A stretch of DNA of 64,000 nucleotides from an uncultured Phycisphaerales bacterium. Lineage in GTDB: Bacteria > Planctomycetota > Phycisphaerae > WQYP01. The translations under genes were made by a program, and so were the position numbers. The notes beneath the pieces were generated by a model. It was given only the letters and a program-made list of their open reading frames with translations, was not told where the DNA came from and ran no database searches. The stretch covers positions 1-64,000 of the forward strand of contig CAIMWO010000038.1 in assembly GCA_903845195.1 (NCBI GenBank), read 5' to 3'. Of this stretch, positions 1 through 64,000 are shown piece after piece. How positions within the stretch are numbered: position 1 is the stretch's first letter; every line of letters starts with the position of its first letter.

Positions 1-2
1 CC

Positions 3-125
3 CGCCTCCGCCGCGCCGCCTTGAACATGCTCCAACGCGAGACCACCCGCAAGATCTCGATCCGCGCCAAACGTCTCCGCGCCGGCTGGGACCACAACTA
101 CCTGCTACTCATCCTTCAAACTTGA
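3..125 (+). CDS. Transposase C-terminus, ISAs1 type, cut by window edge
   Basis: Reading from base 3 gives an open frame that ends at TGA 123-125. Its last residues include LNMLQRE, RAKRLRAGWD and YLLLIL, which match the usual C-terminal end of ISAs1-family DDE transposases (NML-re, KRLRAGWD, YLL). Only about 40 residues are in the window, so it cannot be judged whether the gene is intact. It marks an insertion sequence at the left border of the accessory block. Family assignment rests on the short C-terminal motif only. Confidence 0.6.
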   Translation, partial: RLRRAALNMLQRETTRKISIRAKRLRAGWDHNYLLLILQT

Positions 126-866
126 GAATGCGATTGCCCTGACCTGCGAAGGCTTTGCCGTTACGGGAACGGGGAAGCAAGATCGAAAGCGATGTGAAGC
201 GAAGCAAAAACACAGATCGCGAACCCCCACGGATCCGCGATCTGCACTATTGAGCGAATTTGAGCTGTCAGCACATGGCGGCAAAGGTCAGCAAAGCCAG
301 CAGCGCGATTTTTAGGCGCTTGGGAGTCATGAACTTATCCAGATACAGTACCACTGCCGCCTCCCGGCTGTTCCACAGCCGTTACAACCTGCCAAAGATC
401 CTTTATGCAAAGGCGGTACACAATGAGAACCGGTTGTCTAAAATTGTTATAAATGATGTATGCGGCTTATTTTATAAATGTTATTTCGGTGCACGAAAAA
501 GTGTTATCGGGAGTGGAGGCGTTGTTTGAAAGCAACACGCCACAAGGGTACGCATAGTCGTGATGCGTCGCAGCATCATCCTTCCTGTTTACAACCTTCT
601 TCGGAAAGTCTCTCTTTCGAGGCGTGTTCAAAAACACCCCGAGAGCAACCATGAAAGATCCTAAGCAGCCTGATTGAAGGCTCCCTGTTCGCAACCTTCT
701 TCGGAAAGTCTCTCTTTCGAGGAGGGTTCAAAGACACCCCGAGAGCAACCATGAAATATCCTAAGCGGCTTGATTTACAGAACTTACGAGTTCACTGATG
801 CGGCGGTTAACAGGATAGAGATTTTTGGTCGTCGGCAGTCGGCAAAAAGTCTCTCTTGATCTCTGG
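126..866. other. Repeat-rich intergenic stretch
   Basis: No convincing gene is seen here. The short open frames on both strands lack ribosome sites and family motifs. The stretch holds the 100-bp tandem repeat at 581-780 and four occurrences of an AAAGTCTCTCTT core (about 604, 704, 845 and 874), three of them in small hairpins with different stems. It separates the transposase tail from the convergent TPR gene. Confidence 0.6.
581..780. repeat. Two tandem copies of a 100-bp repeat
   Basis: Bases 581-680 and 681-780 are direct repeats with a period of exactly 100. Both copies carry CAACCTTCTTCGG, a GAAAG-TCTCT-CTTTC hairpin, GTTCAAA-GACACCCCGAGAG (A for G in copy 1) and GCAACCATGAAA. A related set of blocks (CTGTTCGCAACC, GGTTC, GACACCCCGA and a TCTCTCTT-loop hairpin) lies in inverted orientation at 7406-7476. 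The function is unknown. It could be a dispersed palindromic repeat or the ends of an island. Confidence 0.8.
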
Positions 867-2036
867 TTAACAGAAAGTCTCTCTTCTGTTATGGTCGAGC
901 GTGTTGAGCGCTGCGGCAGCCGACTGTCGTGCCTCATGTTGTTTGCCCAGTGCCCATTGCAGTCGAGCGATCAACCACAGTGATTCTCCCTCGACGCGCG
1001 GATCGTTCGCCCGCCGTGCCAGTTCGAGTGCCCGCGCCGCATATCCCATTGCTTCCGCGCTGTTGCCCTTGGCAATGTTCAATTCAGCCAGCATGCAAAG
1101 TCCCTGTTCCAATCGCTCGCCGATCCGCTCCAACCGGTCGAGCGCCTCGATAAGCACCGTCGAAGCCTGTTCAAAATCATTTTGTGCGCGCAGGCAATTT
1201 CCCATGTTGGCCAGACAGCGTGCTTCTCCAAGCCGGTCGGCGATCGTACGGAACAGCCTGAGTGCCCGACGATAAAGCTTCAAGGCCGAATCATATTGTT
1301 GCTCGTGGAAATCGACGAGTCCCATGTTCATGCTGGCATTGGCTTGCGCCCGGTAATCATGGAGGCTGCGTGCCAATGCCAACCGTTGCGCATACACTCG
1401 GCGCGCCTCGCGATACTGCCCTTTGTGTTTTAGCACCACACCGAGATTTCCCAAGGCTTTGCCGATGCTCACTTGATCACGTATCTTTCGCGCCAAGGCG
1501 AGCTGAATGCGGTAACAGTGAACCGCTTCGTCATAGTGTCCGAGATTTTTCTGGATGACGCCGACGTTGCCGATGGCCTGGCACTCGGCTTTGCGTTTGT
1601 GTAAAGAGCGTGCGAGCATTAATTGATACCGAAAACATCGTAGTGCACGATCAAATTGCCCGATCTCACGAAGCACTACCCCAAGTTGCCCCACATGGAT
1701 GCAGAGGGACTTTTGGTCGGAAAGTAATCGCGCTGCGGAAATGCCGGCCCTAAAGCGCTTGATGCGATCATGCCCCAGCAAGCGGAGATTGAACAACTCT
1801 CCGCCGGCGAGCGCAAAGGCACAACAGAGTCGGGCGGCATGCCGCATGTGCCGGTAACGCTCAAGGGCCCAGGTCCAAGTAAAGTCGATCTGTTGCCACT
1901 CACGGTCGAATTCCTGTAATGCATTAATGGTGTGGTCACCGCCACGATCGAATCGTGCGGTGCATCGCCGAAGCACGCCCAAGTAGTGCCGAGCCAGTCT
2001 TGAATGCGTTTGATCAGCAAATGTGCGCATCATCAT
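867..2036 (-). CDS. TPR-repeat protein, C-terminal partner of STAND regulator
   Basis: This 389-residue protein is mostly tetratricopeptide repeats of the 40-residue TPR_12 style. Units such as NVGVIQKNLGHYDEAVHCY, NLGVVLKHKGQYREARRVY, NMGLVDFHEQQYDSALKLY and NMGNCLRAQNDFEQASTVL run from about residue 110 to 330. TPRs of this kind form the sensor half of NB-ARC-type STAND ATPases. The gene starts inside the stop codon of the upstream XRE/NB-ARC ORF (ATGA, 4-nt overlap). The pair therefore looks like one XRE-NB-ARC-TPR protein split in two, either by a frameshift or as two coupled polypeptides. No enzymatic motif is seen. Confidence 0.8.
   Translation of the reverse strand: MMMRTFADQTHSRLARHYLGVLRRCTARFDRGGDHTINALQEFDREWQQIDFTWTWALERYRHMRHAARLCCAFALAGGELFNLRLLGHDRIKRFRAGISAARLLSDQKSLCIHVGQLGVVLREIGQFDRALRCFRYQLMLARSLHKRKAECQAIGNVGVIQKNLGHYDEAVHCYRIQLALARKIRDQVSIGKALGNLGVVLKHKGQYREARRVYAQRLALARSLHDYRAQANASMNMGLVDFHEQQYDSALKLYRRALRLFRTIADRLGEARCLANMGNCLRAQNDFEQASTVLIEALDRLERIGERLEQGLCMLAELNIAKGNSAEAMGYAARALELARRANDPRVEGESLWLIARLQWALGKQHEARQSAAAALNTLDHNRRETFC
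868..891. other. Hairpin with TCTCTC loop at the end of the TPR gene
   Basis: TAACAGAA (868-875) and TTCTGTTA (884-891) are perfect 8-bp arms around the loop AGTCTCTC. The loop matches that of the 581-780 repeat hairpins while the stem is entirely different. It overlaps the stop codon of the minus-strand TPR gene. No T tract follows at once on the minus strand (TTTTT comes about 20 nt later), so a terminator role is possible but not clear. Confidence 0.5.
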
Positions 2037-3328
2037 TTTCGGAGCAGTGTACGTGCGTGAGCGGCCAGCAATGCATGCATTCTAAAACGGGATGTGCCCA
2101 TCGGTTCGAGCAAGCCGCGGTCGACAAGCGCCCTGATAATCGGCCGCGGGTCCTTGGTTTTCCAGAGAACTCGTAAAGAGGCAAGGCTGAACGTAGCAGG
2201 GTCCGGGGCGCAAGCGCCAAGCTGAGCAAAGCAAGTACGGATCCTCGCCGACAAGCGGTCAGTGCTTCGGTTTAGGAGAGAGGCGACCGTCGGTGCGGCG
2301 TCGGTTAACGAGTCGGCCATGTCCGCTGGCGCAGGTGCTTTCAACAGCGTTTCCGTATCCGCACGAAGATCGCGAAGCAAGTCTTCCACACCCCATTGGT
2401 TTTGTGCTTCGGCGACGAGGAGTCGTCCTGCAACGTGGATGGCCAAAGGCAATCCCTCAAGTTTCTGGACCAACTCTTGGCTTTCTCTTGGATTTTCCGC
2501 AGCGATGGCCGGAGCAAGTCGAGTGAAGAGTTCCAGTGCGTCCGCATAGCTAAGGACGTTGAGCGTGTAAATGGCATCGGCGGAAGACCCCACTGCCAGC
2601 GCAACTTCATTAAGCCGCGTCGTCACAAGCATGGAACAGTGCGGGCCGCCAACTAGAAAGTGTGCCACATGATCAGCGCGCCAACCGTCATCGATGACCA
2701 GAAGCACGCGACGTGAGTGCAAGAATCCCGCGAGTCGGGTCTTGGCCATCGCAACGGTGCTTGCTTCGATCGCATCCGCGATTCCGAGCGCAAGCCCCCA
2801 ATGAGCCAACTCGGAGAGTACGTTGGCAGTGGGACCGAGCGTACACCAAAGAATACCATCGGGAAACGAGCCGACGAGTTCCTGCTGATGCACCAGAAAA
2901 GCCGCAAGCGTTGTTTTGCCCACGCCTGGCAGGCCTCGGATGATCGTAATAGGGTTTCCCCCGTCAGATGAGGGGTGATGTTCTTGACGAAGTAGGCGCT
3001 GTGTGAGCTGGACCACGTCGCGATCGCGGCCGACGACGGTAAGAGGCGGCGGAGGCAATAGGAATGGTCCAGTCTCACTGATAGCTTGGGCGATAATTGG
3101 CGGCCCATCACGTGTGGGCAACAGAATTTTCCCAACATCGTCGCCGATTCCCAGAGCTTTCGCGATCTTACTAACGGTAATCCATGTCGACCGACGACCT
3201 TGTTCGGCGCGGCCGATCACGGGTCTGCTCAAAACGGCTTCGAATGCCAGGCGTTCCTGACTCCAACCCTTGTCAGCGCGGTATCGGTATATTGCTTCAC
3301 CGTTTGGCCGTGCCATTCCTTTGCCCAT
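2033..3328 (-). CDS. XRE-type HTH / NB-ARC STAND ATPase regulator
   Basis: The N-terminus (about residues 10-65) is an XRE helix-turn-helix: RADKGWSQERLAFEA, then TVSKIAKALGI. An NB-ARC NTPase follows, with Walker A GLPGVGKTT at 132-140, Walker B LLVIDDGW near 209-216, the LVTTRLNEVA sensor strand near 235 and the GLPLA motif near 292. A winged-helix-like tail ends at 431. Full-length members of this class continue into TPR or WD repeats, and here those sit in the next ORF (4-nt overlap). A ribosome site AAGGGGA precedes the ATG at 3328. The likely role is ligand-gated transcription control or defence signalling. The target is unknown. Confidence 0.85.
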   Translation of the reverse strand: MGKGMARPNGEAIYRYRADKGWSQERLAFEAVLSRPVIGRAEQGRRSTWITVSKIAKALGIGDDVGKILLPTRDGPPIIAQAISETGPFLLPPPPLTVVGRDRDVVQLTQRLLRQEHHPSSDGGNPITIIRGLPGVGKTTLAAFLVHQQELVGSFPDGILWCTLGPTANVLSELAHWGLALGIADAIEASTVAMAKTRLAGFLHSRRVLLVIDDGWRADHVAHFLVGGPHCSMLVTTRLNEVALAVGSSADAIYTLNVLSYADALELFTRLAPAIAAENPRESQELVQKLEGLPLAIHVAGRLLVAEAQNQWGVEDLLRDLRADTETLLKAPAPADMADSLTDAAPTVASLLNRSTDRLSARIRTCFAQLGACAPDPATFSLASLRVLWKTKDPRPIIRALVDRGLLEPMGTSRFRMHALLAAHARTLLRK

Positions 3329-3465
3329 AACGTCCCCTTCGTATTACCAAATGCTACCAAAGTGATGCTGTAAGTGCGCAGCCATGATCGGCCATTCTAC
3401 GGCATGATCAAGCGTGTTGAAGTTGACGGATTGTACCACGCCTCAATCAGCTAAAGGGGAACGCT

Positions 3466-3642
3466 ATGAAGATGGAAAAACAGAAACGAAAGAGCCCCGT
3501 CAAGTCAAACATGGCGTACGCGCCGATCACGGAGCCAGAATATTCCCAAGAATCCGCAGCCGAAGATCGGCGCGCCCGAACACTACGAATCCTCCTTGAT
3601 ACGCAGCGTCCAATGACGTCGTCACATCCGGCTCAACAATGA
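3466..3642 (+). CDS. Small unknown protein, 58 aa
   Basis: ATG at 3466 follows a good ribosome site (AAAGGGGA) and is read to TGA at 3640-3642. The product is basic at the N-terminus (MKMEKQKRKSPVKS) and has no recognised domain. It is the first of five plus-strand genes that run close together to 5544, so it is probably the leader gene of that operon. Codon use gives no independent support, and confidence rests on the ribosome site and the tight packing. Confidence 0.45.
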   Translation: MKMEKQKRKSPVKSNMAYAPITEPEYSQESAAEDRRARTLRILLDTQRPMTSSHPAQQ

Positions 3643-3676
3643 AGCAACTAGTTGAACCGTAGCGAAGGAGAAAACA

Positions 3677-3856
3677 ATGAATTTATGGCAAACGAACTTC
3701 AATGAAAAAATCTGGGACGGCATACGTCTGGCGACCTGGGGAGTACTGGCGATCGATATCGCGCTGGCGTGCCTGTTCACGCTCTGGTTCTCCATAGAAG
3801 CGCTCTGGCACCTGCGGGGATGGTGTGCGCGCGTCCTGTTTCAGAATGACTGGTAA
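3677..3856 (+). CDS. Small single-span membrane protein, 59 aa
   Basis: ATG 3677 follows GAAGGAG at a suitable distance and the frame ends with TAA 3854-3856. The protein has one hydrophobic segment (VLAIDIALACLFTLWF, about residues 23-38) between short polar ends and is rich in tryptophan. It could be a membrane-anchored partner of the downstream sigma-like and peptidase genes. No family is recognised. It sits 34 nt after the previous small ORF and 30 nt before the sigma-like gene. Confidence 0.6.
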   Translation: MNLWQTNFNEKIWDGIRLATWGVLAIDIALACLFTLWFSIEALWHLRGWCARVLFQNDW

Positions 3857-3886
3857 GAACTAACAGCGGCTGTCGGAGGCGTAGTC

Positions 3887-4477
3887 ATGACACGACCATT
3901 ACGAACCAAAGAACAGGTGCAGGTCACACCCGATCTTTTGAGCGGCATTGACCGAGTCCTGGACTCCGCAGTGGAGCAGGATGAGGCGATCCGCCGATTC
4001 TGGATCTGGCGGGAGAAGTACGATCCCAGTAAAGCCAAAATTTTTACGATGCTTTTCAAGTTTTCAGATCAGGTGGCCACCGAGTTCCGTAGCGGACGCC
4101 TTCGATGGCAACAAGAGCAGAACCTGGAGCAGGGGGTGGACGCCGATTTCTTTGAGCGCGTCGAGGCGCTGGGTCCAGTCGATGATCCTCCCGACGATGC
4201 CGGGCCGAAGGCCTCTCCCGTCCAGAAGACCCTTGCCGACTGTTACGGTGCACTTTCGGAGTTACAGCGGAACATTTTGAGCTGCTATTCCGATGCGGGT
4301 AGCTATGAAGTTGATGCCGCGACAATCGGTAAGGAACTGGGGAACAAACACAAGAATGGCGTCCCGATCCCCGGTGGCACGATTCGCACCACGAAGTCGC
4401 GCGCGTGGGATTCGCTCGATATGTGTATGAAGAAGAAGGGCTTTGACCTCAAAGCATTGGGGTATAGCAATGACTAA
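3887..4477 (+). CDS. Sigma-70-like DNA-binding protein
   Basis: This 196-residue protein starts at ATG 3887 after GGAGG. Its N-terminal half (FWIWREKYDPSKAKIFT onward) resembles sigma region 2 in layout. The C-terminal half has a region-4-like helix-turn-helix pattern: LSELQRNILSCYSD, then AATIGKELG, then GGTIRTTKSRAWDSLDMC. ECF sigma factors and sigma-like regulators are built this way. It may direct transcription of its own operon or of the adjacent hairpin arrays, but that is inference. It overlaps the next gene by 8 nt (ATGACTAA), which suggests translational coupling. Confidence 0.6.
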   Translation: MTRPLRTKEQVQVTPDLLSGIDRVLDSAVEQDEAIRRFWIWREKYDPSKAKIFTMLFKFSDQVATEFRSGRLRWQQEQNLEQGVDADFFERVEALGPVDDPPDDAGPKASPVQKTLADCYGALSELQRNILSCYSDAGSYEVDAATIGKELGNKHKNGVPIPGGTIRTTKSRAWDSLDMCMKKKGFDLKALGYSND

Positions 4478-4838
4478 TCAGAACCCAGAAATGCGACGCG
4501 ATATGCTGCTCCGTAGGGCGCTGGTGCCCAAGGGGTATCGACCAACTAAAAACTCAGATATCGAGAAGATGCTAAATACAATCGATGACGCGCCTATTGA
4601 CCATGATAAGAAGGCTCGCATGTTGCGGAAAATCAACAGTCAAGAGCCGATGTTCCAACGGCCTGCAAAGCCAATATTTACGGTCGATACGAAACTTACG
4701 GAGCAGGAACGGGAAATGGTAGCGCTGCATCGAGCCCAGAATAAACCATTACCCCCGGATCTTGCGGCGAAAGTCAAAGCCATGGAGCAACGCACCTCAG
4801 CGAAATCTGATCCTGGCGAGGAGACTGCGGGTGACTAA
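4470..4838 (+). CDS. Unknown 122-aa protein between sigma-like and ImmA-like genes
   Basis: The start chosen is ATG 4470, inside the end of the sigma-like gene (ATGACTAA). A longer frame from 4443 is possible but less natural. The protein is hydrophilic and charged (KNSDIEKMLNTID, LTEQEREMVALHRAQ, PDLAAKVKAMEQR) with probable helices and no membrane segment. It ends in the same 8-nt overlap style (GTGACTAA) with the ImmA-like gene. Its position suggests a regulator or adaptor that the peptidase may cleave, by analogy with ImmA/ImmR pairs. The sequence itself shows no recognised domain. Confidence 0.6.
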   Translation: MTNQNPEMRRDMLLRRALVPKGYRPTKNSDIEKMLNTIDDAPIDHDKKARMLRKINSQEPMFQRPAKPIFTVDTKLTEQEREMVALHRAQNKPLPPDLAAKVKAMEQRTSAKSDPGEETAGD

Positions 4839-5544
4839 CTTCCAGTGGAGAATCGAGCAAGATGCACGTGACGCCGCACTCGCGAGGGGCGAAGAGATTG
4901 CGAAGCTAAATAGGTTCTCGGCGGGGCCGGTAGACCCATTCAGAGTGATCGCCTCGGAAGGCGGGCAAATTCATGCGGAAGGAGATGATTTCCGCGACTG
5001 TTTCGACGGCCGCCTAAGCTATCACGACGGGCGATTCCTTCTAATATACAACATTCGATATAATGCGTGGTCGCACTCTGGGACGCACCACCCAAAAGTC
5101 CGTTTTACCGTTGCCCATGAACTTGGTCATTATTATTTGGACCCACACCGTGAATTCCTCGTGAATCGGCGGAAACCGATTGAGTCATTCACGGAATTCG
5201 AATCGAACAAGCAGGTTGAGCGCGAGGCCGACGCATTTGCCGCAGGCTTGTTGATGCCTGAATACCTCGTCGCACCTCGGATCAACCGTCAGACGCAAGC
5301 CTCAACTGCCAGTATCAAGCAAGTGGCCAAAGAGTTTGATGTGAGTCTGACGAGCATGATGGTCCGATGGACCCAGCTGTCGGATTTTCCTTGTGCAACT
5401 CTCTGTATCCGGAACGAGCATATCCTCCGTGCTGAATCAGCACGGCTCCATTCAATAGTGATAAAATGCATGGCTTTCAGATTTCGATTCGTCATTGGCA
5501 CACAGCGAGTTGATCGCTTCGCTTTTCGTCTCGTCAATTCGTGA
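4831..5544 (+). CDS. ImmA/IrrE-like zinc metallopeptidase, C-terminus replaced
   Basis: The start is GTG 4831, overlapping the previous gene by 8 nt. The zinc site is plain: VAHELGHYYLDPH (HExxH near residue 96) followed by KQVEREADAFAAGLLMP, which supplies the third ligand, as in COG2856 ImmA/IrrE peptidases that cleave phage or stress repressors. After about residue 198 (ATLCIRNEHI) the frame runs into the first hairpin repeat (5421-5456) and part of the array leader before stopping at 5544. The last ~40 residues are therefore array DNA read as protein. The gene seems to have been cut by arrival or expansion of the array. The catalytic core is intact. Confidence 0.8.
   Translation: MTNFQWRIEQDARDAALARGEEIAKLNRFSAGPVDPFRVIASEGGQIHAEGDDFRDCFDGRLSYHDGRFLLIYNIRYNAWSHSGTHHPKVRFTVAHELGHYYLDPHREFLVNRRKPIESFTEFESNKQVEREADAFAAGLLMPEYLVAPRINRQTQASTASIKQVAKEFDVSLTSMMVRWTQLSDFPCATLCIRNEHILRAESARLHSIVIKCMAFRFRFVIGTQRVDRFAFRLVNS
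5421..5456 (+). repeat. Terminal repeat of a lost upstream array
   Basis: This is a single hairpin unit: TCCTCCGTGCTGAATCAGC, then ACGG, then CTCCATTCAAT, continuing AGTGATAA. It has the same degenerate 3' end (ATTCAA[CT]AGTGATAA in place of ATTGAAGC) as the last unit of array 1 at 6378. It is therefore the distal end of a third module of which the rest is gone. It lies inside the C-terminal part of the ImmA-like frame. Confidence 0.75.
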
Positions 5545-5747
5545 TAGGATGCGTTAGCTTGGTTCTTGCCCGCCGCTCGCAGGAGAGCGAGGTGGTACAG
5601 GGAAGTACCGCGTATGCTCGAGTTCTTTGACAATTCAAGACTTAGGACGCAACGGTTGCCCGTGAGTCGGTGGCTGCCCCGCCGTTTTCGGCCACGCTCG
5701 AATCCCGCAACCTAACCCCCCTCTGCCACTCGCCTTGCGAGTGCAGC
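5510..5747 (+). ncRNA. Structured leader of hairpin array 1
   Basis: Bases 5510-5649 match 6462-6601 at 126 of 140 positions without gaps. The first 60 nt differ at two sites and the last 30 at none. Substitutions between the copies keep two hairpins: CTCGC/GCGAG (5576-5580 with 5587-5591) and GGTAC/GTACC (5594-5598 with 5605-5609), which becomes GGTGC/GTGCC in the other copy. A further hairpin at 5723-5746 (ACTCGC-CTT-GCGAGT) abuts the first repeat. An extended -10-like TGATAGGAT lies at 5542-5550 (6494-6502 in the second copy), with no strong -35. It could be a CRISPR-type leader, a promoter or a functional RNA. It is not protein coding. Confidence 0.55.
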
Positions 5748-6413
5748 GTTCCCCGCGCTGACTCAGCACGGCCCCATTGAAGCCTTTTCCCGCTGAGATA
5801 GTGGTTTTTTGTTTCGCTTTCCCCGTGCAGTCGAAGCATGGCTCCATTGAAATTGAAAAATCCACTTCACACCGAAGGGAACTGCGGCGTCTCCCGTGCT
5901 AGGCCAGCGCGGCCCCATTGAAGCTCTTGCAGGTACGGCCAGGAAGCCGCTGGCGTTCCGAGTTCCCCGTGCTGAGCCAGCACGGTCCCATTGGAGCATG
6001 TAAGGGTTGACCTGTGCTGGGAAGGCCGTCGCGGTCCACATGCTAAAGAAGCATGGCCTCATTGAAACGTACCAGTTAGCCCAGCTCCCTGTCCCCCGTG
6101 CTGAACATGCACGGCTCCATTGAAGCTGATTCACGTCGTTGATGTCCGTGAACAGTGGCCTGTCCCTCGTGCCGAACCGGCGCGGTCCCATTGAATATCT
6201 ATATTGGGCCATCTGAACATGAGAACAGGGAAACGTCCTCCGTGCTGAACCAACACGGCCCCATTGAAGCGCGTTCCCGAGGCAGTCAGTCGCCTTGTAA
6301 TTTTGTCCCCCGTTGCTGAAGAAGCACGGCCCCATTGAAGCTACGGTCCATGCTCCTGTGCCAAGACCCGCATCATTGTCCCCCGTGCTGACGAAGCACG
6401 GCCCCATTCAACA
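5748..6413 (+). CRISPR. CRISPR-like degenerate hairpin array 1, ten units
   Basis: Ten repeats of 35-37 nt start at 5748, 5818, 5889, 5962, 6033, 6091, 6162, 6235, 6305 and 6378. The consensus is GTCCCCCGTGCTGA, a short loop, AGCACGG, then CCCCATTGAAGC. Spacers are 33-37 nt except one of 22 nt (6069-6090). The 3' ATTGAAGC resembles the 8-nt crRNA handle of type I and III systems. No two repeats are identical, yet most keep a 6-7-bp stem, including compensatory pairs (CATGCT/AGCATG at 6033; CGTGCCG/CGGCGCG at 6162). The last unit ends ATTCAACAGTGATAA. No cas gene is present. It is either an old CRISPR array under structural selection or a different guide-like array. Confidence 0.6.
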
Positions 6414-6461
6414 GTGATAAGCACATAAGCTTCAGAGTATGAGCCGTCATGGGTGAGCGAA

Positions 6462-6700
6462 TTGATCGCATCGCTTTTCGCCTCGTCAATTCGTGATAGG
6501 ATGCGTTAGCTTGGTTCTTGCCTGAAGCTCGCTCGTGAGCGAGGTGGTGCAGAGAGGTGCCGTGCATGCTCGAGTTCTTTGACAATTCAAGACTTAGGAC
6601 GTGAATGCTGCCCACAATTCAACGGCATTCTCACCCGTTTTCGTCCACTCTCGCATCAAGAGACCTAACTCTTATCCGCCGCGCGCCTTGCAAGCGCGGC
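6462..6700 (+). ncRNA. Structured leader of hairpin array 2
   Basis: This is the second copy of the 140-nt leader (6462-6601, 90% identical to 5510-5649). A less conserved segment follows, ending in a hairpin against the first repeat (CGCCGCGC at 6677-6684 with GCGCGGCG at 6694-6701). That hairpin keeps the loop core GCCTTGC of copy 1 but replaces both arms of the stem. Loop changes also lengthen the first hairpin to CTCGCTC/GAGCGAG. Structure is thus better kept than sequence, which points to an RNA role. The copy lies directly after the terminal unit of array 1, so modules are head to tail with a period of about 953 bp. Confidence 0.55.
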
Positions 6701-7346
6701 GTATCCTGTGCTGAATCAGCACGGCCCAATTGAAGATTGTGAACTGGACTGAACATTGATTGGTCCTTTGCGTCTCCCGTACTTACAAAGCGCGGCCCCA
6801 TTGAAGCATGCTGGCGTACGTATTCGCTCCGGTCCGCACGTGTCCCCCGTGCTGACCAAGCACGGTTCCATTAAAGCTGCGAAAGGATCGCGTATGCCGC
6901 GTCGTTGAAAAGTCCCCTGTGCTGAATCAGCACGGCCCCATTGAAGCCGATCCGTGACGCGAAGAACATCGGCCTGAGAACGTCCCCCGTGCTGACGAAG
7001 CACGGCTCCGCTGAAGCTCCCAAGGGATATTGAGGATGATCCATCGGACGCCCGCATCCTCCGTGCCGACAACGCACGGCTCCATTGAAATTGAAAAATC
7101 CACTTCGCACCGAAGGGTACTGCGGCGTCTCCCGTGCCGACAACGCACGGCCCCATTGAAGCTGCGCTGCGACGAAGTAACAGTCGGCTATGGACTTCTG
7201 TCCCCATGCTGAAGACGCATGGCCCCATTGAAGTGCCGCGTTCGGATATCCAATGATCGTGTAGAATGGACCCCCGTGCCGAAGGAGCACGGCCCCATGA
7301 AGCTTGGTTTTGCCCATCAAGAGACGCGAGTCCAGTTGTCCCCCGT
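6701..7346 (+). CRISPR. CRISPR-like degenerate hairpin array 2, nine units plus broken tenth
   Basis: Repeats start at 6701, 6772, 6842, 6912, 6982, 7056, 7127, 7200 and 7269. A tenth begins GTCCCCCGT at 7338 and stops after nine bases, so the module is truncated on its right. Spacers are 34-38 nt. Stems vary in the same compensatory way (CCATGC/GCATGG at 7200). The unit at 7056 with its spacer (7092-7126) corresponds to the unit at 5818 with its spacer (5854-5888) in array 1. The terminal ATTCAA[CT]AGTGATAA unit seen at the end of the other two modules is missing. No cas gene is found on either side. Confidence 0.6.
7056..7126 (+). repeat. Repeat-spacer unit shared with array 1 (5818-5888)
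   Basis: The 35-nt spacers 5854-5888 and 7092-7126 differ at two positions only (A/G and A/T). The two repeats before them share GGCTCCATTGAAAT, a 3' end unique to this pair, but their stems differ at many positions (GTGCAGTCGAAGCATGG against GTGCCGACAACGCACGG). The unit was duplicated between the arrays, and the spacer has since been kept better than the repeat, the reverse of what ordinary CRISPR turnover gives. Confidence 0.75.
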
Positions 7347-7405
7347 TCCTGTTAACCACAACACTGCATCTCGACCAGAGACTCAGAGACTTTTCCGCAT
7401 CCCAA

Positions 7406-7476
7406 TCGGGGTGTCAGGGCGAACCATAGGGGTTGCGAACAGCACCCCGAATCTCGGTGGCGAAAGAGAGATCGCC
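7406..7476 (-). repeat. Inverted relative of the 581-780 repeat
   Basis: Read on the minus strand this stretch has a hairpin GGCGA-TCTCTCTT-TCGCC (7459-7476), then CTGTTCGCAACC (7431-7442), GGTTC (7421-7425) and GACACCCCGA (7406-7415). The last three blocks occur in the same order in the left repeat (685-742), and the hairpin loop matches the left hairpin loops. Spacing differs. Together the two sites bracket the STAND, sigma/ImmA and array genes in opposite orientation. Confidence 0.5.
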
Positions 7477-7504
7477 CTGTTGGCCAAGAATCCCCCAATT
7501 TCCC

Positions 7505-7544
7505 GCAAAAACACCAGCCCCCGAGGCTGGATGCGCTCGGGGGC
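7505..7544 (-). terminator. Intrinsic terminator of tRNA-Asn
   Basis: GCCCCCGAG (7517-7525) pairs with CTCGGGGGC (7536-7544). On the minus strand the hairpin is followed by TGGTGTTTTTGCG. It lies 47 nt past the 3' end of the tRNA-Asn gene on the same strand. Confidence 0.65.
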
Positions 7545-7590
7545 AGGTGTTAACCAGTGGGGCGGTCAGTTCCGCTACCCTGATTTACGC

Positions 7591-7661
7591 TCCGCGAGTA
7601 GGACTCGAACCTACAACATTCCGGTTAACAGCCGGATGCTCTACCATTGAGCTATCGCGGA
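7591..7661 (-). tRNA. tRNA-Asn (GTT)
   Basis: The minus strand folds into a complete 71-nt cloverleaf: acceptor TCCGCGA/TCGCGGA, D arm GCTC/GAGC, anticodon arm TCCGG/CCGGA around CTGTTAA (anticodon GTT), and T arm GTAGG/CCTAC with loop TTCGAGT. CCA is not encoded. It lies about 245 bp right of the truncated array end. No duplicate of its 3' end was seen elsewhere in the window. Confidence 0.97.
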
Positions 7662-7897
7662 ATGGCATGGCAAGAGAATCGGCTTCTCTGGCCGGAGTTC
7701 ATTAAATTAAACAATCCATGGGCCACGGTCAAGGATATCGATGAGGCCACCTGCTGACATTGGACATTATAGCCTGGCTTGCCGGGGCGAATTGTGGGCG
7801 TATTCAGGGGCAGCGGCGGTATTCTTTGCGCCGCGGAGAGATGCCGCTATGATCCGCCTTCCCGAATTCATAGTCTTTTTTCAAATTGAGGGTTTTC

Positions 7898-9937
7898 ATG
7901 GCTGCTTCGCACAAGTCGGTCGATCAATTGCCGTTTTCGTTGCCGTTCCGTCAGGTGCATCTCGATTTTCATACGGGACCCGCGATTCCGGATGTGGGCT
8001 CTCAGTTCGATCCAGGCGAATTCGCGCGCATGGTCAAGGCAGCGCATATCAATTCGATCACGGTTTTCGCCAAGTGCCACCACGGACATCTGTATTACAA
8101 CACCGCCCGCCCCGAGCGCCATCCCGGACTCAAACCCGGCCTCGACCTCCTGGCCGGCCAAGTCGAAGCACTACATCGTGAAGGAATCCGGGCCCCGATT
8201 TACCTGTCGGTACATTGCGACGAATACGCGGCCGATCATTACCCGCAGTGGATCGCCCAAAACGAAGACGGCTCCCACGTCGGGCCCAAGCCGCTGCAGC
8301 CCGGCTGGCAGATCATGGATATGGCGTCGCCTTACCTCGAATTCCTCGCCGAGCAGACCGCCGAAGTGCTCAAAACGTTCAAGCCCGTGGATGGCATCTT
8401 CTTTGATATGTGCTGGGATCAGCCCTCCTGGAATCCGTACCGCCTCGAAGCCATGGCCCAGAACGGCTTCAACCTCGATTCCGCGGATGACAATCGCCGG
8501 TACGCCACCATCGTCGCCCATGGCTACATGAAGCGTTTGCACGACCAGGTCAAAGCTTCCTCCCGCGATGCCTCCATCTTCTTCAATTGCCGCCCGTTCT
8601 TCCAACTCAAAGATGACATTGCCTACCAATCCCAGGCCGAAATCGAAGCCTTGCCCACCGGCGGCTGGGGATACATGTACTTCCCCATCAACGTCCGCTA
8701 CGCCCGAACCTTCGGCAAGCCCTACCTCGGAATGACCGCACGCTTTCACAAATCATGGGCCGACTTCGGCGGACTGAAACCCTACGCCGCACTCGAATAC
8801 GAAACCTCCCAGATGATCGCCCATGGCGCCCGCTGCTCCGTCGGCGACCAACTCCATCCCCGCGGCATCCTGGACAAAGCCTCCTACGCCCTGATCGGCA
8901 AGGTTTACAAACGCGTCGCAGACCGCGAGCCCTGGCTCGAAGGCGCCGCCCCGGTCTCGCAGATTGGCCTCTTCCAGGCGCCGACGGGAAATCTGAGCAC
9001 GACGCAGTCCACTTCGCGCACGGATGAAGGGGCGACGCGCATGTTGACGCAACTGCGCCAGCAGTTCGATGTAGTGCAGCCAACATCGGAATTCTCCCGC
9101 TACGAATTGCTCATCTTGCCCGATGCCGTAAAGGTCGATGACGCCCTCTCCGCAAAGCTGCACGCATTCCTGGCCGCCGGCGGCAAACTGCTGCTCACAG
9201 GCACATCAGGCCTCACCCCCGACGGCACAAAGTCGCTGCTACCCGAATTGCCCGTCCTCCCGCATGGAATGTCGCCGTTCCAGGCAAATTATTTCCGCGT
9301 CGCGCCGCCGGTACTGGAAGCCGCCAGCGACGCGTCGCTCGTTTCCTATGATGCCGACCACATCTTGTACGATCGCACAGTCCGCGTGACCGCCAAGCCG
9401 GCCGCAGAAACCCTCGCCCGAATCGTCGAGCCCTACTTTGATCGCAACTGGCAGCACTTCTGTTCCCACGGCCAGACGCCCACGGACCAACTTTCAAAAT
9501 TCGCCGCCGCCGTCGTAGGAAAAAATGTGGCCTACCTCGCCTTCCCCGCGTTTCACAGTTTTGGCGAGCATGGGAATCTCCCCTACCGCCTGCTCGTGAA
9601 AGCCGCGCTCGATCGCCTTCTCCCCGAACCGCTCATCAAGGTCTCCGGCCCATCCTATATCGAAGCCACAGTGCAGCGGCAACCCACGACCGGCAGCCAA
9701 ACCCGCACCATTATCCATCTCCTCGGCTATTTCGCCCAGCGCCGCACCGCCGGCCTCGACATCGCCGAAGACATTGTGCTCCTGTACGATGTGCAGGTAT
9801 CGCTGAAATTGCCAGTCGCCCCCCGCGAAGTCTACCTGGCCCCCTCGCGCCTCCCCCTGACCTTCACCTACAACGCCGGCCGCGTAGTGCTGAAACTTCC
9901 CGTGCTGCGTGGCCATGAGATGATCGTAGTGGAGTGA
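7898..9937 (+). CDS. Glycoside hydrolase-like protein (GHL6 barrel, trimerisation domain)
   Basis: The start is ATG 7898 with GAGGG just upstream (a TTG at 7886 overlaps that site and is less likely), giving 679 residues. The N-terminal TIM-barrel half has INSITVFAKCHHGHLYYNT, PIYLSVHCDEYAADHYPQW and VDGIFFDMCWDQPSWNPYR, typical of the putative glycosyl hydrolase GHL6/GH42-like group. A glutamine amidotransferase-like beta-galactosidase trimerisation domain follows (YELLILPDAVKVDDALSAKL to LLLTGTSGL, about residues 390-450). No signal peptide is visible, so it probably acts in the cytoplasm. Substrate unknown. Catalytic acids cannot be assigned securely. Confidence 0.75.
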   Translation: MAASHKSVDQLPFSLPFRQVHLDFHTGPAIPDVGSQFDPGEFARMVKAAHINSITVFAKCHHGHLYYNTARPERHPGLKPGLDLLAGQVEALHREGIRAPIYLSVHCDEYAADHYPQWIAQNEDGSHVGPKPLQPGWQIMDMASPYLEFLAEQTAEVLKTFKPVDGIFFDMCWDQPSWNPYRLEAMAQNGFNLDSADDNRRYATIVAHGYMKRLHDQVKASSRDASIFFNCRPFFQLKDDIAYQSQAEIEALPTGGWGYMYFPINVRYARTFGKPYLGMTARFHKSWADFGGLKPYAALEYETSQMIAHGARCSVGDQLHPRGILDKASYALIGKVYKRVADREPWLEGAAPVSQIGLFQAPTGNLSTTQSTSRTDEGATRMLTQLRQQFDVVQPTSEFSRYELLILPDAVKVDDALSAKLHAFLAAGGKLLLTGTSGLTPDGTKSLLPELPVLPHGMSPFQANYFRVAPPVLEAASDASLVSYDADHILYDRTVRVTAKPAAETLARIVEPYFDRNWQHFCSHGQTPTDQLSKFAAAVVGKNVAYLAFPAFHSFGEHGNLPYRLLVKAALDRLLPEPLIKVSGPSYIEATVQRQPTTGSQTRTIIHLLGYFAQRRTAGLDIAEDIVLLYDVQVSLKLPVAPREVYLAPSRLPLTFTYNAGRVVLKLPVLRGHEMIVVE

Positions 9938-10153
9938 GCGGTAAAGAAAGGGAATTACGAGGTAAGAATGGGCGCGATAGGGAGAGCGAGAAGGAGAGTG
10001 AGACGAATACTGATTCCGAGGTTCGTGAGAGAGAGTTGATCGGTCCGCGTCAATGTAGTTGGCGGGCTTGGAGAGGAAACGGAATGCTGCGGGTACATTT
10101 GAATCGCACCGGTTTACGGCGCGTGCCCATGCTCACGCGAGCAATTCGCGTGA

Positions 10154-10669
10154 TTATTCGGTAGTGAGAGGGGCTTTGTAGAGGAGTTTGATTTCGCGGC
10201 AGATGCGGACGAACTCTAAGCGGTCGCGTTCGGGGAGGCCGGTGAGGATTTGGACGGTTTTGGAGAGGCGGGCGTCGCGGAATTCTTCGTAGGTTTTTCG
10301 GCCTTCGGTGGTGAGGGTGACGTCGATTTTGCGTTTGTCGTGAGGGTTGAGTTCGCACTTGATGAGGGGCTTGTCGAAGTTGGATTCGAGCGAACGGATG
10401 ATACGGGACATTTGCGCGGGGAGGACGCCGATGGTGCGCTGGATCTCGCCAACGGTGAGGATGGAGGGGGCGCGGACGAGGGTATCGAGAGTGAGGAACT
10501 GCGATTCGGAGAGGTCAGTGACCTCGGAACGTTGCCGGGAGGCGAGGCGTTCGCGCCAGGCGAGCACGGTGAGTGCGAAAATTTCCTCGGCCATTGCGTC
10601 GTGAGAATTGGTCGGCTGTGATTGTTCCATATCGGCTACTTGTGTACTCGTTTTGCGGCGGATGTGCAA
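10154..10669 (-). CDS. MarR-family transcriptional regulator
   Basis: The frame is 171 residues. Another possible start is the ATG at 10630 (MEQSQPTNS), and neither has a clear ribosome site. The winged-helix core is seen in LTVGEIQRTIGVLPAQMSR (recognition helix), IIRSLESNFDKPLIKC and the wing NPHDKRKIDVTLTTEGRKTY, then a dimerisation helix. MarR proteins bind palindromic operators as dimers and often respond to phenolic or oxidative signals. It is convergent with the hydrolase gene. A 7-bp hairpin (CACGCGA/TCGCGTG, 10134-10152) separates their ends, without a T tract. Confidence 0.85.
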   Translation of the reverse strand: MHIRRKTSTQVADMEQSQPTNSHDAMAEEIFALTVLAWRERLASRQRSEVTDLSESQFLTLDTLVRAPSILTVGEIQRTIGVLPAQMSRIIRSLESNFDKPLIKCELNPHDKRKIDVTLTTEGRKTYEEFRDARLSKTVQILTGLPERDRLEFVRICREIKLLYKAPLTTE

Positions 10670-10719
10670 CTATGGGAAGCAAGAAGAGAGAAGTAAGAAG
10701 CAAGAAGACGGGGGTTGGG

Positions 10720-11952
10720 TCAGGGGGATTTGGGAGGAGGGGTGGAGGCGTGCCAGAGTTCGAGTTGGGATTGGTTGTTGGTGCGGATGACGAGGAGTCC
10801 GCCAAGTTTGCCGGCGCTGCAGGCGGCCAGGGCGCTCGTGAAGGCGTCGCCGGTGGGTTTGACGACGAGGAAGGCGCCGAAGCCGCGGTTAAGGAGGAGG
10901 AGGGTGCCGTGGGTGGAGACGATGACGGCGTCGTCGCGGCCGTCGGCGTTGGCATCGCAGGTGGCGAGGAGGCCGTCGGTGATGCCGTCTTTCCATTCGG
11001 TGATGTGGGAGGTGAGTTTGGAACCGAGGAGTTGGAGGTCGTCGGCGGTTTTGGGGGGATTGTTGCGCACATCGGGAAATTCCAAGCGAAGAATGCCGGA
11101 CTTCAGGAGATGCAATGAGCACTCTTCGCCGCGGTCTCCAAATCGTCCCAGAGTTCTGCTGATCAAAGAGCCCTTAGGGAAATCGACGGAGAGCGTGAGC
11201 GTGCTATCGGTAGTCGGGCGGGTCGCGGAGATGGTGTTTGCGCCGGTGTCTTCGGTCGGTGCTGCCGGCTGGGATGCGGCAGGTTCAGGTTTGCCATCAA
11301 AAGGTGTGATGCCTTTTTCGCTGATGGCAAAACGCCGATGTTGATTTCCACTATGCACAGTGAGGATTGATTGACCGTCTAGAAATTGCCAGGAGCATCG
11401 GTCGATTGGGCCGACTTGATCGAGCGTGGCGATCTTTTCCTGGGTGCTCAGGAATTTTGCCGGGGCGGCATCGAGGAGGGTGCTCTTCTTTTCTTTCAAT
11501 TCATCCAAGGCGAGGGCGAGCATGGCGGAGCGGCCGGGGAATGTGCCACGGAGTTTTTCGTTGAGGCCGGTGATGCGGAAGGCTTTGGCCTTTCCGGGGA
11601 TTTCGGCGGCGGTGCACCACTGGTCGGCGAGGTGGATGAGGATGTCGCGTGCGCCGCGGATGAGGATGACGGTATTTCCTTTGCTGATCTGTTTGTAGAG
11701 GGACTCCGGCTGGGCGATTTGGACTTTGAGGGAGTCGGGGGGTTGAGTCTGGTCTGCGGGGGCCTTGAGGGAGCGGGTGAGTTTGATTTCGACGACGCGG
11801 AGTTCGTCGGTCGTTGCGGAGACTTCGCCGACCCAGACGGTTTTGGAGGAGTCCCAGATTTTGGAGAGGGGGAGATCCACCTGGATGACGGCGAACGCGG
11901 GGGTGATGAGCGTGAGCAGCAGGAGGATGGCGAGGGGGGCGAGTTTGTTCAC
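10720..11952 (-). CDS. Exported FG-GAP-like protein
   Basis: The frame is open to 12132, but the likely start is GTG 11952 (GGAG six bases upstream), which begins with a clean signal peptide: VNKLAPLAILLLLTLITPAFA. The mature part has a beta-rich segment with VWVGEVSATTDELRVVEIK, and near the C-terminus an FG-GAP/VCBS-type calcium-loop unit, CDANADGRDDAVIVST, followed by TLLLLNRGFGAF. It resembles the exported protein at 20626 in layout (an N-terminal domain, then FG-GAP units). It is probably periplasmic or cell-surface. The ligand is unknown. Confidence 0.65.
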   Translation of the reverse strand: MNKLAPLAILLLLTLITPAFAVIQVDLPLSKIWDSSKTVWVGEVSATTDELRVVEIKLTRSLKAPADQTQPPDSLKVQIAQPESLYKQISKGNTVILIRGARDILIHLADQWCTAAEIPGKAKAFRITGLNEKLRGTFPGRSAMLALALDELKEKKSTLLDAAPAKFLSTQEKIATLDQVGPIDRCSWQFLDGQSILTVHSGNQHRRFAISEKGITPFDGKPEPAASQPAAPTEDTGANTISATRPTTDSTLTLSVDFPKGSLISRTLGRFGDRGEECSLHLLKSGILRLEFPDVRNNPPKTADDLQLLGSKLTSHITEWKDGITDGLLATCDANADGRDDAVIVSTHGTLLLLNRGFGAFLVVKPTGDAFTSALAACSAGKLGGLLVIRTNNQSQLELWHASTPPPKSP

Positions 11953-12138
11953 GAATATCTCCGAAACGTCGTGGCGGGGGTATGGGGGATTTTTACCATT
12001 AAGAGGGGGAGAGACCAAGGGATCCCTTGGGCATATTAAGTTTTCCTGTGGCGAACGTGGGCATCGAAAGGCTTGGGTGATTGGGCCGGCGGCGGAGCCG
12101 CACGGCTCTGTTGGGGGAGTATTCTCTTTCATATCGGT

Positions 12139-15100
12139 TCAGGGGACGCGGAGGAGGCGTTTGGTGAGGAACATGAGAGGGATGTAGGTGATGATGTAGA
12201 TGCCGAGCCAGCCGAGGTCCCAGTGGAAGCCGAAAGGCTTAAAGGGGGTCCAGAATGCGGTGCTGCGGGACTCGGTGGGGGCAGGGATGAGTTCGAGGGA
12301 ATGGAGGGGGCCGTGAATTTCGTCATCGGCGGTCCAGCCGGGGAGTTGGTATTGGCCGACGCTCCAGCGTACCTGTCCGCCAGCTTCACGGCCCACCATG
12401 ACGATCAGGCGATACTGACCTTCGTGGTCGGCGTGGAGTTTCCAGGTGAGCGTTTGGGGTTCGATGGGTTGGGCGAGGTAGGCTTCGAGGTCGCGGATTT
12501 TTTCGGGCGGGGCGTGGTCAGTGCGTATTTGGTCGAGCAAGGTTAGCAGTGTTTTGCGGATGGGGGGTGATTGGCGATGGGTGTCGCCTTCGACGTTAAC
12601 GCCGGGAGGCACTTGAAGCACGGCGTGAAGGCCGCCTTCCTGGAGTTTGGCGACGAGAGTGGCGTCGGCGGGAGCGGGAGGGGGATCGGCGGCGGGATTC
12701 ATGCGGAGGGGGAGCCAGAGGAAGAGGGTGACCATGGGTCCGAGGAGAAGGGCGATAGGGAACATGCCGGCGAGGAGGAGGCGGGCTTGGACTTCGGGTT
12801 GGAGTCCTTTGGGCTTCTGGGTGCCGCGGGCTTTGGCGGCGCGGAGGCGTTTGGTGTCGGTGGCGAAGCGTTGGGTGAGCATCATGCCGGCGGCCATGGA
12901 TCCGGCGAGGATAGCGACGGTCCAGGGCTTGCCGACGAATAGGATGAGGGGCCAGAGGAGTTCGTCCCATGCTTCCATGGCGTTCTGATAGACGGAAGAT
13001 TGGGGCATCCAAGCTATGAGAAGCAGAAGGGCGATCCAGAGTGCTGCGACGAGGACTGAGCTTTTCGTGATTTTGCGTTCCCAGTTGCCGGTGGGGGGGA
13101 CGGGCAGTTCGGGTGGATGTTCAATGGTGGGGGGCTGAGTGATCTCGTGGCCGCGGCGAACGCGACCCTGGTGGGCATCGACGACGACGTGCTCGCCATC
13201 GCGGAGGGTGGTGGTGGCGTTCTTGAAGACGACGGCGGGGATGCCCATTTCGCGGGCGACGACGGCGCCGTGGCTGAGAGAGCCGCCGCGTTCGAGGACG
13301 AGGGCGGCGGCGTTCATGAAGAGGGGCGTCCAGTTGGGGTCAGTGGAGGGGCAGACGAGGACGTATTTTTCACCGAGGTCGCGGCCTTGAGGGCCGGTGG
13401 CTTCTTCGGGTGAGAGCACGACGCGGACGGGGCCGGAGCCGATGCCGGCGGAGAGGCAGAAGGCTTCGAAGTGTTCCTGCGAGGCACCGTCGGGGGCGGA
13501 GGGGGTTTGGGCGTGGAAGTTGGGATCGGTGATGAGTGCGGGAAGTTCGAGGCGGCGTTCGGCGGCGCGGCGGATTTTGCGGTGGGCGATGAGGAGGCTG
13601 AGGGTGGATCTGGGGACGCGGGATTCGGAGGAGTCGAGGGCGCGGAGCATTTCCGGGGCGGAGAGGAGGAAGACGTCGTTGCCGAGGGTCATGCGTTTGC
13701 CGCACTCGAGGGCGAGGTCGCGGAGGAGGCAATAGCCGCGCATGAGGTGATATTTGCCGTTCTCGCGGAAGATCATGTAGCGGCGGGCGAGAGAGATGAG
13801 TTGGGCGAAATGTTTTCGCTTGCGGGCGGGGAGTAATTGGGAGAGGCGTTGTTCGAGTCGGCGGACTTCTGCGATGTGTTCATCATGCCGTTTGAAGGGG
13901 TCGGGAGCGTTGCGGAGTTTTTCGGCGATGCTGAGCACATCGGCGGGGCGCTCGCGCCAGCGCGGGCTGGAGAGGTCGAATTCGTTGGGGCCGCGATGGC
14001 CGTAGTTCACCAGCCAAGCGGAGAGGCTTTGCAAGCGCGCGGGGTCGGTCAACTGGCCGAGTTCCCAGAGGCCGGCATTGGCGGAGAGGGTTCGATCGGG
14101 GTCATTGGGGGAGGCGAGCAACTGGGCGGTTTCTGAGGGGTTGAGGCGTTCGTTCCAGAATTCCTCGGCGAGGAATTGCTGCAATTCGGCGACGGCTTGG
14201 CCGGCGATCAGGCTGGGCAGGAGCGAGAGCGGGGAGAATTCGTCGAGGGTTTTGCGGCGGCGGGTTTCCCAGAGGGCGATGAGTTCGGCGGTGCTGAGGA
14301 TGGAGAGGTCGCGGGATTCTTCCTGGCGGCACCAGGCGGCGAAGGCGGGAATGATGCGATCGTTGAGTTTGCCGTCGAGGCTGGAGGCGTAGCGGGCGAG
14401 GTGGGCGTTGGCGCGTTTGACGCGGCGCATGGCACGCATGCGGGCGGGGAGCGAGCCGGCGGGGAGGGTAGGGGGATTCTGGGTGGCATCGGGATTGGCG
14501 GCCAGTTCGTGCGGATCGTAGCGGTAGGGGAAACCGGCGAAGAACATTTCGCCGGCGCAGGCGGCATCCATGTAGATTTTACCGGCGAGGAGGTGAAGGA
14601 AGCCGTCGTGGTGCATGCGTGGGGAGGGGTCGAAGCCGGCGAGGCGATACATTTCGCCGAAGCCGCCGGTGCCGGTCATGAAGGGGCCGATGACGCTCCA
14701 GGTGAGGGGTGTGGGATGGGGGAGGGTTTCGGCGAGGTTGTGGAGGACGAGCGGACCGGCCGCGGGTTTGGGTGAGGGGGAGAGTATCTTGCGAAGAGAG
14801 TCGGTGACGTCGCGGACGAGGGTGTGGTATTCCTGGGCTGCGGCCATGGTGGTGATGGCGCGGGATTGGAGGACGCGGAGGCGCAGTTGGTTTTGGGGAT
14901 CGCGTTCGAGGGCCCATTCGACATCCTGGGGGAGTTCGAAGGTGGTGCTGACCTTGCGGGCGAGTTGCCAGAGGGTGCGGAGGGAGGCTTCATCGAGGCA
15001 GGAGATGTGGCGGCGGTCGGCGGGGACGGGGCCTTCGCCGGCGCCGGAGGAGATCATGAGGGTTTTTTCGGCGAGGGTTTGATCGATGAGTGAGCCGTCG

Positions 15101-15702
15101 TGCATGCGGAGGCGAAAGATGTCGGGATGGGCGAGGCCGGAGACGAGGGTTTCGCCGAGGCCCCAGGTGGCTTCAATAACGATTTCATCGCTGGAGCCGG
15201 TGTGGGGGTTGGCGGTGAAGAGGACGCCGGCGACTTCGGCGCGGGCCTGGCGCTGGACGACGACGGCCATGGGGACGTGGTCGGCTTCGACGCCGTGGCG
15301 CGAGAGGTAGGCGCGGGTGCGGGCGGAATTGGCGGAGGCGAGGCAGCGTTCGATGGCGTCGATGACGGCGGGGTCGTCGGCGACGTTTAAGAAGGATTCG
15401 TATTGGCCGGCGAGGGAGGCGGCATCGGAATCTTCGGCGGTGGCGGAGGAGCGGACGGCGACGAGGGTGTGGGGATCATCGGCGAGCAGGGTGCGGTAAG
15501 CTGTGAGGATTTCGGTGCGGAGGGTTTCGGGCAAATGGGGGTTGGGCGATTTGCAGGTGGCGGAGGCATGGGTCGTGAGGACGAAGCCGGGGGGGACGTC
15601 GAAGCCAGCGCGGAGGAGTTGTCCGAGCTTGGTGGCTTTTCCGCCGCAGAGGGAGACGTCTTGGGCGTCGCGCAGGTCTTGGATGAGGGGGAGGGGAGTC
15701 AT
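12139..15702 (-). CDS. PEP-synthase-like protein with unusual membrane C-terminus
   Basis: This 1187-residue protein begins with a pyruvate/PEP-binding ATP-grasp domain: GGKATKLGQLLRAGFDVPPGF, VAVRSSATAEDSDAASLAGQ, VLFTANPHTG, and EATWGLGETLVSG. A linker of about 400 residues follows, then the swivelling phosphohistidine domain (LVCPSTDPNWTPLF, GGSLSHGAVVAREMGIPAV; catalytic His in SHG). True PEP synthase then has a TIM barrel. Here it is replaced by about 300 residues with three or four membrane spans (SSVLVAALWIALLLLIAWM, LLAGMFPIALLLGPMVTLF, IYIITYIPLMFLT). One stretch (QRFATDTKRLRAAKARGTQ) recalls DUF106/EMC3-like proteins. It may phosphorylate or dephosphorylate a partner, as other PEP-synthase-like paralogues do, at the membrane. 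Confidence 0.75.
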   Translation of the reverse strand: MTPLPLIQDLRDAQDVSLCGGKATKLGQLLRAGFDVPPGFVLTTHASATCKSPNPHLPETLRTEILTAYRTLLADDPHTLVAVRSSATAEDSDAASLAGQYESFLNVADDPAVIDAIERCLASANSARTRAYLSRHGVEADHVPMAVVVQRQARAEVAGVLFTANPHTGSSDEIVIEATWGLGETLVSGLAHPDIFRLRMHDGSLIDQTLAEKTLMISSGAGEGPVPADRRHISCLDEASLRTLWQLARKVSTTFELPQDVEWALERDPQNQLRLRVLQSRAITTMAAAQEYHTLVRDVTDSLRKILSPSPKPAAGPLVLHNLAETLPHPTPLTWSVIGPFMTGTGGFGEMYRLAGFDPSPRMHHDGFLHLLAGKIYMDAACAGEMFFAGFPYRYDPHELAANPDATQNPPTLPAGSLPARMRAMRRVKRANAHLARYASSLDGKLNDRIIPAFAAWCRQEESRDLSILSTAELIALWETRRRKTLDEFSPLSLLPSLIAGQAVAELQQFLAEEFWNERLNPSETAQLLASPNDPDRTLSANAGLWELGQLTDPARLQSLSAWLVNYGHRGPNEFDLSSPRWRERPADVLSIAEKLRNAPDPFKRHDEHIAEVRRLEQRLSQLLPARKRKHFAQLISLARRYMIFRENGKYHLMRGYCLLRDLALECGKRMTLGNDVFLLSAPEMLRALDSSESRVPRSTLSLLIAHRKIRRAAERRLELPALITDPNFHAQTPSAPDGASQEHFEAFCLSAGIGSGPVRVVLSPEEATGPQGRDLGEKYVLVCPSTDPNWTPLFMNAAALVLERGGSLSHGAVVAREMGIPAVVFKNATTTLRDGEHVVVDAHQGRVRRGHEITQPPTIEHPPELPVPPTGNWERKITKSSVLVAALWIALLLLIAWMPQSSVYQNAMEAWDELLWPLILFVGKPWTVAILAGSMAAGMMLTQRFATDTKRLRAAKARGTQKPKGLQPEVQARLLLAGMFPIALLLGPMVTLFLWLPLRMNPAADPPPAPADATLVAKLQEGGLHAVLQVPPGVNVEGDTHRQSPPIRKTLLTLLDQIRTDHAPPEKIRDLEAYLAQPIEPQTLTWKLHADHEGQYRLIVMVGREAGGQVRWSVGQYQLPGWTADDEIHGPLHSLELIPAPTESRSTAFWTPFKPFGFHWDLGWLGIYIITYIPLMFLTKRLLRVP

Positions 15703-15904
15703 TGAGGAGAGGCCCCCTGCTCTTCGACGGACGACATTCGAAGGACGAATGACGAATCAGATTGGAATGACGAATGGTTGAAGGAAGAAAACGAATGGAG
15801 TGATACGGGGCGATGGAGATTTGCATAAGTAAGTACCGAAGGGAACATGCCCAGCGGGGCCCCTGCCCCACTGGGCATGGCACCCGGAGCTCGTGCCATT
15901 GATG

Positions 15905-17386
15905 TCAGGGGGCGATTTCGAAGCATCGGATGCCTCCGGTTTCGGTGCCGACGATGAGTTTATTTTGGGTGACGACGGGGATGGCGAGGGAGAGATTCTG
16001 GCTGGTTTTGCCTTCGTCGGCGAGGAGCAGGCGTTCGGTGACGGCGCCGGTGTCGAGATCGATAACGGCGAGGGTTCCATCGGAGGCAAGGGCGAAGACG
16101 TGAGAGCTCTTGGTGGAGACGCCACCGAGAACGGCGGCGCTGGTGGCGGAGACTTTGGCGTGCCAGAGGATGTGGCCGTCGGAGAGCGCGAGGGCGAAGA
16201 TTTCGCCGTTGCGGCAGCCGGCGAGGACTTTGTCTGCGATGACGGTTAGCGATCCGAGGACGGAATCGGGGAGTGGCGTTTTCCAGTGCACGTTTCCGGG
16301 AATTTTGTCGAGGGCGAGGACTTGGCCGGCGGGATGGGGATCGGAGAAGACGTAGTCGCCGTTGCCGGCACCGATGAGGACGAGGTTGCCGGAGAGGGTG
16401 ACGTTGCCAGTGGCGGGGTAATCGGTGGTGCGTCGCCAGAGGATACGCGGGGTTCCGGCGGCGGTGAGGGCGTCATCGGCGTCTGGGCGGAGTGCGACGA
16501 CGGCTGAGCCGTTGACGCCGGAGCCAATGTAGATGTTGCCGGAGGGATCGACGGCGGGGGAGCTTTCGGGGTCGGTGATTTTGTGGCGCCAGAGTTCCTG
16601 GCCGGTGGCGATATCGACGGCGAGGACGTAGCCGGCGTGCCAGGGGCCATCGCCGGTGGCTTGGCGGTCGGGGCCTTCGATGGCGCCGACGCCTACGACG
16701 GCGGTTTCGCGACCTTGTCGGGTGAGGATGGCGGGCGAACTTTCAATGTGGAGCGGGGTTGCGATGGACCAGAGGGTTTTCCCGGTATCCAAATCGATGC
16801 AATGGAGGCGGCAATCGGCATCTTCGTGGAGGCCTTCACCGATGATGATGCGGCGGTTGTCGGCGGTGACGGCGGGAGAGGAGAAGAAGGCTTTGAAATC
16901 CTGTCCGGGGGAGATTTCGGCGGCTTTCCAGAGTGGCTTGCCGGTTTCGAGATCGAGGGCCCAGATCACACCATACTTGGAGGCCAGGTCCATGATGGTC
17001 ACGGGGGCGATCACTTTTCCAGCGACGATACGGGGTGTGGAGAGGGGGATACCGCCGTCGAGGTCGTGGTGCCAGAGTTGGCGCAGGATGTGTTGTGAGG
17101 CGGTTTGGGTGGCGGCTTGCTGGCGGAGAATCTCTCGGGCAACGGCGGCCCAGTCGGTCTTGGCGGGATCGGGTGTTTTGGCGGCGGTGGCCCAGCGGAT
17201 GGAGGCGATCAGAAGGGCGATGGCTGCCAGGGTGGCAAGGACTGATCCCGGGCGACGGCGGCAGAGGGTCCAGAGGGCACGCGGGCTGGCGAGGGCAGCG
17301 AGGAGGCTGGTGAGACCGGCGACGATGGCCGGCAAGAGGGCGGCTCCGGCGTTGACGAAAATCGGCACCACGGCGAGGGAGGACAT
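15905..17386 (-). CDS. Membrane-anchored PQQ-like beta-propeller protein
   Basis: The start chosen is ATG 17386 (GGAG eight bases upstream), though the frame is open to 17455. Two hydrophobic segments near the N-terminus (VPIFVNAGAALLPAIVAGL and LATLAAIALLIASIRW) precede a periplasmic propeller. PQQ_2-type blades recur as ALDLETGKPLWKA, CIDLDTGKTLWSI, AVDIATGQELWRH, ALDKIPGNVHWKT and ALALSDGHILWHA. No quinoprotein catalytic residues can be assigned, so it is more likely a scaffold or binding protein than a dehydrogenase. It runs opposite to the TPR/propeller group that begins at 17586, with about 200 bp of shared promoter space between. Confidence 0.8.
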   Translation of the reverse strand: MSSLAVVPIFVNAGAALLPAIVAGLTSLLAALASPRALWTLCRRRPGSVLATLAAIALLIASIRWATAAKTPDPAKTDWAAVAREILRQQAATQTASQHILRQLWHHDLDGGIPLSTPRIVAGKVIAPVTIMDLASKYGVIWALDLETGKPLWKAAEISPGQDFKAFFSSPAVTADNRRIIIGEGLHEDADCRLHCIDLDTGKTLWSIATPLHIESSPAILTRQGRETAVVGVGAIEGPDRQATGDGPWHAGYVLAVDIATGQELWRHKITDPESSPAVDPSGNIYIGSGVNGSAVVALRPDADDALTAAGTPRILWRRTTDYPATGNVTLSGNLVLIGAGNGDYVFSDPHPAGQVLALDKIPGNVHWKTPLPDSVLGSLTVIADKVLAGCRNGEIFALALSDGHILWHAKVSATSAAVLGGVSTKSSHVFALASDGTLAVIDLDTGAVTERLLLADEGKTSQNLSLAIPVVTQNKLIVGTETGGIRCFEIAP

Positions 17387-17585
17387 CAGGGAAACTCCGG
17401 ACTGGCACAGAGGAGACAGGGGTACAAGGTGCAGGAACATGGTGAGTTGATGCAATTCCTCTCCTCGGCCAACGTTGCATCTTAACGGCTATTGCCTATA
17501 GGCTCGTTGTTCATTGTAACTGGAGATCGATTCGGTGGCTCATTGGGCAGTACGAACGGGCACCGAAGACAGGGGAAGCAGATTG

Positions 17586-20500
17586 ATGCGTCGTTGGTAT
17601 TTTGCGGCCTGCGTGGTGGCCATTCAGGCGGTTGCTGCGGGTGCTGATCAGCTGCCGGCGGAAGCAGGGCGGTCGGCGATTGATGCTGCGAGCCAGGCGC
17701 TGGGTCAGCATCAATATGCGCAGGCCGCCGGGTTGGCCAAGGCGTTTCTGGATGATCGCCAGCTGGCGCATTCGCCGCTGGTGCCGCTGGCGGAGTATTA
17801 CCGCGGATACGCGCTGTTCCAAATGAAGGAGTATGCGTCGGCGGCGCGGTCGCTGGCTCAGCTGGCGCCGTTCGATCAAGAATTCGGTCCGCATGCCCGC
17901 TACCTGTTGGGGCGGATTCATCATCTGGCGGGGGAATTTCCGGAGGCGATGGCGGATTACAAGTCGGTGGCGGAAGGGTTTGCAGCACAGAAGAGGTTGG
18001 CGGGGGAAGCGCTCAAGGGGGCTGGGCTAGCGCAGGAGCGCAAGCATTTTCTGGAAGGGCTGGCGAGCGGGCCTGCGCCGGAATATGTGGCGCGGGCGTC
18101 GTTTTACTATGCGAGTTTGCTGGGGGAAACCGGACATACGGCGGAGGCGATTGAGCGGCTGCGTCCGTTTGCTGATGCGCACGCCAAGACGCCGCTGGCC
18201 CAGGAGGCGACGGTGCGGCTGGGTTTGTCGCTGCTGCAGATGAAGAATTTTGCGGAAGCGAAGAATGTGTTGCAGCCGCTTTGCGATGGAGCGGTCGAGC
18301 CGCACCCGTTTCTCGATCAGGCGCTCTGGTTCAGTGCGCGGGCACAGATGAATCTGGGGGATGCGGCCAATGCGCAAGCGGTGAAAGATGCGCGGCAGGC
18401 GGGCCTGGAGCTTTATCGCAAGGCGGCCGAGGCTGCGGGGAAAGCGGCTGCGGCGGGGGACGGCGAGGCGGCGATCCGCCGGGCGGATATTCTGCTGGAG
18501 ATTGCGGACGCACAACTGGCGGCCAGTCAATATAAGGATGCGGCGGGGACGTATGGCACGGTCGTCACGGAGTTTTCGGCATACCGGATGCCGGAGGCCG
18601 GGGCGCGCGTGGAGCAGGCATTGGAGCGGCAGATCACGGCGTTGCATCTGGCGGGGGAATTCAAGACGGCGGGGGAGTTGGCGAAGAAGTTTGTGGCGGG
18701 ATATCCGAAGTCGCTGCTGATGCCTTCAGTTCTTCTGCGAAGTGCAGAGACGAATTCTCTTTCGGCGATTGCCGCCAGCGCGGACCCGCTCAGAGCGAAA
18801 GAGGCGAAGGCGATGTTTGAAGAATCCGTTGCGCATTACCAGAAGCTGATCGCGGATTATCCGGATTCGCCACAGATCAACGCGGCGCGGCAGGCGGTGG
18901 GGAATGTGTATTGCAGGCTGGGGCAGTATGGGAAGGCCGCGGAGGCGTTTCAGTCGATTCCGGACGCGGAGCGCTCGGGAGAATTGAGTGCGGTGTCCTA
19001 TGTTCAGGGGGACTGCCTGCTGCGGACGCTGCCGCCGGAAGGCGAGGATGCATTAACCGCGGGGCGGCTGCTGCAACAGGCGGAGACGGCGGCGAAGAAT
19101 TTTTCCAACTTTGCCGGGCAAGCGCCGGCCAATCACCCGCTGATTCCCGAGGCGCTATTGAAACTGGGTTTTGCGCACCAGCGCATTGCGGAGGTGCTGG
19201 CGGATCAAAACGAGCGGCGGCGCGAATTGCAGATGGCGCGTGAGGCTTACGAGAAATTGATTGCGCTGTCGTCAGCGTTGCCGGTGGAGACGCCTACTTC
19301 AGCGATGGCTATTTTCGAACGCGCCAAGGTGATGATTCTTCTGGGCGATTTCAACGGCGGAGGGAACGAGCTGCGGCGATTCACCACGGATCCGTTGCAG
19401 AAGACGGCGGTGGCGCTGCCTGCGGTCACGCGGTGTGCGGTGATCCTTCGGGCACAATATAAACCTCTGGACGCCGTGGACATTGTCAAGCAATTCCGCG
19501 AACGGAACGAGGCGGCGTTGGCTGCGAATCCGGCGAGCGCCGCGATGCTGCCGATGTTGATGTACGAGCAGGCGATGGCGATGAAGGAGACGGGAACGCC
19601 GGAGAATGTCGCGGCGGCGCGCGAGATGTTCGAGCAACTGGCGCAATCGCCTGCTGCGGCCAAGACGGCGGTGGCGGGGGAGTGCCGCTGGCGTTTGGGG
19701 CAAAGCAAACGGGAAGAACTGGCGCGAGCGCTGACGGGGGCGAACAAAGCCTGGCGTGCGGCGGTTCGTCCGGAGGCGGTGGCTGCGACGGAGAAGAATC
19801 TCGCGGCGGTAGTTAAGAATATGGAAGATTGGATTACGGCGAATATGACCGTGGTCGAGGAACAACGCAAGGCGGTGCACGCGAATGCCGGCGGAGCGGA
19901 TAACGACGCGGCGGAGACGGCGTTGCGGATGGCGTACGAAATTGTGTGGGCCAGGCGGGTGCTTTCGGATGTGCAACTGGACGCGGCCCGAAGCAAGCTT
20001 CCGGCGGGATCGACGACGACGGTGGCGCTGCAGCCAATGGAAATCAAGACCCATCAGGAGTACCGGGAGCTGATTGCGGCGGCGGACAAGGTGCAGAGTC
20101 CGCTGGCGATTGTGTGCCGCATGGAGTGGGCGGAGATGCTCATGGAGCGCGGCGATGTTCCGGGTGCATCCAATTCCGATACGGCGCTGGAGCTTTTGAC
20201 CGATGCACTGGAGCAGAATCCGGTGGTGGAACTGGCGGATCGGGCGCGGATACGGATTGCGGCGTGCCTGCTGGCCCGAAAACAACCGGATATCGCCCTG
20301 AAGCAGGCCACGATTGTGCTGAACAGCAATCGCTGGCCGTACCAGGCGGAGGCCCGCTATCTCTGCGGGGCGGCATGCCTGGCGCAGAAAGATATGGCCC
20401 GGGGAATCGATATCCTCACACCGTTCCGGTCGGAGGCGCGGTTGTTCAACAATCGCGAAGTGGCGGACCGGGCATTGTTTGAATTGGCGACGGCATGCCG

Positions 20501-20612
20501 GGATGCAAAACGGATCGACGACTCGCGTACGGCGGCGGGGATGATTATTGCGCGATATCCGAATTCGCCGCTGGTTGAGGACGCACGGAAGTTAATCGCG
20601 GACCTTCATTGA
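17586..20612 (+). CDS. Exported TPR protein, about 1008 aa
   Basis: The start is ATG 17586 after AGGGGA. The N-terminus is a signal peptide (MRRWYFAACVVAIQAVAAGA). TPR-like helical pairs fill the rest: QALGQHQYAQAAGLAKAFL, YRGYALFQMKEYASAARSL, YVARASFYYASLLGETGHT and others up to LARKQPDIALKQATIVL. The layout recalls long tol-pal/YbgF-like TPR proteins of planctomycetes that scaffold envelope complexes. The next gene begins 13 nt downstream, and the four genes to 24940 are packed as an operon, so they probably work together at the envelope. No catalytic motif. Confidence 0.75.
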   Translation: MRRWYFAACVVAIQAVAAGADQLPAEAGRSAIDAASQALGQHQYAQAAGLAKAFLDDRQLAHSPLVPLAEYYRGYALFQMKEYASAARSLAQLAPFDQEFGPHARYLLGRIHHLAGEFPEAMADYKSVAEGFAAQKRLAGEALKGAGLAQERKHFLEGLASGPAPEYVARASFYYASLLGETGHTAEAIERLRPFADAHAKTPLAQEATVRLGLSLLQMKNFAEAKNVLQPLCDGAVEPHPFLDQALWFSARAQMNLGDAANAQAVKDARQAGLELYRKAAEAAGKAAAAGDGEAAIRRADILLEIADAQLAASQYKDAAGTYGTVVTEFSAYRMPEAGARVEQALERQITALHLAGEFKTAGELAKKFVAGYPKSLLMPSVLLRSAETNSLSAIAASADPLRAKEAKAMFEESVAHYQKLIADYPDSPQINAARQAVGNVYCRLGQYGKAAEAFQSIPDAERSGELSAVSYVQGDCLLRTLPPEGEDALTAGRLLQQAETAAKNFSNFAGQAPANHPLIPEALLKLGFAHQRIAEVLADQNERRRELQMAREAYEKLIALSSALPVETPTSAMAIFERAKVMILLGDFNGGGNELRRFTTDPLQKTAVALPAVTRCAVILRAQYKPLDAVDIVKQFRERNEAALAANPASAAMLPMLMYEQAMAMKETGTPENVAAAREMFEQLAQSPAAAKTAVAGECRWRLGQSKREELARALTGANKAWRAAVRPEAVAATEKNLAAVVKNMEDWITANMTVVEEQRKAVHANAGGADNDAAETALRMAYEIVWARRVLSDVQLDAARSKLPAGSTTTVALQPMEIKTHQEYRELIAAADKVQSPLAIVCRMEWAEMLMERGDVPGASNSDTALELLTDALEQNPVVELADRARIRIAACLLARKQPDIALKQATIVLNSNRWPYQAEARYLCGAACLAQKDMARGIDILTPFRSEARLFNNREVADRALFELATACRDAKRIDDSRTAAGMIIARYPNSPLVEDARKLIADLH

Positions 20613-20625
20613 AGAGTGATGGAAG

Positions 20626-22440
20626 ATGGTCAATAACGGTCGGGAATATGTAAGGCGGAGCGCAGGGGACGGATGGTTCCGGCCTGGGGCGCGCGCCATG
20701 TCGGTGGCGTTATTCCTGCTGCCGATACTTGCGGCGGTGTTGGGTCTCGACGTGCGGCGGGCGCAGGCGTATATCGAAGTGCCGTACACGCTGGGCAGGG
20801 TGGTCAATGATGCGACAGTGATCACGGTTCTTCGCGTGGAAAAAGTGGACAAGGTGAAGAACACGATTGTCTATTCCAAGGTGGAGGATTTGAAAGGCAA
20901 ATCTCCGGACATCATCAATCACAACATTGCGCAGGCGGGTTTTAATCCGCGCGAATGGCAGAACGTGATTGCTTGGGCAGAGACAGGCAAAACGGCAGTT
21001 TTCTTTTCGAATGGATCAGCATCGGAAACGTGCATCGATACATATTGGTACCAGTGTTATCCCGGGGGCGAGTGGTGGAACATGTACCACGCGGAGCCGT
21101 ATTTGCTGCGGACGTATGCCGGGCGTTCGGAGCGCCTGGCGCCGCTGGTCAGGAGCATTCTGTCGGGAGCGGAGGTCATTACGACCTGCATGATCGACGG
21201 TGACAAGATGGGGTTGCAGCTGCGGCAGTGCCGGACGCAGCGACTGAAGGCTTCGCTGAAGATTCAGGATTACAACGCGGCGCGGGATTTTGTCGGGTGG
21301 GGCGGGGACGAGATCAAGACGCTGAGCGATATGCCGGCGTATTCGCACCTGACGGTGTTGCCGCGGATCAGCGGGGCGGGAAGTTTTCGCATTGTCACGG
21401 CCGATATCGACAACGACAAGAAACCGGATGTTCTGCTGACGTCGGATGAGCACATCACGTTGCTGCAGAATGCGGGCGGGGGTTCGTTCAATGAGGTGTC
21501 GCTTCCGCCGGGAATTTCCGATGGTGGAGCCCGGGATGCGGCGTGGGGAGATTACGATCATTCGGGGAATGTTTCGCTGCTGCTGGCGACTCCGGGCGGT
21601 CCGCGGCTCTTGACCAATCTGGGCGGGACAAAGTTCCGCGATGATTCGGCGAAGATTCCCGCGCAGCCATACTGGCATGCAACGGCGTGTGCATTTTTCC
21701 CGATGGATGGGCGTCATGCCCTGCTGATCGCCGACGCTTATTCCGGTTTGCATCTCTTTCGCAACAAGCTCAGCGCGCCGGCGACGGCGGACGTGGCGGA
21801 GACGGTCGATTTTGAGGATGTGACCGCGGCGGGGAATCTGGCACCGCAGGGCCTTGCGGGCGAGAGCCGGGTCATTTCGCTGCATGTGGCCAATATTACG
21901 TCCCCGACATCGCCCAGCTTGATGGTGGTCACCGAGTCCGGGGCGCGGCTCTTCACGCTTGCGGGCGGTAAGTTTACAGAGAATGCTGTTTTCAAGCTGC
22001 CGCTGTCTGAGCCGGCCAGTGCGGCGCTGGCGGCCACAGAGGACGGCAAGCATCACTATCTGGCCGTGGTGAGCCGGCGTGGGGCACTGCAGTTGTTTCT
22101 GATTGATACGACAGGACGCGTCACGGACAAGTCGTCGTTTCTGCCGCGGAATCTGGACGGCATCACTTCGGCGGCGTTTGCGCTTCGTAAGCTTTCCGCA
22201 CGCGATGGTGGCAATCAGGTGCTTGAGCTTTATCTGGGACGGCTCAATGCGCCGAACGTTTACCTGCGGTCGGATGGCTTCGGGCATATTCTCGATGATT
22301 CCGCAGCGCTGGGACTGCAGCGCCGCATTTTTAACACGCGGGCTCTTCTGGCACTGCCGAACGCCAGCGTACCCTATCCGGAATTGTTTTTCCTGAATCA
22401 GAACCAGGAATCCGCACTCTTACTGGCCAGGCAGCAATGA
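20626..22440 (+). CDS. Exported FG-GAP/VCBS-repeat protein
   Basis: This 604-residue protein has an N-terminal hydrophobic export signal after a basic leader (ARAMSVALFLLPILAAVLGL). A domain with VNDATVITVLRVEKVDK and several cysteines (ETCIDTYWYQCYPGGEWW) comes first. FG-GAP-type propeller units follow, for example IVTADIDNDKKPDVLLTSD and AAWGDYDHSGNVSLLLATPG, the Asp-rich loops being typical calcium sites. It resembles the product of 10720-11952, so the two may be distant paralogues. It overlaps the next gene by 4 nt (ATGA). Likely an extracytoplasmic binding protein of unknown target. Confidence 0.7.
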   Translation: MVNNGREYVRRSAGDGWFRPGARAMSVALFLLPILAAVLGLDVRRAQAYIEVPYTLGRVVNDATVITVLRVEKVDKVKNTIVYSKVEDLKGKSPDIINHNIAQAGFNPREWQNVIAWAETGKTAVFFSNGSASETCIDTYWYQCYPGGEWWNMYHAEPYLLRTYAGRSERLAPLVRSILSGAEVITTCMIDGDKMGLQLRQCRTQRLKASLKIQDYNAARDFVGWGGDEIKTLSDMPAYSHLTVLPRISGAGSFRIVTADIDNDKKPDVLLTSDEHITLLQNAGGGSFNEVSLPPGISDGGARDAAWGDYDHSGNVSLLLATPGGPRLLTNLGGTKFRDDSAKIPAQPYWHATACAFFPMDGRHALLIADAYSGLHLFRNKLSAPATADVAETVDFEDVTAAGNLAPQGLAGESRVISLHVANITSPTSPSLMVVTESGARLFTLAGGKFTENAVFKLPLSEPASAALAATEDGKHHYLAVVSRRGALQLFLIDTTGRVTDKSSFLPRNLDGITSAAFALRKLSARDGGNQVLELYLGRLNAPNVYLRSDGFGHILDDSAALGLQRRIFNTRALLALPNASVPYPELFFLNQNQESALLLARQQ

Positions 22441-24575
22441 AAGACGTGATGAAGATATTGAGAAATATTCGGCCGGGTGCGCGATCCCTTGCGGCGCCGG
22501 CGGCGGTGGTTGTTGCGCTATTCATGGTGTTGATGGCGGCGACGGTTCGGGCCGATTGGCTTACGTATCGCGGTTCGGCGGCGCGGCTGGGGACGCTCGA
22601 CAGAGATTTCAGGCCCATCCTCAAGCCGAAAGTGCTGTGGACGTATAAGACGCCGGAGAACTTCATCGCCGCACCGGTTCCGGAGAAGAATATCTTGTTC
22701 GTCTCGGCGCTGGGCGGATTCAACTCGGCGCAGATCTATGCCATCAATATGCAGGAGGATCCCACGACCAAGCGTAAGGCGGGCGAAACGCTTTGGTCAA
22801 AATCGTCGCCGTTCATCAAGCTTCCGACGGTGTCTTCTCCGGCGGTGTTCAATAACGTGGTGATTTTCGGCGACGGGATGCATCAGACGGATGGCGCAGC
22901 ACTCTATGCATTCGATATCACGACGGGCCATCCGCTGTGGCGCTACGAGCTCGACGGGAAACTGGTGCACATGGAAGGGTCGCCCGTGGTCGATCCAAAA
23001 TTCCCCGGCGGGCCGGCGGTCTTCATCGGTGGGGGGGATGCGGGGGTGCTGGCGATTGCTGCGGGTTCGGCGACTTTTGAGGGCAAGAATCTCACGCTGG
23101 CGCAACTCCGCGACCTGCAGAACACGCGATGGGAAAATCTTGCGGTCAAGTACGAGGCGCAGAAGAAGAAAGACCCCGATTTCGCGATTCCGCCGTCCGA
23201 TGATGCATTGCCCAAGCCCCTCGCGAAAAAGCTCTGGCAGGCAGGCGAGAAGCAGTGGCATGTCGATGCTCCGTTGGTACTGGCAGGGAAGGATGGGGAC
23301 CGGATCATCGTTTCTTCGGCGTTTATCGAGAATGACCACTGCGGAAAGCGGGTGGTGGCATGCCTGGATAAGAAGGACGGTAAGACCCTGTGGGAAACGG
23401 CGGTGGATCTGAATCCGTGGGCGGGCGCCACAGTGGATGGCGAGAACGTGATCGTCGGTTGTTCGAGCATTCGCTACGACCGGGATCAGCTCAGCCAAGG
23501 CAAGGGGCTGTTATACAATCTCGATCTGGCGACGGGCAACGTGAAATGGAAGAAGGAGCTTTCCGGCGGGGTGCTGGGGGCGGTTGCGGTGAGCGACGGG
23601 ATGGCGGTTTGCACGACGACCAATGGCCGCGTGCGAGCGTTCGACATCGCTTCCGGCGAGCAGAAGTGGCGGTTTGCCGTCGATAATTCCGGGTTCTTTA
23701 CCGCACCGGTGATATCGGGCACGGGTGAGAATGCCCTGGTGTATGCCGCGGACCTCAGGGGCGTGTTGCATGCGGTGAAGCTTGCTACGGGCGAAGCGCT
23801 TTGGGCGATGGATGTGGGGCGCGACAACATGGTGCAGGCGCCGGGCGGCTTTTACAGTTCGCCGGTGCTGCACGATGGGGCGTTGTATCTTGCCACGTGC
23901 AATCTGCAGGGGGATTTTGCGGGGCAGCCTTGCGCGATTGCCTGCATCGTGGATGAGACGTTTAAGCCTGCGAGCGCCCGGCCGAAGGTGATTGTGGATA
24001 AGGTTCATCGCTACATTGATATCCCGGCGCTGGTAGCGCCGCGGAAATTGCCGACGCTCAAGGACATCTACCCGCTGGAAGTCGTCGCGACGTATCCGAC
24101 GCCTCAGGGACAGAAGGCGCATGAAACCGTGGTGATCACGGAGGTGCTTCCGTCGGAGTTGCACAAGGCGCTGGTGGGGCTGGGCGCTACCGCGGGCGTG
24201 CCGATCAAAGGCGATGGCGAACCGACCGGGTCGCTGGTGGCCGTTTCGCTGGTCATTCCGGGGCTTTCGGGCAAGGATCGCGTGATCCCCATCGAGAAGT
24301 GCATCATCGATCAGCGGACGGGCAAGCCGCTGCCGCCGCTGCACTGGCGTTTCACCGGCTCGGCATACCGGCAACTCGATCCTGACAAGCCGGAAAAGGC
24401 GTATGGGGCCGACATCGCGGGGACGTTCGTGACGATTTACCCGGTGACGGATGAGACGGTGATTCAGTCGGATTTGCCGAATGAAGCGCAATCGTCGTTG
24501 AAGCTGGAAATGAATCGCAACATCATTCCTGAAGAGAATGCGCCGCTGCGGCTCCGCATCGAGGTGCTGAAATGA
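22437..24575 (+). CDS. Exported PQQ-like beta-propeller protein, 712 aa
   Basis: The start ATG 22437 overlaps the preceding stop (ATGA). A second ATG at 22449 is possible. A hydrophobic segment (AAPAAVVVALFMVLMAATVRA) acts as signal. Mature sequence opens with DWLTYRGSAARLG, typical of PQQ-like quinoprotein folds. Blades follow as ALYAFDITTGHPLWRYEL, VACLDKKDGKTLWETAV, LYNLDLATGNVKWKKEL, VRAFDIASGEQKWRFAV and LHAVKLATGEALWAMDV. About 200 C-terminal residues after 510 are not propeller. Catalytic dehydrogenase residues are not evident. It forms an operon with neighbouring exported proteins. Confidence 0.8.
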   Translation: MKDVMKILRNIRPGARSLAAPAAVVVALFMVLMAATVRADWLTYRGSAARLGTLDRDFRPILKPKVLWTYKTPENFIAAPVPEKNILFVSALGGFNSAQIYAINMQEDPTTKRKAGETLWSKSSPFIKLPTVSSPAVFNNVVIFGDGMHQTDGAALYAFDITTGHPLWRYELDGKLVHMEGSPVVDPKFPGGPAVFIGGGDAGVLAIAAGSATFEGKNLTLAQLRDLQNTRWENLAVKYEAQKKKDPDFAIPPSDDALPKPLAKKLWQAGEKQWHVDAPLVLAGKDGDRIIVSSAFIENDHCGKRVVACLDKKDGKTLWETAVDLNPWAGATVDGENVIVGCSSIRYDRDQLSQGKGLLYNLDLATGNVKWKKELSGGVLGAVAVSDGMAVCTTTNGRVRAFDIASGEQKWRFAVDNSGFFTAPVISGTGENALVYAADLRGVLHAVKLATGEALWAMDVGRDNMVQAPGGFYSSPVLHDGALYLATCNLQGDFAGQPCAIACIVDETFKPASARPKVIVDKVHRYIDIPALVAPRKLPTLKDIYPLEVVATYPTPQGQKAHETVVITEVLPSELHKALVGLGATAGVPIKGDGEPTGSLVAVSLVIPGLSGKDRVIPIEKCIIDQRTGKPLPPLHWRFTGSAYRQLDPDKPEKAYGADIAGTFVTIYPVTDETVIQSDLPNEAQSSLKLEMNRNIIPEENAPLRLRIEVLK

Positions 24576-24940
24576 GAGGTTCATCGCGATTCTTGTTTTG
24601 GGTTCTCTGTGGCCTTCCGGTGTTTGCGCCGCTGCTGATGGCGGCCGATGCGCCGGTGGCGGCAACGCGTCCGTTCGTTGTGCCGATCGATGTGTCCCGG
24701 CTATATTTGCGCTGGACGCCGGTGCCACCGGATCCCGCACGGGCGACGTTTCGCACCGATCCCACGGCCGACTGGAGCGAGCAGGCAGTGCTCTCTATGA
24801 CCGCGCCGCTGCGCAACACGCCGTTGCCGTTCGTCCGTTTCTCCGTGCCCGTGCCGGTCGATCCGGGGACGACAATCCAATCCGCGCCACTGCTTTCGGA
24901 TGAGATTTCGGTGCCGACACCGGCGCAACTTCGGCGGTGA
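24572..24940 (+). CDS. Small exported protein of unknown function
   Basis: The 122-residue frame starts in a 4-nt overlap (ATGA) with the propeller gene. It has a typical signal peptide (FLFWVLCGLPVFAPLLMAADA). The mature part is proline-rich with no cysteine or known motif. It is the last gene before tRNA-Arg. The coupling suggests that it is a subunit or accessory of the upstream exported proteins. Confidence 0.6.
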   Translation: MRGSSRFLFWVLCGLPVFAPLLMAADAPVAATRPFVVPIDVSRLYLRWTPVPPDPARATFRTDPTADWSEQAVLSMTAPLRNTPLPFVRFSVPVPVDPGTTIQSAPLLSDEISVPTPAQLRR

Positions 24941-24994
24941 AATGGTGGAGCTTGAAAAAAGCGGCGAATAGACGATAATGTGTGACTCGCATCA

Positions 24995-25068
<74 letters not shown>

Positions 25069-25179
25069 GTTCATTTTCCGTCAAATCTTGCAGTTTTTTA
25101 CTTTATCACAATCCTCAGCGGCAAATTCCGTAGAGGTGTATAATCCGGCCGCACCTTTCTGCCTGACGCGGAGGAGTCC

Positions 25180-26625
25180 GTGACTATTGAAGGCATTACC
25201 CTGCCGCCATGGAGCGTCATGTACGTGGCGAGTTCGTGGACGGTGCGGCTGGTCATGCTGTTCTACGTGCCGCAGCGGCGCACGCCGGCGGCGGCACGCA
25301 CCTGGCTGCTGCTGATTTTTCTACTGCCTCTGCCGGGGTTGGCGGTTTACTGGTTTTTCGGGCGGATCTACGTTCCCCGGCGCCGGCGGGCGATGCAGGC
25401 GCGGGCCTCGCAGGTCATTCGCACGGTGCAGGAGCAGATGCGCGCCCGTGCGGCGACGGTCGAGGTGCAGGTGCCCGAGCCGCTGCAGGGGGCGGCGACG
25501 CTGGCGGCGCGGCTGGGGGATTTTGAGTGTTATTCCGGCAATCATTTCGAGTTGATCGAGGATTATGAGGCGTCGATTGGAAAGCTCATCGCGGATATCG
25601 ATACCGCGAGGCTTCACGTACATCTGCTCTATTACATTTTTGCCGACGATGCGACGGGCCATCGTGTGGCCGAGGCCTTGATACGCGCGGCTTCGCGTGG
25701 GGTGAAATGCATTGTGCTGGCGGATGCCATTGGATCGAAGCGCTTGTTGCGGCGGGGGCTGGCAAGGCGTTTGCGGGCGGCGGGGGTTGAGGTACAGGCG
25801 CTGCTACCGGTGGGCTTTCTGCGGCGTAACGCGGCGCGGTTTGATTTGCGCAATCACCGGAAGCTGGCGGTGGTGGATGGGAAGATCGGCTACACGGGGT
25901 CACAGAACATTGCAGGCGCGGAGTTCATCAAGGGGTGCCCGAATGAGGAGTTGGTGCTGCGGGTGACTGGGCCGGTGGTAGGGCAGTTGCAGGCGGTTTT
26001 TGTTGCTGATCACTATTTTGAAACGAATGACCTGGGCAATAATCCGGTGAATTTTCCGGAACTGGCGCCGGCGGGGGATTCGATTGCGCAGGTGTTGCCG
26101 AGCGGTCCCGGATATCCGCGGGAAAACGCACGTGAGTTTATTATTGCCATGATCTACGGCGCGAGGAAGAGAGTGGTCATTACGACGCCGTACTTCGTGC
26201 CCGACGAGCCGTTCATGCTGGCGCTGACGTCGGCGGCGGAGCGCGGGGTGGAAGTGCACCTGATATTTTCCTTTAGATCGAACCAGCCCATCACGAAATT
26301 GGCACAAGAGTCGTATTACGAAGACCTGATGTCAGCGGGCGTGCGGATTCACCTCTACCAGCCGGGATTCCTGCATGCCAAGCATCTGACGATTGACGAT
26401 GATGTGGCGTTGATCGGATCAACGAATATCGATATTCGATCGTTTGCGTTGAACGCGGAAGTGAGTCTGCTGATTTACGATGCGTCCGTGGTCAAGCAGC
26501 TGCGGGCGGTGCAGGAGCGGTACTTCCGGGACAGCCAGGAAGTCGCGGCAGAACAATGGTCGCGGCGATCCACGGTGCGGCGAACGGCGCAGAATCTGGC
26601 GAGGCTTGCGGATTCGTTTTTATAG
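25180..26625 (+). CDS. cls: Cardiolipin synthase (phospholipase D family)
   Basis: The start is GTG 25180 after GGAGG. Two N-terminal membrane segments (MYVASSWTVRLVMLFYV and WLLLIFLLPLPGLAVYWFF) precede two PLD domains. The HKD motifs are NHRKLAVVDGKIGYTGSQN (about residues 227-245) and LHAKHLTIDDDVALIGSTN (about 400-418). The length of 481 residues is normal for bacterial Cls, which condenses two phosphatidylglycerols into cardiolipin and glycerol at the inner membrane. It stands alone. A possible weak hairpin (ACGCCG/CGGCGT, 26649-26677) follows the stop without a T tract. Confidence 0.93.
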   Translation: MTIEGITLPPWSVMYVASSWTVRLVMLFYVPQRRTPAAARTWLLLIFLLPLPGLAVYWFFGRIYVPRRRRAMQARASQVIRTVQEQMRARAATVEVQVPEPLQGAATLAARLGDFECYSGNHFELIEDYEASIGKLIADIDTARLHVHLLYYIFADDATGHRVAEALIRAASRGVKCIVLADAIGSKRLLRRGLARRLRAAGVEVQALLPVGFLRRNAARFDLRNHRKLAVVDGKIGYTGSQNIAGAEFIKGCPNEELVLRVTGPVVGQLQAVFVADHYFETNDLGNNPVNFPELAPAGDSIAQVLPSGPGYPRENAREFIIAMIYGARKRVVITTPYFVPDEPFMLALTSAAERGVEVHLIFSFRSNQPITKLAQESYYEDLMSAGVRIHLYQPGFLHAKHLTIDDDVALIGSTNIDIRSFALNAEVSLLIYDASVVKQLRAVQERYFRDSQEVAAEQWSRRSTVRRTAQNLARLADSFL

Positions 26626-26835
26626 CAGAATCGATACACTGGCGAATGACGCCGCCGCAAACCCCTGCGACGGCGTTGGACATCAAGCGGAGAGATTCGT
26701 TATCTCTACGCTTATCCCGGCGGCAGCCTTTTTCAGCCGGCCTATCTGGGAGTGCGGGTGGATATCGCGGCGGGAGTATGCACGCAGGCACAGTTGAAGT
26801 ACAAGGCTGGTGCAGGGGAAGAAGAAGTCTGAGGA

Positions 26836-29800
26836 TCACCGGAAATCCCGCGAGGACGTTGCCACGAGGGCGGCAGAAGAAGTCAGATCGCGCAAGTCGT
26901 AGGCGCCCGTCACGAGCACATGCACGACTTGTCCCTGGCGCTCCACTTTGCCTTGAGCCATGATGCCGATCGAGCGGCGCAGGATCGGCTTGAATTCCTC
27001 GTAGACCTGCGGCCTGACAATCAGGTTCGCGCTGCCGGTTTCATCTTCGAGCGTAATGAAAAGCACGCCGGACGCCGTGGCAGGGCGTTGACGAACGAGG
27101 ATCAGGCCCGCCACACGGATCTGTTTCCCAGTGAGGAACACCTTTTCGTCTCGCAGATTGCCAGCAGTCACGACCTGCAGACGATCCAGCCGCGCTCGCA
27201 AAAACGACACGGGGTGCGCCTTGAGTGACAGTCCGACGGAGGCGTAGTCGTAGACCACGACGCGGTCGGGGGGAAACGGAGGGAGGCCCTCTGCGCTATC
27301 CTGTGTTTCATACGCATCGAACATCGGCAGGCAATTGTCCCGCAACTTGCTGAGCGCCCACAGCGCAGCCTGGCGATTCATGCCCATGGAGTTGAATGCG
27401 TCGGCCTCAGCCAACTTGCGCAACTCCGCGACGCGCACACCGCTGCGTCGCCACAGTTGATGAATGGAGGCATAAGGCCCGTGCGAACACACTGATGCCG
27501 CAATGGCGCTCGCCGTATTCTGCCGCAGACCTCTGGTCAGGCGCATGCCCAATCGCAGTGCAGGCATCACCTGTGGCGCATTTTCCAGTGTGCAATCCCA
27601 CCCGCTGCAATGCACATCGATCGGACGCACCTCCACACCATGATCCTGGGCATCGCGAACGAGTTGCGCCGGCTGGTAAAACCCCATCGGCTGGCTGTTG
27701 ATCAGCGCTGCAGCGAAGGCTGCCGGGTGGTATTTTTTCAGCCAGGCCGAGACGTACACCAGCAGGGCGAAAGACGCCGCATGGGATTCCGGAAACCCGT
27801 ACTCGCTGAATCCCTTGATTTGTTCAAAGCAGCGCTGGGCAAATTCCATGGAATAGCCGTTGGCACGCATGCCGCTGATGATTTTCTGACCGAAACGATA
27901 AATGAGATCCCCCTTGCGTTTCCAGGCAGCCATCGCACGACGAAGTTGGTCGGCTTCACCAGCAGTAAAACCCGCCGCCACCATCACCAGACGCATCGCC
28001 TGTTCCTGAAAGAGCGGCACGCCCAACGTTCGCCCCAAAACTTCGCGGATCTGTTCATTGGGATAGCTGACCGCCTCTTCATGATTCCGGCGCCGCAAGT
28101 AGGGATGGACCATGCCGCCCTGAATGGGCCCGGGCCGGACAATCGCCACCTCGATGACCAGGTCGTAGTAGCACCGCGGTTGCAGACGCGGCAGCATGGT
28201 CATCTGGGCGCGGGATTCCACCTGAAACACGCCGATGGAGTCGGCCTTGCAGAGCATGTCATAGACCGCCGGGTCTTCCGCAGGAATCGTGTGAAACTGC
28301 AAAGCACCCGCTCCACCCTGGCGTTTGTCCCAAAAATTCACCAGGTCGATGGCCTTGCGAATGGCGGTCAGCATCCCCAGCGCCAGGACATCCACTTTCA
28401 GCATGCCCAAGGCATCGATGTCGTCCTTGTCCCATTCGATGACCGTACGATCCGGCATGGCCGCATTTTCAATGGGGACCGATTCGCACAAATCACCCTG
28501 CGTAATGACAAACCCGCCGACGTGCTGAGAAAGATGCCGTGGAAATCCGATCAACTCTCTGGCCAGAAGGAGCGTTTGCCGCAGCGTGTGATCGCACGCG
28601 TCCACGCCCAGTTGAGCCAGTTGTCGCTCATCGATGATTTCCCTATCCCACGCATCATGAGACTTGGCCAGGCGATCCACGCAATCGAGGGAGAGCCCCA
28701 TCGCCTTGCCGACATCGCGGATGGCGCTCCGCGGCCGATAGGTAATCACCTCCGCCGTGAGCGCCGCACGCTGGCGGCCGTACTTCGTGTACAGATATTG
28801 AATGACCTCCTCTCGGCGTTCATGCTCGAAGTCGATGTCGATGTCCGGCGGCTCATCCCGTTCCCGGCTGATGAAGCGCTCCACCAGCAGATTCACGCGC
28901 GCCGGATCGACAGCCGTGACCCCCAGGCAATAACAGACCGCGGAATTGGCCGCCGCCCCGCGTCCCTGGCAGAGTATGTCGCGGGTTCTCGCGTAGTTCA
29001 CAATGTCGGAGACGGTCAAAAAATAAGCCGCATAATTCAGATCCCGAATCAAGTCGAATTCATACTCGATACGCTGTCGGACCGAGTCGGGCACGCCACT
29101 GGGATAGCGCTCGCCTGCCCCCTGCCAGGTCAGATCGATCAGATGCTCCATCATGGTCTTGCCCGGCGGACAAATCTCGGCAGGATATTCGTAGCGAAGC
29201 TGATCCAGAGAAAAGCCCGAGGCGCGCTCGGCAATCTGCATGGTGCGCGTGAGGGCCTGCGGATAACTTCGGAATAACCGGGCCATCTCCTCGGGCGCCT
29301 TGAGGTAACGTTCCGCATTGGCAAAACGCGAAAAACCCGCCTCCTGCAGCGTACAGCCCCGGCGAATGCAGGTCAGCACATCCTGCAAGGCCTGGCGCTG
29401 CGGCGCGTGATAGTGCACATCATTGGTCGCCACCAGCGGGATGCCGAATCTCTTGGAAAGATCCACACAGCACTTCCGCGCGGCGGCATCCTCCTGCTCA
29501 TACAAACGCCGCATCCGCAGCGACAGACGATCCGCATCAAAGGCCTCCCGCAACTGACGCAACGTCTGCCCAAACGCATCATCACTCCCGTGCTCCCCCC
29601 GTGGCGGCGTCACGATGGCCATACATCCTTGCTGATGATCGAGCAGGTCCTGCAAGGTCAGGTCGCATTCTCCCTTGGCCGCGCGGCGTTTACCGATGGT
29701 CAACATGCGACAGAGCTGACCGTAAGCCGCGCGGGTGGTGGGATACATCCCCACCGAGAGCAGCGGAGGTATCATCGGGGCTCCCGGCGCAAGTACCCCG

Positions 29801-30090
29801 GTTGCGACCTTCACCTGAACGTGACACCCCACCACCAGCGGAATGCCGGCCTCCTTGGCCGCCACATGAGCGCGAACCACCCCGGCAAGACTGTTAATAT
29901 CAGCAATGGCCACGGCGCGGTACCCAAGTTCCGCCGCGCGGGAAACAAGTTCCTCCGGATGACTGCCGCCGTGCAGAAATGAAAAATTGCTCGTCACCTG
30001 CAGTTCGGCATAATCCACCGCAGCTTTACGCCGGCTCACCGGTGATGCCGCAACCTGCGGCCTGGGCCTGGGATCGGGTTGTTCCGGCAT
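26836..30090 (-). CDS. dnaE2: Error-prone DNA polymerase III alpha subunit DnaE2
   Basis: The start is ATG 30090 with GGAAGGGGG upstream. The frame is open to 30168, but that would overlap imuB. The protein has about 1084 residues. The N-terminal PHP domain opens with LQVTSNFSFLHGGSHPEEL. The polymerase palm carries GRGAAANSAVCYCLG and PPDIDIDFEHERREEV with the catalytic aspartates. An OB-fold region ends the protein (LILVRQRPATASGVLFITL). DnaE2 lacks the regions that bind tau and proofreading partners and performs translesion synthesis with ImuA and ImuB in the SOS response. It lies 14 nt after imuB in one operon. Confidence 0.95.
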   Translation of the reverse strand: MPEQPDPRPRPQVAASPVSRRKAAVDYAELQVTSNFSFLHGGSHPEELVSRAAELGYRAVAIADINSLAGVVRAHVAAKEAGIPLVVGCHVQVKVATGVLAPGAPMIPPLLSVGMYPTTRAAYGQLCRMLTIGKRRAAKGECDLTLQDLLDHQQGCMAIVTPPRGEHGSDDAFGQTLRQLREAFDADRLSLRMRRLYEQEDAAARKCCVDLSKRFGIPLVATNDVHYHAPQRQALQDVLTCIRRGCTLQEAGFSRFANAERYLKAPEEMARLFRSYPQALTRTMQIAERASGFSLDQLRYEYPAEICPPGKTMMEHLIDLTWQGAGERYPSGVPDSVRQRIEYEFDLIRDLNYAAYFLTVSDIVNYARTRDILCQGRGAAANSAVCYCLGVTAVDPARVNLLVERFISRERDEPPDIDIDFEHERREEVIQYLYTKYGRQRAALTAEVITYRPRSAIRDVGKAMGLSLDCVDRLAKSHDAWDREIIDERQLAQLGVDACDHTLRQTLLLARELIGFPRHLSQHVGGFVITQGDLCESVPIENAAMPDRTVIEWDKDDIDALGMLKVDVLALGMLTAIRKAIDLVNFWDKRQGGAGALQFHTIPAEDPAVYDMLCKADSIGVFQVESRAQMTMLPRLQPRCYYDLVIEVAIVRPGPIQGGMVHPYLRRRNHEEAVSYPNEQIREVLGRTLGVPLFQEQAMRLVMVAAGFTAGEADQLRRAMAAWKRKGDLIYRFGQKIISGMRANGYSMEFAQRCFEQIKGFSEYGFPESHAASFALLVYVSAWLKKYHPAAFAAALINSQPMGFYQPAQLVRDAQDHGVEVRPIDVHCSGWDCTLENAPQVMPALRLGMRLTRGLRQNTASAIAASVCSHGPYASIHQLWRRSGVRVAELRKLAEADAFNSMGMNRQAALWALSKLRDNCLPMFDAYETQDSAEGLPPFPPDRVVVYDYASVGLSLKAHPVSFLRARLDRLQVVTAGNLRDEKVFLTGKQIRVAGLILVRQRPATASGVLFITLEDETGSANLIVRPQVYEEFKPILRRSIGIMAQGKVERQGQVVHVLVTGAYDLRDLTSSAALVATSSRDFR

Positions 30091-30104
30091 CGTTGCCCCC
30101 TTCC

Positions 30105-31670
30105 TTAAACCCACAACCCATGCACAAACCACTGCGCGCTTTCCATCTCCCGGAAAACCCACAGCCATGCGCCCTCTGCCGTCTGCACTTTGTAATAATC
30201 GCGGGTGCTGTGAACCCGATCATGCCACCATTCCGTGTTGATCCGTTCCGGACCGGCGCCGGCCGTCAACGCATGATCGCAGCCGCGCCACTGCAACTTG
30301 CTGGGAGGATGATCCGGCTGCAGCGCAATCGCCTGCGCCAATTCAGGCCGCTCGAACATCTGCGAAGGCCGATCCGCAAACATCAATGCCGCCTGCACTT
30401 CTTTCCGGGACTGCTTGCGGCTTCGCACCGGCAAAAAACGCTGTGCCCGCTCCGGCACGTGCGACGCACACGCCTGCGCTTCCAGCACACTATCCACGCC
30501 CCAACGATTCACCAGCGTGTCGAGCAATTGCTCGATCTCCTGCTCGTACGCGTCGCCTTCTGCGTTTTCCGCCCAGACGCTCAGTTGCTGATGCCGGATT
30601 CTGGCCACCCAAAACGCCGTCAACGTCACCGCCTCCACGCCATGGCCCATGTGCAGATTTTCCATCTTCGGCTGCAACAGTGACCAAAGATGCTTGGCGT
30701 CCCGCGTGGCGCGGCCCAGCAGAATCTCCCGGCTTACCGGCGGATCGTCTACCCGCGCCAGCTCCACGCGCAACCCGCGAACTCCGCTCTCCTGCTTGAG
30801 CAGATGCCCGCTCAGCTCAGCCAGCAGGTCCTTGGTAGTCAGCGTCACCGCCTCGATCTGTGTGGAAGCCCCCTCGAAAATCCGCTGCAACGCCAAAGGC
30901 TCGTGCAACCGAATCGGCTCAAACCGCTCGCAGACCTTCCCCAAAGCCTGATCGAGTCTTTGCAGAATCAATTCTCCATAACGCACCCGCAGACTTTCCC
31001 GCGGCAACTCCAGCACATGCTCCACCCGCTCTACGCCCACCTGCTGCAATGCGGCAATCTGATCGGCAGGAATCCGCAGACACGCCAGCGGCAACGGCCG
31101 CAGTGCATCCTCCACATGCTCCGAAGAAAGCACCGACATGGCGTGGCCGCCAAATCGCGCCACCGCCCACGCCGCACCCAGGGTTGGCGCCACCGCCAGC
31201 CGCGCCGTGAAACCCGCCCGATGCAAGCGTCCGTGGATCTCCTTCAGCAATAGATATTCGCTGCCAAACAGATGCGCCTCGCCCGTCACATCCAGCAGCA
31301 ACCCATCCGGTGTAGGCGCAGGACGCTCATCCATCGGCGCCGCATTCACACACACCGTCGGCGAATAATGCCACGCCCACCGCGCCAGCGAATCCAGCGC
31401 TTCACCGCTTCGCCGGGGATCAAACGCCAACACCGCCGCCCCGGGACACAACGCCCGCGCTTCCGCCAGCGCCATCCCCGGAAAAACGCCGTTGCGATAG
31501 GCCAGCGCACAACACCGGCTCACCACCTGCTCCCGCGCCACTTCGGTCACCAGTAAAAAAACTGTGCGCTGCCTACGCGATCCTGGCGTCTGGGGCCTTC
31601 CCCCGCGTCTCCTGCGCTGAATCCATTCCAGATCCCACTGCGGGAGATAAATGCAGAGCACCCGATCCAT
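30105..31670 (-). CDS. imuB: ImuB, inactive Y-family polymerase-like protein
   Basis: The 521-residue protein opens with LCIYLPQWDLEWIQRRR and carries QVVSRCCALAYRNGVFPGM, LDSLARWAWHYSPTVCVN and DGLLLDVTGEAHLFGSE, the known ImuB pattern in which the Y-family catalytic acids are degenerate. ImuB acts as the hub that links DnaE2 to the sliding clamp and ImuA. Overlap with imuA (about 98 nt) and the 14-nt gap to dnaE2 show a single transcript. The C-terminal part contains EWWHDRVHSTRDYYKVQT, typical of the family. Confidence 0.93.
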   Translation of the reverse strand: MDRVLCIYLPQWDLEWIQRRRRGGRPQTPGSRRQRTVFLLVTEVAREQVVSRCCALAYRNGVFPGMALAEARALCPGAAVLAFDPRRSGEALDSLARWAWHYSPTVCVNAAPMDERPAPTPDGLLLDVTGEAHLFGSEYLLLKEIHGRLHRAGFTARLAVAPTLGAAWAVARFGGHAMSVLSSEHVEDALRPLPLACLRIPADQIAALQQVGVERVEHVLELPRESLRVRYGELILQRLDQALGKVCERFEPIRLHEPLALQRIFEGASTQIEAVTLTTKDLLAELSGHLLKQESGVRGLRVELARVDDPPVSREILLGRATRDAKHLWSLLQPKMENLHMGHGVEAVTLTAFWVARIRHQQLSVWAENAEGDAYEQEIEQLLDTLVNRWGVDSVLEAQACASHVPERAQRFLPVRSRKQSRKEVQAALMFADRPSQMFERPELAQAIALQPDHPPSKLQWRGCDHALTAGAGPERINTEWWHDRVHSTRDYYKVQTAEGAWLWVFREMESAQWFVHGLWV

Positions 31671-32409
31671 ACGTCACCTCATAGGACCAGTTGACGATCC
31701 AGCGACGCGGAACCTCCCTGCCCGGCTGTCGTTTACTGCTCACCAATTCCATCGCCCACCGTGGCTGCATGGAGTCTGAATAAAGGGCATGGACCCTCCA
31801 CCGACTGGCCGCCCAGGAAGCCTCTGACTCTTCCCACTGCGGACGTGCCAATAACCCCAATCCCCTCCCGGCCTCCGCCGCCAACTGCACCCGCCGGCTC
31901 ATGACCGTATTGAGCCCGCTGCCATCCGCCACCACCACCGCAATTCCCGGACACCGCAGCGCCTGGCTCATCGCCCAGCAACGCTCATCCACCGACAACG
32001 GATCCAGAAAAAGACAACGGCTCAGTACCCGCTCCACGGAATAACGGCCATGCTCCGACAGCACGGCATACAGCAACTGCAACGTCGGCCAGCACTTGCG
32101 CCCGATCCAGATCGTTTGAACCTGCTTCACATACCGGCAACGCCGGTGCACCAGTGCCGCCAGAAGCGTCAGCGGCCCATGCCAATCTCCCCCCCTGGAA
32201 ACCGCGCCCGGACCATCCCACGCTGACGGATAAAACCATTCATGAACGCCGCCTTCGACCAGCCAAGAGAGTGCCTTTTCCTCGTCGCACTCAGCTTTCG
32301 AAGCCCCCTCGCATGATCGTGGGCAACCTTGAATCTGTTCCGCCCTCCGCAATCCCAGCAGGGGATGTTCCAGAAGCGACTGGACGGACATGGAGGGTAT
32401 CGGAGGCAT
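31573..32409 (-). CDS. imuA: ImuA, RecA-like mutagenesis protein
   Basis: The frame has 278 residues from ATG 32409. A second ATG at 32391 is possible and neither has a strong ribosome site. It matches ImuA in having GVHEWFYP, PLTLLAALVHRRCRYVKQVQTIWIG with the nucleotide-site region degenerate, and SQALRCPGIAVVVADGSGL. ImuA is a RecA-like factor of the SOS translesion complex. It is first in the imuA-imuB-dnaE2 operon and divergent from the SRAP gene. A sigma-70-type promoter and a LexA-like site lie just upstream. Confidence 0.88.
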   Translation of the reverse strand: MPPIPSMSVQSLLEHPLLGLRRAEQIQGCPRSCEGASKAECDEEKALSWLVEGGVHEWFYPSAWDGPGAVSRGGDWHGPLTLLAALVHRRCRYVKQVQTIWIGRKCWPTLQLLYAVLSEHGRYSVERVLSRCLFLDPLSVDERCWAMSQALRCPGIAVVVADGSGLNTVMSRRVQLAAEAGRGLGLLARPQWEESEASWAASRWRVHALYSDSMQPRWAMELVSSKRQPGREVPRRWIVNWSYEVTYGSGALHLSPAVGSGMDSAQETRGKAPDARIA

Positions 32410-32416
32410 CGGTTGT

Positions 32417-32428
32417 CACCATATGTTC
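32417..32428. promoter_or_regulatory. Possible LexA (SOS) operator of imuA
   Basis: CACCATATGTTC differs at two positions from the Gram-positive type LexA box GAACATATGTTC. It lies between the imuA start codon and the promoter at 32442-32469, where repressor would block transcription. The LexA box of this lineage is unknown to me, so the call rests on the palindrome match and on the usual SOS control of this cassette. Confidence 0.4.
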
Positions 32429-32441
32429 TATATTTGTTAGG

Positions 32442-32469
32442 TTATTACATTTCCCATATCTTTTGTCAA
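32442..32469 (-). promoter_or_regulatory. Promoter of imuA-imuB-dnaE2
   Basis: On the minus strand, TTGACA (32464-32469) is followed after 16 bases by TAATAA (32442-32447). The -35 is a perfect match and the -10 a weak one. The predicted transcription start lies near 32435, close to the LexA-like site and about 25 bases before the imuA ATG. Confidence 0.45.
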
Positions 32470-32555
32470 CCACAAAATGCCCAATTCAACGGTAGAATGA
32501 TTTCGTGGCGTACCGCCGTACGTCCAATGTGCGCTCGAAAAAGGGACCCTCTGCC

Positions 32556-33305
32556 ATGTGCGGACGCTATACCCTCATCAAGAAAGACCGCATACTAGAA
32601 GTGCTCCAGAATTTCACGCTCAAGGTCAATCTTGCTGCGGAAATCGCCCGCTGGAACATCGCCCCCGCACAGGACATCCTCATTGCGACCAATCGCGCTC
32701 AACCGACCCTGGAAAAAGCACGGTGGGGACTCGTCCCTCCCTGGGCGAAAGACCCTTCCATTGGCAACAAAATGATCAACGCCCGCAGCGAAACCCTCGC
32801 CGAAAAGCCGGCCTTCCGCAAAGCCCTCGCACAACGGCGATGCCTGATCTTTGCCGACGGCTTCTACGAGTGGCGTACCGAAGCCGACGGCAAGACCCGC
32901 ACGCCCATGTACATTCGCCTGAAAAATGGCGACCTCTTTGCCTTCGCGGGTCTCTGGGAAACATGGAACTCCCCCGACGGCCCACCACTGCAGACCTGCA
33001 CGATCATCACCACCGCCGCCAACTCGCTGGTTCGCCCCATTCACGATCGTATGCCCGCGATCCTGCCCCAGGCATCCTATGCAGATTGGCTCGCCCCCCA
33101 ACCGCGCGAAGCCGCCGCCATGGTCGCGTTGCTTCATCCCTACCCCGCCCAGGAAATGGAAGCCTCTCCCGTCAGCCGCCTGGTGAATAATCCCCGATCA
33201 GAAGGCGCCGCATTAATTCAGCCGGCCGAGAACCCCAACAACTCCGCCAACAAATCCGATTCAGAAAAACCTCCGCCCTCCACAATTCAAGGCCGCTTAT
33301 TCTGA
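32556..33305 (+). CDS. SRAP-domain protein, abasic-site DNA-protein crosslinker (YedK/HMCES family)
   Basis: The start is ATG 32556, which places the catalytic Cys at position 2 (MCGRYTL) as the family requires. An in-frame start at 32505 would bury it. Other active-site elements are present: INARSET (Asn), GFYEW (Glu) and RPIHDRMP (His). The 249 residues include a disordered proline/serine-rich tail. SRAP proteins crosslink to abasic sites in single-stranded DNA and shield them. The gene is divergent from imuA, so DNA-damage control of both is likely. Confidence 0.95.
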   Translation: MCGRYTLIKKDRILEVLQNFTLKVNLAAEIARWNIAPAQDILIATNRAQPTLEKARWGLVPPWAKDPSIGNKMINARSETLAEKPAFRKALAQRRCLIFADGFYEWRTEADGKTRTPMYIRLKNGDLFAFAGLWETWNSPDGPPLQTCTIITTAANSLVRPIHDRMPAILPQASYADWLAPQPREAAAMVALLHPYPAQEMEASPVSRLVNNPRSEGAALIQPAENPNNSANKSDSEKPPPSTIQGRLF

Positions 33306-33440
33306 GGCCAGTCCCAGATCCCACCAGGTGAAACAAAGCACGAGGCAATATGTCTGTGGGCCAGAGCGTTTGATTTTGGGAAGCAGCGGTTCGATCTTGC
33401 GCCACTGCTCGTCCGTGAGCTCAGAATCATGTCGTGCCAT
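33297..33440 (-). pseudogene. IS5-type transposase N-terminal fragment
   Basis: From ATG 33440 the frame reads MARHDSELTDEQWRKIEPL, then LPKIKRSGP, the start of IS5/DUF4096-type transposases, but it ends after 47 residues, at the end of the SRAP gene. The rest of the element is missing. GGAG-like sequence (AAAGGAGTCC, reverse strand) precedes the ATG. It is a remnant of an insertion sequence at the border of the 33-41 kb patchwork. Confidence 0.65.
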
Positions 33441-33813
33441 CAAAGGACTCCTTTCCTTGGCACTATTGAAACCTAGTAGATCGCCACAGTTGAATTGAGG
33501 GGTAAGTCGATACATTCTGAGTCCCAGCAAGGAGGCTCAGGATGAAGAGGCATGCGGTGGTGTTGTCGAAGGGTTCAATCCCACCGTATCTCTCACTCGC
33601 CCTCTCAGCTGCGACGCCATTACGAGCAATCCTGGCTGGAGTTTCAGGGGCTGATGAAGCTGCCTAGCGCCGCAGGATATCTTCGTGAAGGCGCTCGGGG
33701 TCGTGGTGGTCGCTACTCGCTTAACGGAGGATGGATTGCAGTCCAGGTGGCTCGAGGACCTTGTGATAGACAAGGTCACTTCGACGGACGCGGGAACGTG
33801 GAGGCTTTTCCGG
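33441..33813. other. Stretch with decayed coding remnants
   Basis: No intact gene is seen. A 41-codon frame at 33542-33667 (MKRHAVVLSKGSIPP...) follows an excellent AAGGAGG but is cut by a stop. A second open stretch in another frame (33685 onward: ALGVVVVATRLTEDGLQ) may be its frameshifted continuation. Both lie next to the IS fragment and probably are the remains of a disrupted gene. Confidence 0.4.
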
Positions 33814-34563
33814 CTACTTTCCGGCGACCAAGACCAGGTCGACGCTCTTCTGGCGATCATAGGGTTGATCCTGATAGCCGCCGAAGACACTGGTGCGAGC
33901 GGCTCCATACTCCCGCATCAGACGCTCCATGTTGGCCACTTCCAGCCCAAGTAAGGGCACGCATGTTGAGCGTATTTTCGTATCCCCTTCTAATAAGCTC
34001 ACAAGGAGTTCGATGTACGCCCGGTCGCGGCAGCGATGCACACCCTTGACGATCAGCGCAGATCCCTCCGGCAGAGTCGTCCGCACGCTCTTCTGCCAGA
34101 CACATGGCCCATCGGGCATAGCCCACACGTTGAGGACGTGTACGACGACGACTCCGCCGCGGCGCACGCCTGCCAGCATCTGGCGTATAGCCTCGTGGAC
34201 CGTCGCCATGTCAGGCGCCAGAGCCAGCGAATTGCCCACGCATACTGCCGCATCGAATGAGCTGCCGGAATCGATAGCCTGATCGTACCCGCGTACGGTC
34301 CAGGATAGACCTGGTGGTTCACCAAAACCGGCTCGCGCCTGGGCGATCATATTCGGGCTGAGGTCCGCGCCTTCGACTTGCAGACCCCATGAATGGAACA
34401 TGGATGCGTGGTGCCCTGTGCCGCAGGCCACGTCGATCACGCGCTTGGCGCCGACTCGTTCAAAGTGCCGACGGTAGAAGGGCGCTTCGTGCGCCAATCG
34501 CTTGGGCCAGTCGATGATGGACTCAAAGACATCGGTCAGATCGTTGAAGGCTCCGCGGCTCAT
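33814..34563 (-). CDS. Class I SAM-dependent methyltransferase
   Basis: The start is ATG 34563 with a perfect GGAGGTGATC ribosome site (the frame is open to 34590). The 249-residue protein has the SAM-binding motif I VIDVACGTGHHASMF (about residues 41-55), acidic loop VEGADLSPNMIAQAR and motif FDAAVCVGNSLAL. The substrate cannot be told. It resembles the Methyltransf_25 group acting on small molecules. It is followed by the cytochrome-b/sulfite-oxidase-like gene upstream on the same strand at 130 bp distance. Confidence 0.85.
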   Translation of the reverse strand: MSRGAFNDLTDVFESIIDWPKRLAHEAPFYRRHFERVGAKRVIDVACGTGHHASMFHSWGLQVEGADLSPNMIAQARAGFGEPPGLSWTVRGYDQAIDSGSSFDAAVCVGNSLALAPDMATVHEAIRQMLAGVRRGGVVVVHVLNVWAMPDGPCVWQKSVRTTLPEGSALIVKGVHRCRDRAYIELLVSLLEGDTKIRSTCVPLLGLEVANMERLMREYGAARTSVFGGYQDQPYDRQKSVDLVLVAGK

Positions 34564-34697
34564 GATCACCTCCATGCAACCGGCGGACACCGGTCGCCGT
34601 TCCGAGACTGCGGCTCATGCTACGATAGGATCAACGGGATAGGAAATCAGATCGACGCTGACCACACCGGGAATTGCCAGGATTGTATGGCCGTCCG

Positions 34698-36305
34698 TCA
34701 GATGTCGGCTAGGGAGTCAAAAAATACGTGGTCTTCTTGAGCACCGCCCATACCCGCCTGGACGTGACGGTAATCTTCCGCGAACTCGATGGCGGAAATC
34801 CACTTGACCATCTTGAAGCCCAGTTGGTTCTCAACCCGCAAGCGCAGCGGCGCCCCATGCACGTCGCCTAGAGGCTGGTAGTTCATCTCGTATGCCAGCA
34901 GCGTCTGAGGATACAGCATATTGGCCATGGTCTGACTGTCGTAATACTGCCCGCCGGCTTCGCCTTCGCCGAAGGAATAGAAGATGACGGCACGAGCATT
35001 CGGCTTGGGCCGAACCAGCTTCATCAGTTCGGTCATCGGCAAGCCGCCCCATTCGGCGATGCCTGACCATCCTTGGATGCAGTGGTGTAGCGTGATCTGC
35101 GTCTTCTTGGACATCGCCGCGATCTGCTCCAAGGACAACTCCACGGGGTTCGCCACCAGACCGTAAACCTTTAGCCGATAGTCGCGAAAGCCATTGGCCG
35201 CCAACGTCTTCCACTCCTCGCTGGTCGGCATCTTCCCGTTGGGCCAGAAGAACGGAGAGATATCCTCGGGCAGATACTCGGCGCAGGGGGCGTGGCGGCT
35301 GAGCAGCAGATGGAGAATGGGGTTTACAAAGGTGCCGCCAATCATCTGCACGGCGCGGGGATAGAGCCACGAAACCCAGTTGGCCCCCACATTGACACCC
35401 AGGATCACGAGCATGCCTACGATGAACAGATATACCCCTATCATGCGGCCATCGTCGGTGCCGATGGTGATGTGGTTCATGTTTCGGGCGAACCCGGTGA
35501 CGGCCACCATCGTCACGTGGGCGATGGTGAATAGCACGTATCCGCAAAGTGCCAGGAAGTGCAGCGAGCGGCCCACCTGTCGGTTACCCGGCAGATGACG
35601 ATACCAACTGAAGCGGTTGACCAGTGCCGGCGACATCGCCGGACCGGTGATGATGGACAGGGGAGCGAGAACAAATACGACGCCGAAATACGCCAACTGC
35701 TGGAGTGGATTGTAGAAATAGAAGCCATCCGGCTCCGGCGGCAGGTGGAAGGTGATGTAGTTGACCCAAACGGCCCAAGCGTCAGGAAATATGCTCCAAC
35801 TGGTTGGCACCAGCCGCCGCCATTGGTCCGTGGCAAAGAGCAACGCGATAAAGACCGTCCCGTTGAGAACCCAGAAGAGGGCGCTGACAAAATGCCAGTG
35901 GCGGGAGAGCCCCAGCGTGTGCCGACCGCCCGGCAGGCCGATCCAGGGCGTCAGGTAGCGGGCATCGTCCTTCGCGGTATACAGCCGATCACGCGGCACT
36001 TCGACGGGCGTAAAACGAACCCATTCTGTGCCCGGCGTACAGTGGACGTTCCAGTACAGGCGCGGGTGATCCATGAGGATCTGCAGGCCACTGCGGATCA
36101 GCAGGATCAGGAAAAGGAAGTTGACATAGTGGGTGACGCAAATCCAAGTGGGAAAACCATGAGGCTCGGCCATCATCTGCGGCGTCACCGCGGGATATGC
36201 CGGGAGGGGTGGACGGCCGGCCATGAGCCATTGAGCATAAGCCGCCAGCACGAGCACCGCGAGAGGGGAGATCAGGGCAAAGAGCGTCGAGAGCCGGATG
36301 CGCAT
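34698..36305 (-). CDS. Cytochrome b561-like / molybdopterin (sulfite-oxidase-type) fusion protein
   Basis: This 535-residue protein fuses two modules. The N-terminal part (to about 315) has five or six membrane spans with histidines set for haem (THYVNFLFLILLIRSGLQ, LSRHWHFVSALFWVLNG, RSLHFLALCGYVLFTIAH), as in thiosulfate reductase or formate dehydrogenase cytochrome b. The C-terminal part is an oxidoreductase molybdopterin domain (DISPFFWPNGKMPTSEEW, FRDYRLKVYGLVANPVELS, HHCIQGWSGIAEWGG with the Mo-ligand Cys, YDSQTMANMLYPQTLLAYE). Separate YedY/YedZ-type subunits are the common form. The fusion probably passes electrons from a periplasmic reductase or dehydrogenase to or from the quinone pool. 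Confidence 0.85.
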   Translation of the reverse strand: MRIRLSTLFALISPLAVLVLAAYAQWLMAGRPPLPAYPAVTPQMMAEPHGFPTWICVTHYVNFLFLILLIRSGLQILMDHPRLYWNVHCTPGTEWVRFTPVEVPRDRLYTAKDDARYLTPWIGLPGGRHTLGLSRHWHFVSALFWVLNGTVFIALLFATDQWRRLVPTSWSIFPDAWAVWVNYITFHLPPEPDGFYFYNPLQQLAYFGVVFVLAPLSIITGPAMSPALVNRFSWYRHLPGNRQVGRSLHFLALCGYVLFTIAHVTMVAVTGFARNMNHITIGTDDGRMIGVYLFIVGMLVILGVNVGANWVSWLYPRAVQMIGGTFVNPILHLLLSRHAPCAEYLPEDISPFFWPNGKMPTSEEWKTLAANGFRDYRLKVYGLVANPVELSLEQIAAMSKKTQITLHHCIQGWSGIAEWGGLPMTELMKLVRPKPNARAVIFYSFGEGEAGGQYYDSQTMANMLYPQTLLAYEMNYQPLGDVHGAPLRLRVENQLGFKMVKWISAIEFAEDYRHVQAGMGGAQEDHVFFDSLADI

Positions 36306-36337
36306 TGTGTACCGTCTTTCTCATCGACCACGGCCGT

Positions 36338-38083
36338 TCAGGTGGAGCCCGCGTCACGAAGGCACGCCTTGATCTCCTGCACCGTGCTCAATGCCAGAAT
36401 CTTCGTGGCCAGTACTTCCGCCCGATCAATGCGGGTGGAACGAATGACGTTCTTAACTTCCAGCAACTCACCAGAACCCATGCTGAGGTTTCTGAACCCT
36501 AGACCAAGCAAGAGCGCGGTGTACGCAGCGTTGCCAGCCATTTCGCCGCAGATCGAAATGTCCTTCCCACCTTCTCGGGCGATGAGCGCCAGCGACGAGA
36601 GTGCCTGCAGTACCGCCGGATGGAGGGGCTCGTAATAGGATGCCATCTCGCTGTTGGTTCGATCGGTGGTCAGAAGATACTGCACCAAGTCGTTCGTGCC
36701 GACGCTGAGAAAATCGACGTGCAGCACGAGGCGCTTGGCGAGGATGACCGCCGACGGCGTTTCGATCATCGCTCCCACCAGGATGCGGTGGTTATAGGGT
36801 TGGCCTTCGACCGCCAGTTCGGCTTTCGCCTTTTCAAGAGCCGCTTTGGCGGCGAGGAGTTCCTCCACATCACCAATCATGGGGAAAAGGACGGAAACGG
36901 GATGGGTGGCGCTTAAACGGAGAATTGCGCGCAGTTGCGTCCGCAACACCTCCGGCTGTTCCAGCAGAAGCCGAATCCCACGACGGCCCAGCGAAGGATT
37001 ATCTTCATGCGACCGTGGAAAATAGGGAAGGAGTTTGTCGCTCCCCAGGTCCAGTACACGAATGACTGTTTCCTGCGGCTTGGCGCGGTCCGCCGCGGCG
37101 CGGTACATCTGGTACTGCTCTTCTTCCGAGGGGAAACGATCCTGCACCAGGAACACAAATTCCGTGCGGTAGAGACCGATGCCGTCGGCGTTCAGCGCGG
37201 TAACTGCCAACGCGTCGGCGGCTTTACCCGCGTTGAGACGCAGTTTGATCTCCACACCATCCAACGTCAGCGCCGGTTGTTTGATGATTCCTTCCAGGGC
37301 ATGCCGATGTGCCTTGAGGTGTTCCTTCAGTTTGTCATATTCCTGGATGATTTCGCGCGATGGATTGACGAAGACACGTCCCGCCACTCCGTCCACAATA
37401 AGCCGATCGCCGGTCTGGATTCGCTTGGTGGCGTCCTGAACGTGAATGATCGCCGGGATGCCCAAGGAGCGTGCCAGAATAATCGCATGTGCCGTCTGAC
37501 CACCGCGTTCCAAGATCAACCCGCGAATCGCTTTGTGCTCCAACTGCGTGATCAGAGAGGGCAAGATCTCACTGGTGACGATAATGCTACCTTCGGGCAG
37601 GGCGGGAATTGTTCCTTCCCCGCCTCCGGCCAGAATGTTGAGCAGCCGATTGCCGACGTCACGAAAGTCCGCCGTCCGTGTTCTAAAGTGCTGGTCTTCC
37701 ATCCGCTCGAATGTCGCCGTTACCTTATCGATGACCTTCTCCACGGCGACCTCCAGGTTGACCCTCTCTGTGAGGCACACCGTTGCGATCTCAGCGCGAA
37801 ATGTCGCGTCGTGCAAGACCATGCCGTGCGCCGCGAAGATCGCCGCCGCAGGACTGCCGATCTGTTGTTCAATGTCTTGCTGCACGTCCAGTAGATTCTG
37901 CGCGGCTTCAGAAACTGCCGCGTCAAATCGCTCCATCTCTTTGGGCACATCGCCTTCGCCAATCGTGCGCCGCGGAATCAGTACCGGCGCCGCGCAAGCA
38001 CACACGAATGCCGACCCGCTGGCGGCACCGGCAGCGGCCACCTCGCCGAAGATCATCGTGGAACTGTGCGGAGCATTGGTCAT
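36338..38083 (-). CDS. ptsI: PTS enzyme I (phosphoenolpyruvate-protein phosphotransferase)
   Basis: The 581 residues match full-length enzyme I. The HPr-binding helical region comes first (AAHGMVLHDATFRAEI). The phosphohistidine site is GLILERGGQTAHAIILARSLGIPAI (His199, with TAH where TSH is usual). The PEP-binding barrel carries GIGLYRTEFVFL, VIRVLDLGSDK, VSVLFPMIGDVEELL, VDFLSVGTNDLVQYLL and catalytic Cys in DISICGEMAG. It would phosphorylate an HPr-type carrier, but no HPr or EII gene lies nearby, so a regulatory PTS is possible. The cupin gene lies 29 nt upstream on the same strand. Confidence 0.93.
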   Translation of the reverse strand: MTNAPHSSTMIFGEVAAAGAASGSAFVCACAAPVLIPRRTIGEGDVPKEMERFDAAVSEAAQNLLDVQQDIEQQIGSPAAAIFAAHGMVLHDATFRAEIATVCLTERVNLEVAVEKVIDKVTATFERMEDQHFRTRTADFRDVGNRLLNILAGGGEGTIPALPEGSIIVTSEILPSLITQLEHKAIRGLILERGGQTAHAIILARSLGIPAIIHVQDATKRIQTGDRLIVDGVAGRVFVNPSREIIQEYDKLKEHLKAHRHALEGIIKQPALTLDGVEIKLRLNAGKAADALAVTALNADGIGLYRTEFVFLVQDRFPSEEEQYQMYRAAADRAKPQETVIRVLDLGSDKLLPYFPRSHEDNPSLGRRGIRLLLEQPEVLRTQLRAILRLSATHPVSVLFPMIGDVEELLAAKAALEKAKAELAVEGQPYNHRILVGAMIETPSAVILAKRLVLHVDFLSVGTNDLVQYLLTTDRTNSEMASYYEPLHPAVLQALSSLALIAREGGKDISICGEMAGNAAYTALLLGLGFRNLSMGSGELLEVKNVIRSTRIDRAEVLATKILALSTVQEIKACLRDAGST

Positions 38084-38112
38084 CGATAAGAACTGGCCTC
38101 CTCGTTAATCGC

Positions 38113-38511
38113 TTACATACCTACCAAATGAACTGTCAGCAGCATCTCGCTTTCCTCTTCGGCCCGAACGATGTGCGGCACTCCGGAGCCCAGCACCAGC
38201 ATGTGGCCGGCGCGCAGTTCATGAACCTGTTCCCCGGCGGAGACCTTGAGTGTGCCGCGCAGTACGTGGATGTTCACGATGCCGGCGGCCCGATGCTCCG
38301 CTAACCCCGTGAATCGCTCGAAGAGGAACAAGGCGATGGTCAAGCCGCCGTCTTTGTAGAGCGTTTCCTGCCGATGCCCGCCTTCGCCGGTCTGAGGTTC
38401 GCTCCGCAAACGGGCCACGATCGCGTTCAAATCGACGGCGATTTGGGATGGCGCAAATCGAGTGTCGGGGTGCGGCCGCAACCGCGCGTCGTTTGGAGTA
38501 TCTGTTTCCAT
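38113..38511 (-). CDS. Cupin-domain protein
   Basis: The start chosen is ATG 38511 (METDTPNDA, AAAGGAT upstream), giving 132 residues. The frame is open to 38550. A single cupin barrel is seen: HRAAGIVNIHVLRGTLKV, GEQVHELRAGHMLVLGSG and VPHIVRAEEESEMLLTVHL. Histidines at the usual cupin metal positions are only partly present. The gene precedes ptsI with 29 nt between and is likely co-transcribed. It may be a sensor or a small enzyme. Nothing specifies the ligand. Confidence 0.8.
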   Translation of the reverse strand: METDTPNDARLRPHPDTRFAPSQIAVDLNAIVARLRSEPQTGEGGHRQETLYKDGGLTIALFLFERFTGLAEHRAAGIVNIHVLRGTLKVSAGEQVHELRAGHMLVLGSGVPHIVRAEEESEMLLTVHLVGM

Positions 38512-39019
38512 TGGCCAAACCATCCTTTCATTGGCAGATGGACCATTCACGCTATGGCAGATACTCTCTGCCAGTCACGCCAACCATCTCAGCCAGTTCG
38601 CAATTCCACTCTGACTATTTGGGCTGATCCGGTAAGGATCGTGCATTCAGTGATTCCAGAAGGTGTTGCGGGAGGGACCAGCCTCCGGTACCGACCGGTC
38701 GCGCAATGGTGATGATTCGTGTCCCTTCAGTCTGGATGCTGAAACGTTCGACACTCATGGCCATCGGAACACTCATGGTATGCCGTGTTGTCCGTCGGCC
38801 GCGTTATGACCCTAGGCAGGATGAATCAATTATAGGCTGCGCGTTCACGTCGCAGGAGAGCTCAAGATCATGGGAGCACCTTTGTTCAACGTAATTGTTG
38901 TGGATTAGTTGCTTGCTATTCTGCTATGGCATGGCCAAAGTCTATTGGGCGGGTGGAGCCTGGGACTATTTATTTGCTATCGACAATTCCCGGCCTATAG
39001 TGATTGGAGTAGCGGAGTG

Positions 39020-39150
39020 CGGACGAAATAGTCGCGCCTCGCCGTTGGATGACTAAACGAAGGGCAGTCCGGTGCAAGCCGGGAGGCCCGTCAAAGAGTA
39101 AGCCGATGTGGTTAGATGCCTTGGAGCATCCAGTCACGTCGGCTTTTTTT
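39020..39150 (+). ncRNA. Candidate structured 5' leader or sRNA with terminator
   Basis: A hairpin nested in GGGC...GCCC (39062-39089, inner TCCGG-TGCAAG-CCGGGA) is followed by AAAGAGTAAGCCG, then a terminator. The segment CCGGTGCAAGCCGGGAGG and CCCG-TCAA-AGAG recalls the middle of cobalamin riboswitches (CCGGTGCAAxxCCGG, CCCGCAACTG), but the conserved 3' core is not recognisable. It precedes a lipoprotein gene by about 70 bp. It could be a degenerate or unknown riboswitch, or a free small RNA. Confidence 0.35.
39100..39150 (+). terminator. Intrinsic terminator
   Basis: AAGCCGATGTG (39100-39110) pairs with CACGTCGGCTT (39135-39145) with one bulge. An inner GATGC-CTTGGA-GCATC hairpin fills the loop, and the stem runs straight into seven T residues (39144-39150). 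Confidence 0.8.
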
Positions 39151-39217
39151 GTTTTGCAGGGCGAAAGCGGCTCGCGTGGGTTGCCTGCGGCCTGCGTAAT
39201 TCATGAAGGAGTGTTCT

Positions 39218-39418
39218 ATGGTTACGACGCGGAAAGTATGGAGCACGATTGCGGTCGGAATGTTCCTGGCCTGCATCGTGGGGTGCGAAACCTCTCACAC
39301 CGAGACGACTTCGCCGACCTGGACCGGCGGGCAGAAGCACGAAGAAACCACCGTCCGGCAGAATCCGATCACGGGAACTACGACTGTCGAACATGAAAAG
39401 CAAGTGTCGAATCCCTAA
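39218..39418 (+). CDS. Small lipoprotein, 66 aa
   Basis: The start is ATG 39218 (GAAGGAG upstream). The basic leader MVTTRKVW, hydrophobic core and lipobox CIVGC (Cys near residue 24) mark a lipoprotein. The mature part is short, Thr-rich and polar, ending EHEKQVSNP. It resembles the next lipoprotein in size and in the TTVEHEK/VTVDKQK-type tail, so the two may be paralogues. Function unknown. Confidence 0.75.
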   Translation: MVTTRKVWSTIAVGMFLACIVGCETSHTETTSPTWTGGQKHEETTVRQNPITGTTTVEHEKQVSNP

Positions 39419-39476
39419 CCTGATCTGGGGCCGCGCCGATGTCTAGTGCGGCCTGTAATCCTAGAAGGAGTTTACG

Positions 39477-39683
39477 ATGCGTAGTTTTATCCTACCCATC
39501 CTGGCCTTGGCTCTGTCCCTTCCTCTCCTGGGCACACTGGGGTGCGACCGTACCGTGGAGACGACTGAAAAACAGACCAGCAGTCCCAATGGATCGAGCG
39601 TCGAGAAGAAGACGGTGACGCAGGATGCCAGCGGAAATGTCACCGTGGACAAACAAAAATCAGATTCGACGCACAACCCGTAA
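39477..39683 (+). CDS. Small lipoprotein, 68 aa
   Basis: ATG 39477 follows AAGGAGTTTACG. A signal sequence (FILPILALALSLPLLGTLGC) ends in a lipobox with Cys at about 23. The mature 45 residues are polar (TEKQTSSPNGSSVEKK, GNVTVDKQKSDS), similar in type to the preceding gene product. Planctomycete genomes often carry such tiny lipoproteins. No domain is recognised. Confidence 0.75.
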   Translation: MRSFILPILALALSLPLLGTLGCDRTVETTEKQTSSPNGSSVEKKTVTQDASGNVTVDKQKSDSTHNP

Positions 39684-39835
39684 CGGGATGCATGGCATCT
39701 GTATGGCGGTAGCCAGAAGCCGGATAGAAGAACTGTCGCCCTCGTCGAACGTGATCGCTGTGCCATGGGCGATGCTGCTCATACCCTCTGACTGCTCCGC
39801 TTTTGAAACTCTTTCGCCCACACATCGGAGGATTT

Positions 39836-40300
39836 ATGGCTAAGGAAGAACTCACTTCGGAGTTGAATATCACGCGCGAACAGATGATCCAACTGCTCAA
39901 CGAAGACCTCGCTGGCGAATACCAGGCGATCATCGCCTACATCGTCTACAGCCAGGTCCTCAAGGGCGCCGCCTACACGGACATCGCGCGGGAATTGGAG
40001 GCGCACGCCGGCGAAGAACTGGCCCACGCCATAAAGATCGCCAAACAAATTGACTACCTGGGCGGGATGCCCGCTGTGATCGCCAAACCAGTAAAGACTT
40101 CTGCGGACCCAGTCGAAATGCTGCGTGCCGATCTGGAGAATGAGCGGATCACCGTGGGACGTTATCGCCAGCGCATCCGCCAGGCCGAAGCCATGGGCGA
40201 ATTCGCGCTCAGCGAAACCTTGCGCGCCATTATCGTCCAGGAGCAGGAGCACGAAATCGATCTGAGCGCCGCGCTCGACATCAACGTACCCCGTGATTAG
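39836..40300 (+). CDS. Ferritin-like / bacterioferritin-type diiron protein
   Basis: The start is ATG 39836 after GGAGG (the frame is open to 39803). The 154 residues form a four-helix diiron pattern: LLNEDLAGEYQAIIAYIVY, IARELEAHAGEELAHAIKIA, LRADLENERITVGRYRQRI and AIIVQEQEHEIDLSAAL. The ExxH pairs (EELAH, EQEHE) are the expected ligands. It probably stores or oxidises iron or protects against peroxide, like Dps or bacterioferritin. It follows the two lipoprotein genes. Confidence 0.85.
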   Translation: MAKEELTSELNITREQMIQLLNEDLAGEYQAIIAYIVYSQVLKGAAYTDIARELEAHAGEELAHAIKIAKQIDYLGGMPAVIAKPVKTSADPVEMLRADLENERITVGRYRQRIRQAEAMGEFALSETLRAIIVQEQEHEIDLSAALDINVPRD

Positions 40301-40303
40301 TGA

Positions 40304-40405
40304 CTATCTCAAGAGGGAACCGCAGATGAACGCAGATACCTTGGATTCTTTGGTATCGATCGGCGTTCAACGGCGTTCATCTGCGGTTTCAATAGTTTGA
40401 GATAG
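40304..40405. repeat. 102-bp imperfect palindrome, MITE-like
   Basis: CTATCTCAA (40304-40312) and TTGAGATAG (40397-40405) are the outer arms. Inside them AACCGCAGATGAACGC pairs with GCGTTCATCTGCGGTT, and GATACC with GGTATC. Such long hairpins with CCGCAGATGAACGC cores occur as dispersed repeats in several bacterial groups. It lies between the ferritin-like gene and the integrase remnant. Confidence 0.7.
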
Positions 40406-40472
40406 TTTCTTAGTAGACTGCTGCGCCGTCTGCTTCTGGTAGAAGTCCGCGGCTATTTGCTCGCCGGTTTTT

Positions 40473-41066
40473 TTGCTGCGCCTGTTCGATGAAATGGCTG
40501 GCCTCGCGGCAAGCCCAATGCCCACCATCCGCATTCTTGCCGGCTATTCCAAACACCGCCGGGAGGACATCCAGCCCATTCGGCCTGACTTGGCAGCTAT
40601 TCTCCGCCCGTGGCTGTCCGGTCGTGACCCCAAGATACGACTCTGGCGGAATCTCCAACAAAGCAGCAGCATGATTCGTGAGGATCTGCTGGCCGCACGG
40701 TTGGCGTGGCTGCAGGAAGCCGAAAATGACAGTGTTGAATTGCAGCGACGAAAAGAATCGGATGTTCTGGCCTACCGCGATCGCCGGGGATTCGTTGCTG
40801 ACTTCCACGCCCTCCGACATACGTTCATCACGCAGGTGGTAAGCTCGGGTGCACCCATGAAGGCTGCCCAGGAACTGGCTCGTCATTCCACCCCGACATT
40901 AACTCTGGGCAGGTATGCGCACGCCACGATTCAGGACACGAGCCGAGCCATGAACGCCATGCCTGGCATGGCGGGTGTAGCCAAGCCCGAAAGCACCACT
41001 GGGGATACTCCTCAGAAGTTGCTTGGCGACACTCCGAAGTCGAGCTCAGGTGAGAGCACGTCGTGA
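40473..41066 (+). pseudogene. Tyrosine recombinase (integrase) C-terminal remnant
   Basis: The catalytic C-terminal half is present: the beta-hairpin Lys region AGYSKHRREDIQPIRPDL (about residues 23-40), HxxR in FHALRHTF (112-115), His in ARHSTPTL (138) and the nucleophile Tyr in GRYAHA (148). The first catalytic Arg and the whole core-binding domain are missing. No ribosome site precedes the ATG, and the frame starts beside the 40304-40405 palindrome. It was probably part of a lost mobile element. The length of 197 against about 350-400 in the family shows the truncation. Confidence 0.8.
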
Positions 41067-41501
41067 ATCGTCACTTCTCACTTTGTCTTTTGCTTTGCCT
41101 TTTGCTGTGGCCTGAGGCGGAATCAGGCGGAACGGGATGGACAAAAGTGTTCGCAGTGGAAAATACGCAAACCCTTGGGAATGCAGGATTCCCAAGGGTT
41201 TTAAGCGGAGAGATAGGGATTCTTTCTTGGGATTCCTGCTTCTCGCTTCAGAAACACGGTATTTGTATGCATTGCGTGTCTCCAGCAAGGGTTATGGAAT
41301 TACGATTCGTTACTCCAAGTTACGATTCGTTACTGTTCGTGACTCCAGAATAGGGACAGTTTTAGGGACAGTGGCCACCAAGCGTTTCTGCTGGTGGATC
41401 AAGAATATTACTCCTGACGCTACATAGGTCAAGACGAAGCAAGGAGCGGCATCGTTTTCTACGTGTTGAACAGACCACGAAGGAGGTCGGCGTTGAGGAT
41501 G
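41067..41501. other. 435-bp intergenic region
   Basis: No gene is supported. A terminator hairpin (41169-41202) and two direct copies of TTACGATTCGTTACT (about 41300 and 41317) are the only visible structures. The 96-codon frame starting at 41063 has no family features and ends in the direct repeats. Confidence 0.5.
41169..41202. terminator. Bidirectional-type terminator hairpin
   Basis: AAACCCTTGGGAAT (41169-41182) and ATTCCCAAGGGTTT (41188-41201) are perfect 14-bp arms around GCAGG. A/T ends on both sides allow action for the integrase remnant (+) and for the P-type ATPase operon (-). Confidence 0.8.
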
Positions 41502-43976
41502 TCATACCGCTGCAGGAACGAGTCTACGGATCATCACGACCTTCAACGCGTCGTTCACGAAAAGGCACGCAACCATCGAATAGGCGAAGATAGTAAGCGT
41601 CTGCCACCAGGGCAGTGGCTCCAGTCCGGGGAGCCCTACGAAGGTCAGTATGGTCCCGATGAGCGCATCGGCCATGACCGCTCCTATGAGCGTCGTGCTC
41701 GGCATTGTAGCCCAGAACCAGCGCCGCTCCCGGGCGGACACTATGGAGAAGACCGCCATGTACAGCAGCGTGAGGAAGCTGAAGGTATAGAGCGCGTTGT
41801 CGTTCGTCGCCAAGCCAAAGCGTGACCAGCCGAGCCATAGGAGGAAAAGCGCTTCGGCGACCATCGCCACGCCGAGCACCACGGACACGGTGATGAAGCC
41901 GCCGATATTCCAGGTCTCCGGCTTCCGCGATGGCCGAACATGGTCAGTGGCCAGGGAGATTTTCGCGAAGTCAGTCATGAAGACCAGCAGCAGCATGGCG
42001 AAGGCCGAGACGACGAATTTGCCGGTTACCATGAATGCGATGGCGACGAAAGCGGCCTTGAGGATGGTTCGGCTTATTTTGTTGATGATCCAGGTCAGGA
42101 TTCGCTGGTAAATCGTGCGTCCCTGCGCGACCAAGGCCACGATATTCGTCAACCCCGGTTCGGTCAGGACAACACTGGCGGCGCCCTTGGCCACATCGGT
42201 GGCGGAACTGACGGCAATGCCGACTTCGGCCTGCCGCAGTGCGGGCGCATCGTTGACACCGTCGCCCGTCATGCCGGTGACATGGCCAGCGGCCTGAAGG
42301 TGCTGTACGACGATGTACTTGTCTTCTGGGTAGACTTCGGCGAAACCGTCTGCACCTGCCAGCAGATCCAGCTTCTTATTGTCCGCCTGGCCGTCTGCCA
42401 CCTTCAGGTCGGCCACGCGCCGGATATTGGGCAAGCCGACACCGCTGGCGATTTCCCGTGCCACTGCCAGTGCGTCGCCCGTGAGCATCTTGACCGGGAC
42501 GCCGAGGTCGCAGAGTTCAGCGATGAGTTGCTTGGCATCCGGTCGTGGCGGGTCATACAACGTCACGAGACCGAGCAAGGCGGGAGCGCCCACCTCGGGG
42601 CCGCGTGCCACCGCGAGTGTTCGATAGCCCTTCAGGGCGGATTCGCTGACGCGTGCTTCCAATACCGCGATGGCCGGAGATTGAAGTCCACAGGCCTCCG
42701 CAATGGTCCGCACCGCACCTTTCATCACCCGCAACCGCTGGCCGTTCTGTTCGACCACGGCTTCCGTCCGCCGGTTCTTCGCGTCAAAGGGCGCGAAAGA
42801 GATCGGCTTGACCGCCGGCGTGCCGTCAAAGATATGCCTTACTTTTGCCGCAGTGAGGAAGGCCAGGTCAATCGGGTCCTGGTTGGCTTCTTGCGATGCC
42901 AGGGCGCCGGCGGACAGCACATCGGCTTCCGTCGCGTGTTCCAGCGGGATCACGCCGGTGACGGCCAGTTGGTTCATGGTGATCGTGCCGGTCTTGTCCA
43001 CGCAGAGCACGTCCATGGTGGCGGCATCTTCGGCGGCACTCAGGCGTGTGACCAACACGCCGCGTTTGGCCAGTTCCTTTGATCCGACGGCCATGCTGAC
43101 CGTGAACATGACGGGAAGAGCAACCGGCACCGCGCTCATCAGCAGTACGAGCATCAGCGGGATCATTTCGATCAGCGGTGCGCCGCGGACCAGCGACATC
43201 GCGACGACGATGGCGATCAGTGCGCCGACGATGATAAAGAGCCAGCGGACAACCTTGGCGACCACGGCTTCGATGTGGAGTTTCGGGCGAGCTTTCTGGA
43301 CAAGTTCCGTTGTGCGGCCGAAGTAGGTCTTCGCCCCGGTGAGGATGACCACGCCGTTGCCTTCGCCGCGTCGGACGATGGACCCCGACGACAGCACGTC
43401 GCCATCGGCTTTGTCCACGTCCTTCGACTCTCCGGTGAGCGCCGACTGATCCACACTCAATGCTCCCGTGAGAAGTTTGACATCTGCCGGGATAATATCA
43501 CCGGGTCGTACACGAATGATGTCACCCGGCACGAGTTCGCGTGCCGGTACGACTTGCCAGTTGGCATCCCGCCGGACGCGCGCACTGACCTGTAACCGTC
43601 GCCGCAGCGCCTCAACGACGCCAGCGGCCCGATGCTCCTGCATGAAACTCAGAACTGCGTTGACGATCAGTAATGCGCCAACCACGACCAGGTCAGAGTA
43701 CTTCCCCAGGACGGCTGACAGGACCATGATCAACTCGAGCATCCAAGCCGATATGCCCCAGAACTTCGCGAGTAACTTGAGGACCGGGTGTCCCTTCTGC
43801 TCGGCGACCTCGTTGAAGCCCTGCTTCTTACGGCGGACATCCACGTCCGCGCGAGTGAGCCCTGTCTCGGGATTCACGCCCAGAGCCGCGAGCGTATCGG
43901 GAAGCGATGCGGATGCGATGTCAGGTGCTCTGGCACTTTGAGGTACCGTCTGCGGAGATTCCTCGCGAGATTGCAT
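41502..43976 (-). CDS. Proton-translocating P-type ATPase (type IIIA)
   Basis: The start is ATG 43976 (AAAGGG upstream; the frame is open to 44003), giving 824 residues. The order is the cation ATPase N-terminus (TLAALGVNPETGLT), TGES (about 181), PVALPVMFTVSMAVGS in the transport helix, phosphorylation site DKTGT (about 327), nucleotide domain PFDAKNRRTEAVV, and hinge MTGDGVNDAPALRQAEVGIAV. PVALP with the overall length fits plasma-membrane H+-ATPases rather than Ca2+ or heavy-metal pumps. It is the last gene of a nine-gene operon whose other members are redox- and hydrolase-like. Confidence 0.9.
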   Translation of the reverse strand: MQSREESPQTVPQSARAPDIASASLPDTLAALGVNPETGLTRADVDVRRKKQGFNEVAEQKGHPVLKLLAKFWGISAWMLELIMVLSAVLGKYSDLVVVGALLIVNAVLSFMQEHRAAGVVEALRRRLQVSARVRRDANWQVVPARELVPGDIIRVRPGDIIPADVKLLTGALSVDQSALTGESKDVDKADGDVLSSGSIVRRGEGNGVVILTGAKTYFGRTTELVQKARPKLHIEAVVAKVVRWLFIIVGALIAIVVAMSLVRGAPLIEMIPLMLVLLMSAVPVALPVMFTVSMAVGSKELAKRGVLVTRLSAAEDAATMDVLCVDKTGTITMNQLAVTGVIPLEHATEADVLSAGALASQEANQDPIDLAFLTAAKVRHIFDGTPAVKPISFAPFDAKNRRTEAVVEQNGQRLRVMKGAVRTIAEACGLQSPAIAVLEARVSESALKGYRTLAVARGPEVGAPALLGLVTLYDPPRPDAKQLIAELCDLGVPVKMLTGDALAVAREIASGVGLPNIRRVADLKVADGQADNKKLDLLAGADGFAEVYPEDKYIVVQHLQAAGHVTGMTGDGVNDAPALRQAEVGIAVSSATDVAKGAASVVLTEPGLTNIVALVAQGRTIYQRILTWIINKISRTILKAAFVAIAFMVTGKFVVSAFAMLLLVFMTDFAKISLATDHVRPSRKPETWNIGGFITVSVVLGVAMVAEALFLLWLGWSRFGLATNDNALYTFSFLTLLYMAVFSIVSARERRWFWATMPSTTLIGAVMADALIGTILTFVGLPGLEPLPWWQTLTIFAYSMVACLFVNDALKVVMIRRLVPAAV

Positions 43977-44025
43977 TGTGGCCCTTTCAATGGCAACCAG
44001 CACGCGTTGACATCGGCTGGATGGA

Positions 44026-44856
44026 TCATGCTATGGACCCTTGGGCCATTTGGATCGGGCGAATACTGAATTTCGGGTTCTGCCCCAGGAATCTGGCCGG
44101 GTTGTTGTGGAAGACATCGAGCAACTCCTGCTCGCTGTGGCCGCGCTGGCGGTATTCCGCTGCGCACTCTTGCAAGGTAAAAGGACTGCTTGGACCCCAA
44201 TCTGCAGAAGAATTCACCAACAGGCGATCGAGGCCGTACAACTCCAGCATGTCGGCCGCCCTGCGCGGGCTCATCTTGGTTTGCGGATAGAGCGTCATGC
44301 CAGCCCAGAAGCCCGCGTCGAGCACGGGTTTGATCGTGTGCTCTTCGACATGGTCAATCCAGACGCGGTCGGGGTCGGCGCGGAGTTCGCGCAGGAGGTC
44401 CAGCGTGAGGATGGTGCCCTTGAGCTTGTCACGTAGGTGCGGGGTGTGGATGAGCACGAGTTGCCGGTGCTTGAGGGCCATCTCCATCTGCTCCTGGAAG
44501 ATGATCATTTCGTTGCGTGTGTTCTTGTTCAGGCCGATCTCTCCAATGCCCAGGACGGTGGGCTTGTCGAAGAAGCCCGGCATGGCGGCCATGACCTCGC
44601 GTGACAGAGCGATGTTCTCCGACTCTTTGGGGTTGACCGCGACCCAGCAGAAATGCCGTATTCCGTACAGTGCGGCGCGGGTCGGCTCAAACTCGCTGAT
44701 CTGTCGGAAGTAATCGATGAAGGTCCCCGGGTAGCGCCGGTCAAAACCCGCCCAGAAGGAGGGTTCGGCCACGGCGACCACGCCCGCCTGAGCCATGCGC
44801 TCGTAGTCATCGGTGGTCCGCGAGATGCCGTGATAGTGCGGTTGGATGTAATACAC
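44026..44856 (-). CDS. TatD-like metal-dependent hydrolase
   Basis: The start chosen is GTG 44856, preceded by CGGAGG. The open frame to 45117 overlaps the upstream gene and has no family features. The 276 residues show TatD metal ligands: IQPHYHG (HxH), GIGEIGLNKN (Glu), LVLIHTPH, IDHVEEHTI and SSADWG (Asp). The fold is an amidohydrolase TIM barrel, and family members include nucleases and uncharacterised hydrolases. It lies 49 nt before the ATPase and 37 nt after a short unknown gene. Confidence 0.85.
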   Translation of the reverse strand: MYYIQPHYHGISRTTDDYERMAQAGVVAVAEPSFWAGFDRRYPGTFIDYFRQISEFEPTRAALYGIRHFCWVAVNPKESENIALSREVMAAMPGFFDKPTVLGIGEIGLNKNTRNEMIIFQEQMEMALKHRQLVLIHTPHLRDKLKGTILTLDLLRELRADPDRVWIDHVEEHTIKPVLDAGFWAGMTLYPQTKMSPRRAADMLELYGLDRLLVNSSADWGPSSPFTLQECAAEYRQRGHSEQELLDVFHNNPARFLGQNPKFSIRPIQMAQGSIA

Positions 44857-44893
44857 AAAAACCTCCGCGTACAAAGTGGCGACGACAGTGGGG

Positions 44894-45130
44894 TCAGCCC
44901 ACCGGGTCAGAGAGCAGTTGCAGAATTCGTGCAGCACGATCCGGTTGGGCGCTGGGAACGGCCAGGATCTGGATGGCCTGATGAAGCAGCGCCAGGCGAT
45001 CGTCGGCGTGTTGGGCCCCGCTGGGTGCAGCCGGCGCGCGGTCGTGCCGGTCGAGGGCAGCGGCCAACTCCAGCACCATGCAGCGGCAATCCAAATAGTA
45101 ATGATCCAGCACGGCACTTCTGTCCGTCAT
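44894..45130 (-). CDS. Short unknown helical protein, 78 aa
   Basis: ATG 45130 follows TTGAGGTG. The protein is predicted all-helical (SAVLDHYYLDCRCMVLELAAAL, DDRLALLHQAIQILAV, RAARILQLLSDPVG) with no membrane span. It lies between the DUF4405 gene and the TatD-like gene on the same strand. It might be a helper of the TatD-like hydrolase, but no family is recognised. Confidence 0.55.
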   Translation of the reverse strand: MTDRSAVLDHYYLDCRCMVLELAAALDRHDRAPAAPSGAQHADDRLALLHQAIQILAVPSAQPDRAARILQLLSDPVG

Positions 45131-45159
45131 ATGACACCTCAAAAGTTCAACTCAGCCGA

Positions 45160-45759
45160 TTACGGCGTGAGTTTCCTGCGCATTTCTTGCATGGTAATTC
45201 CGCGTTGCCTAGCGATCTGTCCCAGGCGTTCACTGTCCTGCGTGTCAGCTGACAACCCCAGCCGTTGTCTTACCTGATCCACGGAACAGCCCAGAGCAGC
45301 AGCGGTCTCTGCCAAGGTCATATTGCCACGAATGCTTTCATCATCTACCGGATGCGCCGCCGCTTCCGGGACGGCCTCGCCGACCCGTTGGGTCGCTCTG
45401 ACTGACGACCACCAGAATCCCGTCACGGCGGCGCACACGATCAGGAATGTGACTGCCCCAGCCAACGCCCGCAGCCCCGCACTGGGTAAGCTTTGATTGG
45501 CTCCCCCAATCCAACGACGTACGACCGAGACGACCCACGTCCAATGCAGGGTTAGATGCAGAACGACAATGGCTACAGCCGCGAGTGCCATCCAGAAGTG
45601 CAGGTCGCCCCATTGGTGACGGGTCAGCCCCCACACACCCAGCACCCGCCCACTGCCTGGTGGTAGCGTAAAGCGAATGATGATGCCAGTGGCAATCATT
45701 CCCAGCATGATCGCTGCCGCCAGGGCATCAATGACAATGTTGAGTATAGACCGTTTCAT
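45160..45759 (-). CDS. DUF4405 cytochrome b-like membrane protein
   Basis: The start is ATG 45759 with GGAGGTATCTGT upstream. Three spans (NIVIDALAAAIMLGMIATGI, FWMALAAVAIVVLHLTLHW, ALAGAVTFLIVCAAVTGFW) contain the histidine pattern HQWGDLHFW...HLTLHW of DUF4405, a likely haem-binding module. The C-terminal 80 residues are soluble and contain two repeats of a helix-turn pattern (LAETAAALGCSVDQVRQRLG, LGQIARQRGITMQEMRRKL) that look like small DNA-binding or adaptor motifs. It probably takes part in membrane electron transfer. Confidence 0.75.
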   Translation of the reverse strand: MKRSILNIVIDALAAAIMLGMIATGIIIRFTLPPGSGRVLGVWGLTRHQWGDLHFWMALAAVAIVVLHLTLHWTWVVSVVRRWIGGANQSLPSAGLRALAGAVTFLIVCAAVTGFWWSSVRATQRVGEAVPEAAAHPVDDESIRGNMTLAETAAALGCSVDQVRQRLGLSADTQDSERLGQIARQRGITMQEMRRKLTP

Positions 45760-45777
45760 ACAGATACCTCCTCGCAC

Positions 45778-46620
45778 TCAGGAACGATCAAAGGTAAATT
45801 GACTCCCGACACCACATTCCCGGAACTGCTGAGGAAATTGGACCCGCAACAGCTCGGTGGCCGCACTTCCGGTGCAGTGGCATGGCGCCAAGAAACGCAC
45901 GCCGTATTGCTGCAAGGCCGTGGTAGTGGTTGCCAAGCGGGTCGGCGAGGCACTCACTAGATGCATGCCTCCGATCACGGCATGGACCCTCGCCCCACGT
46001 GTGAAGTTGCGGATGTGACTTCGCGTATTGATGACGCCGGCGTGCGCACAACCCAGAATCACCACCACGCCTTCGCGCGTCATGAAGTAGAGGGCTTGGT
46101 CATCCTCAATGGGATCAGGTTGAGTGCCTGCCGCATCCAGAAAGAAGGGGCCTCCGACATCCTCGAAAGTCGTCACGCGCGGAATTGGCCCGGTAGCGTG
46201 CAAGCCCGCAGTCACTTCCATCGGCGAAAGCGTTTTGATGATGGTCCATCCATGTCGATAGATTTCTTCTGTGGCCCGGACTGGCATACCAATTTCCCGG
46301 CATTGCCCGGTGCTCTTGCTGTATTTGTGTTCGAAAGCCTCCGGATGGGCGAAGACCATCCCATGCGATGCCACATCGAGTACGGCCGTCAGCCCGCCAG
46401 TGTGATCGTAATGACCATGCGACAGGACGATGTGCTCAACTCCCGCCAGGTCGAATCCAAGTTGTCCGGCGTTTTGCACCACAAGACCGGTCTGCCCGGT
46501 ATCGAAGAGGACCGTTCGACCACCGCTTTCAATCAGAAAAGACAGGCCGTGTTCCACAGGCATCACAGCGGCGCCCACGGCGTCATTGACCAAACAGGTG
46601 ATGCGAACGACAGCACTCAT
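45778..46620 (-). CDS. Metallo-beta-lactamase-fold hydrolase (COG1237 type)
   Basis: The 280 residues carry the MBL signature IVLSHGHYDHTGG (about residues 65-77), ILGCAHAGVINT and AVIGGMHLVSA, in the order found in the COG1237 group named for 7,8-dihydropterin-6-yl-methyl-beta-D-ribofuranosyl aminobenzene phosphate synthase. It overlaps the thioesterase gene by 4 nt and is 18 nt before the DUF4405 gene. The true substrate is unknown, and in this operon a redox-related role is plausible. Confidence 0.88.
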   Translation of the reverse strand: MSAVVRITCLVNDAVGAAVMPVEHGLSFLIESGGRTVLFDTGQTGLVVQNAGQLGFDLAGVEHIVLSHGHYDHTGGLTAVLDVASHGMVFAHPEAFEHKYSKSTGQCREIGMPVRATEEIYRHGWTIIKTLSPMEVTAGLHATGPIPRVTTFEDVGGPFFLDAAGTQPDPIEDDQALYFMTREGVVVILGCAHAGVINTRSHIRNFTRGARVHAVIGGMHLVSASPTRLATTTTALQQYGVRFLAPCHCTGSAATELLRVQFPQQFRECGVGSQFTFDRS

Positions 46621-47126
46621 GTGTGGCCCCTGGTAATTTTGGACGACGACGTATTGGCGATGAATTTAGCGGTGGCTGCGGCCATTTTCCGCCCTCCCTG
46701 CAGGAGTTCTGCGGTCATCACAAACAGCACGCCTGATCCCTCGGTCCATCGTGCCTGAATCAGTGCGGGCACCCCACTCGCGACGGGCAGCAAGTAGCGG
46801 ACCTTGAGTTCGGCAGTCACCGCGGAATGATTGTGAAGAAACAGCCAGTTGGTCATCGCACCATCCAGCGCAGCCGCTACGATTCCACCATGCACCACTC
46901 CAGGATACCCTTCAAGATCTGGACCAAATGTGTAGTTATCAGCTACCGATCCGTCGGGTTGCAGGCGAAACTGCAGGCCCAAGCCATGGCTGCGACCAGG
47001 GCTGCATACAAAGCAGGCCGGATGCTGACGTGATCTCAGATCCATCGCCGTCGGTGGCGCGTCTGCGGCGTCGGAGTCCGCCAACCGTGGCATCGAATCG
47101 GGGACTTGCATGCGACGAATTTCCAT
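46617..47126 (-). CDS. Hotdog-fold thioesterase (PaaI-like)
   Basis: The 169 residues have HPACFVCSPGRSHGLGLQF, EGYPGVVHGGIVAAALDGAM (catalytic HGG helix) and LKVRYLLPVASGVPALIQA, typical of PaaI/4HBT thioesterases that hydrolyse acyl-CoA. The first 25 residues are extra and poorly conserved. The cysteine pair near residue 39 is unusual but common in this subgroup. It overlaps the next gene by 4 nt. Confidence 0.85.
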   Translation of the reverse strand: MEIRRMQVPDSMPRLADSDAADAPPTAMDLRSRQHPACFVCSPGRSHGLGLQFRLQPDGSVADNYTFGPDLEGYPGVVHGGIVAAALDGAMTNWLFLHNHSAVTAELKVRYLLPVASGVPALIQARWTEGSGVLFVMTAELLQGGRKMAAATAKFIANTSSSKITRGHT

Positions 47127-47146
47127 AAATATGCTCAGACTTTCGT

Positions 47147-47581
47147 TTACTCTGCTGCTGGCTGTGCGTGACCATGGCAGGCGCCGTTATGCCCGTGCTC
47201 GTGAGGGTGCCCATGGTCATGGTTGTGGCCGGCGCAACTGGCGATGGCGGGTCGCAGTCGTCCTTCCAGGCAGGCCTGTACCAGTGCCTCAGGAGCGGCT
47301 TCGGAAATGCCCGCAAAGACATTGATCTGGGCTGCCGTCAGGTTCGCCACGGCCCCGCGACCGAGGCCACCGACGATGACTGTCTGTACGCCCTCTTGCT
47401 TCAGCCACTCGGTCATGCCGCAGGCATGCTGACCCAGCAGCGGCAGGACTTTGTGGCCGACAGTTCTGCGCTGCGCTCGATCGACCTCAAAAACAGCAAA
47501 CGCGGTGGACTGGCCAAAATGCATGGAGAATTGTTCTCCGGCCAGAGGGACCGCGATCTTCTGTGTATCAGTGTCGGTCAT
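47147..47581 (-). CDS. NifX/NifB-type dinitrogenase iron-molybdenum cofactor family protein
   Basis: The start is ATG 47581 (AGAGGAG upstream; the frame is open to 47710). The domain has KIAVPLAGEQFSMHFGQSTAF, GMTEWLKQEGVQTVIVGGL and GRGAVANLTAAQINVFAG, the Nitro_FeMo-Co pattern. The C-terminus is a His-rich tail (HNHDHGHPHEHGHNG), a probable metal-binding segment. No nitrogenase genes are nearby, so it is one of the stand-alone members that bind Fe-S or Mo clusters. Confidence 0.85.
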   Translation of the reverse strand: MTDTDTQKIAVPLAGEQFSMHFGQSTAFAVFEVDRAQRRTVGHKVLPLLGQHACGMTEWLKQEGVQTVIVGGLGRGAVANLTAAQINVFAGISEAAPEALVQACLEGRLRPAIASCAGHNHDHGHPHEHGHNGACHGHAQPAAE

Positions 47582-47649
47582 GAGAACTCCTCTAAAGAAA
47601 ATGATGTTCCTTCGGACTGCGTCATTGAGCACCAAGGTGGCCAACTTGT

Positions 47650-48144
47650 TCATGTTCTCCTGTTGGGACGAGGCCGATGCCGGGTTTGACACCACCGGCA
47701 TCCGCTGCAACAGCCGGGCATGGCGAACCGCTCGTCTGACAATCGGTTTTCCAGATAGGCCTGCAGAACGTCCTGAACGCTACCGCAAATATGCGGGATC
47801 ACAGTTACACCCTCATGCTCCAGCGAGTCACGCAATCTGCTGGAGATCCCGCCGCAGATCAAGGTGCCAATTCGCCACTCCGCCAATTGGCTCGCCCGAA
47901 CTGCAGGCGCCTGCCTGAGAAACTGCTGGTGCGTGCAAACAGGGGGAAAACCTGCTGTAACTTGCGCCACCAGGAGTCGCCCTGCCACGTCGAATACCGG
48001 CGACACCCGGCCCTTCCAGTCGGGTATCGCAACGATCGTCATCGAAGTCTTCGTGGAAGGCGTCGATTCCGGTGGCGCGAAGGTTGCGCTCGTCTGGCAA
48101 GGGGCTGCCGCATGGCGGGCGTGTGAGCGTTTGCGCGCTTTCAT
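47650..48144 (-). CDS. Second NifX-type cofactor-binding protein
   Basis: ATG 48144 follows GGAGCGGAGCACC, and an internal ATG at 48042 begins the conserved domain (MTIVAIPDWKGRVSPVFD). It then has LAEWRIGTLICGGISSRLRD and GVTVIPHICGSVQDVLQAYL. The C-terminal CCSGCRWC motif replaces the His-rich tail of its neighbour. Two adjacent members with different metal-binding tails suggest a cluster carrier pair. It overlaps the small membrane gene by 4 nt. Confidence 0.8.
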   Translation of the reverse strand: MKARKRSHARHAAAPCQTSATFAPPESTPSTKTSMTIVAIPDWKGRVSPVFDVAGRLLVAQVTAGFPPVCTHQQFLRQAPAVRASQLAEWRIGTLICGGISSRLRDSLEHEGVTVIPHICGSVQDVLQAYLENRLSDERFAMPGCCSGCRWCQTRHRPRPNRRT

Positions 48145-48410
48145 GGTGCTCCGCTCCTCTGATTCAACGCCGCAGGTGCGGTTGCGGGGCCGGATGTAGC
48201 TTTGCTTGTGTCAAATCCCGCCTTGGATTCGGGACGATTTGAAGACCGCGCGTTGGAAAAGATACCGACAAAGCAGATATAGCCCCCCAATACGGCCATC
48301 AGCATTGCCAAACCCACTGCAAACCCCCGCCATTCTTGAAAGAAAGATGGCACAGGCACAATGGCTTTGGGTCTCGGCGAAAGAGGATCAGACACAGGTT
48401 CCATACACAT
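48141..48410 (-). CDS. Small membrane protein, first gene of redox operon
   Basis: The frame has 89 residues from ATG 48410 (or 48404). One membrane span (GFAVGLAMLMAVLGGYICFVGIF, about residues 31-53) lies between a proline-rich N-terminus and a polar tail. It overlaps the NifX-type gene by 4 nt. No family recognised. It is the promoter-proximal gene of a nine-gene run that ends with the ATPase. Confidence 0.6.
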   Translation of the reverse strand: MCMEPVSDPLSPRPKAIVPVPSFFQEWRGFAVGLAMLMAVLGGYICFVGIFSNARSSNRPESKAGFDTSKATSGPATAPAALNQRSGAP

Positions 48411-48418
48411 CCCTCAGA

Positions 48419-48433
48419 GCGAGACGTGTGCCA
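48419..48433 (-). promoter_or_regulatory. Possible sigma-54 promoter-like element
   Basis: TGGCACACGTCTCGC on the minus strand has the GG-N10-GC spacing of -24/-12 promoters. A second similar element (GGCAC-CTA-GTCTCGC, 48533-48547) has 11 bases between. The first would start transcription near 48407, leaving almost no leader before the ATG, and the second has the wrong spacing. The call is tentative and rests on the neighbouring sigma-54 activator. Confidence 0.25.
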
Positions 48434-48553
48434 GCAACGACTGGCATGCTGGTGATTGCATCCAATTGATTGCTACTACAAGTGTTGCATGCGGCACTCA
48501 TGGGATGCGGTGAAGTGCGAGTACCGCAATTTGCGAGACTAGGTGCCTGATCA

Positions 48554-49924
48554 CTATCGCATTATGCGACGACCGTCATCATCGGGCAGAGGTATTCCCA
48601 ATGTCTTTGCCTTTCGGTACAGCGTGGCCGGGTTAATGCCCAGTTCGCGAGCCGCAGCTTGGCGATTACCGTGGTGTTTCCGCAGGGCATCACCAATCAT
48701 CACTGCTTCCATGTCGCGCAAGGTCGTGGCGGGCAATCGCCTCTTCGGCGTTTCCAATGCCCGCTCCAGTAATGGCGAGGGCAAATGTTGTGGCTGGATT
48801 AAGCCTGAGTGGCAAAGCACGAAAGCGTGCTCGATGATGTTCTCCAGTTCACGCACGTTGCCGGGGTAATCGTGCGCCAACAGGGTCGCCATCACCGTCT
48901 CCGTTACGCCTGCGATGTCCTTCTCTTTGATGCGATTGAAGCGATGGATAAAGTGTTCAATGAGCAGTGGAATGTCCTCACGTCGGTTCCGCAGCGTCGG
49001 CAGCACCATCCGCACCACATTGATTCGGTAGAACAGGTCCTCACGAAACTTGCCTTGCTGAACCCGCTCGCGCAGGTCTGCATGCGTGGCGGTGACCAAC
49101 CGCACATTAGTTTTCACGGGCTCGATCCCACCCAATGGCTCGTAGACCCGTTCCTGGAGAACCCGCAGCAAACGTGATTGCATCGCGGGCGACACATCGG
49201 CGATTTCATCGAGAAAGATTGTGCCACCATCGGCCAACGCGAATCGCCCGGGCTTGTCCTTGCGTGCATCCGTGAACGCGCCGGCCTTGTAGCCAAATAA
49301 CTCCGACTCCAGCAATGAGTCGGGTAACGCGCCGCAGTTGATGGCGACGAAGCGTTTGGCCTTGCGCCCGGATAAATCGTGGATTGCCCGGGCGAAGAGC
49401 TCCTTGCCCGTCCCACTGGGGCCTTCGATGAGGACCGCGCTGTCGCTTCTGGCGACCTCGGGCAAAATATCGAATAGTTGGCGCATCGCAGGGCTGCGGC
49501 CGATGATGTCAGCGAAACTGTAGCTGGCGTTTAGTTCCTTGCGCAATTCTTCGACCAGGCTCAGGTCGCGGAAGGTTTCCACCCCGCCGATGGTCTGATC
49601 CGCAGCGTTTCTAAGAATCGCCGTCGAAATGCTAATGGGAATCCGTCGCCCTTTGGCATCCACGATGTAGACAGTCTGGTTGATTACCGGTGTCCCTGTC
49701 TCCAATGTATGGCGCAGGGCACACGAGGCCTCACAGATGCTGGCGCGGAACACGTCACAGCAACGCCGACCGATGGCTTCCGCACGCGGGACGCCGGTGA
49801 TCTGTTCCGCAGCGCGGTTGAACGACGTAACTCGCCATTCCTTGTCCACCGTGAAAACGCCATCGGTGATGGAATCGAGAATCGGGTCAGGTGTCTTGTT
49901 CGCCAAATCATTTGTCATTTTCAT
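48554..49924 (-). CDS. Sigma-54-dependent activator with Cys-rich PAS domain
   Basis: The start is ATG 49924, inside the end of the ABC ATPase gene. The order of domains is PAS (ILDSITDGVFTVDKEWRV; then RRCCDVFRASICEASCALR with four cysteines, a possible redox or Fe-S sensor), AAA+ domain with Walker A IEGPSGTGKELFA, the GAFTGA loop in the form GAFTDA, Walker B GGTIFLDEIADV, and a Fis-type HTH (NRQAAARELGINPATLYRKA). Activators with GAFTDA occur, but the Gly to Asp change in a loop that touches sigma-54 is notable. It lies between the exporter operon and the nine-gene redox operon, which it may control. Confidence 0.9.
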   Translation of the reverse strand: MKMTNDLANKTPDPILDSITDGVFTVDKEWRVTSFNRAAEQITGVPRAEAIGRRCCDVFRASICEASCALRHTLETGTPVINQTVYIVDAKGRRIPISISTAILRNAADQTIGGVETFRDLSLVEELRKELNASYSFADIIGRSPAMRQLFDILPEVARSDSAVLIEGPSGTGKELFARAIHDLSGRKAKRFVAINCGALPDSLLESELFGYKAGAFTDARKDKPGRFALADGGTIFLDEIADVSPAMQSRLLRVLQERVYEPLGGIEPVKTNVRLVTATHADLRERVQQGKFREDLFYRINVVRMVLPTLRNRREDIPLLIEHFIHRFNRIKEKDIAGVTETVMATLLAHDYPGNVRELENIIEHAFVLCHSGLIQPQHLPSPLLERALETPKRRLPATTLRDMEAVMIGDALRKHHGNRQAAARELGINPATLYRKAKTLGIPLPDDDGRRIMR

Positions 49925-50660
49925 GGGCCTTATTCTGCCCGGTTGTGGAATTTGGGCAAGCCCCCGTCCGCAGTTGACCGTCCTCCATTTCCAACGACCG
50001 ATCAAACACGTCTAGGGCCCGGTGGTCGTGCGTGACGACCATGACTCCGGCTTTCTGCTCGTGGGCCACCTTACGGAAAAGTTCCATGACCTGACGTCCA
50101 CGCACACTGTCGAGCGCGGCGGTCGGTTCATCGGCCAGAATCAGGCTGGGGCGATTGGCCAGCGACCGCGCGACGGCAACACGCTGCGCTTGGCCGCCGG
50201 AGAGTTTGGAGGGAAGGTGCTCGGCCCGGTCCGCTACACCCAGGTACTCAAGCAATTCCATTGTCCGGGTCCGGGCGGCGCGGGGCGACACGTCGTTGAT
50301 TTCCATGGCCAGTTGGACGTTCTCTGCTGCAGTAAGAAACGGAATCAGATTGGCTTTCTGAAAGACAAACCCCAGATGTTGGCGACGAAAGCGGCGCACG
50401 TTCACGCGTGAACGCTCGCCGTCGAAGACGAGCGTCTGGCCGATGGAAATCCGACCGGCATTGGGTGGCAGGATCAGACCCAGGAGCGTCAGGAGCGTGG
50501 ACTTGCCTGCACCACTGGGACCCAGTAGGGCAACGATTTCTCCGCGCGCGACCGTCAGACTGGCGTCCCGAACGGCCACGACCTCCGTGTTGCCGCTGCC
50601 GTAGATTTTGGTCAAGCCCGTGGCTTCTACCACCAAGCCGGCTGAGAGTGGCGTGGTCAT
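49908..50660 (-). CDS. ABC transporter ATP-binding protein (LolD/MacB/DevA type)
   Basis: The 250 residues have all ABC motifs: Walker A LLGPSGAGKST, Q-loop VFQKANLIPFL, signature LSGGQAQRVAVARSLA, Walker B LILADEPTAALD and H-loop VVTHDHRAL. With the FtsX-like permease and the membrane fusion protein upstream it forms a tripartite exporter like DevBCA or MacAB. Overlap with the permease is 4 nt, and the activator gene starts within its last codons. Confidence 0.93.
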   Translation of the reverse strand: MTTPLSAGLVVEATGLTKIYGSGNTEVVAVRDASLTVARGEIVALLGPSGAGKSTLLTLLGLILPPNAGRISIGQTLVFDGERSRVNVRRFRRQHLGFVFQKANLIPFLTAAENVQLAMEINDVSPRAARTRTMELLEYLGVADRAEHLPSKLSGGQAQRVAVARSLANRPSLILADEPTAALDSVRGRQVMELFRKVAHEQKAGVMVVTHDHRALDVFDRSLEMEDGQLRTGACPNSTTGQNKAHENDK

Positions 50661-51868
50661 GCCAGCACCTCATTAGGCTGGACGCGCAGGGCTTTGGCGA
50701 TGCCCAATAGGCTGGCAGCCACCGAAATGGCCAGCACGATGAACGCCAGGGACACAAGGTCTTCCTGCATGATGACCACTCGGCGTGGGAAGTACGGAAA
50801 AATCCATCGTCCCAGGTAGTATGCAAGACAGTAACCCAGGCCGCCTAGGAGCAGCGCCTGCTGGAGGATCAAGGCCAGAATCACCAGGTTCCGCGCGCCC
50901 AGCAGTTTGAGCATGGCGATGTCGTGGAGCTTATCCAGCGTCAGCGTGTAGAGGATCAGCGCCATGATGATGCCCGAGACGATGATCAGTAGCACGCGGA
51001 ACAGGCCGAGCTGCCGTCGGGCTTTGTCCACCATTCCTCCGAGCAGCAGGTTGCGCTGGCCCTCGTGGCTGTAGACCGACACATCCGGCCAACTGGCAAT
51101 TCGCGCGGCGACTTTGACTGGATCGTATCCGGGTGCGATATCCACCAGCACGGCGCTGACCATCGACGTGCCAAGTGCAGGAATTGCCGAGGACACTCCG
51201 GCGGCACGATCCTCCAGTTGTGGCTGAGAACGGCCCAGATCAATGGCCTGCAGCCGATTCACGCGCGCGGCACGTTCGGTGCGGACGGCATCGCCGACCA
51301 GATCAAACTGCACGGCCTGGGCGTCGGTGAGGGTCATGAACGCCATGGGATCGCCGGACGAGGAACTCATCTGCCCGGTCAAGCCGACCACTGCATAGGT
51401 GTCCTTGCCCAAGGGTACATGATCGCCGAGTGCCAGCCCGGAGGATTTGTCGGCGATCATCTCAAAGTGCGCCTGTCCCAGGGCGCGGCCCGCGACGATG
51501 GGCAGCCAGAGGCCACGATCCGTTGGCCACGACAGACCTTGGATGGTCACGCGGAGCGGCTTGTCCCGGTATTCGCGCTGAATGGTATGGGAGATGAAAC
51601 TGTTGGCGCTGACGACACCTGGCACCGCCAGTACCCGATCTTCCACGTTGCGCGGCAGCCGCGAAATCTCCGCAAATGGCCCGCGCGTGCCTTTCTGGAC
51701 TACCCACAGATCGGCGCCGACCCGGTCCACCAGCAGCGTGGCTTCTTCGACCAAACCGCGGTAGATCCCGCCCATGCCCATGACCAGCATGAGCAGCAAG
51801 CTGATGCCGAAGGTCGTCAGCACGAACCGGCCGAAGCTGTGGCGAATATCTTTGAGTGCGAGATTCAT
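50657..51868 (-). CDS. ABC transporter permease (FtsX/DevC-like)
   Basis: The 403 residues show one N-terminal span (FVLTTFGISLLLMLVMGMGGI), a large periplasmic MacB_PCD-type domain (VDRVGADLWVVQKG, LGDHVPLGKDTYAVVGL) and three C-terminal spans (VLLIIVSGIIMALILYTL, VILALILQQALLLGGLGYCL, LAFIVLAISVAASLLGIA). This is the DevC/MacB permease plan. Overlaps of 4 nt on both sides show a coupled operon. Confidence 0.9.
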   Translation of the reverse strand: MNLALKDIRHSFGRFVLTTFGISLLLMLVMGMGGIYRGLVEEATLLVDRVGADLWVVQKGTRGPFAEISRLPRNVEDRVLAVPGVVSANSFISHTIQREYRDKPLRVTIQGLSWPTDRGLWLPIVAGRALGQAHFEMIADKSSGLALGDHVPLGKDTYAVVGLTGQMSSSSGDPMAFMTLTDAQAVQFDLVGDAVRTERAARVNRLQAIDLGRSQPQLEDRAAGVSSAIPALGTSMVSAVLVDIAPGYDPVKVAARIASWPDVSVYSHEGQRNLLLGGMVDKARRQLGLFRVLLIIVSGIIMALILYTLTLDKLHDIAMLKLLGARNLVILALILQQALLLGGLGYCLAYYLGRWIFPYFPRRVVIMQEDLVSLAFIVLAISVAASLLGIAKALRVQPNEVLA

Positions 51869-53040
51869 GGTTGTTGGTACCTGATGGACCGGCCGTCGCG
51901 GGGCAACTCCGCCCCGGGCGGGGCGCTAATGACCACCTGGCCCACGGTGATTCCGCCGGTGATCTCCACGTTTTCCCGGCCGCGCAGGCCCAGAGAGACT
52001 TTCTGCCACTGCGCTTTGCCGGCGTTATCCACCATGAGGCCCGCTTTCCCGTCGCGCCAACTCACGAGCCGTTGGGGGACCGTCGGCACCTCGGTGTGGC
52101 GTCCGGTCTCAATATAGACTTCGGCGCGTTGGCCCACTGCCCACGTCTTGGGTAATTGCTCCACGCTGACATCCACCAGGAATTCCCGCGTCTCGCGGTC
52201 GGTTTGCGGAGACAGGCGAGCCACCTTGCCGGACAGCGAACTGTCCGGGGCGGAGCGGAATACCAACCTCGCGGGCTGAGATACCGCCAACTGCCCCATG
52301 GCCGTCTCATCGACCCAGGCAGACACCCAAAGCTCATCCGTAGAGATCACGTCGAGGATGGCCGTACCGGGCACCACGATGTCTCCCGGGTCGCGGCTGC
52401 GGCGCACCACCAGGCCGTCGAATGGCGCGACGATCTTGGTGTCTGCCAGCCGTTCCTCGTAATAGTGCAGGCTCGCATCGGCCTTAATGACGGACTTCTC
52501 GGCCTCCACCTTGGCCAGTTGGGCGCGCTTGATGTCTGCTTCGGCGACATCGCGCCGCTCCGTGCCCTGGTCGACCTCGCTGGCGCTGACGGTGTTGGAC
52601 TTTACCAACCGTGCCACCCGCTCCAATTCCACGCGTGCCAGGATCGCCGTCGCTTCGGCGCGAACTATGTCCATCGCCGAACGGTCCACGGCGGCGTGCG
52701 TCACCGCCAACTCGGCTTGGGCGACCTGCACCTGCTGCTTCAGATCACCGTCATCCAATGTGGCCAGCAGTTGTCCCTTGGTGACGCGGTCGCCCTGATC
52801 TACCAGCAGTTGCACCAGACGGCCGGAAATCTTCGGACTGATCGAAGTACGCACCCGCGCCTCCAGCGTTCCGGTGCCCATGATCTCCGCGACCACAGTG
52901 CCGGTGGTGACCTTCTGGGCTTGCACGTTCACAGGGGCAAAATAGATTTTGTAGACGACAAAGCCTGCAATCGCCACGACGACCGCCCACTTCGCCGCCG
53001 TACGCAGAATTTTTCTTACGTTGAACGAACCCAGAGCCAT
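51865..53040 (-). CDS. Periplasmic adaptor (HlyD/DevB-type membrane fusion protein)
   Basis: The 391 residues begin with an anchor span (WAVVVAIAGFVVYKIYFA). The lipoyl half-motifs (GTGTLEARVRTSISPKISG, and VAPFDGLVVRRSRDPGDIV) flank a coiled-coil region (LKQQVQVAQAELAVTHAAV to AEKSVIKADASLHYYEERL). A beta-barrel domain follows. It links the ABC permease to the outer envelope. It is the first gene of the exporter-activator operon. Confidence 0.9.
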   Translation of the reverse strand: MALGSFNVRKILRTAAKWAVVVAIAGFVVYKIYFAPVNVQAQKVTTGTVVAEIMGTGTLEARVRTSISPKISGRLVQLLVDQGDRVTKGQLLATLDDGDLKQQVQVAQAELAVTHAAVDRSAMDIVRAEATAILARVELERVARLVKSNTVSASEVDQGTERRDVAEADIKRAQLAKVEAEKSVIKADASLHYYEERLADTKIVAPFDGLVVRRSRDPGDIVVPGTAILDVISTDELWVSAWVDETAMGQLAVSQPARLVFRSAPDSSLSGKVARLSPQTDRETREFLVDVSVEQLPKTWAVGQRAEVYIETGRHTEVPTVPQRLVSWRDGKAGLMVDNAGKAQWQKVSLGLRGRENVEITGGITVGQVVISAPPGAELPRDGRSIRYQQP

Positions 53041-53079
53041 AAATGTTTACTCCCACATGCGCCGCGCATGCCGTTGACC

Positions 53080-54198
53080 TCACATGATCAAATTGAACAG
53101 GTAACCCACCAACATAATGCCCGCCGCCACGATGCTAAAGAAGGTGATCAGCAAACGCATCTTCAGCACCTTGCGGAGGATCACCGCCTCCGGCAACGAC
53201 AGTCCGATCACCGACATCATGAACGCCAGCACCGTGCCCAGCGCCGCACCTTTACCCAGCAATGCCTGAACCACCGGAATGATCCCGGCGGCGTTTGAAT
53301 ACATGGGTATGCCGATCAATACCGCCAGCGGCACCGACCACCACGCGCCTTTGCCCATGATCGAAGCCATGAAATTCTCCGGCACGTAGCCGTGAATCCC
53401 CGCGCCCACCGCGATGCCCGCCAGCACGTACAACCATACGCGGCCCACAATGTCTTTCACGGAAGTCCAACCGCAACCCACGCGATCCGCCCACGTGATA
53501 TTCTCGTCGGAAGCAACTCCTGGGCCGACCTGCATCTTGTACACCCACTCCTCGACGTATTTCTCCATCCTGAGCCGGCCGATGATCCAGCCGGCAAGAA
53601 TCGCGACGCTCAGTCCGGTGCCCAGATAGATCAACGCGACCTTCCAGCCGAAGAGACTCAATAGCAGCCCCAACGCTATCTCGTTGATCATGGGAGCGGC
53701 GATAAGAAACGAAAATGTCACGCCGAGCGGCACGCCCGCGGTAACGAATCCAATGAACAGCGGCACCGCTGAGCACGAGCAAAAAGGCGTGACCACACCC
53801 AGACCTGCCGCCAGCACATTGCCGACGGATTCGCGCTTCCCCGCCAGCACGGCACGCGTGCGTTCAGGGGTGAAGAATGAGCGGACGATGCCGACAGCGA
53901 ACACCACGGCCGTCAGCAGGAGCATGACTTTGGGAACTTCGAAAATGAAAAATTCGACAGCAGCGCTGAGATGCTCGCCGGATCGCAAGCGAAAAAGTGA
54001 ATAGGTGAGCCACTTGGAAACAGGGGCAAGACTGTAATACAGGCCCGTCCACGCTGTCGCCAGAACCATGCCCAAGAGCAGATAACGCCATACCGAAGGT
54101 TTGTCGGCGGGCGTCATCGACGAGGCAGAACCCTCGGCGAAGGCTTCCGGGGGCACCGAACTCACTGCCACTGTGTCTGAACTGCGAGTCGTGGTCAT
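53080..54198 (-). CDS. Permease of the ArsP / COG0701 family
   Basis: The start is ATG 54198 (TGAGGAAATCATC upstream). About eight spans are seen in 372 residues. The family motif GVVTPFCSCSAVPLFIGF with its paired cysteines is intact, and the second inverted half has VPLAVLIGIPMYSNAAGII. ArsP members export trivalent organoarsenicals and relatives move other oxyanions or thiols. It is the last gene of the ArsR-controlled set, 10 nt after the CcdA-like gene. Confidence 0.88.
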   Translation of the reverse strand: MTTTRSSDTVAVSSVPPEAFAEGSASSMTPADKPSVWRYLLLGMVLATAWTGLYYSLAPVSKWLTYSLFRLRSGEHLSAAVEFFIFEVPKVMLLLTAVVFAVGIVRSFFTPERTRAVLAGKRESVGNVLAAGLGVVTPFCSCSAVPLFIGFVTAGVPLGVTFSFLIAAPMINEIALGLLLSLFGWKVALIYLGTGLSVAILAGWIIGRLRMEKYVEEWVYKMQVGPGVASDENITWADRVGCGWTSVKDIVGRVWLYVLAGIAVGAGIHGYVPENFMASIMGKGAWWSVPLAVLIGIPMYSNAAGIIPVVQALLGKGAALGTVLAFMMSVIGLSLPEAVILRKVLKMRLLITFFSIVAAGIMLVGYLFNLIM

Positions 54199-54208
54199 GA
54201 TGATTTCC

Positions 54209-54907
54209 TCAGGGAGCTGCATAGATCAGGTAAACGCCGCCGGCCAGCACCAATACACCGCAGGCACCCCGCAGAATCACGCCCCCGCGCGAACGCTCAT
54301 TCCAGTTGAGATAGCGCTGGACGACCTCGGTAAACGTCCCTGCGGCGACGATCACCGCACAATGTCCCACGCCGTAGCTGGCCAGAAGCAGAATGCTGTA
54401 CATCGGATGGGTACCGGCGACTTTGAACGACGCGGCCAGCATCGGCGCCATATAGGCAAAGGTGCATGGACCCAGCGCCACGCCGAAGATCAGCCCCAGC
54501 ACGAGCGCCGCAAGCATGCCCTTACGCTTCAAATTCACCCGCCCCGGCCCCGACCACGGCATGGGGATCACGTTCAGCAGGTGTAATCCGATGAGGAAAA
54601 ATATCACCGCCACGGCATAGTTCGCGTAGGGGCCAAGATCACCCATCAGGCGGCCCGCACCCGCGGTGATGGCGCCGATGCCCGCAATCGTTGCCAGTAT
54701 CCCCAGCGCAAACAGCGACGAGAGCGCAAACGCCCGCCGCATGCTCACCTGCCCCTGCCCGTTCACAAACCCAACGATCAGCGGAATGCTGGCCAGGTGA
54801 CAGGGGCTAAGCAGAATGCTCAGCACGCCCCAGATCGCAGCCGCCACCAGGGCCAAGCCCGATCCCGCCTCAACCGCGCGCGTAAGTGCTGAAAATATCT
54901 GTTCCAT
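54209..54907 (-). CDS. CcdA-like cytochrome c biogenesis/thiol-transport protein
   Basis: The 232 residues have six spans. Paired cysteines lie in LLSPCHLASIPLIVGF and ALGPCTFAYMAPMLAA, the two CcdA/DsbD-beta sites that carry reducing power across the membrane. The thioredoxin-like protein encoded 3 nt upstream is its natural partner. Charge pattern and length fit CcdA rather than the longer DsbD. Confidence 0.88.
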   Translation of the reverse strand: MEQIFSALTRAVEAGSGLALVAAAIWGVLSILLSPCHLASIPLIVGFVNGQGQVSMRRAFALSSLFALGILATIAGIGAITAGAGRLMGDLGPYANYAVAVIFFLIGLHLLNVIPMPWSGPGRVNLKRKGMLAALVLGLIFGVALGPCTFAYMAPMLAASFKVAGTHPMYSILLLASYGVGHCAVIVAAGTFTEVVQRYLNWNERSRGGVILRGACGVLVLAGGVYLIYAAP

Positions 54908-54910
54908 GTG

Positions 54911-55372
54911 TTACTCCGGCTGCGTTGCGGGCGAGAGCTGCAAGATTCCAAGCGCGGCCCATCGGACCAGGATGTCCTCCCTGGAGAGGAAGCCCTCGTG
55001 GCGCGCCAATTCTTTGCCGGACGCGTCATAGAAGATTTGCGTGGGGATCAGGTGAATGCCGTACTTCTGTCCCGCATCGGGGTTTTCCCGCACATCGATG
55101 AACTCCACCTGAATTCTGCCGTCGAGTTCTTTTTTCAGCTCAGCCAGAATCGGGATCATCTGCTGGCAGGGAATGCAGGTGTGCGACCCGAGATCCACGA
55201 GGCGCGGCAGCGCTGTGGCTGCCATGGACGACGTTGCCGCATGCGTTTCCGTACCGTTGCCCGCCGCTGTTGCCGCGGATGACGATGAATTCTTGTGTGC
55301 CTTGGCAACGATTACCGCCGCGACCACTATCACCAAAATCCCCACGATGCCTATCTTGAACACGGTCTTCAC
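54911..55372 (-). CDS. Membrane-anchored thioredoxin-like protein
   Basis: The 153 residues start with an anchor span (IGIVGILVIVVAAVIVAKA), a Ser/Ala-rich linker, and a thioredoxin fold with active site HTCIPCQQMIPIL (CIPC) and cis-Pro loop LIPTQIFYD. It probably receives electrons from the CcdA-like protein and reduces periplasmic thiols. Confidence 0.88.
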   Translation of the reverse strand: MKTVFKIGIVGILVIVVAAVIVAKAHKNSSSSAATAAGNGTETHAATSSMAATALPRLVDLGSHTCIPCQQMIPILAELKKELDGRIQVEFIDVRENPDAGQKYGIHLIPTQIFYDASGKELARHEGFLSREDILVRWAALGILQLSPATQPE

Positions 55373-55381
55373 GTTGACTCC

Positions 55382-55615
55382 TTATTTGAGCATGACCTTG
55401 ATGGCTGCCACGTCCGGCACCTTGCCCGAGACCTTCACCACGCCATCCACCGCCAGCGCCGGCGTGAACATCACGCCGAACTTCATGATTTCGTCGATCT
55501 CACTGACCTTTTCCATCTCGTAAGCGATGCCCAGCGCGTCGGCGGCAGCTTTGGCGTTCTCCGCCAGTTTCTGGCACTTCGCACAACCGGTGCCCAGTAT
55601 TTGTATCTTCTTCAT
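55382..55615 (-). CDS. Small redox-active disulfide protein (MTH895/TM0996 type)
   Basis: The start chosen is ATG 55615 (GAGGAA upstream), giving 77 residues. The frame is open to 55678 in the end of the upstream gene. The sequence KKIQILGTGCAKCQKLAENAK shows a CxxC (CAKC) in a glutaredoxin-like fold, followed by FGVMFTPALAVDGVV with cis-Pro. Such proteins are regularly found beside ArsP-like permeases and ArsR regulators. Confidence 0.88.
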   Translation of the reverse strand: MKKIQILGTGCAKCQKLAENAKAAADALGIAYEMEKVSEIDEIMKFGVMFTPALAVDGVVKVSGKVPDVAAIKVMLK

Positions 55616-55640
55616 CCAGTGTTCCTCATCATGAACGAAC

Positions 55641-56045
55641 TCAGGCGGTCGCCAGCGTCTGTTTGGCCAGGGTGACAATCTTCTGCACCTGCTCGTCGGT
55701 GATCTTCACGCCCTTGGTTTTATCGATGCCGTGATCGGTGACGCGAAGCACCTTCACGTTGTCCAGGCCTAATTTCTGAAAGATCGTCCGGCCGCAATCC
55801 ATCGGGCACCCGTCGAGGACCAGATTCACGTCCGCATCCTTGGCCGTCTGAACCATGTTTGGAATGTTCGCGCCCAATCCGGCCAGGCAGAACATCTGGC
55901 CCTGCCCTTCCGCATGAAGTTGCCGCGCGGCATGGTCGGCGATTTCCGCGACGTTGGCCGCCCCGGAGCAGGCGTAGACCAGCACCTTCTTCTTGGGCGC
56001 CCCGGAGCAAGTACCGTTGCAACCGCACGTCGAGTGTTGAGTCAT
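55641..56045 (-). CDS. Putative zinc-binding DGC-domain protein
   Basis: The 134 residues open with a Cys-rich segment (STCGCNGTCSG), then KVLVYACSGAANVAEIADH, QMFCLAGLGANIPNMV and DGCPMDCGRTIF, the DGC family pattern. The cysteines probably bind a metal or persulfide. It is the first gene of the operon downstream of ArsR, and a GTGA-N8-TCAC site lies about 50 bp upstream. Confidence 0.82.
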   Translation of the reverse strand: MTQHSTCGCNGTCSGAPKKKVLVYACSGAANVAEIADHAARQLHAEGQGQMFCLAGLGANIPNMVQTAKDADVNLVLDGCPMDCGRTIFQKLGLDNVKVLRVTDHGIDKTKGVKITDEQVQKIVTLAKQTLATA

Positions 56046-56097
56046 GATCCAGTTCCTTTCGTAAGTGTTCCGGCCATGTGGGCCATTGATTCACTGT

Positions 56098-56113
56098 GTG
56101 ATTGAATAGTCAC
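56098..56113. promoter_or_regulatory. Second ArsR operator, before the DGC operon
   Basis: GTGA-TTGAATAG-TCAC has the same arms and the same 8-bp spacer as the centre of the palindrome upstream of arsR. It lies 53 bp upstream of the DGC start codon at 56045. Confidence 0.55.
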
Positions 56114-56124
56114 GCATTACCGCC

Positions 56125-56151
56125 AAAAGAAGGCCCGCCACAATGGGGGCC
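56125..56151 (-). terminator. Terminator after the ArsR gene
   Basis: On the minus strand GGCCC and GGGCC pair around a loop and are followed by TTCTTTT. It sits just past the ArsR stop codon and before the second operator, so the regulator and the operon may be separate transcripts. Confidence 0.45.
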
Positions 56152-56167
56152 ACTTTCTCCGCATTAC

Positions 56168-56497
56168 CTAAGCGCCCGCCATCACCTTCACTTCCTCATT
56201 GACGTTGTGCTTCAACGTCTGCGTGGCGCAGTTGAGAAAGTTCAATATGCACGGTGTCCGCAACTCGTAAAAGACCATCAGGCCCTCCTTACGACTCCGC
56301 AAGACGCCGGCTTTGAGCATCACCGCAAGGTGCCGTGACACATTCGACCGTTCCGAGCCGACATGCGCTGCAATGTCGCAGACACACTTCTCGCCGTCCT
56401 TGAGGAAATCCACCACCGCCACCCGCAGCGGATGCGCCACGGCCTTGATGATCTCGGCTTTGCGTTCGTAAAGAGCCTTGGATTCTCGATTCAACAT
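56168..56497 (-). CDS. ArsR-family transcriptional repressor
   Basis: The start chosen is ATG 56497 (GGAG upstream; the frame is open to 56518). The 109 residues have the winged helix: ERKAEIIKAVAHPLRVAVV, then EKCVCDIAAHVGSERSNVSR with the CVC metal motif of arsenic-type sensors in the recognition-helix region, then VLRSRKEGLMVFYELRTP. Further cysteines near the end (PCILNFLNCA) may complete the site. It probably represses itself and the downstream operon, since matching palindromes precede both. Confidence 0.9.
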   Translation of the reverse strand: MLNRESKALYERKAEIIKAVAHPLRVAVVDFLKDGEKCVCDIAAHVGSERSNVSRHLAVMLKAGVLRSRKEGLMVFYELRTPCILNFLNCATQTLKHNVNEEVKVMAGA

Positions 56498-56525
56498 CGC
56501 GGTTGCTCCGGCGGCCATTAGTAAC

Positions 56526-56547
56526 TATGTGAGTATTTAATCACATA
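56526..56547. promoter_or_regulatory. ArsR operator at its own gene
   Basis: TATGTGA (56526-56532) and TCACATA (56541-56547) form a perfect inverted repeat with an 8-bp AT-rich centre, 28 bp upstream of the chosen ArsR start. The same GTGA-N8-TCAC core recurs at 56098-56113. Confidence 0.65.
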
Positions 56548-56668
56548 TCGAGCCTGATGTCAATGATCTTCCTTGGAAACCGTTGGTCGCCCGATGGCTT
56601 AGTGCTGCGGTCGTGAGCTCGCATACGCAGGTTTGTAGTGCGGCGTCCGGCGAATTATCGTGTAGTGC

Positions 56669-57319
56669 ATGTCCGAAGCCGTAAAAGGATCATCGGTCGA
56701 CATTGACCTCCCGCTCGTCCGCCGGGCGCGGGATGGAGACTATGCGGCCTTTGAGGCGCTGGTTTCGCGCTATGAGGGGAAAGTTTACGCACTGGCGTGG
56801 CGGATTGCGCGCGAGGAGCATGATGCGGAAGAAGTGGTTCAGGAGACGTTTCTGAGCGTGGTGGAGCACCTGTCCACATTCCGAGAGGACGCTAGTTTTC
56901 GTACATGGCTGCTGCGGATTGCCACCAATGCGGCGCTCAAGCTGCTGCGCAAGAAGCGAGGCTTGCCGATGGTTTCGCTGGAGGGATCAGGCACGCAGGA
57001 AGATGATGAACCGCTGCCACACCCGGAGTTCGTGGCGCCGTGGCAGGAGAGCCCGGCGGACCTTGCGGGACGGCATGAAATCCGCGCGTTGCTCGACGAG
57101 GCGATGACGGCGCTGGACGAAAAGCATCGCGTGGTGTTTTTACTTCGGGATGTCGAGGAGCTGTCGACGGAAGAGACGGCCGAGGTGTTGGGAATTTCGG
57201 TCGCGAACGTGAAGATTCGGCTGATGCGGGCGAGATTGATGCTTCGCGAACGGTTGACGCGGGTACTGGGCGACAAAGACAGACAGGCTCCGCCCCACCG
57301 GCACGATGAGGTAGAATAA
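56669..57319 (+). CDS. ECF RNA polymerase sigma factor
   Basis: The 216 residues show region 2 (YEGKVYALAWRIAREEHDA, EEVVQETFLSVVEHLSTF, FRTWLLRIATNAALKLLRKK) and region 4 (LDEKHRVVFLLRDVEELST, EETAEVLGISVANVKIRLM, RARLMLRERL). The linker is acidic. The zf-HC2 protein encoded 54 nt downstream is the expected anti-sigma factor. The pair probably controls the efflux and cytochrome bd genes that follow. Confidence 0.93.
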   Translation: MSEAVKGSSVDIDLPLVRRARDGDYAAFEALVSRYEGKVYALAWRIAREEHDAEEVVQETFLSVVEHLSTFREDASFRTWLLRIATNAALKLLRKKRGLPMVSLEGSGTQEDDEPLPHPEFVAPWQESPADLAGRHEIRALLDEAMTALDEKHRVVFLLRDVEELSTEETAEVLGISVANVKIRLMRARLMLRERLTRVLGDKDRQAPPHRHDEVE

Positions 57320-57373
57320 TTTGCGGGTCGCTGTAACCGCCAGCCCTTTGGCGGATCAGTAGGAACAGGTGCT

Positions 57374-57619
57374 ATGGACATGAAGTGCGACGAACTGCTT
57401 AAAGCGCTCAATGAATACGTAGACGGCACGCTGGAGCCCGGCGTGTGCGAGATGTTCCAGGCGCACCTCAAAGACTGCAACCCCTGCCGGATCGTCGTGG
57501 ACAACGTCCGCAAGACGATTCAGCTCTACAAGGGCGACACGCCCTGCGAGTTGCCGCCCGAACTCAAATCTCGGTTGCATTCCTCACTCAAAGCTCGCTG
57601 GAAACAGCGCCCGGTTTGA
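57374..57619 (+). CDS. Zinc-finger (zf-HC2) anti-sigma factor
   Basis: The 81 residues contain the ZAS pattern: LNEYVDGTLEPGVCEMFQAH, then LKDCNPCRIVVDNVRKTI, giving HxxxCxxC. There is no membrane span, so it is a soluble redox- or zinc-sensing anti-sigma. It sits directly after the ECF sigma gene. Confidence 0.88.
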   Translation: MDMKCDELLKALNEYVDGTLEPGVCEMFQAHLKDCNPCRIVVDNVRKTIQLYKGDTPCELPPELKSRLHSSLKARWKQRPV

Positions 57620-57793
57620 GCGTCGCCCCGCAGGACCATCTCCAATATCAATCCCGCGACAGAATTCTGTAACCCGCCACTCCCTTCGTGGATCAAGCGT
57701 AGTGGAAGCCCGCTTCGCGCCACCGTTGACGCGAGCCTTTGAGTGTTCGCTTTGCTCAAACAGAATGCGCTAGCCAAAACAAAGGAGAACGTC

Positions 57794-57994
57794 ATGCGTC
57801 TTGAAAGTGCCGTGTATTTGCTCGCTGGGACCATGGTGACCGTGAGCACCGTTCTGGCCCTGACCGTCAGTCATTGGTGGTTGTTGCTGACGGCTTTCGT
57901 TGGCCTGAACCTCGTGCAGTCGGCGTTCACGGGATTTTGCCCGGCGGAAATGATCTTCAAGAAAATGGGCCTCTCGCAGCGAAGCTGCGGATAG
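57794..57994 (+). CDS. DUF2892 inner-membrane protein
   Basis: The start is ATG 57794 after AAAGGAG (the frame is open to 57743). The 66 residues have two spans (AVYLLAGTMVTVSTVLALTV, WLLLTAFVGLNLVQSAFTGF) followed by CPAEMIFKKMGL, the DUF2892/YgaP C-terminal pattern with a Cys after TGF. These proteins often accompany efflux or sulfur-handling genes. Confidence 0.85.
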   Translation: MRLESAVYLLAGTMVTVSTVLALTVSHWWLLLTAFVGLNLVQSAFTGFCPAEMIFKKMGLSQRSCG

Positions 57995-58042
57995 AATAGC
58001 CGACAAGCGTATCTCTTGTTCCGTCTTGCTAAGGAAAGCGTC

Positions 58043-59176
58043 ATGGCCAAACTCAGTCCAATACCGCGTAAATGGCTTATTGGTCTTCGCCAAATAGGCA
58101 TTGGTCTGGCTTTTCTGGCTGTGGTTACGCTCTTGATGATCTGGCTTGCCGGCGGATTCGAGCCAAAGATCAGCGTCTCCGCCGTCGGTGACGTGGCCAT
58201 ACCTCCCTATACGGGACCCGCCGTCGTGGTACGGCGGGTGTCGCTGCCGCAGACCGAAGAGGCGGTAGGCACGGTTAAGCCGGTGTATGAGATGGTGGTG
58301 ACGCCGCGTGTGGCGGCGCGGATCACCGAGCTGAATCTTGTCGCCGGTCAGCATGTGACCAAGGGCGACGTCCTGGTGCGACTCGATGACCGCGACCTCA
58401 AGGCACGCGTCGAACAGGCCAAGGCGGTAGCGACGGTCGCAATCTCCACGCGCGATCAGGCGAAGATCGATCGCGAGCGACTGGCTAAGGGCTTTGCGAG
58501 TGGGGCGGCTTCGAAGTTTGAGTTCGACCGGGCCGATCTGGCGCTGAAGAATGCCGAGTCGGAAGTTCTGCGAAGTGGTGAACTGGTTAACGAGGTGCAG
58601 GCCACGCTGGCGTACGCGACCATCAATGCCCCGGCCTCAGGCGTGGTGGTGGATAAGAAAGTCAACGTCGGCGACACGGTGATGCCCGGCCAAGTGCTTG
58701 CTACGCTCTACGACCCTTCACACATGCAGCTCATCGCCAGCGTGCGAGAGATGCTGACGCAGCGGCTCAAGGTTGGGCAGGAGATTGGCGTGCGTATGGA
58801 AGCCCTGAACCGTACCTGCAACGGCACGGTCAGCGAGATTGTGCCGGAGTCGGAGAGTGCCAGCCGGACGTTCCAGGTGAAAGTCACCGGGCCGTGTCCG
58901 CCGGGCATCTATTCCGGCATGTTCGGGCGCATCATTATTCCGCTGGACGTGCAGGATGTACTGCTGGTGCCCACTGTAGCGCTAACCCGCGTGGGCCAAC
59001 TCGATATGGTCGAGGTTGTCGGGCGCGACAACGCCTTGGAGCGCCGCACAGTGCAACTCGGCCGTAAGATCGGCAACGACATGGAAATTCTGAGCGGTCT
59101 TACCGAAGGTGAGAAGGTGGCGGTGAAGGTACAAGTGTCTGGTACCCAGCCCGCATCCGGAGGCGGCCATGAGTAA
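58043..59176 (+). CDS. RND efflux periplasmic adaptor
   Basis: The start chosen is ATG 58043 (AAGGAAAGCG upstream). The 377 residues have an N-terminal anchor span (GIGLAFLAVVTLLMIWLAGG), lipoyl halves VVTPRVAARITELNLVAGQ and APASGVVVDKKVNVGDTVM, a short hairpin between them, and a beta-barrel with VALTRVGQLDMVEVVG. It overlaps the pump gene by 8 nt. It should bring the inner-membrane pump to an outer-membrane channel, for which no gene is in the window. Confidence 0.9.
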   Translation: MAKLSPIPRKWLIGLRQIGIGLAFLAVVTLLMIWLAGGFEPKISVSAVGDVAIPPYTGPAVVVRRVSLPQTEEAVGTVKPVYEMVVTPRVAARITELNLVAGQHVTKGDVLVRLDDRDLKARVEQAKAVATVAISTRDQAKIDRERLAKGFASGAASKFEFDRADLALKNAESEVLRSGELVNEVQATLAYATINAPASGVVVDKKVNVGDTVMPGQVLATLYDPSHMQLIASVREMLTQRLKVGQEIGVRMEALNRTCNGTVSEIVPESESASRTFQVKVTGPCPPGIYSGMFGRIIIPLDVQDVLLVPTVALTRVGQLDMVEVVGRDNALERRTVQLGRKIGNDMEILSGLTEGEKVAVKVQVSGTQPASGGGHE

Positions 59177-62100
59177 GACACCCGAGGTACCGCAACTCGC
59201 CGATGAGCATCACTTCACCAACTCGTTGGTGAAGAAGTTTCTGTTCTCGAATCTATCACTGGTCCTGATCCTGCTTGCGACGCTCGTCGGAATTGCGGCG
59301 CTGATGATCACACCGCGCGAGGAAGACCCGCAGATCGTTGTGCCGCTGGCGGACGTGTACGTCAACTTCCCCGGACACTCGGCGGCGGAGGTCGAACAAC
59401 TGGTGACCACGCCGCTGGAGAAGATCCTCTACCAGATCGACGGCGTAGAGTACGTCTACTCCATGAGCAAAGAAAACCAAGCAATCATTACTGTGCGCTA
59501 CTACGTCGGCGAAGATCGCGAGCGCAGCCTGGTGAAGCTTTACAAAAAGATCGACGAGAATATGGAATTGGTGCCGCCTGGCGTGACCGGTTGGGTGGTC
59601 AAACCCGTCGAAATCGATGATGTGCCCATCGTCACGCTCACCCTTACCGGCGGCAACGACGAAATGGCGCTCCGACGCGTGGCCGAGGAGGTAACCCAGC
59701 GACTGGCGGCCGTGAAGGATGTGAGCCGGGCCTATGTGGTGGGAGGACGACCGCGTGTGGTAAATGTCTACCTCGCAACGAATGGCATGGCAGGGTACGG
59801 CGTGAGCCCACTGGAAGTACAAACCGCCATCGCGGGAGCAAATGTCACCAGGACGGCCGGCGAATATCGGCGCGACGACAAGGTGATCTCCGTAGAAGTT
59901 GGCAAGGCATTCGCCAATGCCCACGAGTTGCAGAGTCTGGTGGTCGGCTTGAATCATGGGCGGCCGGTGTTTCTCAAAGACATCGCGCGGGTAGAAGACG
60001 GTCCGGCGGAAGTCAGCAGCTACGTTCGGCACGGGTGGGGCCCTGGACGCGGCTTTCATGCGGAGGAGGGGGCTTCGGGCACGACGTTGAGCGCGTCCGC
60101 ACCCCAAGGCGGGATTACGTCGGCTGCCCCGGCGGTCACCATCGCCATCGCCAAGAAGAAAGGCTCCAACGCCGTCTGGGTCGCCAAGGATGTGCTGGGC
60201 ACGGCCGAGGAACTCAAGAAGTCCGTGATGCCCACGGGCATGGAGATAATCGTTACGCGTAACTACGGCCTGACCGCCAATGAGAAGGTCAACGAACTGG
60301 TCGAGGCCCTGGTCGTCGCCATTTTTATTGTGATCGCCTTACTCACCCTCGGCTTGGGCTGGCGTGAGGCGCTGATTGTCGCGGTTGCCGTGCCGGTGGT
60401 CTTCGGCCTTACGCTGGCCGTGAACCTCATGTTCGGCTTCACCATCAACCGCGTGACGCTCTTCGCTCTGATCCTGAGTCTCGGTCTGCTTGTTGATGAC
60501 CCCATCGTCGATGTCGAAAACATCTCGCGGCACTTTGCGCTACGGAAACGCGCCACCCGTAAGATCGTGATGGAGGCGGTGGCGGAGATTCGCCCGCCGC
60601 TGATCACCGCCACGCTGGCGGTGATGGTGAGCTTCCTGCCGATGTTTTTTATCACCGGCATGATGGGGCCATACATGCGTCCCATGGCGCTCAACGTGCC
60701 GGTGGCGATGCTCATGTCGATGGTGGTGGCGTTCACCATCACGCCGTGGCTGGCGTACCACGTGCTCAAGCGGAAGAAGGGCCTGACCAGCGGCGATGGC
60801 GCCCACGATCCGCACGAGACCGGCGAAGTGAAGCAGACCTTTCTCTACAAACTCTTCTATCCGATCATGGCTCCGCTGCTGCATTCTCGGCTGATCGCAT
60901 GGAGTTCCATCGCCGTGATGGCACTGCTAACCGTGGGGGCGATGTACCTGGCAGCTAACCGCAGCGTACCGCTCAAGATGCTTCCTTTCGACAATAAGAA
61001 CGAACTGCTACTGGTGCTGGACGCCGACAAAGGTACGACTCTGGAACGGACCGACGCGGGCGTGCGCGCCTTCGAGGACTATCTGGCCCATGTGCCCGAG
61101 GTGACCGACTTCACCAGTTACGTCGGCGTGGCTTCGCCGATGGATTTTAACGGGCTCGTACGCCACTACTACCTGCGGCAGGGACCGAGTGTGGCGGAAG
61201 TGCGGATCGACCTGGTCGGCAAAAAGAACCGCCAGATGCAGAGCCATGCCATCGGCCTGCGGATGCGCGATGACCTGACGAAAATCGCCCGCCAACACAA
61301 TCTCAAGCTCAAACTCGTGGAAGTCCCGCCGGGGCCGCCGGTGCTGGCCAGCGTCGTGGGAGAGGTGTACGGACGGCCGGATCACAGCTACGACGATCTC
61401 CTTGAGACCGCCACGACGGTGCGGGCGCGTCTCGACCGCGAACCCTTCGTCGTGGATACCGACGATGTTGTCGAAGCCACCCAGACCAAGCAGGTTTTCG
61501 TGACCGACAAGGAGAAGGCGGCGCTAAACGGCATCACCGTTGAGACGATCGCCGACTCCGTCTCCACTGCTCTCGGCGGATCGCTCGCCGGAACAGTGCG
61601 CGTGGAAGGTGAACGCAACCCACTGCGAATCGAACTGCGCCTGCCCCAAGCCGACCGCTCACGTGCCGCCGATCTTTCGCAGCTACGCGTGAAGGGAACC
61701 GAAGGTCAACTTGTCACATTGGCAGAGCTGGGCCGCTGGGATACCGCCCGCGTCGATCAGACGATCTACCATAAAAATCTGCAACGCGTGGCATATGTAT
61801 TCGCCGAGACCGCCGGCCGGCCCCCCGCCGATGTGGTGGTCGACGTACAGCACGACCTGGTGCCCGCCATCGGCGGAGCGCCAGCCGCGCCCGACAAGGT
61901 GTTGCACGTCGGCAACGGCTGGGTCGAAAACGCCAAACCCCGTGACCTTGCCCAGCGCACCTTCCTGTCCAACGGTTCCAACATCCGATGGTCCGTACCC
62001 GATGGCCTCAAGATCGACTTCGCCGGCGAAGGCGAGTGGAAGATCACTCTCGACGTGTTCCGCGACCTGGGCTTGGCGTTTGGCGCGGCCATGGTCGCCA

Positions 62101-62684
62101 TCTACGTGCTTCTCGTCGCCCAGACCAAGTCCTTCGTAATCCCGCTGGTGGTGATGATGGCCATTCCCCTCACCATTCTCGGCGTGATGCCCGGCTTTTG
62201 GCTGCTCAATCACCTCACCAGTCACCAGGTGATGGGCTACAACGATGCCGTGTTCTTCACCGCGACCGGTATGATCGGCATGATTGCCTTGGCAGGAATC
62301 GTCACGCGCGACTCGATTATCCTGGTGGACTTCATTCACCTGTCGCTGAAACGCGGCCGGTCGCTCTTTGATGCCATCATGGAAAGCCGCGTCGTCCGTC
62401 TTCGCCCCATCCTGCTCACCGCCGCCGCCGCGATGCTCTCGGCCGTTCCGATTATTGTCGATCCGATTTTCTCCGGGCTTGCCTGGTCGCTCATTTTCGG
62501 TCTGTTTGCCTCTACCATCTTCACGCTCTTTGTGATCCCCGTGAGCTACTGGCTTATTTACGCCAACAAGCCCGGCCATGGACTACCAGAGGACGGCGAC
62601 GCTGCCGAACCACGTGATGTGGCGGCCCAGCCTGCACCCGCAGCAGTTAACGGCAAAAATGAAACACCAGCGATGACGCGGTAG
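59169..62684 (+). CDS. RND efflux pump permease
   Basis: The 1171 residues follow the AcrB plan: an N-terminal span (FLFSNLSLVLILLATLVGI), a porter domain (VYVNFPGHSAAEVEQLVTT, LEKILYQIDGVEYVYSMS), spans with the proton-relay region (ILSLGLLVDDPIVDVENIS), and a second half (LGLAFGAAMVAIYVLLVAQ, GMIGMIALAGIVTRDSIIL). It is longer than typical HAE pumps (about 1040) owing to insertions in the porter loops and a hydrophilic tail. VDDPIVDVEN replaces the usual VDDAIVVVEN. The substrate is unknown. Confidence 0.92.
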   Translation: MSKTPEVPQLADEHHFTNSLVKKFLFSNLSLVLILLATLVGIAALMITPREEDPQIVVPLADVYVNFPGHSAAEVEQLVTTPLEKILYQIDGVEYVYSMSKENQAIITVRYYVGEDRERSLVKLYKKIDENMELVPPGVTGWVVKPVEIDDVPIVTLTLTGGNDEMALRRVAEEVTQRLAAVKDVSRAYVVGGRPRVVNVYLATNGMAGYGVSPLEVQTAIAGANVTRTAGEYRRDDKVISVEVGKAFANAHELQSLVVGLNHGRPVFLKDIARVEDGPAEVSSYVRHGWGPGRGFHAEEGASGTTLSASAPQGGITSAAPAVTIAIAKKKGSNAVWVAKDVLGTAEELKKSVMPTGMEIIVTRNYGLTANEKVNELVEALVVAIFIVIALLTLGLGWREALIVAVAVPVVFGLTLAVNLMFGFTINRVTLFALILSLGLLVDDPIVDVENISRHFALRKRATRKIVMEAVAEIRPPLITATLAVMVSFLPMFFITGMMGPYMRPMALNVPVAMLMSMVVAFTITPWLAYHVLKRKKGLTSGDGAHDPHETGEVKQTFLYKLFYPIMAPLLHSRLIAWSSIAVMALLTVGAMYLAANRSVPLKMLPFDNKNELLLVLDADKGTTLERTDAGVRAFEDYLAHVPEVTDFTSYVGVASPMDFNGLVRHYYLRQGPSVAEVRIDLVGKKNRQMQSHAIGLRMRDDLTKIARQHNLKLKLVEVPPGPPVLASVVGEVYGRPDHSYDDLLETATTVRARLDREPFVVDTDDVVEATQTKQVFVTDKEKAALNGITVETIADSVSTALGGSLAGTVRVEGERNPLRIELRLPQADRSRAADLSQLRVKGTEGQLVTLAELGRWDTARVDQTIYHKNLQRVAYVFAETAGRPPADVVVDVQHDLVPAIGGAPAAPDKVLHVGNGWVENAKPRDLAQRTFLSNGSNIRWSVPDGLKIDFAGEGEWKITLDVFRDLGLAFGAAMVAIYVLLVAQTKSFVIPLVVMMAIPLTILGVMPGFWLLNHLTSHQVMGYNDAVFFTATGMIGMIALAGIVTRDSIILVDFIHLSLKRGRSLFDAIMESRVVRLRPILLTAAAAMLSAVPIIVDPIFSGLAWSLIFGLFASTIFTLFVIPVSYWLIYANKPGHGLPEDGDAAEPRDVAAQPAPAAVNGKNETPAMTR

Positions 62685-62719
62685 AATCGCAGACCGTACG
62701 AGCAAAGGCAGTATCCAGC

Positions 62720-64000
62720 ATGGACACATATTTTCTCTCTCGCCTCCAGTTCGGTCTGACCATCGCATTCCACTACGTCTTCCCGCCGCTGTCGATTGGT
62801 CTGGGGCTAATACTGGTCATCATGGAGAGCATCTGGCTCAAGACCGGCAATGCGCTCCACCGCGAAATGACCAAGTTCTGGGTCCGCATCTTCGCGCTGA
62901 TCTTCTCCATCGGCGTCGCTAGCGGCATTGTGATGGAGTTTCAATTCGGCACCAACTGGTCAGCCTACTCACGCTACGTGGGCGACGTGTTCGGTTCGGC
63001 GCTGGCAGCCGAAGGCATCTTTGCCTTCTTCCTCGAAAGCGGTTTCCTCGCCCTGCTCATCTTCGGATGGGACAAGGTCAGCAAGAAAACCCACTTCCTT
63101 GCGACTCTCATGGTCGCGCTCGGTTCGACGTTCTCGGCCATCTGGATCATCGTGGCCAACTCCTGGATGCAGACGCCCGATGGTTACCACCTCGTGACGT
63201 TACCGAGCGGGCAGGTGCGGGCCGAGGTCACCGACTTCTGGCGCGTCGTGCTCAACCCCTCCACGCTTGACCGGCTCTGGCACACCGTCATGGGCGCATG
63301 GCAGGCGGGAGCGTGGCTGGTCATCAGTGTCTCAGCGTACTACCTGCTCAAGAATCGCCACATAGCATTCGCCCGCACCTCCCTACGTATTGCCTTTACG
63401 GTGGCCATCCTCGCGTCAATCCTCCAACTTGTCAGCGGGCATCGCAGCGCGCAACTCGCGGCCGAACACCAACCCGCCAAGATGGCTGCGTTTGAAGGCC
63501 ACTGGAAGACCGGGCCTGCCGGGCTGTATCTTTTTGGCTGGTACGAGCCGCCGACGGAAAGCAAAGACAGCCAGGTCACAGAAGGTGCAGTGAAGGGCGG
63601 CATAGCCATCCCCGGGATGCTCAGTTGGCTCATCCACGGCGATGCCTCTAGACCCGTCAGGGGTCTCGAAGAGTTCGGCCAAGACATCCCGCCCGTCAAT
63701 ACTGTGTTCCAGACCTACCACGCCATGATTGGCATCGGCATGACGCTGATCGGACTGAGCGTGCTAGGCGTGTTTTTCTGGTGGCGGCAAACCCTCTGGA
63801 ACAAACGCTGGTTCCTTCGCCTGTGCGTCGGGGCCGTTCTTCTCCCCCAAGCCGCCAATCAACTCGGATGGTTTAGCGCCGAAGTCGGCCGCCAGCCCTG
63901 GATCGTCTACGGCTTGATGAAAACCCGCGACGGCGTCTCTCCCCATGTGCGGGCAGACAATGTCTGGGCCAGTCTGATCATGTTCGGCGTAATGTACACG
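62720..64000 (+). CDS. cydA: Cytochrome bd oxidase subunit I, cut by window end
   Basis: From ATG 62720 the frame runs off the window. [21 protein letters not shown] carries the haem b595 ligand His18, [19 protein letters not shown] and [19 protein letters not shown] are classic CydA segments, and the quinol-site region [20 protein letters not shown] is present. CydA/CydB oxidise quinol and reduce oxygen with high affinity. Placement after the RND genes and the ECF pair suggests a common stress response. cydB would be expected just past the window. Confidence 0.95.

Follow-up and report, generated by a model that had tools for sequence, protein, structure and literature searches.

The window analysed here, a stretch of 64,000 nucleotides from an uncultured Phycisphaerales bacterium, carries two CRISPR arrays whose repeats have diverged from one another. 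The explanation that we regard as probable is that they are a double array that descends from type I-G, ceased long ago to take up spacers, has been diverging under selection for crRNA processing and now stands without detectable cas genes. The hairpin of the repeats has altered much less than the loop, a pattern that suggests old arrays that ceased learning yet stayed working for a long time.

Units, leaders and repeat class

Twenty hairpin units were located on the + strand between 5422 and 7303, one orphan followed by arrays of 10 and 9 units (Table 1). When 19 of the 20 units were used to build a covariance model, it recovered all 20 in the window, on the + strand and at 39.3–54.7 bits. 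Its next matches, at 17.5 bits or less, were three opposite-strand hairpins of the same units and one site at 32046 (14.6 bits). The 36-nt repeats alternate with spacers of similar length, 34–38 nt in 16 of 17 cases and 22 nt in the remaining one (6069–6090), and all spacers are unique except one that is present twice. An earlier note, made from the letters alone, had described about 20 units in two arrays plus an orphan, mostly separated by 34–38-nt segments; the covariance-model search of the window and the spacer measurement bear this out. In its 3' part, the orphan has ATTCAA in common with unit 6378.

Table 1. Coordinates of the repeat units, leaders and shared spacer in the window
Feature	Position	Strand	Remarks
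Orphan repeat unit	5422..5457	+	Upstream of leader 1; covariance-model match 44.5 bits
Leader 1	5458..5747	+	Duplicate of leader 2
Leader block 1, 41 nt	5530..5570 and 6482..6522	+	Identical between leaders
Leader block 2, 36 nt	5614..5649 and 6566..6601	+	Identical between leaders; 26/36 in G004
Array 1	5748..6413	+	10 units and 9 spacers; starts 5748, 5818, 5889, 5962, 6033, 6091, 6162, 6235, 6305, 6378
Shared spacer, array 1 copy	5854..5888	+	33/35 bases equal to array 2 copy
Leader 2	6414..6700	+	Duplicate of leader 1
Array 2	6701..7303	+	9 units and 8 spacers; starts 6701, 6772, 6842, 6912, 6982, 7056, 7127, 7199, 7269
Shared spacer, array 2 copy	7092..7126	+	33/35 bases equal to array 1 copy
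Truncated repeat GTCCCCCGT	7338..7346	+	First 9 repeat bases; distal end of array 2

The two leader-like segments, about 290 nt each, are duplicates. The region 5440–5760 aligns with 6396–6713, and the copies differ at 75 of 322 columns, with the 41-nt and 36-nt blocks unchanged (P = 0.0006 for the longer; both together in 0 of 20,000 shuffles). Gene conversion could be an alternative source of these identical blocks. A consensus scan revealed no sigma-70-like promoter. Leader 1 resembles the leader of a CRISPR array in the relative G004 (local alignment score 73, shuffled maximum 38, 0 of 300), as does leader 2 (score 62, shuffled maximum 40, 0 of 300). That array belongs to the same repeat class, has 23 identical repeats and lies on a different contig from the G004 cas operon. 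The leaders of two other relatives, G015 and G021, were not significantly similar to those of the window, so the leader argument is carried by G004 alone.

The consensus repeat consists of a 7-bp stem, 4 nt and the 8-nt handle ATTGAAGC, which is the anatomy of type I-G. It agrees with the published I-G repeat, described as 36 nt long with a 7-bp stem, a cut 4 nt past the stem and an 8-nt handle (PMC9638904); unit by unit, the seventh pair is present in 14 of 20 and the whole ATTGAAGC handle is intact in 8 of 20. Eight units matched the Rfam family CRISPR-DR16 (RF01330), seven of them at exact unit coordinates (E 3e-4 to 0.65), yet the best score of 29.2 bits is below the curated gathering cut-off of 35 bits, which no unit reached; at the gathering threshold, Rfam returned two tRNAs only. 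Of the 28 genomes of the family, in which the genus has a single member, at least 17 contained the same repeat class (model R2), counting the genome that holds the window; in at least eight (G007, G009, G011, G015, G017, G020, G021 and G026) R2 units lay on one contig with matches to Cas1 and Csb2. Naming of the individual genes identified the operons of G015 and G004 as I-G, the G015 operon and array being at locus L179.

Type I-G (formerly I-U) arrays, which go with Cas3g, Cas8g2, Csb1, Csb2 and Cas4g-Cas1g, also have a 36-nt repeat, and the window shares with them the consensus stem, 4-nt linker and handle as well as spacers mostly of 34–38 nt. Unlike them, the window has its two leaders embedded between repeats, its genome assembly is without a detected cas operon, and its repeats average 84% identity to the consensus, with 113 of 720 cells off consensus across the 20 units in place of near-identity. 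Taken together, the repeat anatomy, CRISPR-DR16, the G004 leader similarity and the occurrence of the same class on contigs with I-G cas genes make type I-G by descent the best reading of these sequences. Uniform repeats and a cas operon are both defining and neither was found, so we treat the arrays as a variant rather than filing them as a I-G member. A new RNA family is ruled out, since the repeat class is that of widespread ordinary CRISPR, and the RNA array of a different kind that the earlier note offered as its second option is unneeded because the same four observations explain the arrays. In the literature searched, we found no paper that treats degenerate repeats or type I-U for Planctomycetes, the divergence of repeats, the decay of arrays, or LQWGR frames. 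The LQWGR open frames were judged spurious.

Uneven divergence and stem pairing

A CRISPR repeat normally arises as a copy of the one next to it, and uptake keeps the repeats uniform; divergence can therefore serve as a clock that dates the latest uptake of a spacer. In the window, the unit-to-unit difference averages 25%, and of the 36 positions in each leader-proximal unit, 5 are off consensus in 5748 and 7 in 6701. The comparison set, 114 chains of at least three units obtained from 116 stretches, had a median repeat identity of 1.00 and a 5th percentile of 0.969, the set being skewed toward exact CCATTGAAG and including some non-CRISPR rows (e.g., L138 and L156). From this set, 24 chains did not become references because they were duplicates, had other repeat ends or lacked an exact copy of the consensus.

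Substitutions affected 15 of 240 stem cells (6%) and 7 of 120 cells in ATTGAA, the first six handle bases (6%), versus 47 of 140 in the loop (34%) and 20 of 100 in the 5' flank (20%); the last two handle bases were as variable as the loop (13 of 40). Loop and stem rates were more than 5-fold apart. With units and columns treated as independent, the stem rate differed from that of the loop (P = 1e-11) and the 5' flank (P = 3e-4), and its difference from the linker was not significant (P = 0.055). If the stem had changed at the rates seen over all positions that belong to neither stem nor loop, 44 stem substitutions would be expected against the 15 observed. These counts include all 20 units, with the inserted base of 6305 removed and one gap placed in 7269 scored as a change. 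The conservation of stem and ATTGAA against a diverged loop and 5' flank indicates clear constraint, and we infer that selection made the rates uneven. Transversions were abundant among loop changes, unlike those of the flank (P = 2e-4, a comparison influenced by base composition and by loop positions whose consensus is nearly tied), and C-to-T made up 25 of 50 flank changes. The distance correlation of repeats along the arrays was not significant, and order-dependent similarity was weak, with P = 0.034 for the loop and P = 0.24 for the repeat as a whole.

Within the six-pair stem, 13 of 120 cells had changed, comprising seven wobbles, four mismatches and two double changes from G-C to A-U (units 6033 and 7199). 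Pairing was retained in 116 of the 120 cells versus 110.9 (sd 1.9) simulated (P = 0.008). Strong covariation inside the arrays, which the earlier note had read from a stem that changes from unit to unit while pairing is kept, is rejected, both-side pair-keeping changes amounting to only 3 cells at 2 of 7 pairs (19 of 20 units, 6305 being omitted for its inserted base). Of 500 shuffles, 72 matched or exceeded the observed number of pairs with a both-side pairing change and 11 that of cells changed in this way; the observed value was reached by 208 shuffles for further pair types, by 8 for the percentage paired and by 5 for the covariation score. The covariance test suggested beforehand thus gave some signal, although shared ancestry is not accounted for in the shuffles; covariation within the arrays is weak, much more so than had been claimed. 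Between arrays of different organisms covariation was large, with 113 both-side cells versus 28 shuffled (0 of 500) in 79 repeats. One of these came from G004 and 78 from the set of 90 repeat references, of which 12 had been removed by hand under no recorded rule. An unpaired position had been ascribed to units 5748, 6235 and 6772 only; these three do have one, but the list was incomplete: the outer pair of 6033 is an A-G mismatch, and 6305 has an extra stem base.

cas genes and spacer targets

No Cas1, Csb2, Csb1, Cas6 or RAMP gene was found in the assembly (97 contigs, 94.4% complete), the Csb1 search being one without a ringing control, and four Cas3g matches were all below the cut-off; for the families tested, no I-G cas operon was detected. 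The statement that cas genes are absent thus holds for these families, and a standard cas locus elsewhere in the genome, named in advance as an outcome that would refute the unusual nature of the arrays, was not found among them. For cas remnants within the window, the best tblastn match had E = 0.9. R1 matches in the genome at E <= 0.001 were 20 as listed, every one within the window. A candidate second array on contig C12 (L001) was rejected: it is one exact match to a pattern with 14 specified bases and falls within an open frame of 443 aa. An integrated element with the tRNA-Asn gene as its boundary was unsupported, no stretch of at least 14 tRNA bases recurring within the window.

The proposed search of spacers against phages and plasmids gave no convincing target: plasmids yielded no match at E 1 and phages none at E 0.01, and the cores of 4 of the 17 spacers had no near-full match among viral contigs, three having no match at all. 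At E 10, among the 20 of 52 records listed, a 28-base stretch inside spacer 7018–7055 appeared at chance level (E = 7). One 18-base core matched six related viral contigs, where its full 35-base spacer matched just 21–23 bases; shuffled copies of this spacer reached 22 bases in the window alone.

Alternative explanations and significance

If the arrays are closed I-G arrays as we favour, each leader would drive rightward transcription, and by the published I-G mechanism a Csb2-like Cas6 domain would cut the transcript 4 nt after each hairpin into crRNAs of about 71 nt. Spacer uptake would have ended or become very rare long ago, and the repeats would then have drifted by point mutation, selection retaining the hairpin together with the first six bases of the handle and the two leader blocks. 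The second copies of the leader and of one spacer may have arisen as half-repeat/insert/half-repeat blocks, through recombination within repeats. Cas genes that match these arrays may either have been lost or lie in the missing part of the assembly. The earlier note's first option, an old closed array still processed, is accordingly the better supported of its two by the conserved stem, ATTGAA and leader blocks, but the last two handle bases vary. Against this explanation are the lack of a detectable cas gene for processing, of a sigma-70-like promoter and of a spacer target, as well as the small number of intact handles, which led us to weigh it lower and neutral decay higher.

Such decay, in which loss of the cas genes dates far back and the conserved stems have simply not yet mutated, is possible though clearly less probable. 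It would account for the missing cas genes, the lack of convincing targets among the searches run, the C-to-T share of flank changes, the few full handles and the truncated distal repeat, and other orphan arrays have been regarded as non-functional (PMC5294841). Neutral decay, however, predicts similar rates along the repeat, against the gap between loop and stem, and the transversion-rich loop changes and the two unchanged leader blocks also speak against it. A working I-G system with rare but ongoing uptake, its operon lying in the missing part of the assembly, seems improbable. The incomplete, fragmented assembly, a window start that coincides with an end of contig C38 and is 5.4 kb away from the first unit, and the slight likeness of neighbouring loops fit it; but recent uptake implies uniform leader-proximal repeats, which 5748 and 6701 are not, and Cas1, Csb2, Csb1 and an above-cut-off Cas3g are all absent together, though one unassembled operon could hold them.

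Orphan arrays elsewhere offer partial parallels. Enterococcus faecalis CRISPR2, like the window, persists without its own cas genes, but it has the very repeats of the cas-linked CRISPR1, and a degenerate form is described for its terminal repeat only (PMC4580645). The cas-less rliB CRISPR RNA of Listeria, with five identical, weakly palindromic repeats processed by PNPase, has been suggested to be kept for function (PMC3886909), as may be the case here. By analogy with rliB, a co-opted transcript processed by host RNases could explain a selection-like pattern without detectable cas genes, but we hold this to be highly improbable: the best-kept feature is the hairpin, which Csb2 binds. No second diverged array was among the matches listed for the 28 family genomes, where R2 at the threshold used finds only 7 of the 20 window units and array identity was not computed genome by genome. 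We know of no partner gene for such an array. An expressed cas-independent locus that was once I-G CRISPR, its host-cut units of about 71 nt being stable guide or regulatory RNAs and its uptake over for good, is very unlikely; if it were true, the hairpins and leader blocks would be kept by selection for those RNAs.

For closed I-G arrays, the contrast between the diverged loop and flank and the kept stem and leader blocks would show which parts of a CRISPR locus selection values after adaptation ends. The arrays also raise the question of whether immunity or another RNA function can last long without uptake.

Repeat arrays and their assignment to type I-G

The window covers the opening 64 kb of contig C38 in an assembly of 4.62 Mb and 97 contigs (94.4% complete). 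The earlier note had claimed about 20 hairpin units, and all 20 were recovered at 39-55 bits with a covariance model built from 19 of them. The units, each of 35-37 nt, lie on the forward strand at 5422-7303, and the spacers are 34-38 nt long with a single exception of 22 nt. No comparable units were found elsewhere in the 64 kb with the covariance model, and a model search of the assembly revealed no further units outside the window at E values up to 0.001.

Positions of the repeat units, leaders and neighbouring genes in the window
Feature	Position	Strand	Remarks
TPR protein	867-3328	-	next to an HTH plus NB-ARC ATPase; upstream of the arrays
ImmA/IrrE-like peptidase (Pfam Peptidase_M78)	4762-5544	+	best PADLOC match capP, E = 6e-40
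Orphan unit	5422	+	one of the 20 hairpin units
Leader 1	5458-5747		blocks at 5530-5570 and 5614-5649
Hairpin ahead of array 1	5727-5743		stem CACTCG/CGAGTG
Array 1	from 5748	+	ten units
Leader 2	6414-6700		blocks at 6482-6522 and 6566-6601
Hairpin ahead of array 2	6679-6699		stem CCGCGC/GCGCGG
Array 2	from 6701	+	nine units
Truncated repeat	7338	+	after array 2
tRNA-Asn gene	7589-7661

The Rfam family CRISPR-DR16 matched eight window units, with the exact unit coordinates in 7/8, the best score being 29.2 bits against a curated cut-off of 35 and the weakest match having E = 0.65. When genome contigs were scanned for three successive CCATTGAAG motifs, at least 116 stretches were obtained; among the matches listed (116 stretches), 114 could be resolved into unit chains. 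Most of these chains are uniform CRISPR arrays that have the end GGCCCCATTGAAGC in common and differ greatly in their stems. Stem covariation between arrays was strong (113 both-side cells versus 28 in shuffles, 0/500, for 79 repeats of the class). According to the search model R2, the class was present in 17 of the 28 genomes of the window's family, the window's own included. Units and matches to Cas1 and Csb2 shared one contig in eight family genomes (G007, G009, G011, G015, G017, G020, G021, and G026), and in G018 the contig of the units carried Cas1 without Csb2. In G015, an operon of Cas3g, Cas8g2, Csb1, Csb2, and Cas4g-Cas1g is followed by an array; G004 carries an operon of these same genes. 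Because the units share contigs with Cas1 and Csb2 in relatives and the G015 array follows a type I-G operon, the repeat class of the window is type I-G.

The Thioalkalivibrio I-G repeat, as described in PMC9638904, is 36 nt long with a 7-bp stem, and Csb2 cuts 4 nt beyond the stem to leave an 8-nt handle. The window consensus GTCCCCCGTGCTGAAGAAGCACGGCCCCATTGAAGC agrees with this anatomy, whereas individual units agree less, with the seventh pair in 14/20 and the whole handle in 8/20.

Mixed arrays were also observed. In G013, an I-G-like unit (L030, 11039-11075, reverse strand) stands at one end of an array built from another repeat, which ends in GGATTGAAAC, and G002 has a similar mixture (L029, 1095-1320). 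A short array on an IMG/VR contig (L278, 8983-10277, reverse strand), with stems differing between units and one carrying CCATGGAT/ATCCATGG, is a mosaic array of the window's repeat class.

Around the arrays, the 3' end of the peptidase gene overruns into the orphan repeat, as though CRISPR sequence had taken the place of the gene's tail. The opposite-strand frames at 5763-6407 and 6716-7228 were rejected as genes; their peptides (ASMGPC..., LQWGR..., FNGA...) are translated repeats, and such frames also occur in two further loci (L109 and L123). The G+C content was 0.55 in positions 1-8000 against 0.58-0.64 for the remainder; the low stretch, possibly a genomic island, stops near the tRNA-Asn gene, of which no duplicate was found within the window.

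Duplicated leaders

The segments of ~290 nt ahead of the two arrays are duplicates of one another. Each is flanked upstream by a repeat with the 3' part ATTCAA and downstream by the first repeat of its array, as would result from an exchange through recombination within repeats. The spacer common to both arrays, read by eye, has the same pattern, with junctions within hairpins. Both leaders resemble that of a G004 array of 23 identical repeats, with scores of 73 (leader 1) and 62 (leader 2) against shuffled maxima of 38 and 40 (0/300 each), and did not match the leaders of G015 and G021, for which 30 to 109 of 300 shuffles were equally good. The full I-G operon of G004 is on its contig C38 and not on C221, which carries the uniform array and, ~4 kb from it, a Cas3g-like gene fragment with an internal stop (L028, 6192-6470).

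Leaders 1 and 2 differ in 75/322 aligned columns (gaps and repeat ends counted), yet they share two blocks, of 41 and 36 nt, without a single difference. Shuffles reached the longer block in 0.06% of cases and both together in 0/20,000. Gene conversion is an alternative account of this identity. Compared with G004, block 2 was conserved best (26/36), block 1 at 23/41 and the sequence outside the blocks at 109/229. A sigma-70 consensus scan detected no promoter. Directly ahead of the first repeat of each array is a small hairpin (pairing by eye), with different stems in the two leaders.

Covariation and constraint within the arrays

Covarying stems, also claimed by the earlier note, gave a weak signal within the arrays: 19 units contained three both-side cells in 2/7 pairs, one of which is loop-closing. 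Among 500 shuffles, the observed value was reached by 8 for percent paired, 72 for pairs with change, 11 for cells, 208 for further pair types, and 5 for score. Constraint was clearer than covariation. Non-consensus letters made up 15/240 in the stem, 7/120 in ATTGAA of the handle, 11/80 in the linker, 20/100 in the 5' flank, 47/140 in the loop, and 13/40 in the two last handle bases. The stem differed from the loop (P = 1e-11) and the 5' flank (P = 3e-4), and its comparison with the linker gave P = 0.055; 44 stem changes were expected if the stem had changed as often as all the positions that belong to neither stem nor loop, and 15 were observed. Paired stem cells numbered 116/120 versus 110.9 (sd 1.9) simulated with the same spectrum (P = 0.008), and double compensated cells 2 versus 0.2 (P = 0.016), all these P values being optimistic because the tests assume independent units and some units have common ancestry. 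Loop changes were rich in transversions and flank changes were not (P = 2e-4), although base composition affects this comparison and so do near-ties in the consensus of the loop. The variable handle end argues against full functional constraint.

Cas genes, spacer targets, and the origin of the arrays

Searches of the window's own assembly for Cas1, Csb2, RAMPs, and Cas6 (PF10040) gave no match, nor did one for Csb1 that had no ringing control. Cas3g gave four matches, none over the cut-off, and sub-cut-off matches occurred in all 14 control genomes too. Of the 28 family genomes, 20 had a Cas1 match, which exceeded the cut-off in 19 of them; Csb2 was present in 15, and 12 had Cas3g over the cut-off. 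A tblastn search for cas remnants in the window detected none, the best match having E = 0.9.

Phage records had no match at E 0.01. At E 10 there were 52; among the best 20 of these, most fell beyond the arrays, the top one (E = 0.6) lay in leader 1, and Erwinia phage AH04 matched 28 bases within spacer 7018-7055 at chance level (E = 7). Plasmids had no match at E 1, and no spacer targets were found inside the window. When the cores of 4/17 spacers were scanned against viral contigs, three had no match; the other matched six related contigs, which agree with the spacer in only 21-23/35 bases.

Since uniform repeats and a cas operon were both looked for, and the repeats vary while the 94.4% complete assembly revealed no operon, the feature is classed as a diverged array of I-G descent and not as an I-G CRISPR-Cas system. 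The main rival, a neutral relic, agrees with the broken handles but fits poorly with the uneven rates along the repeat and the unchanged leader blocks, which favor the earlier suggestion of an old array closed to new spacers yet still processed. The arrays could still be served by cas genes in the unassembled part of the genome. A use independent of cas genes is possible by analogy with the Listeria rliB RNA, a precedent described in PMC3886909; PMC5294841, PMC4869251, and PMC4580645 are further sources. Taken together, the evidence favors a double CRISPR array of I-G descent, in which spacer uptake would have ceased long ago and the repeats would then have diverged under selection for processing.
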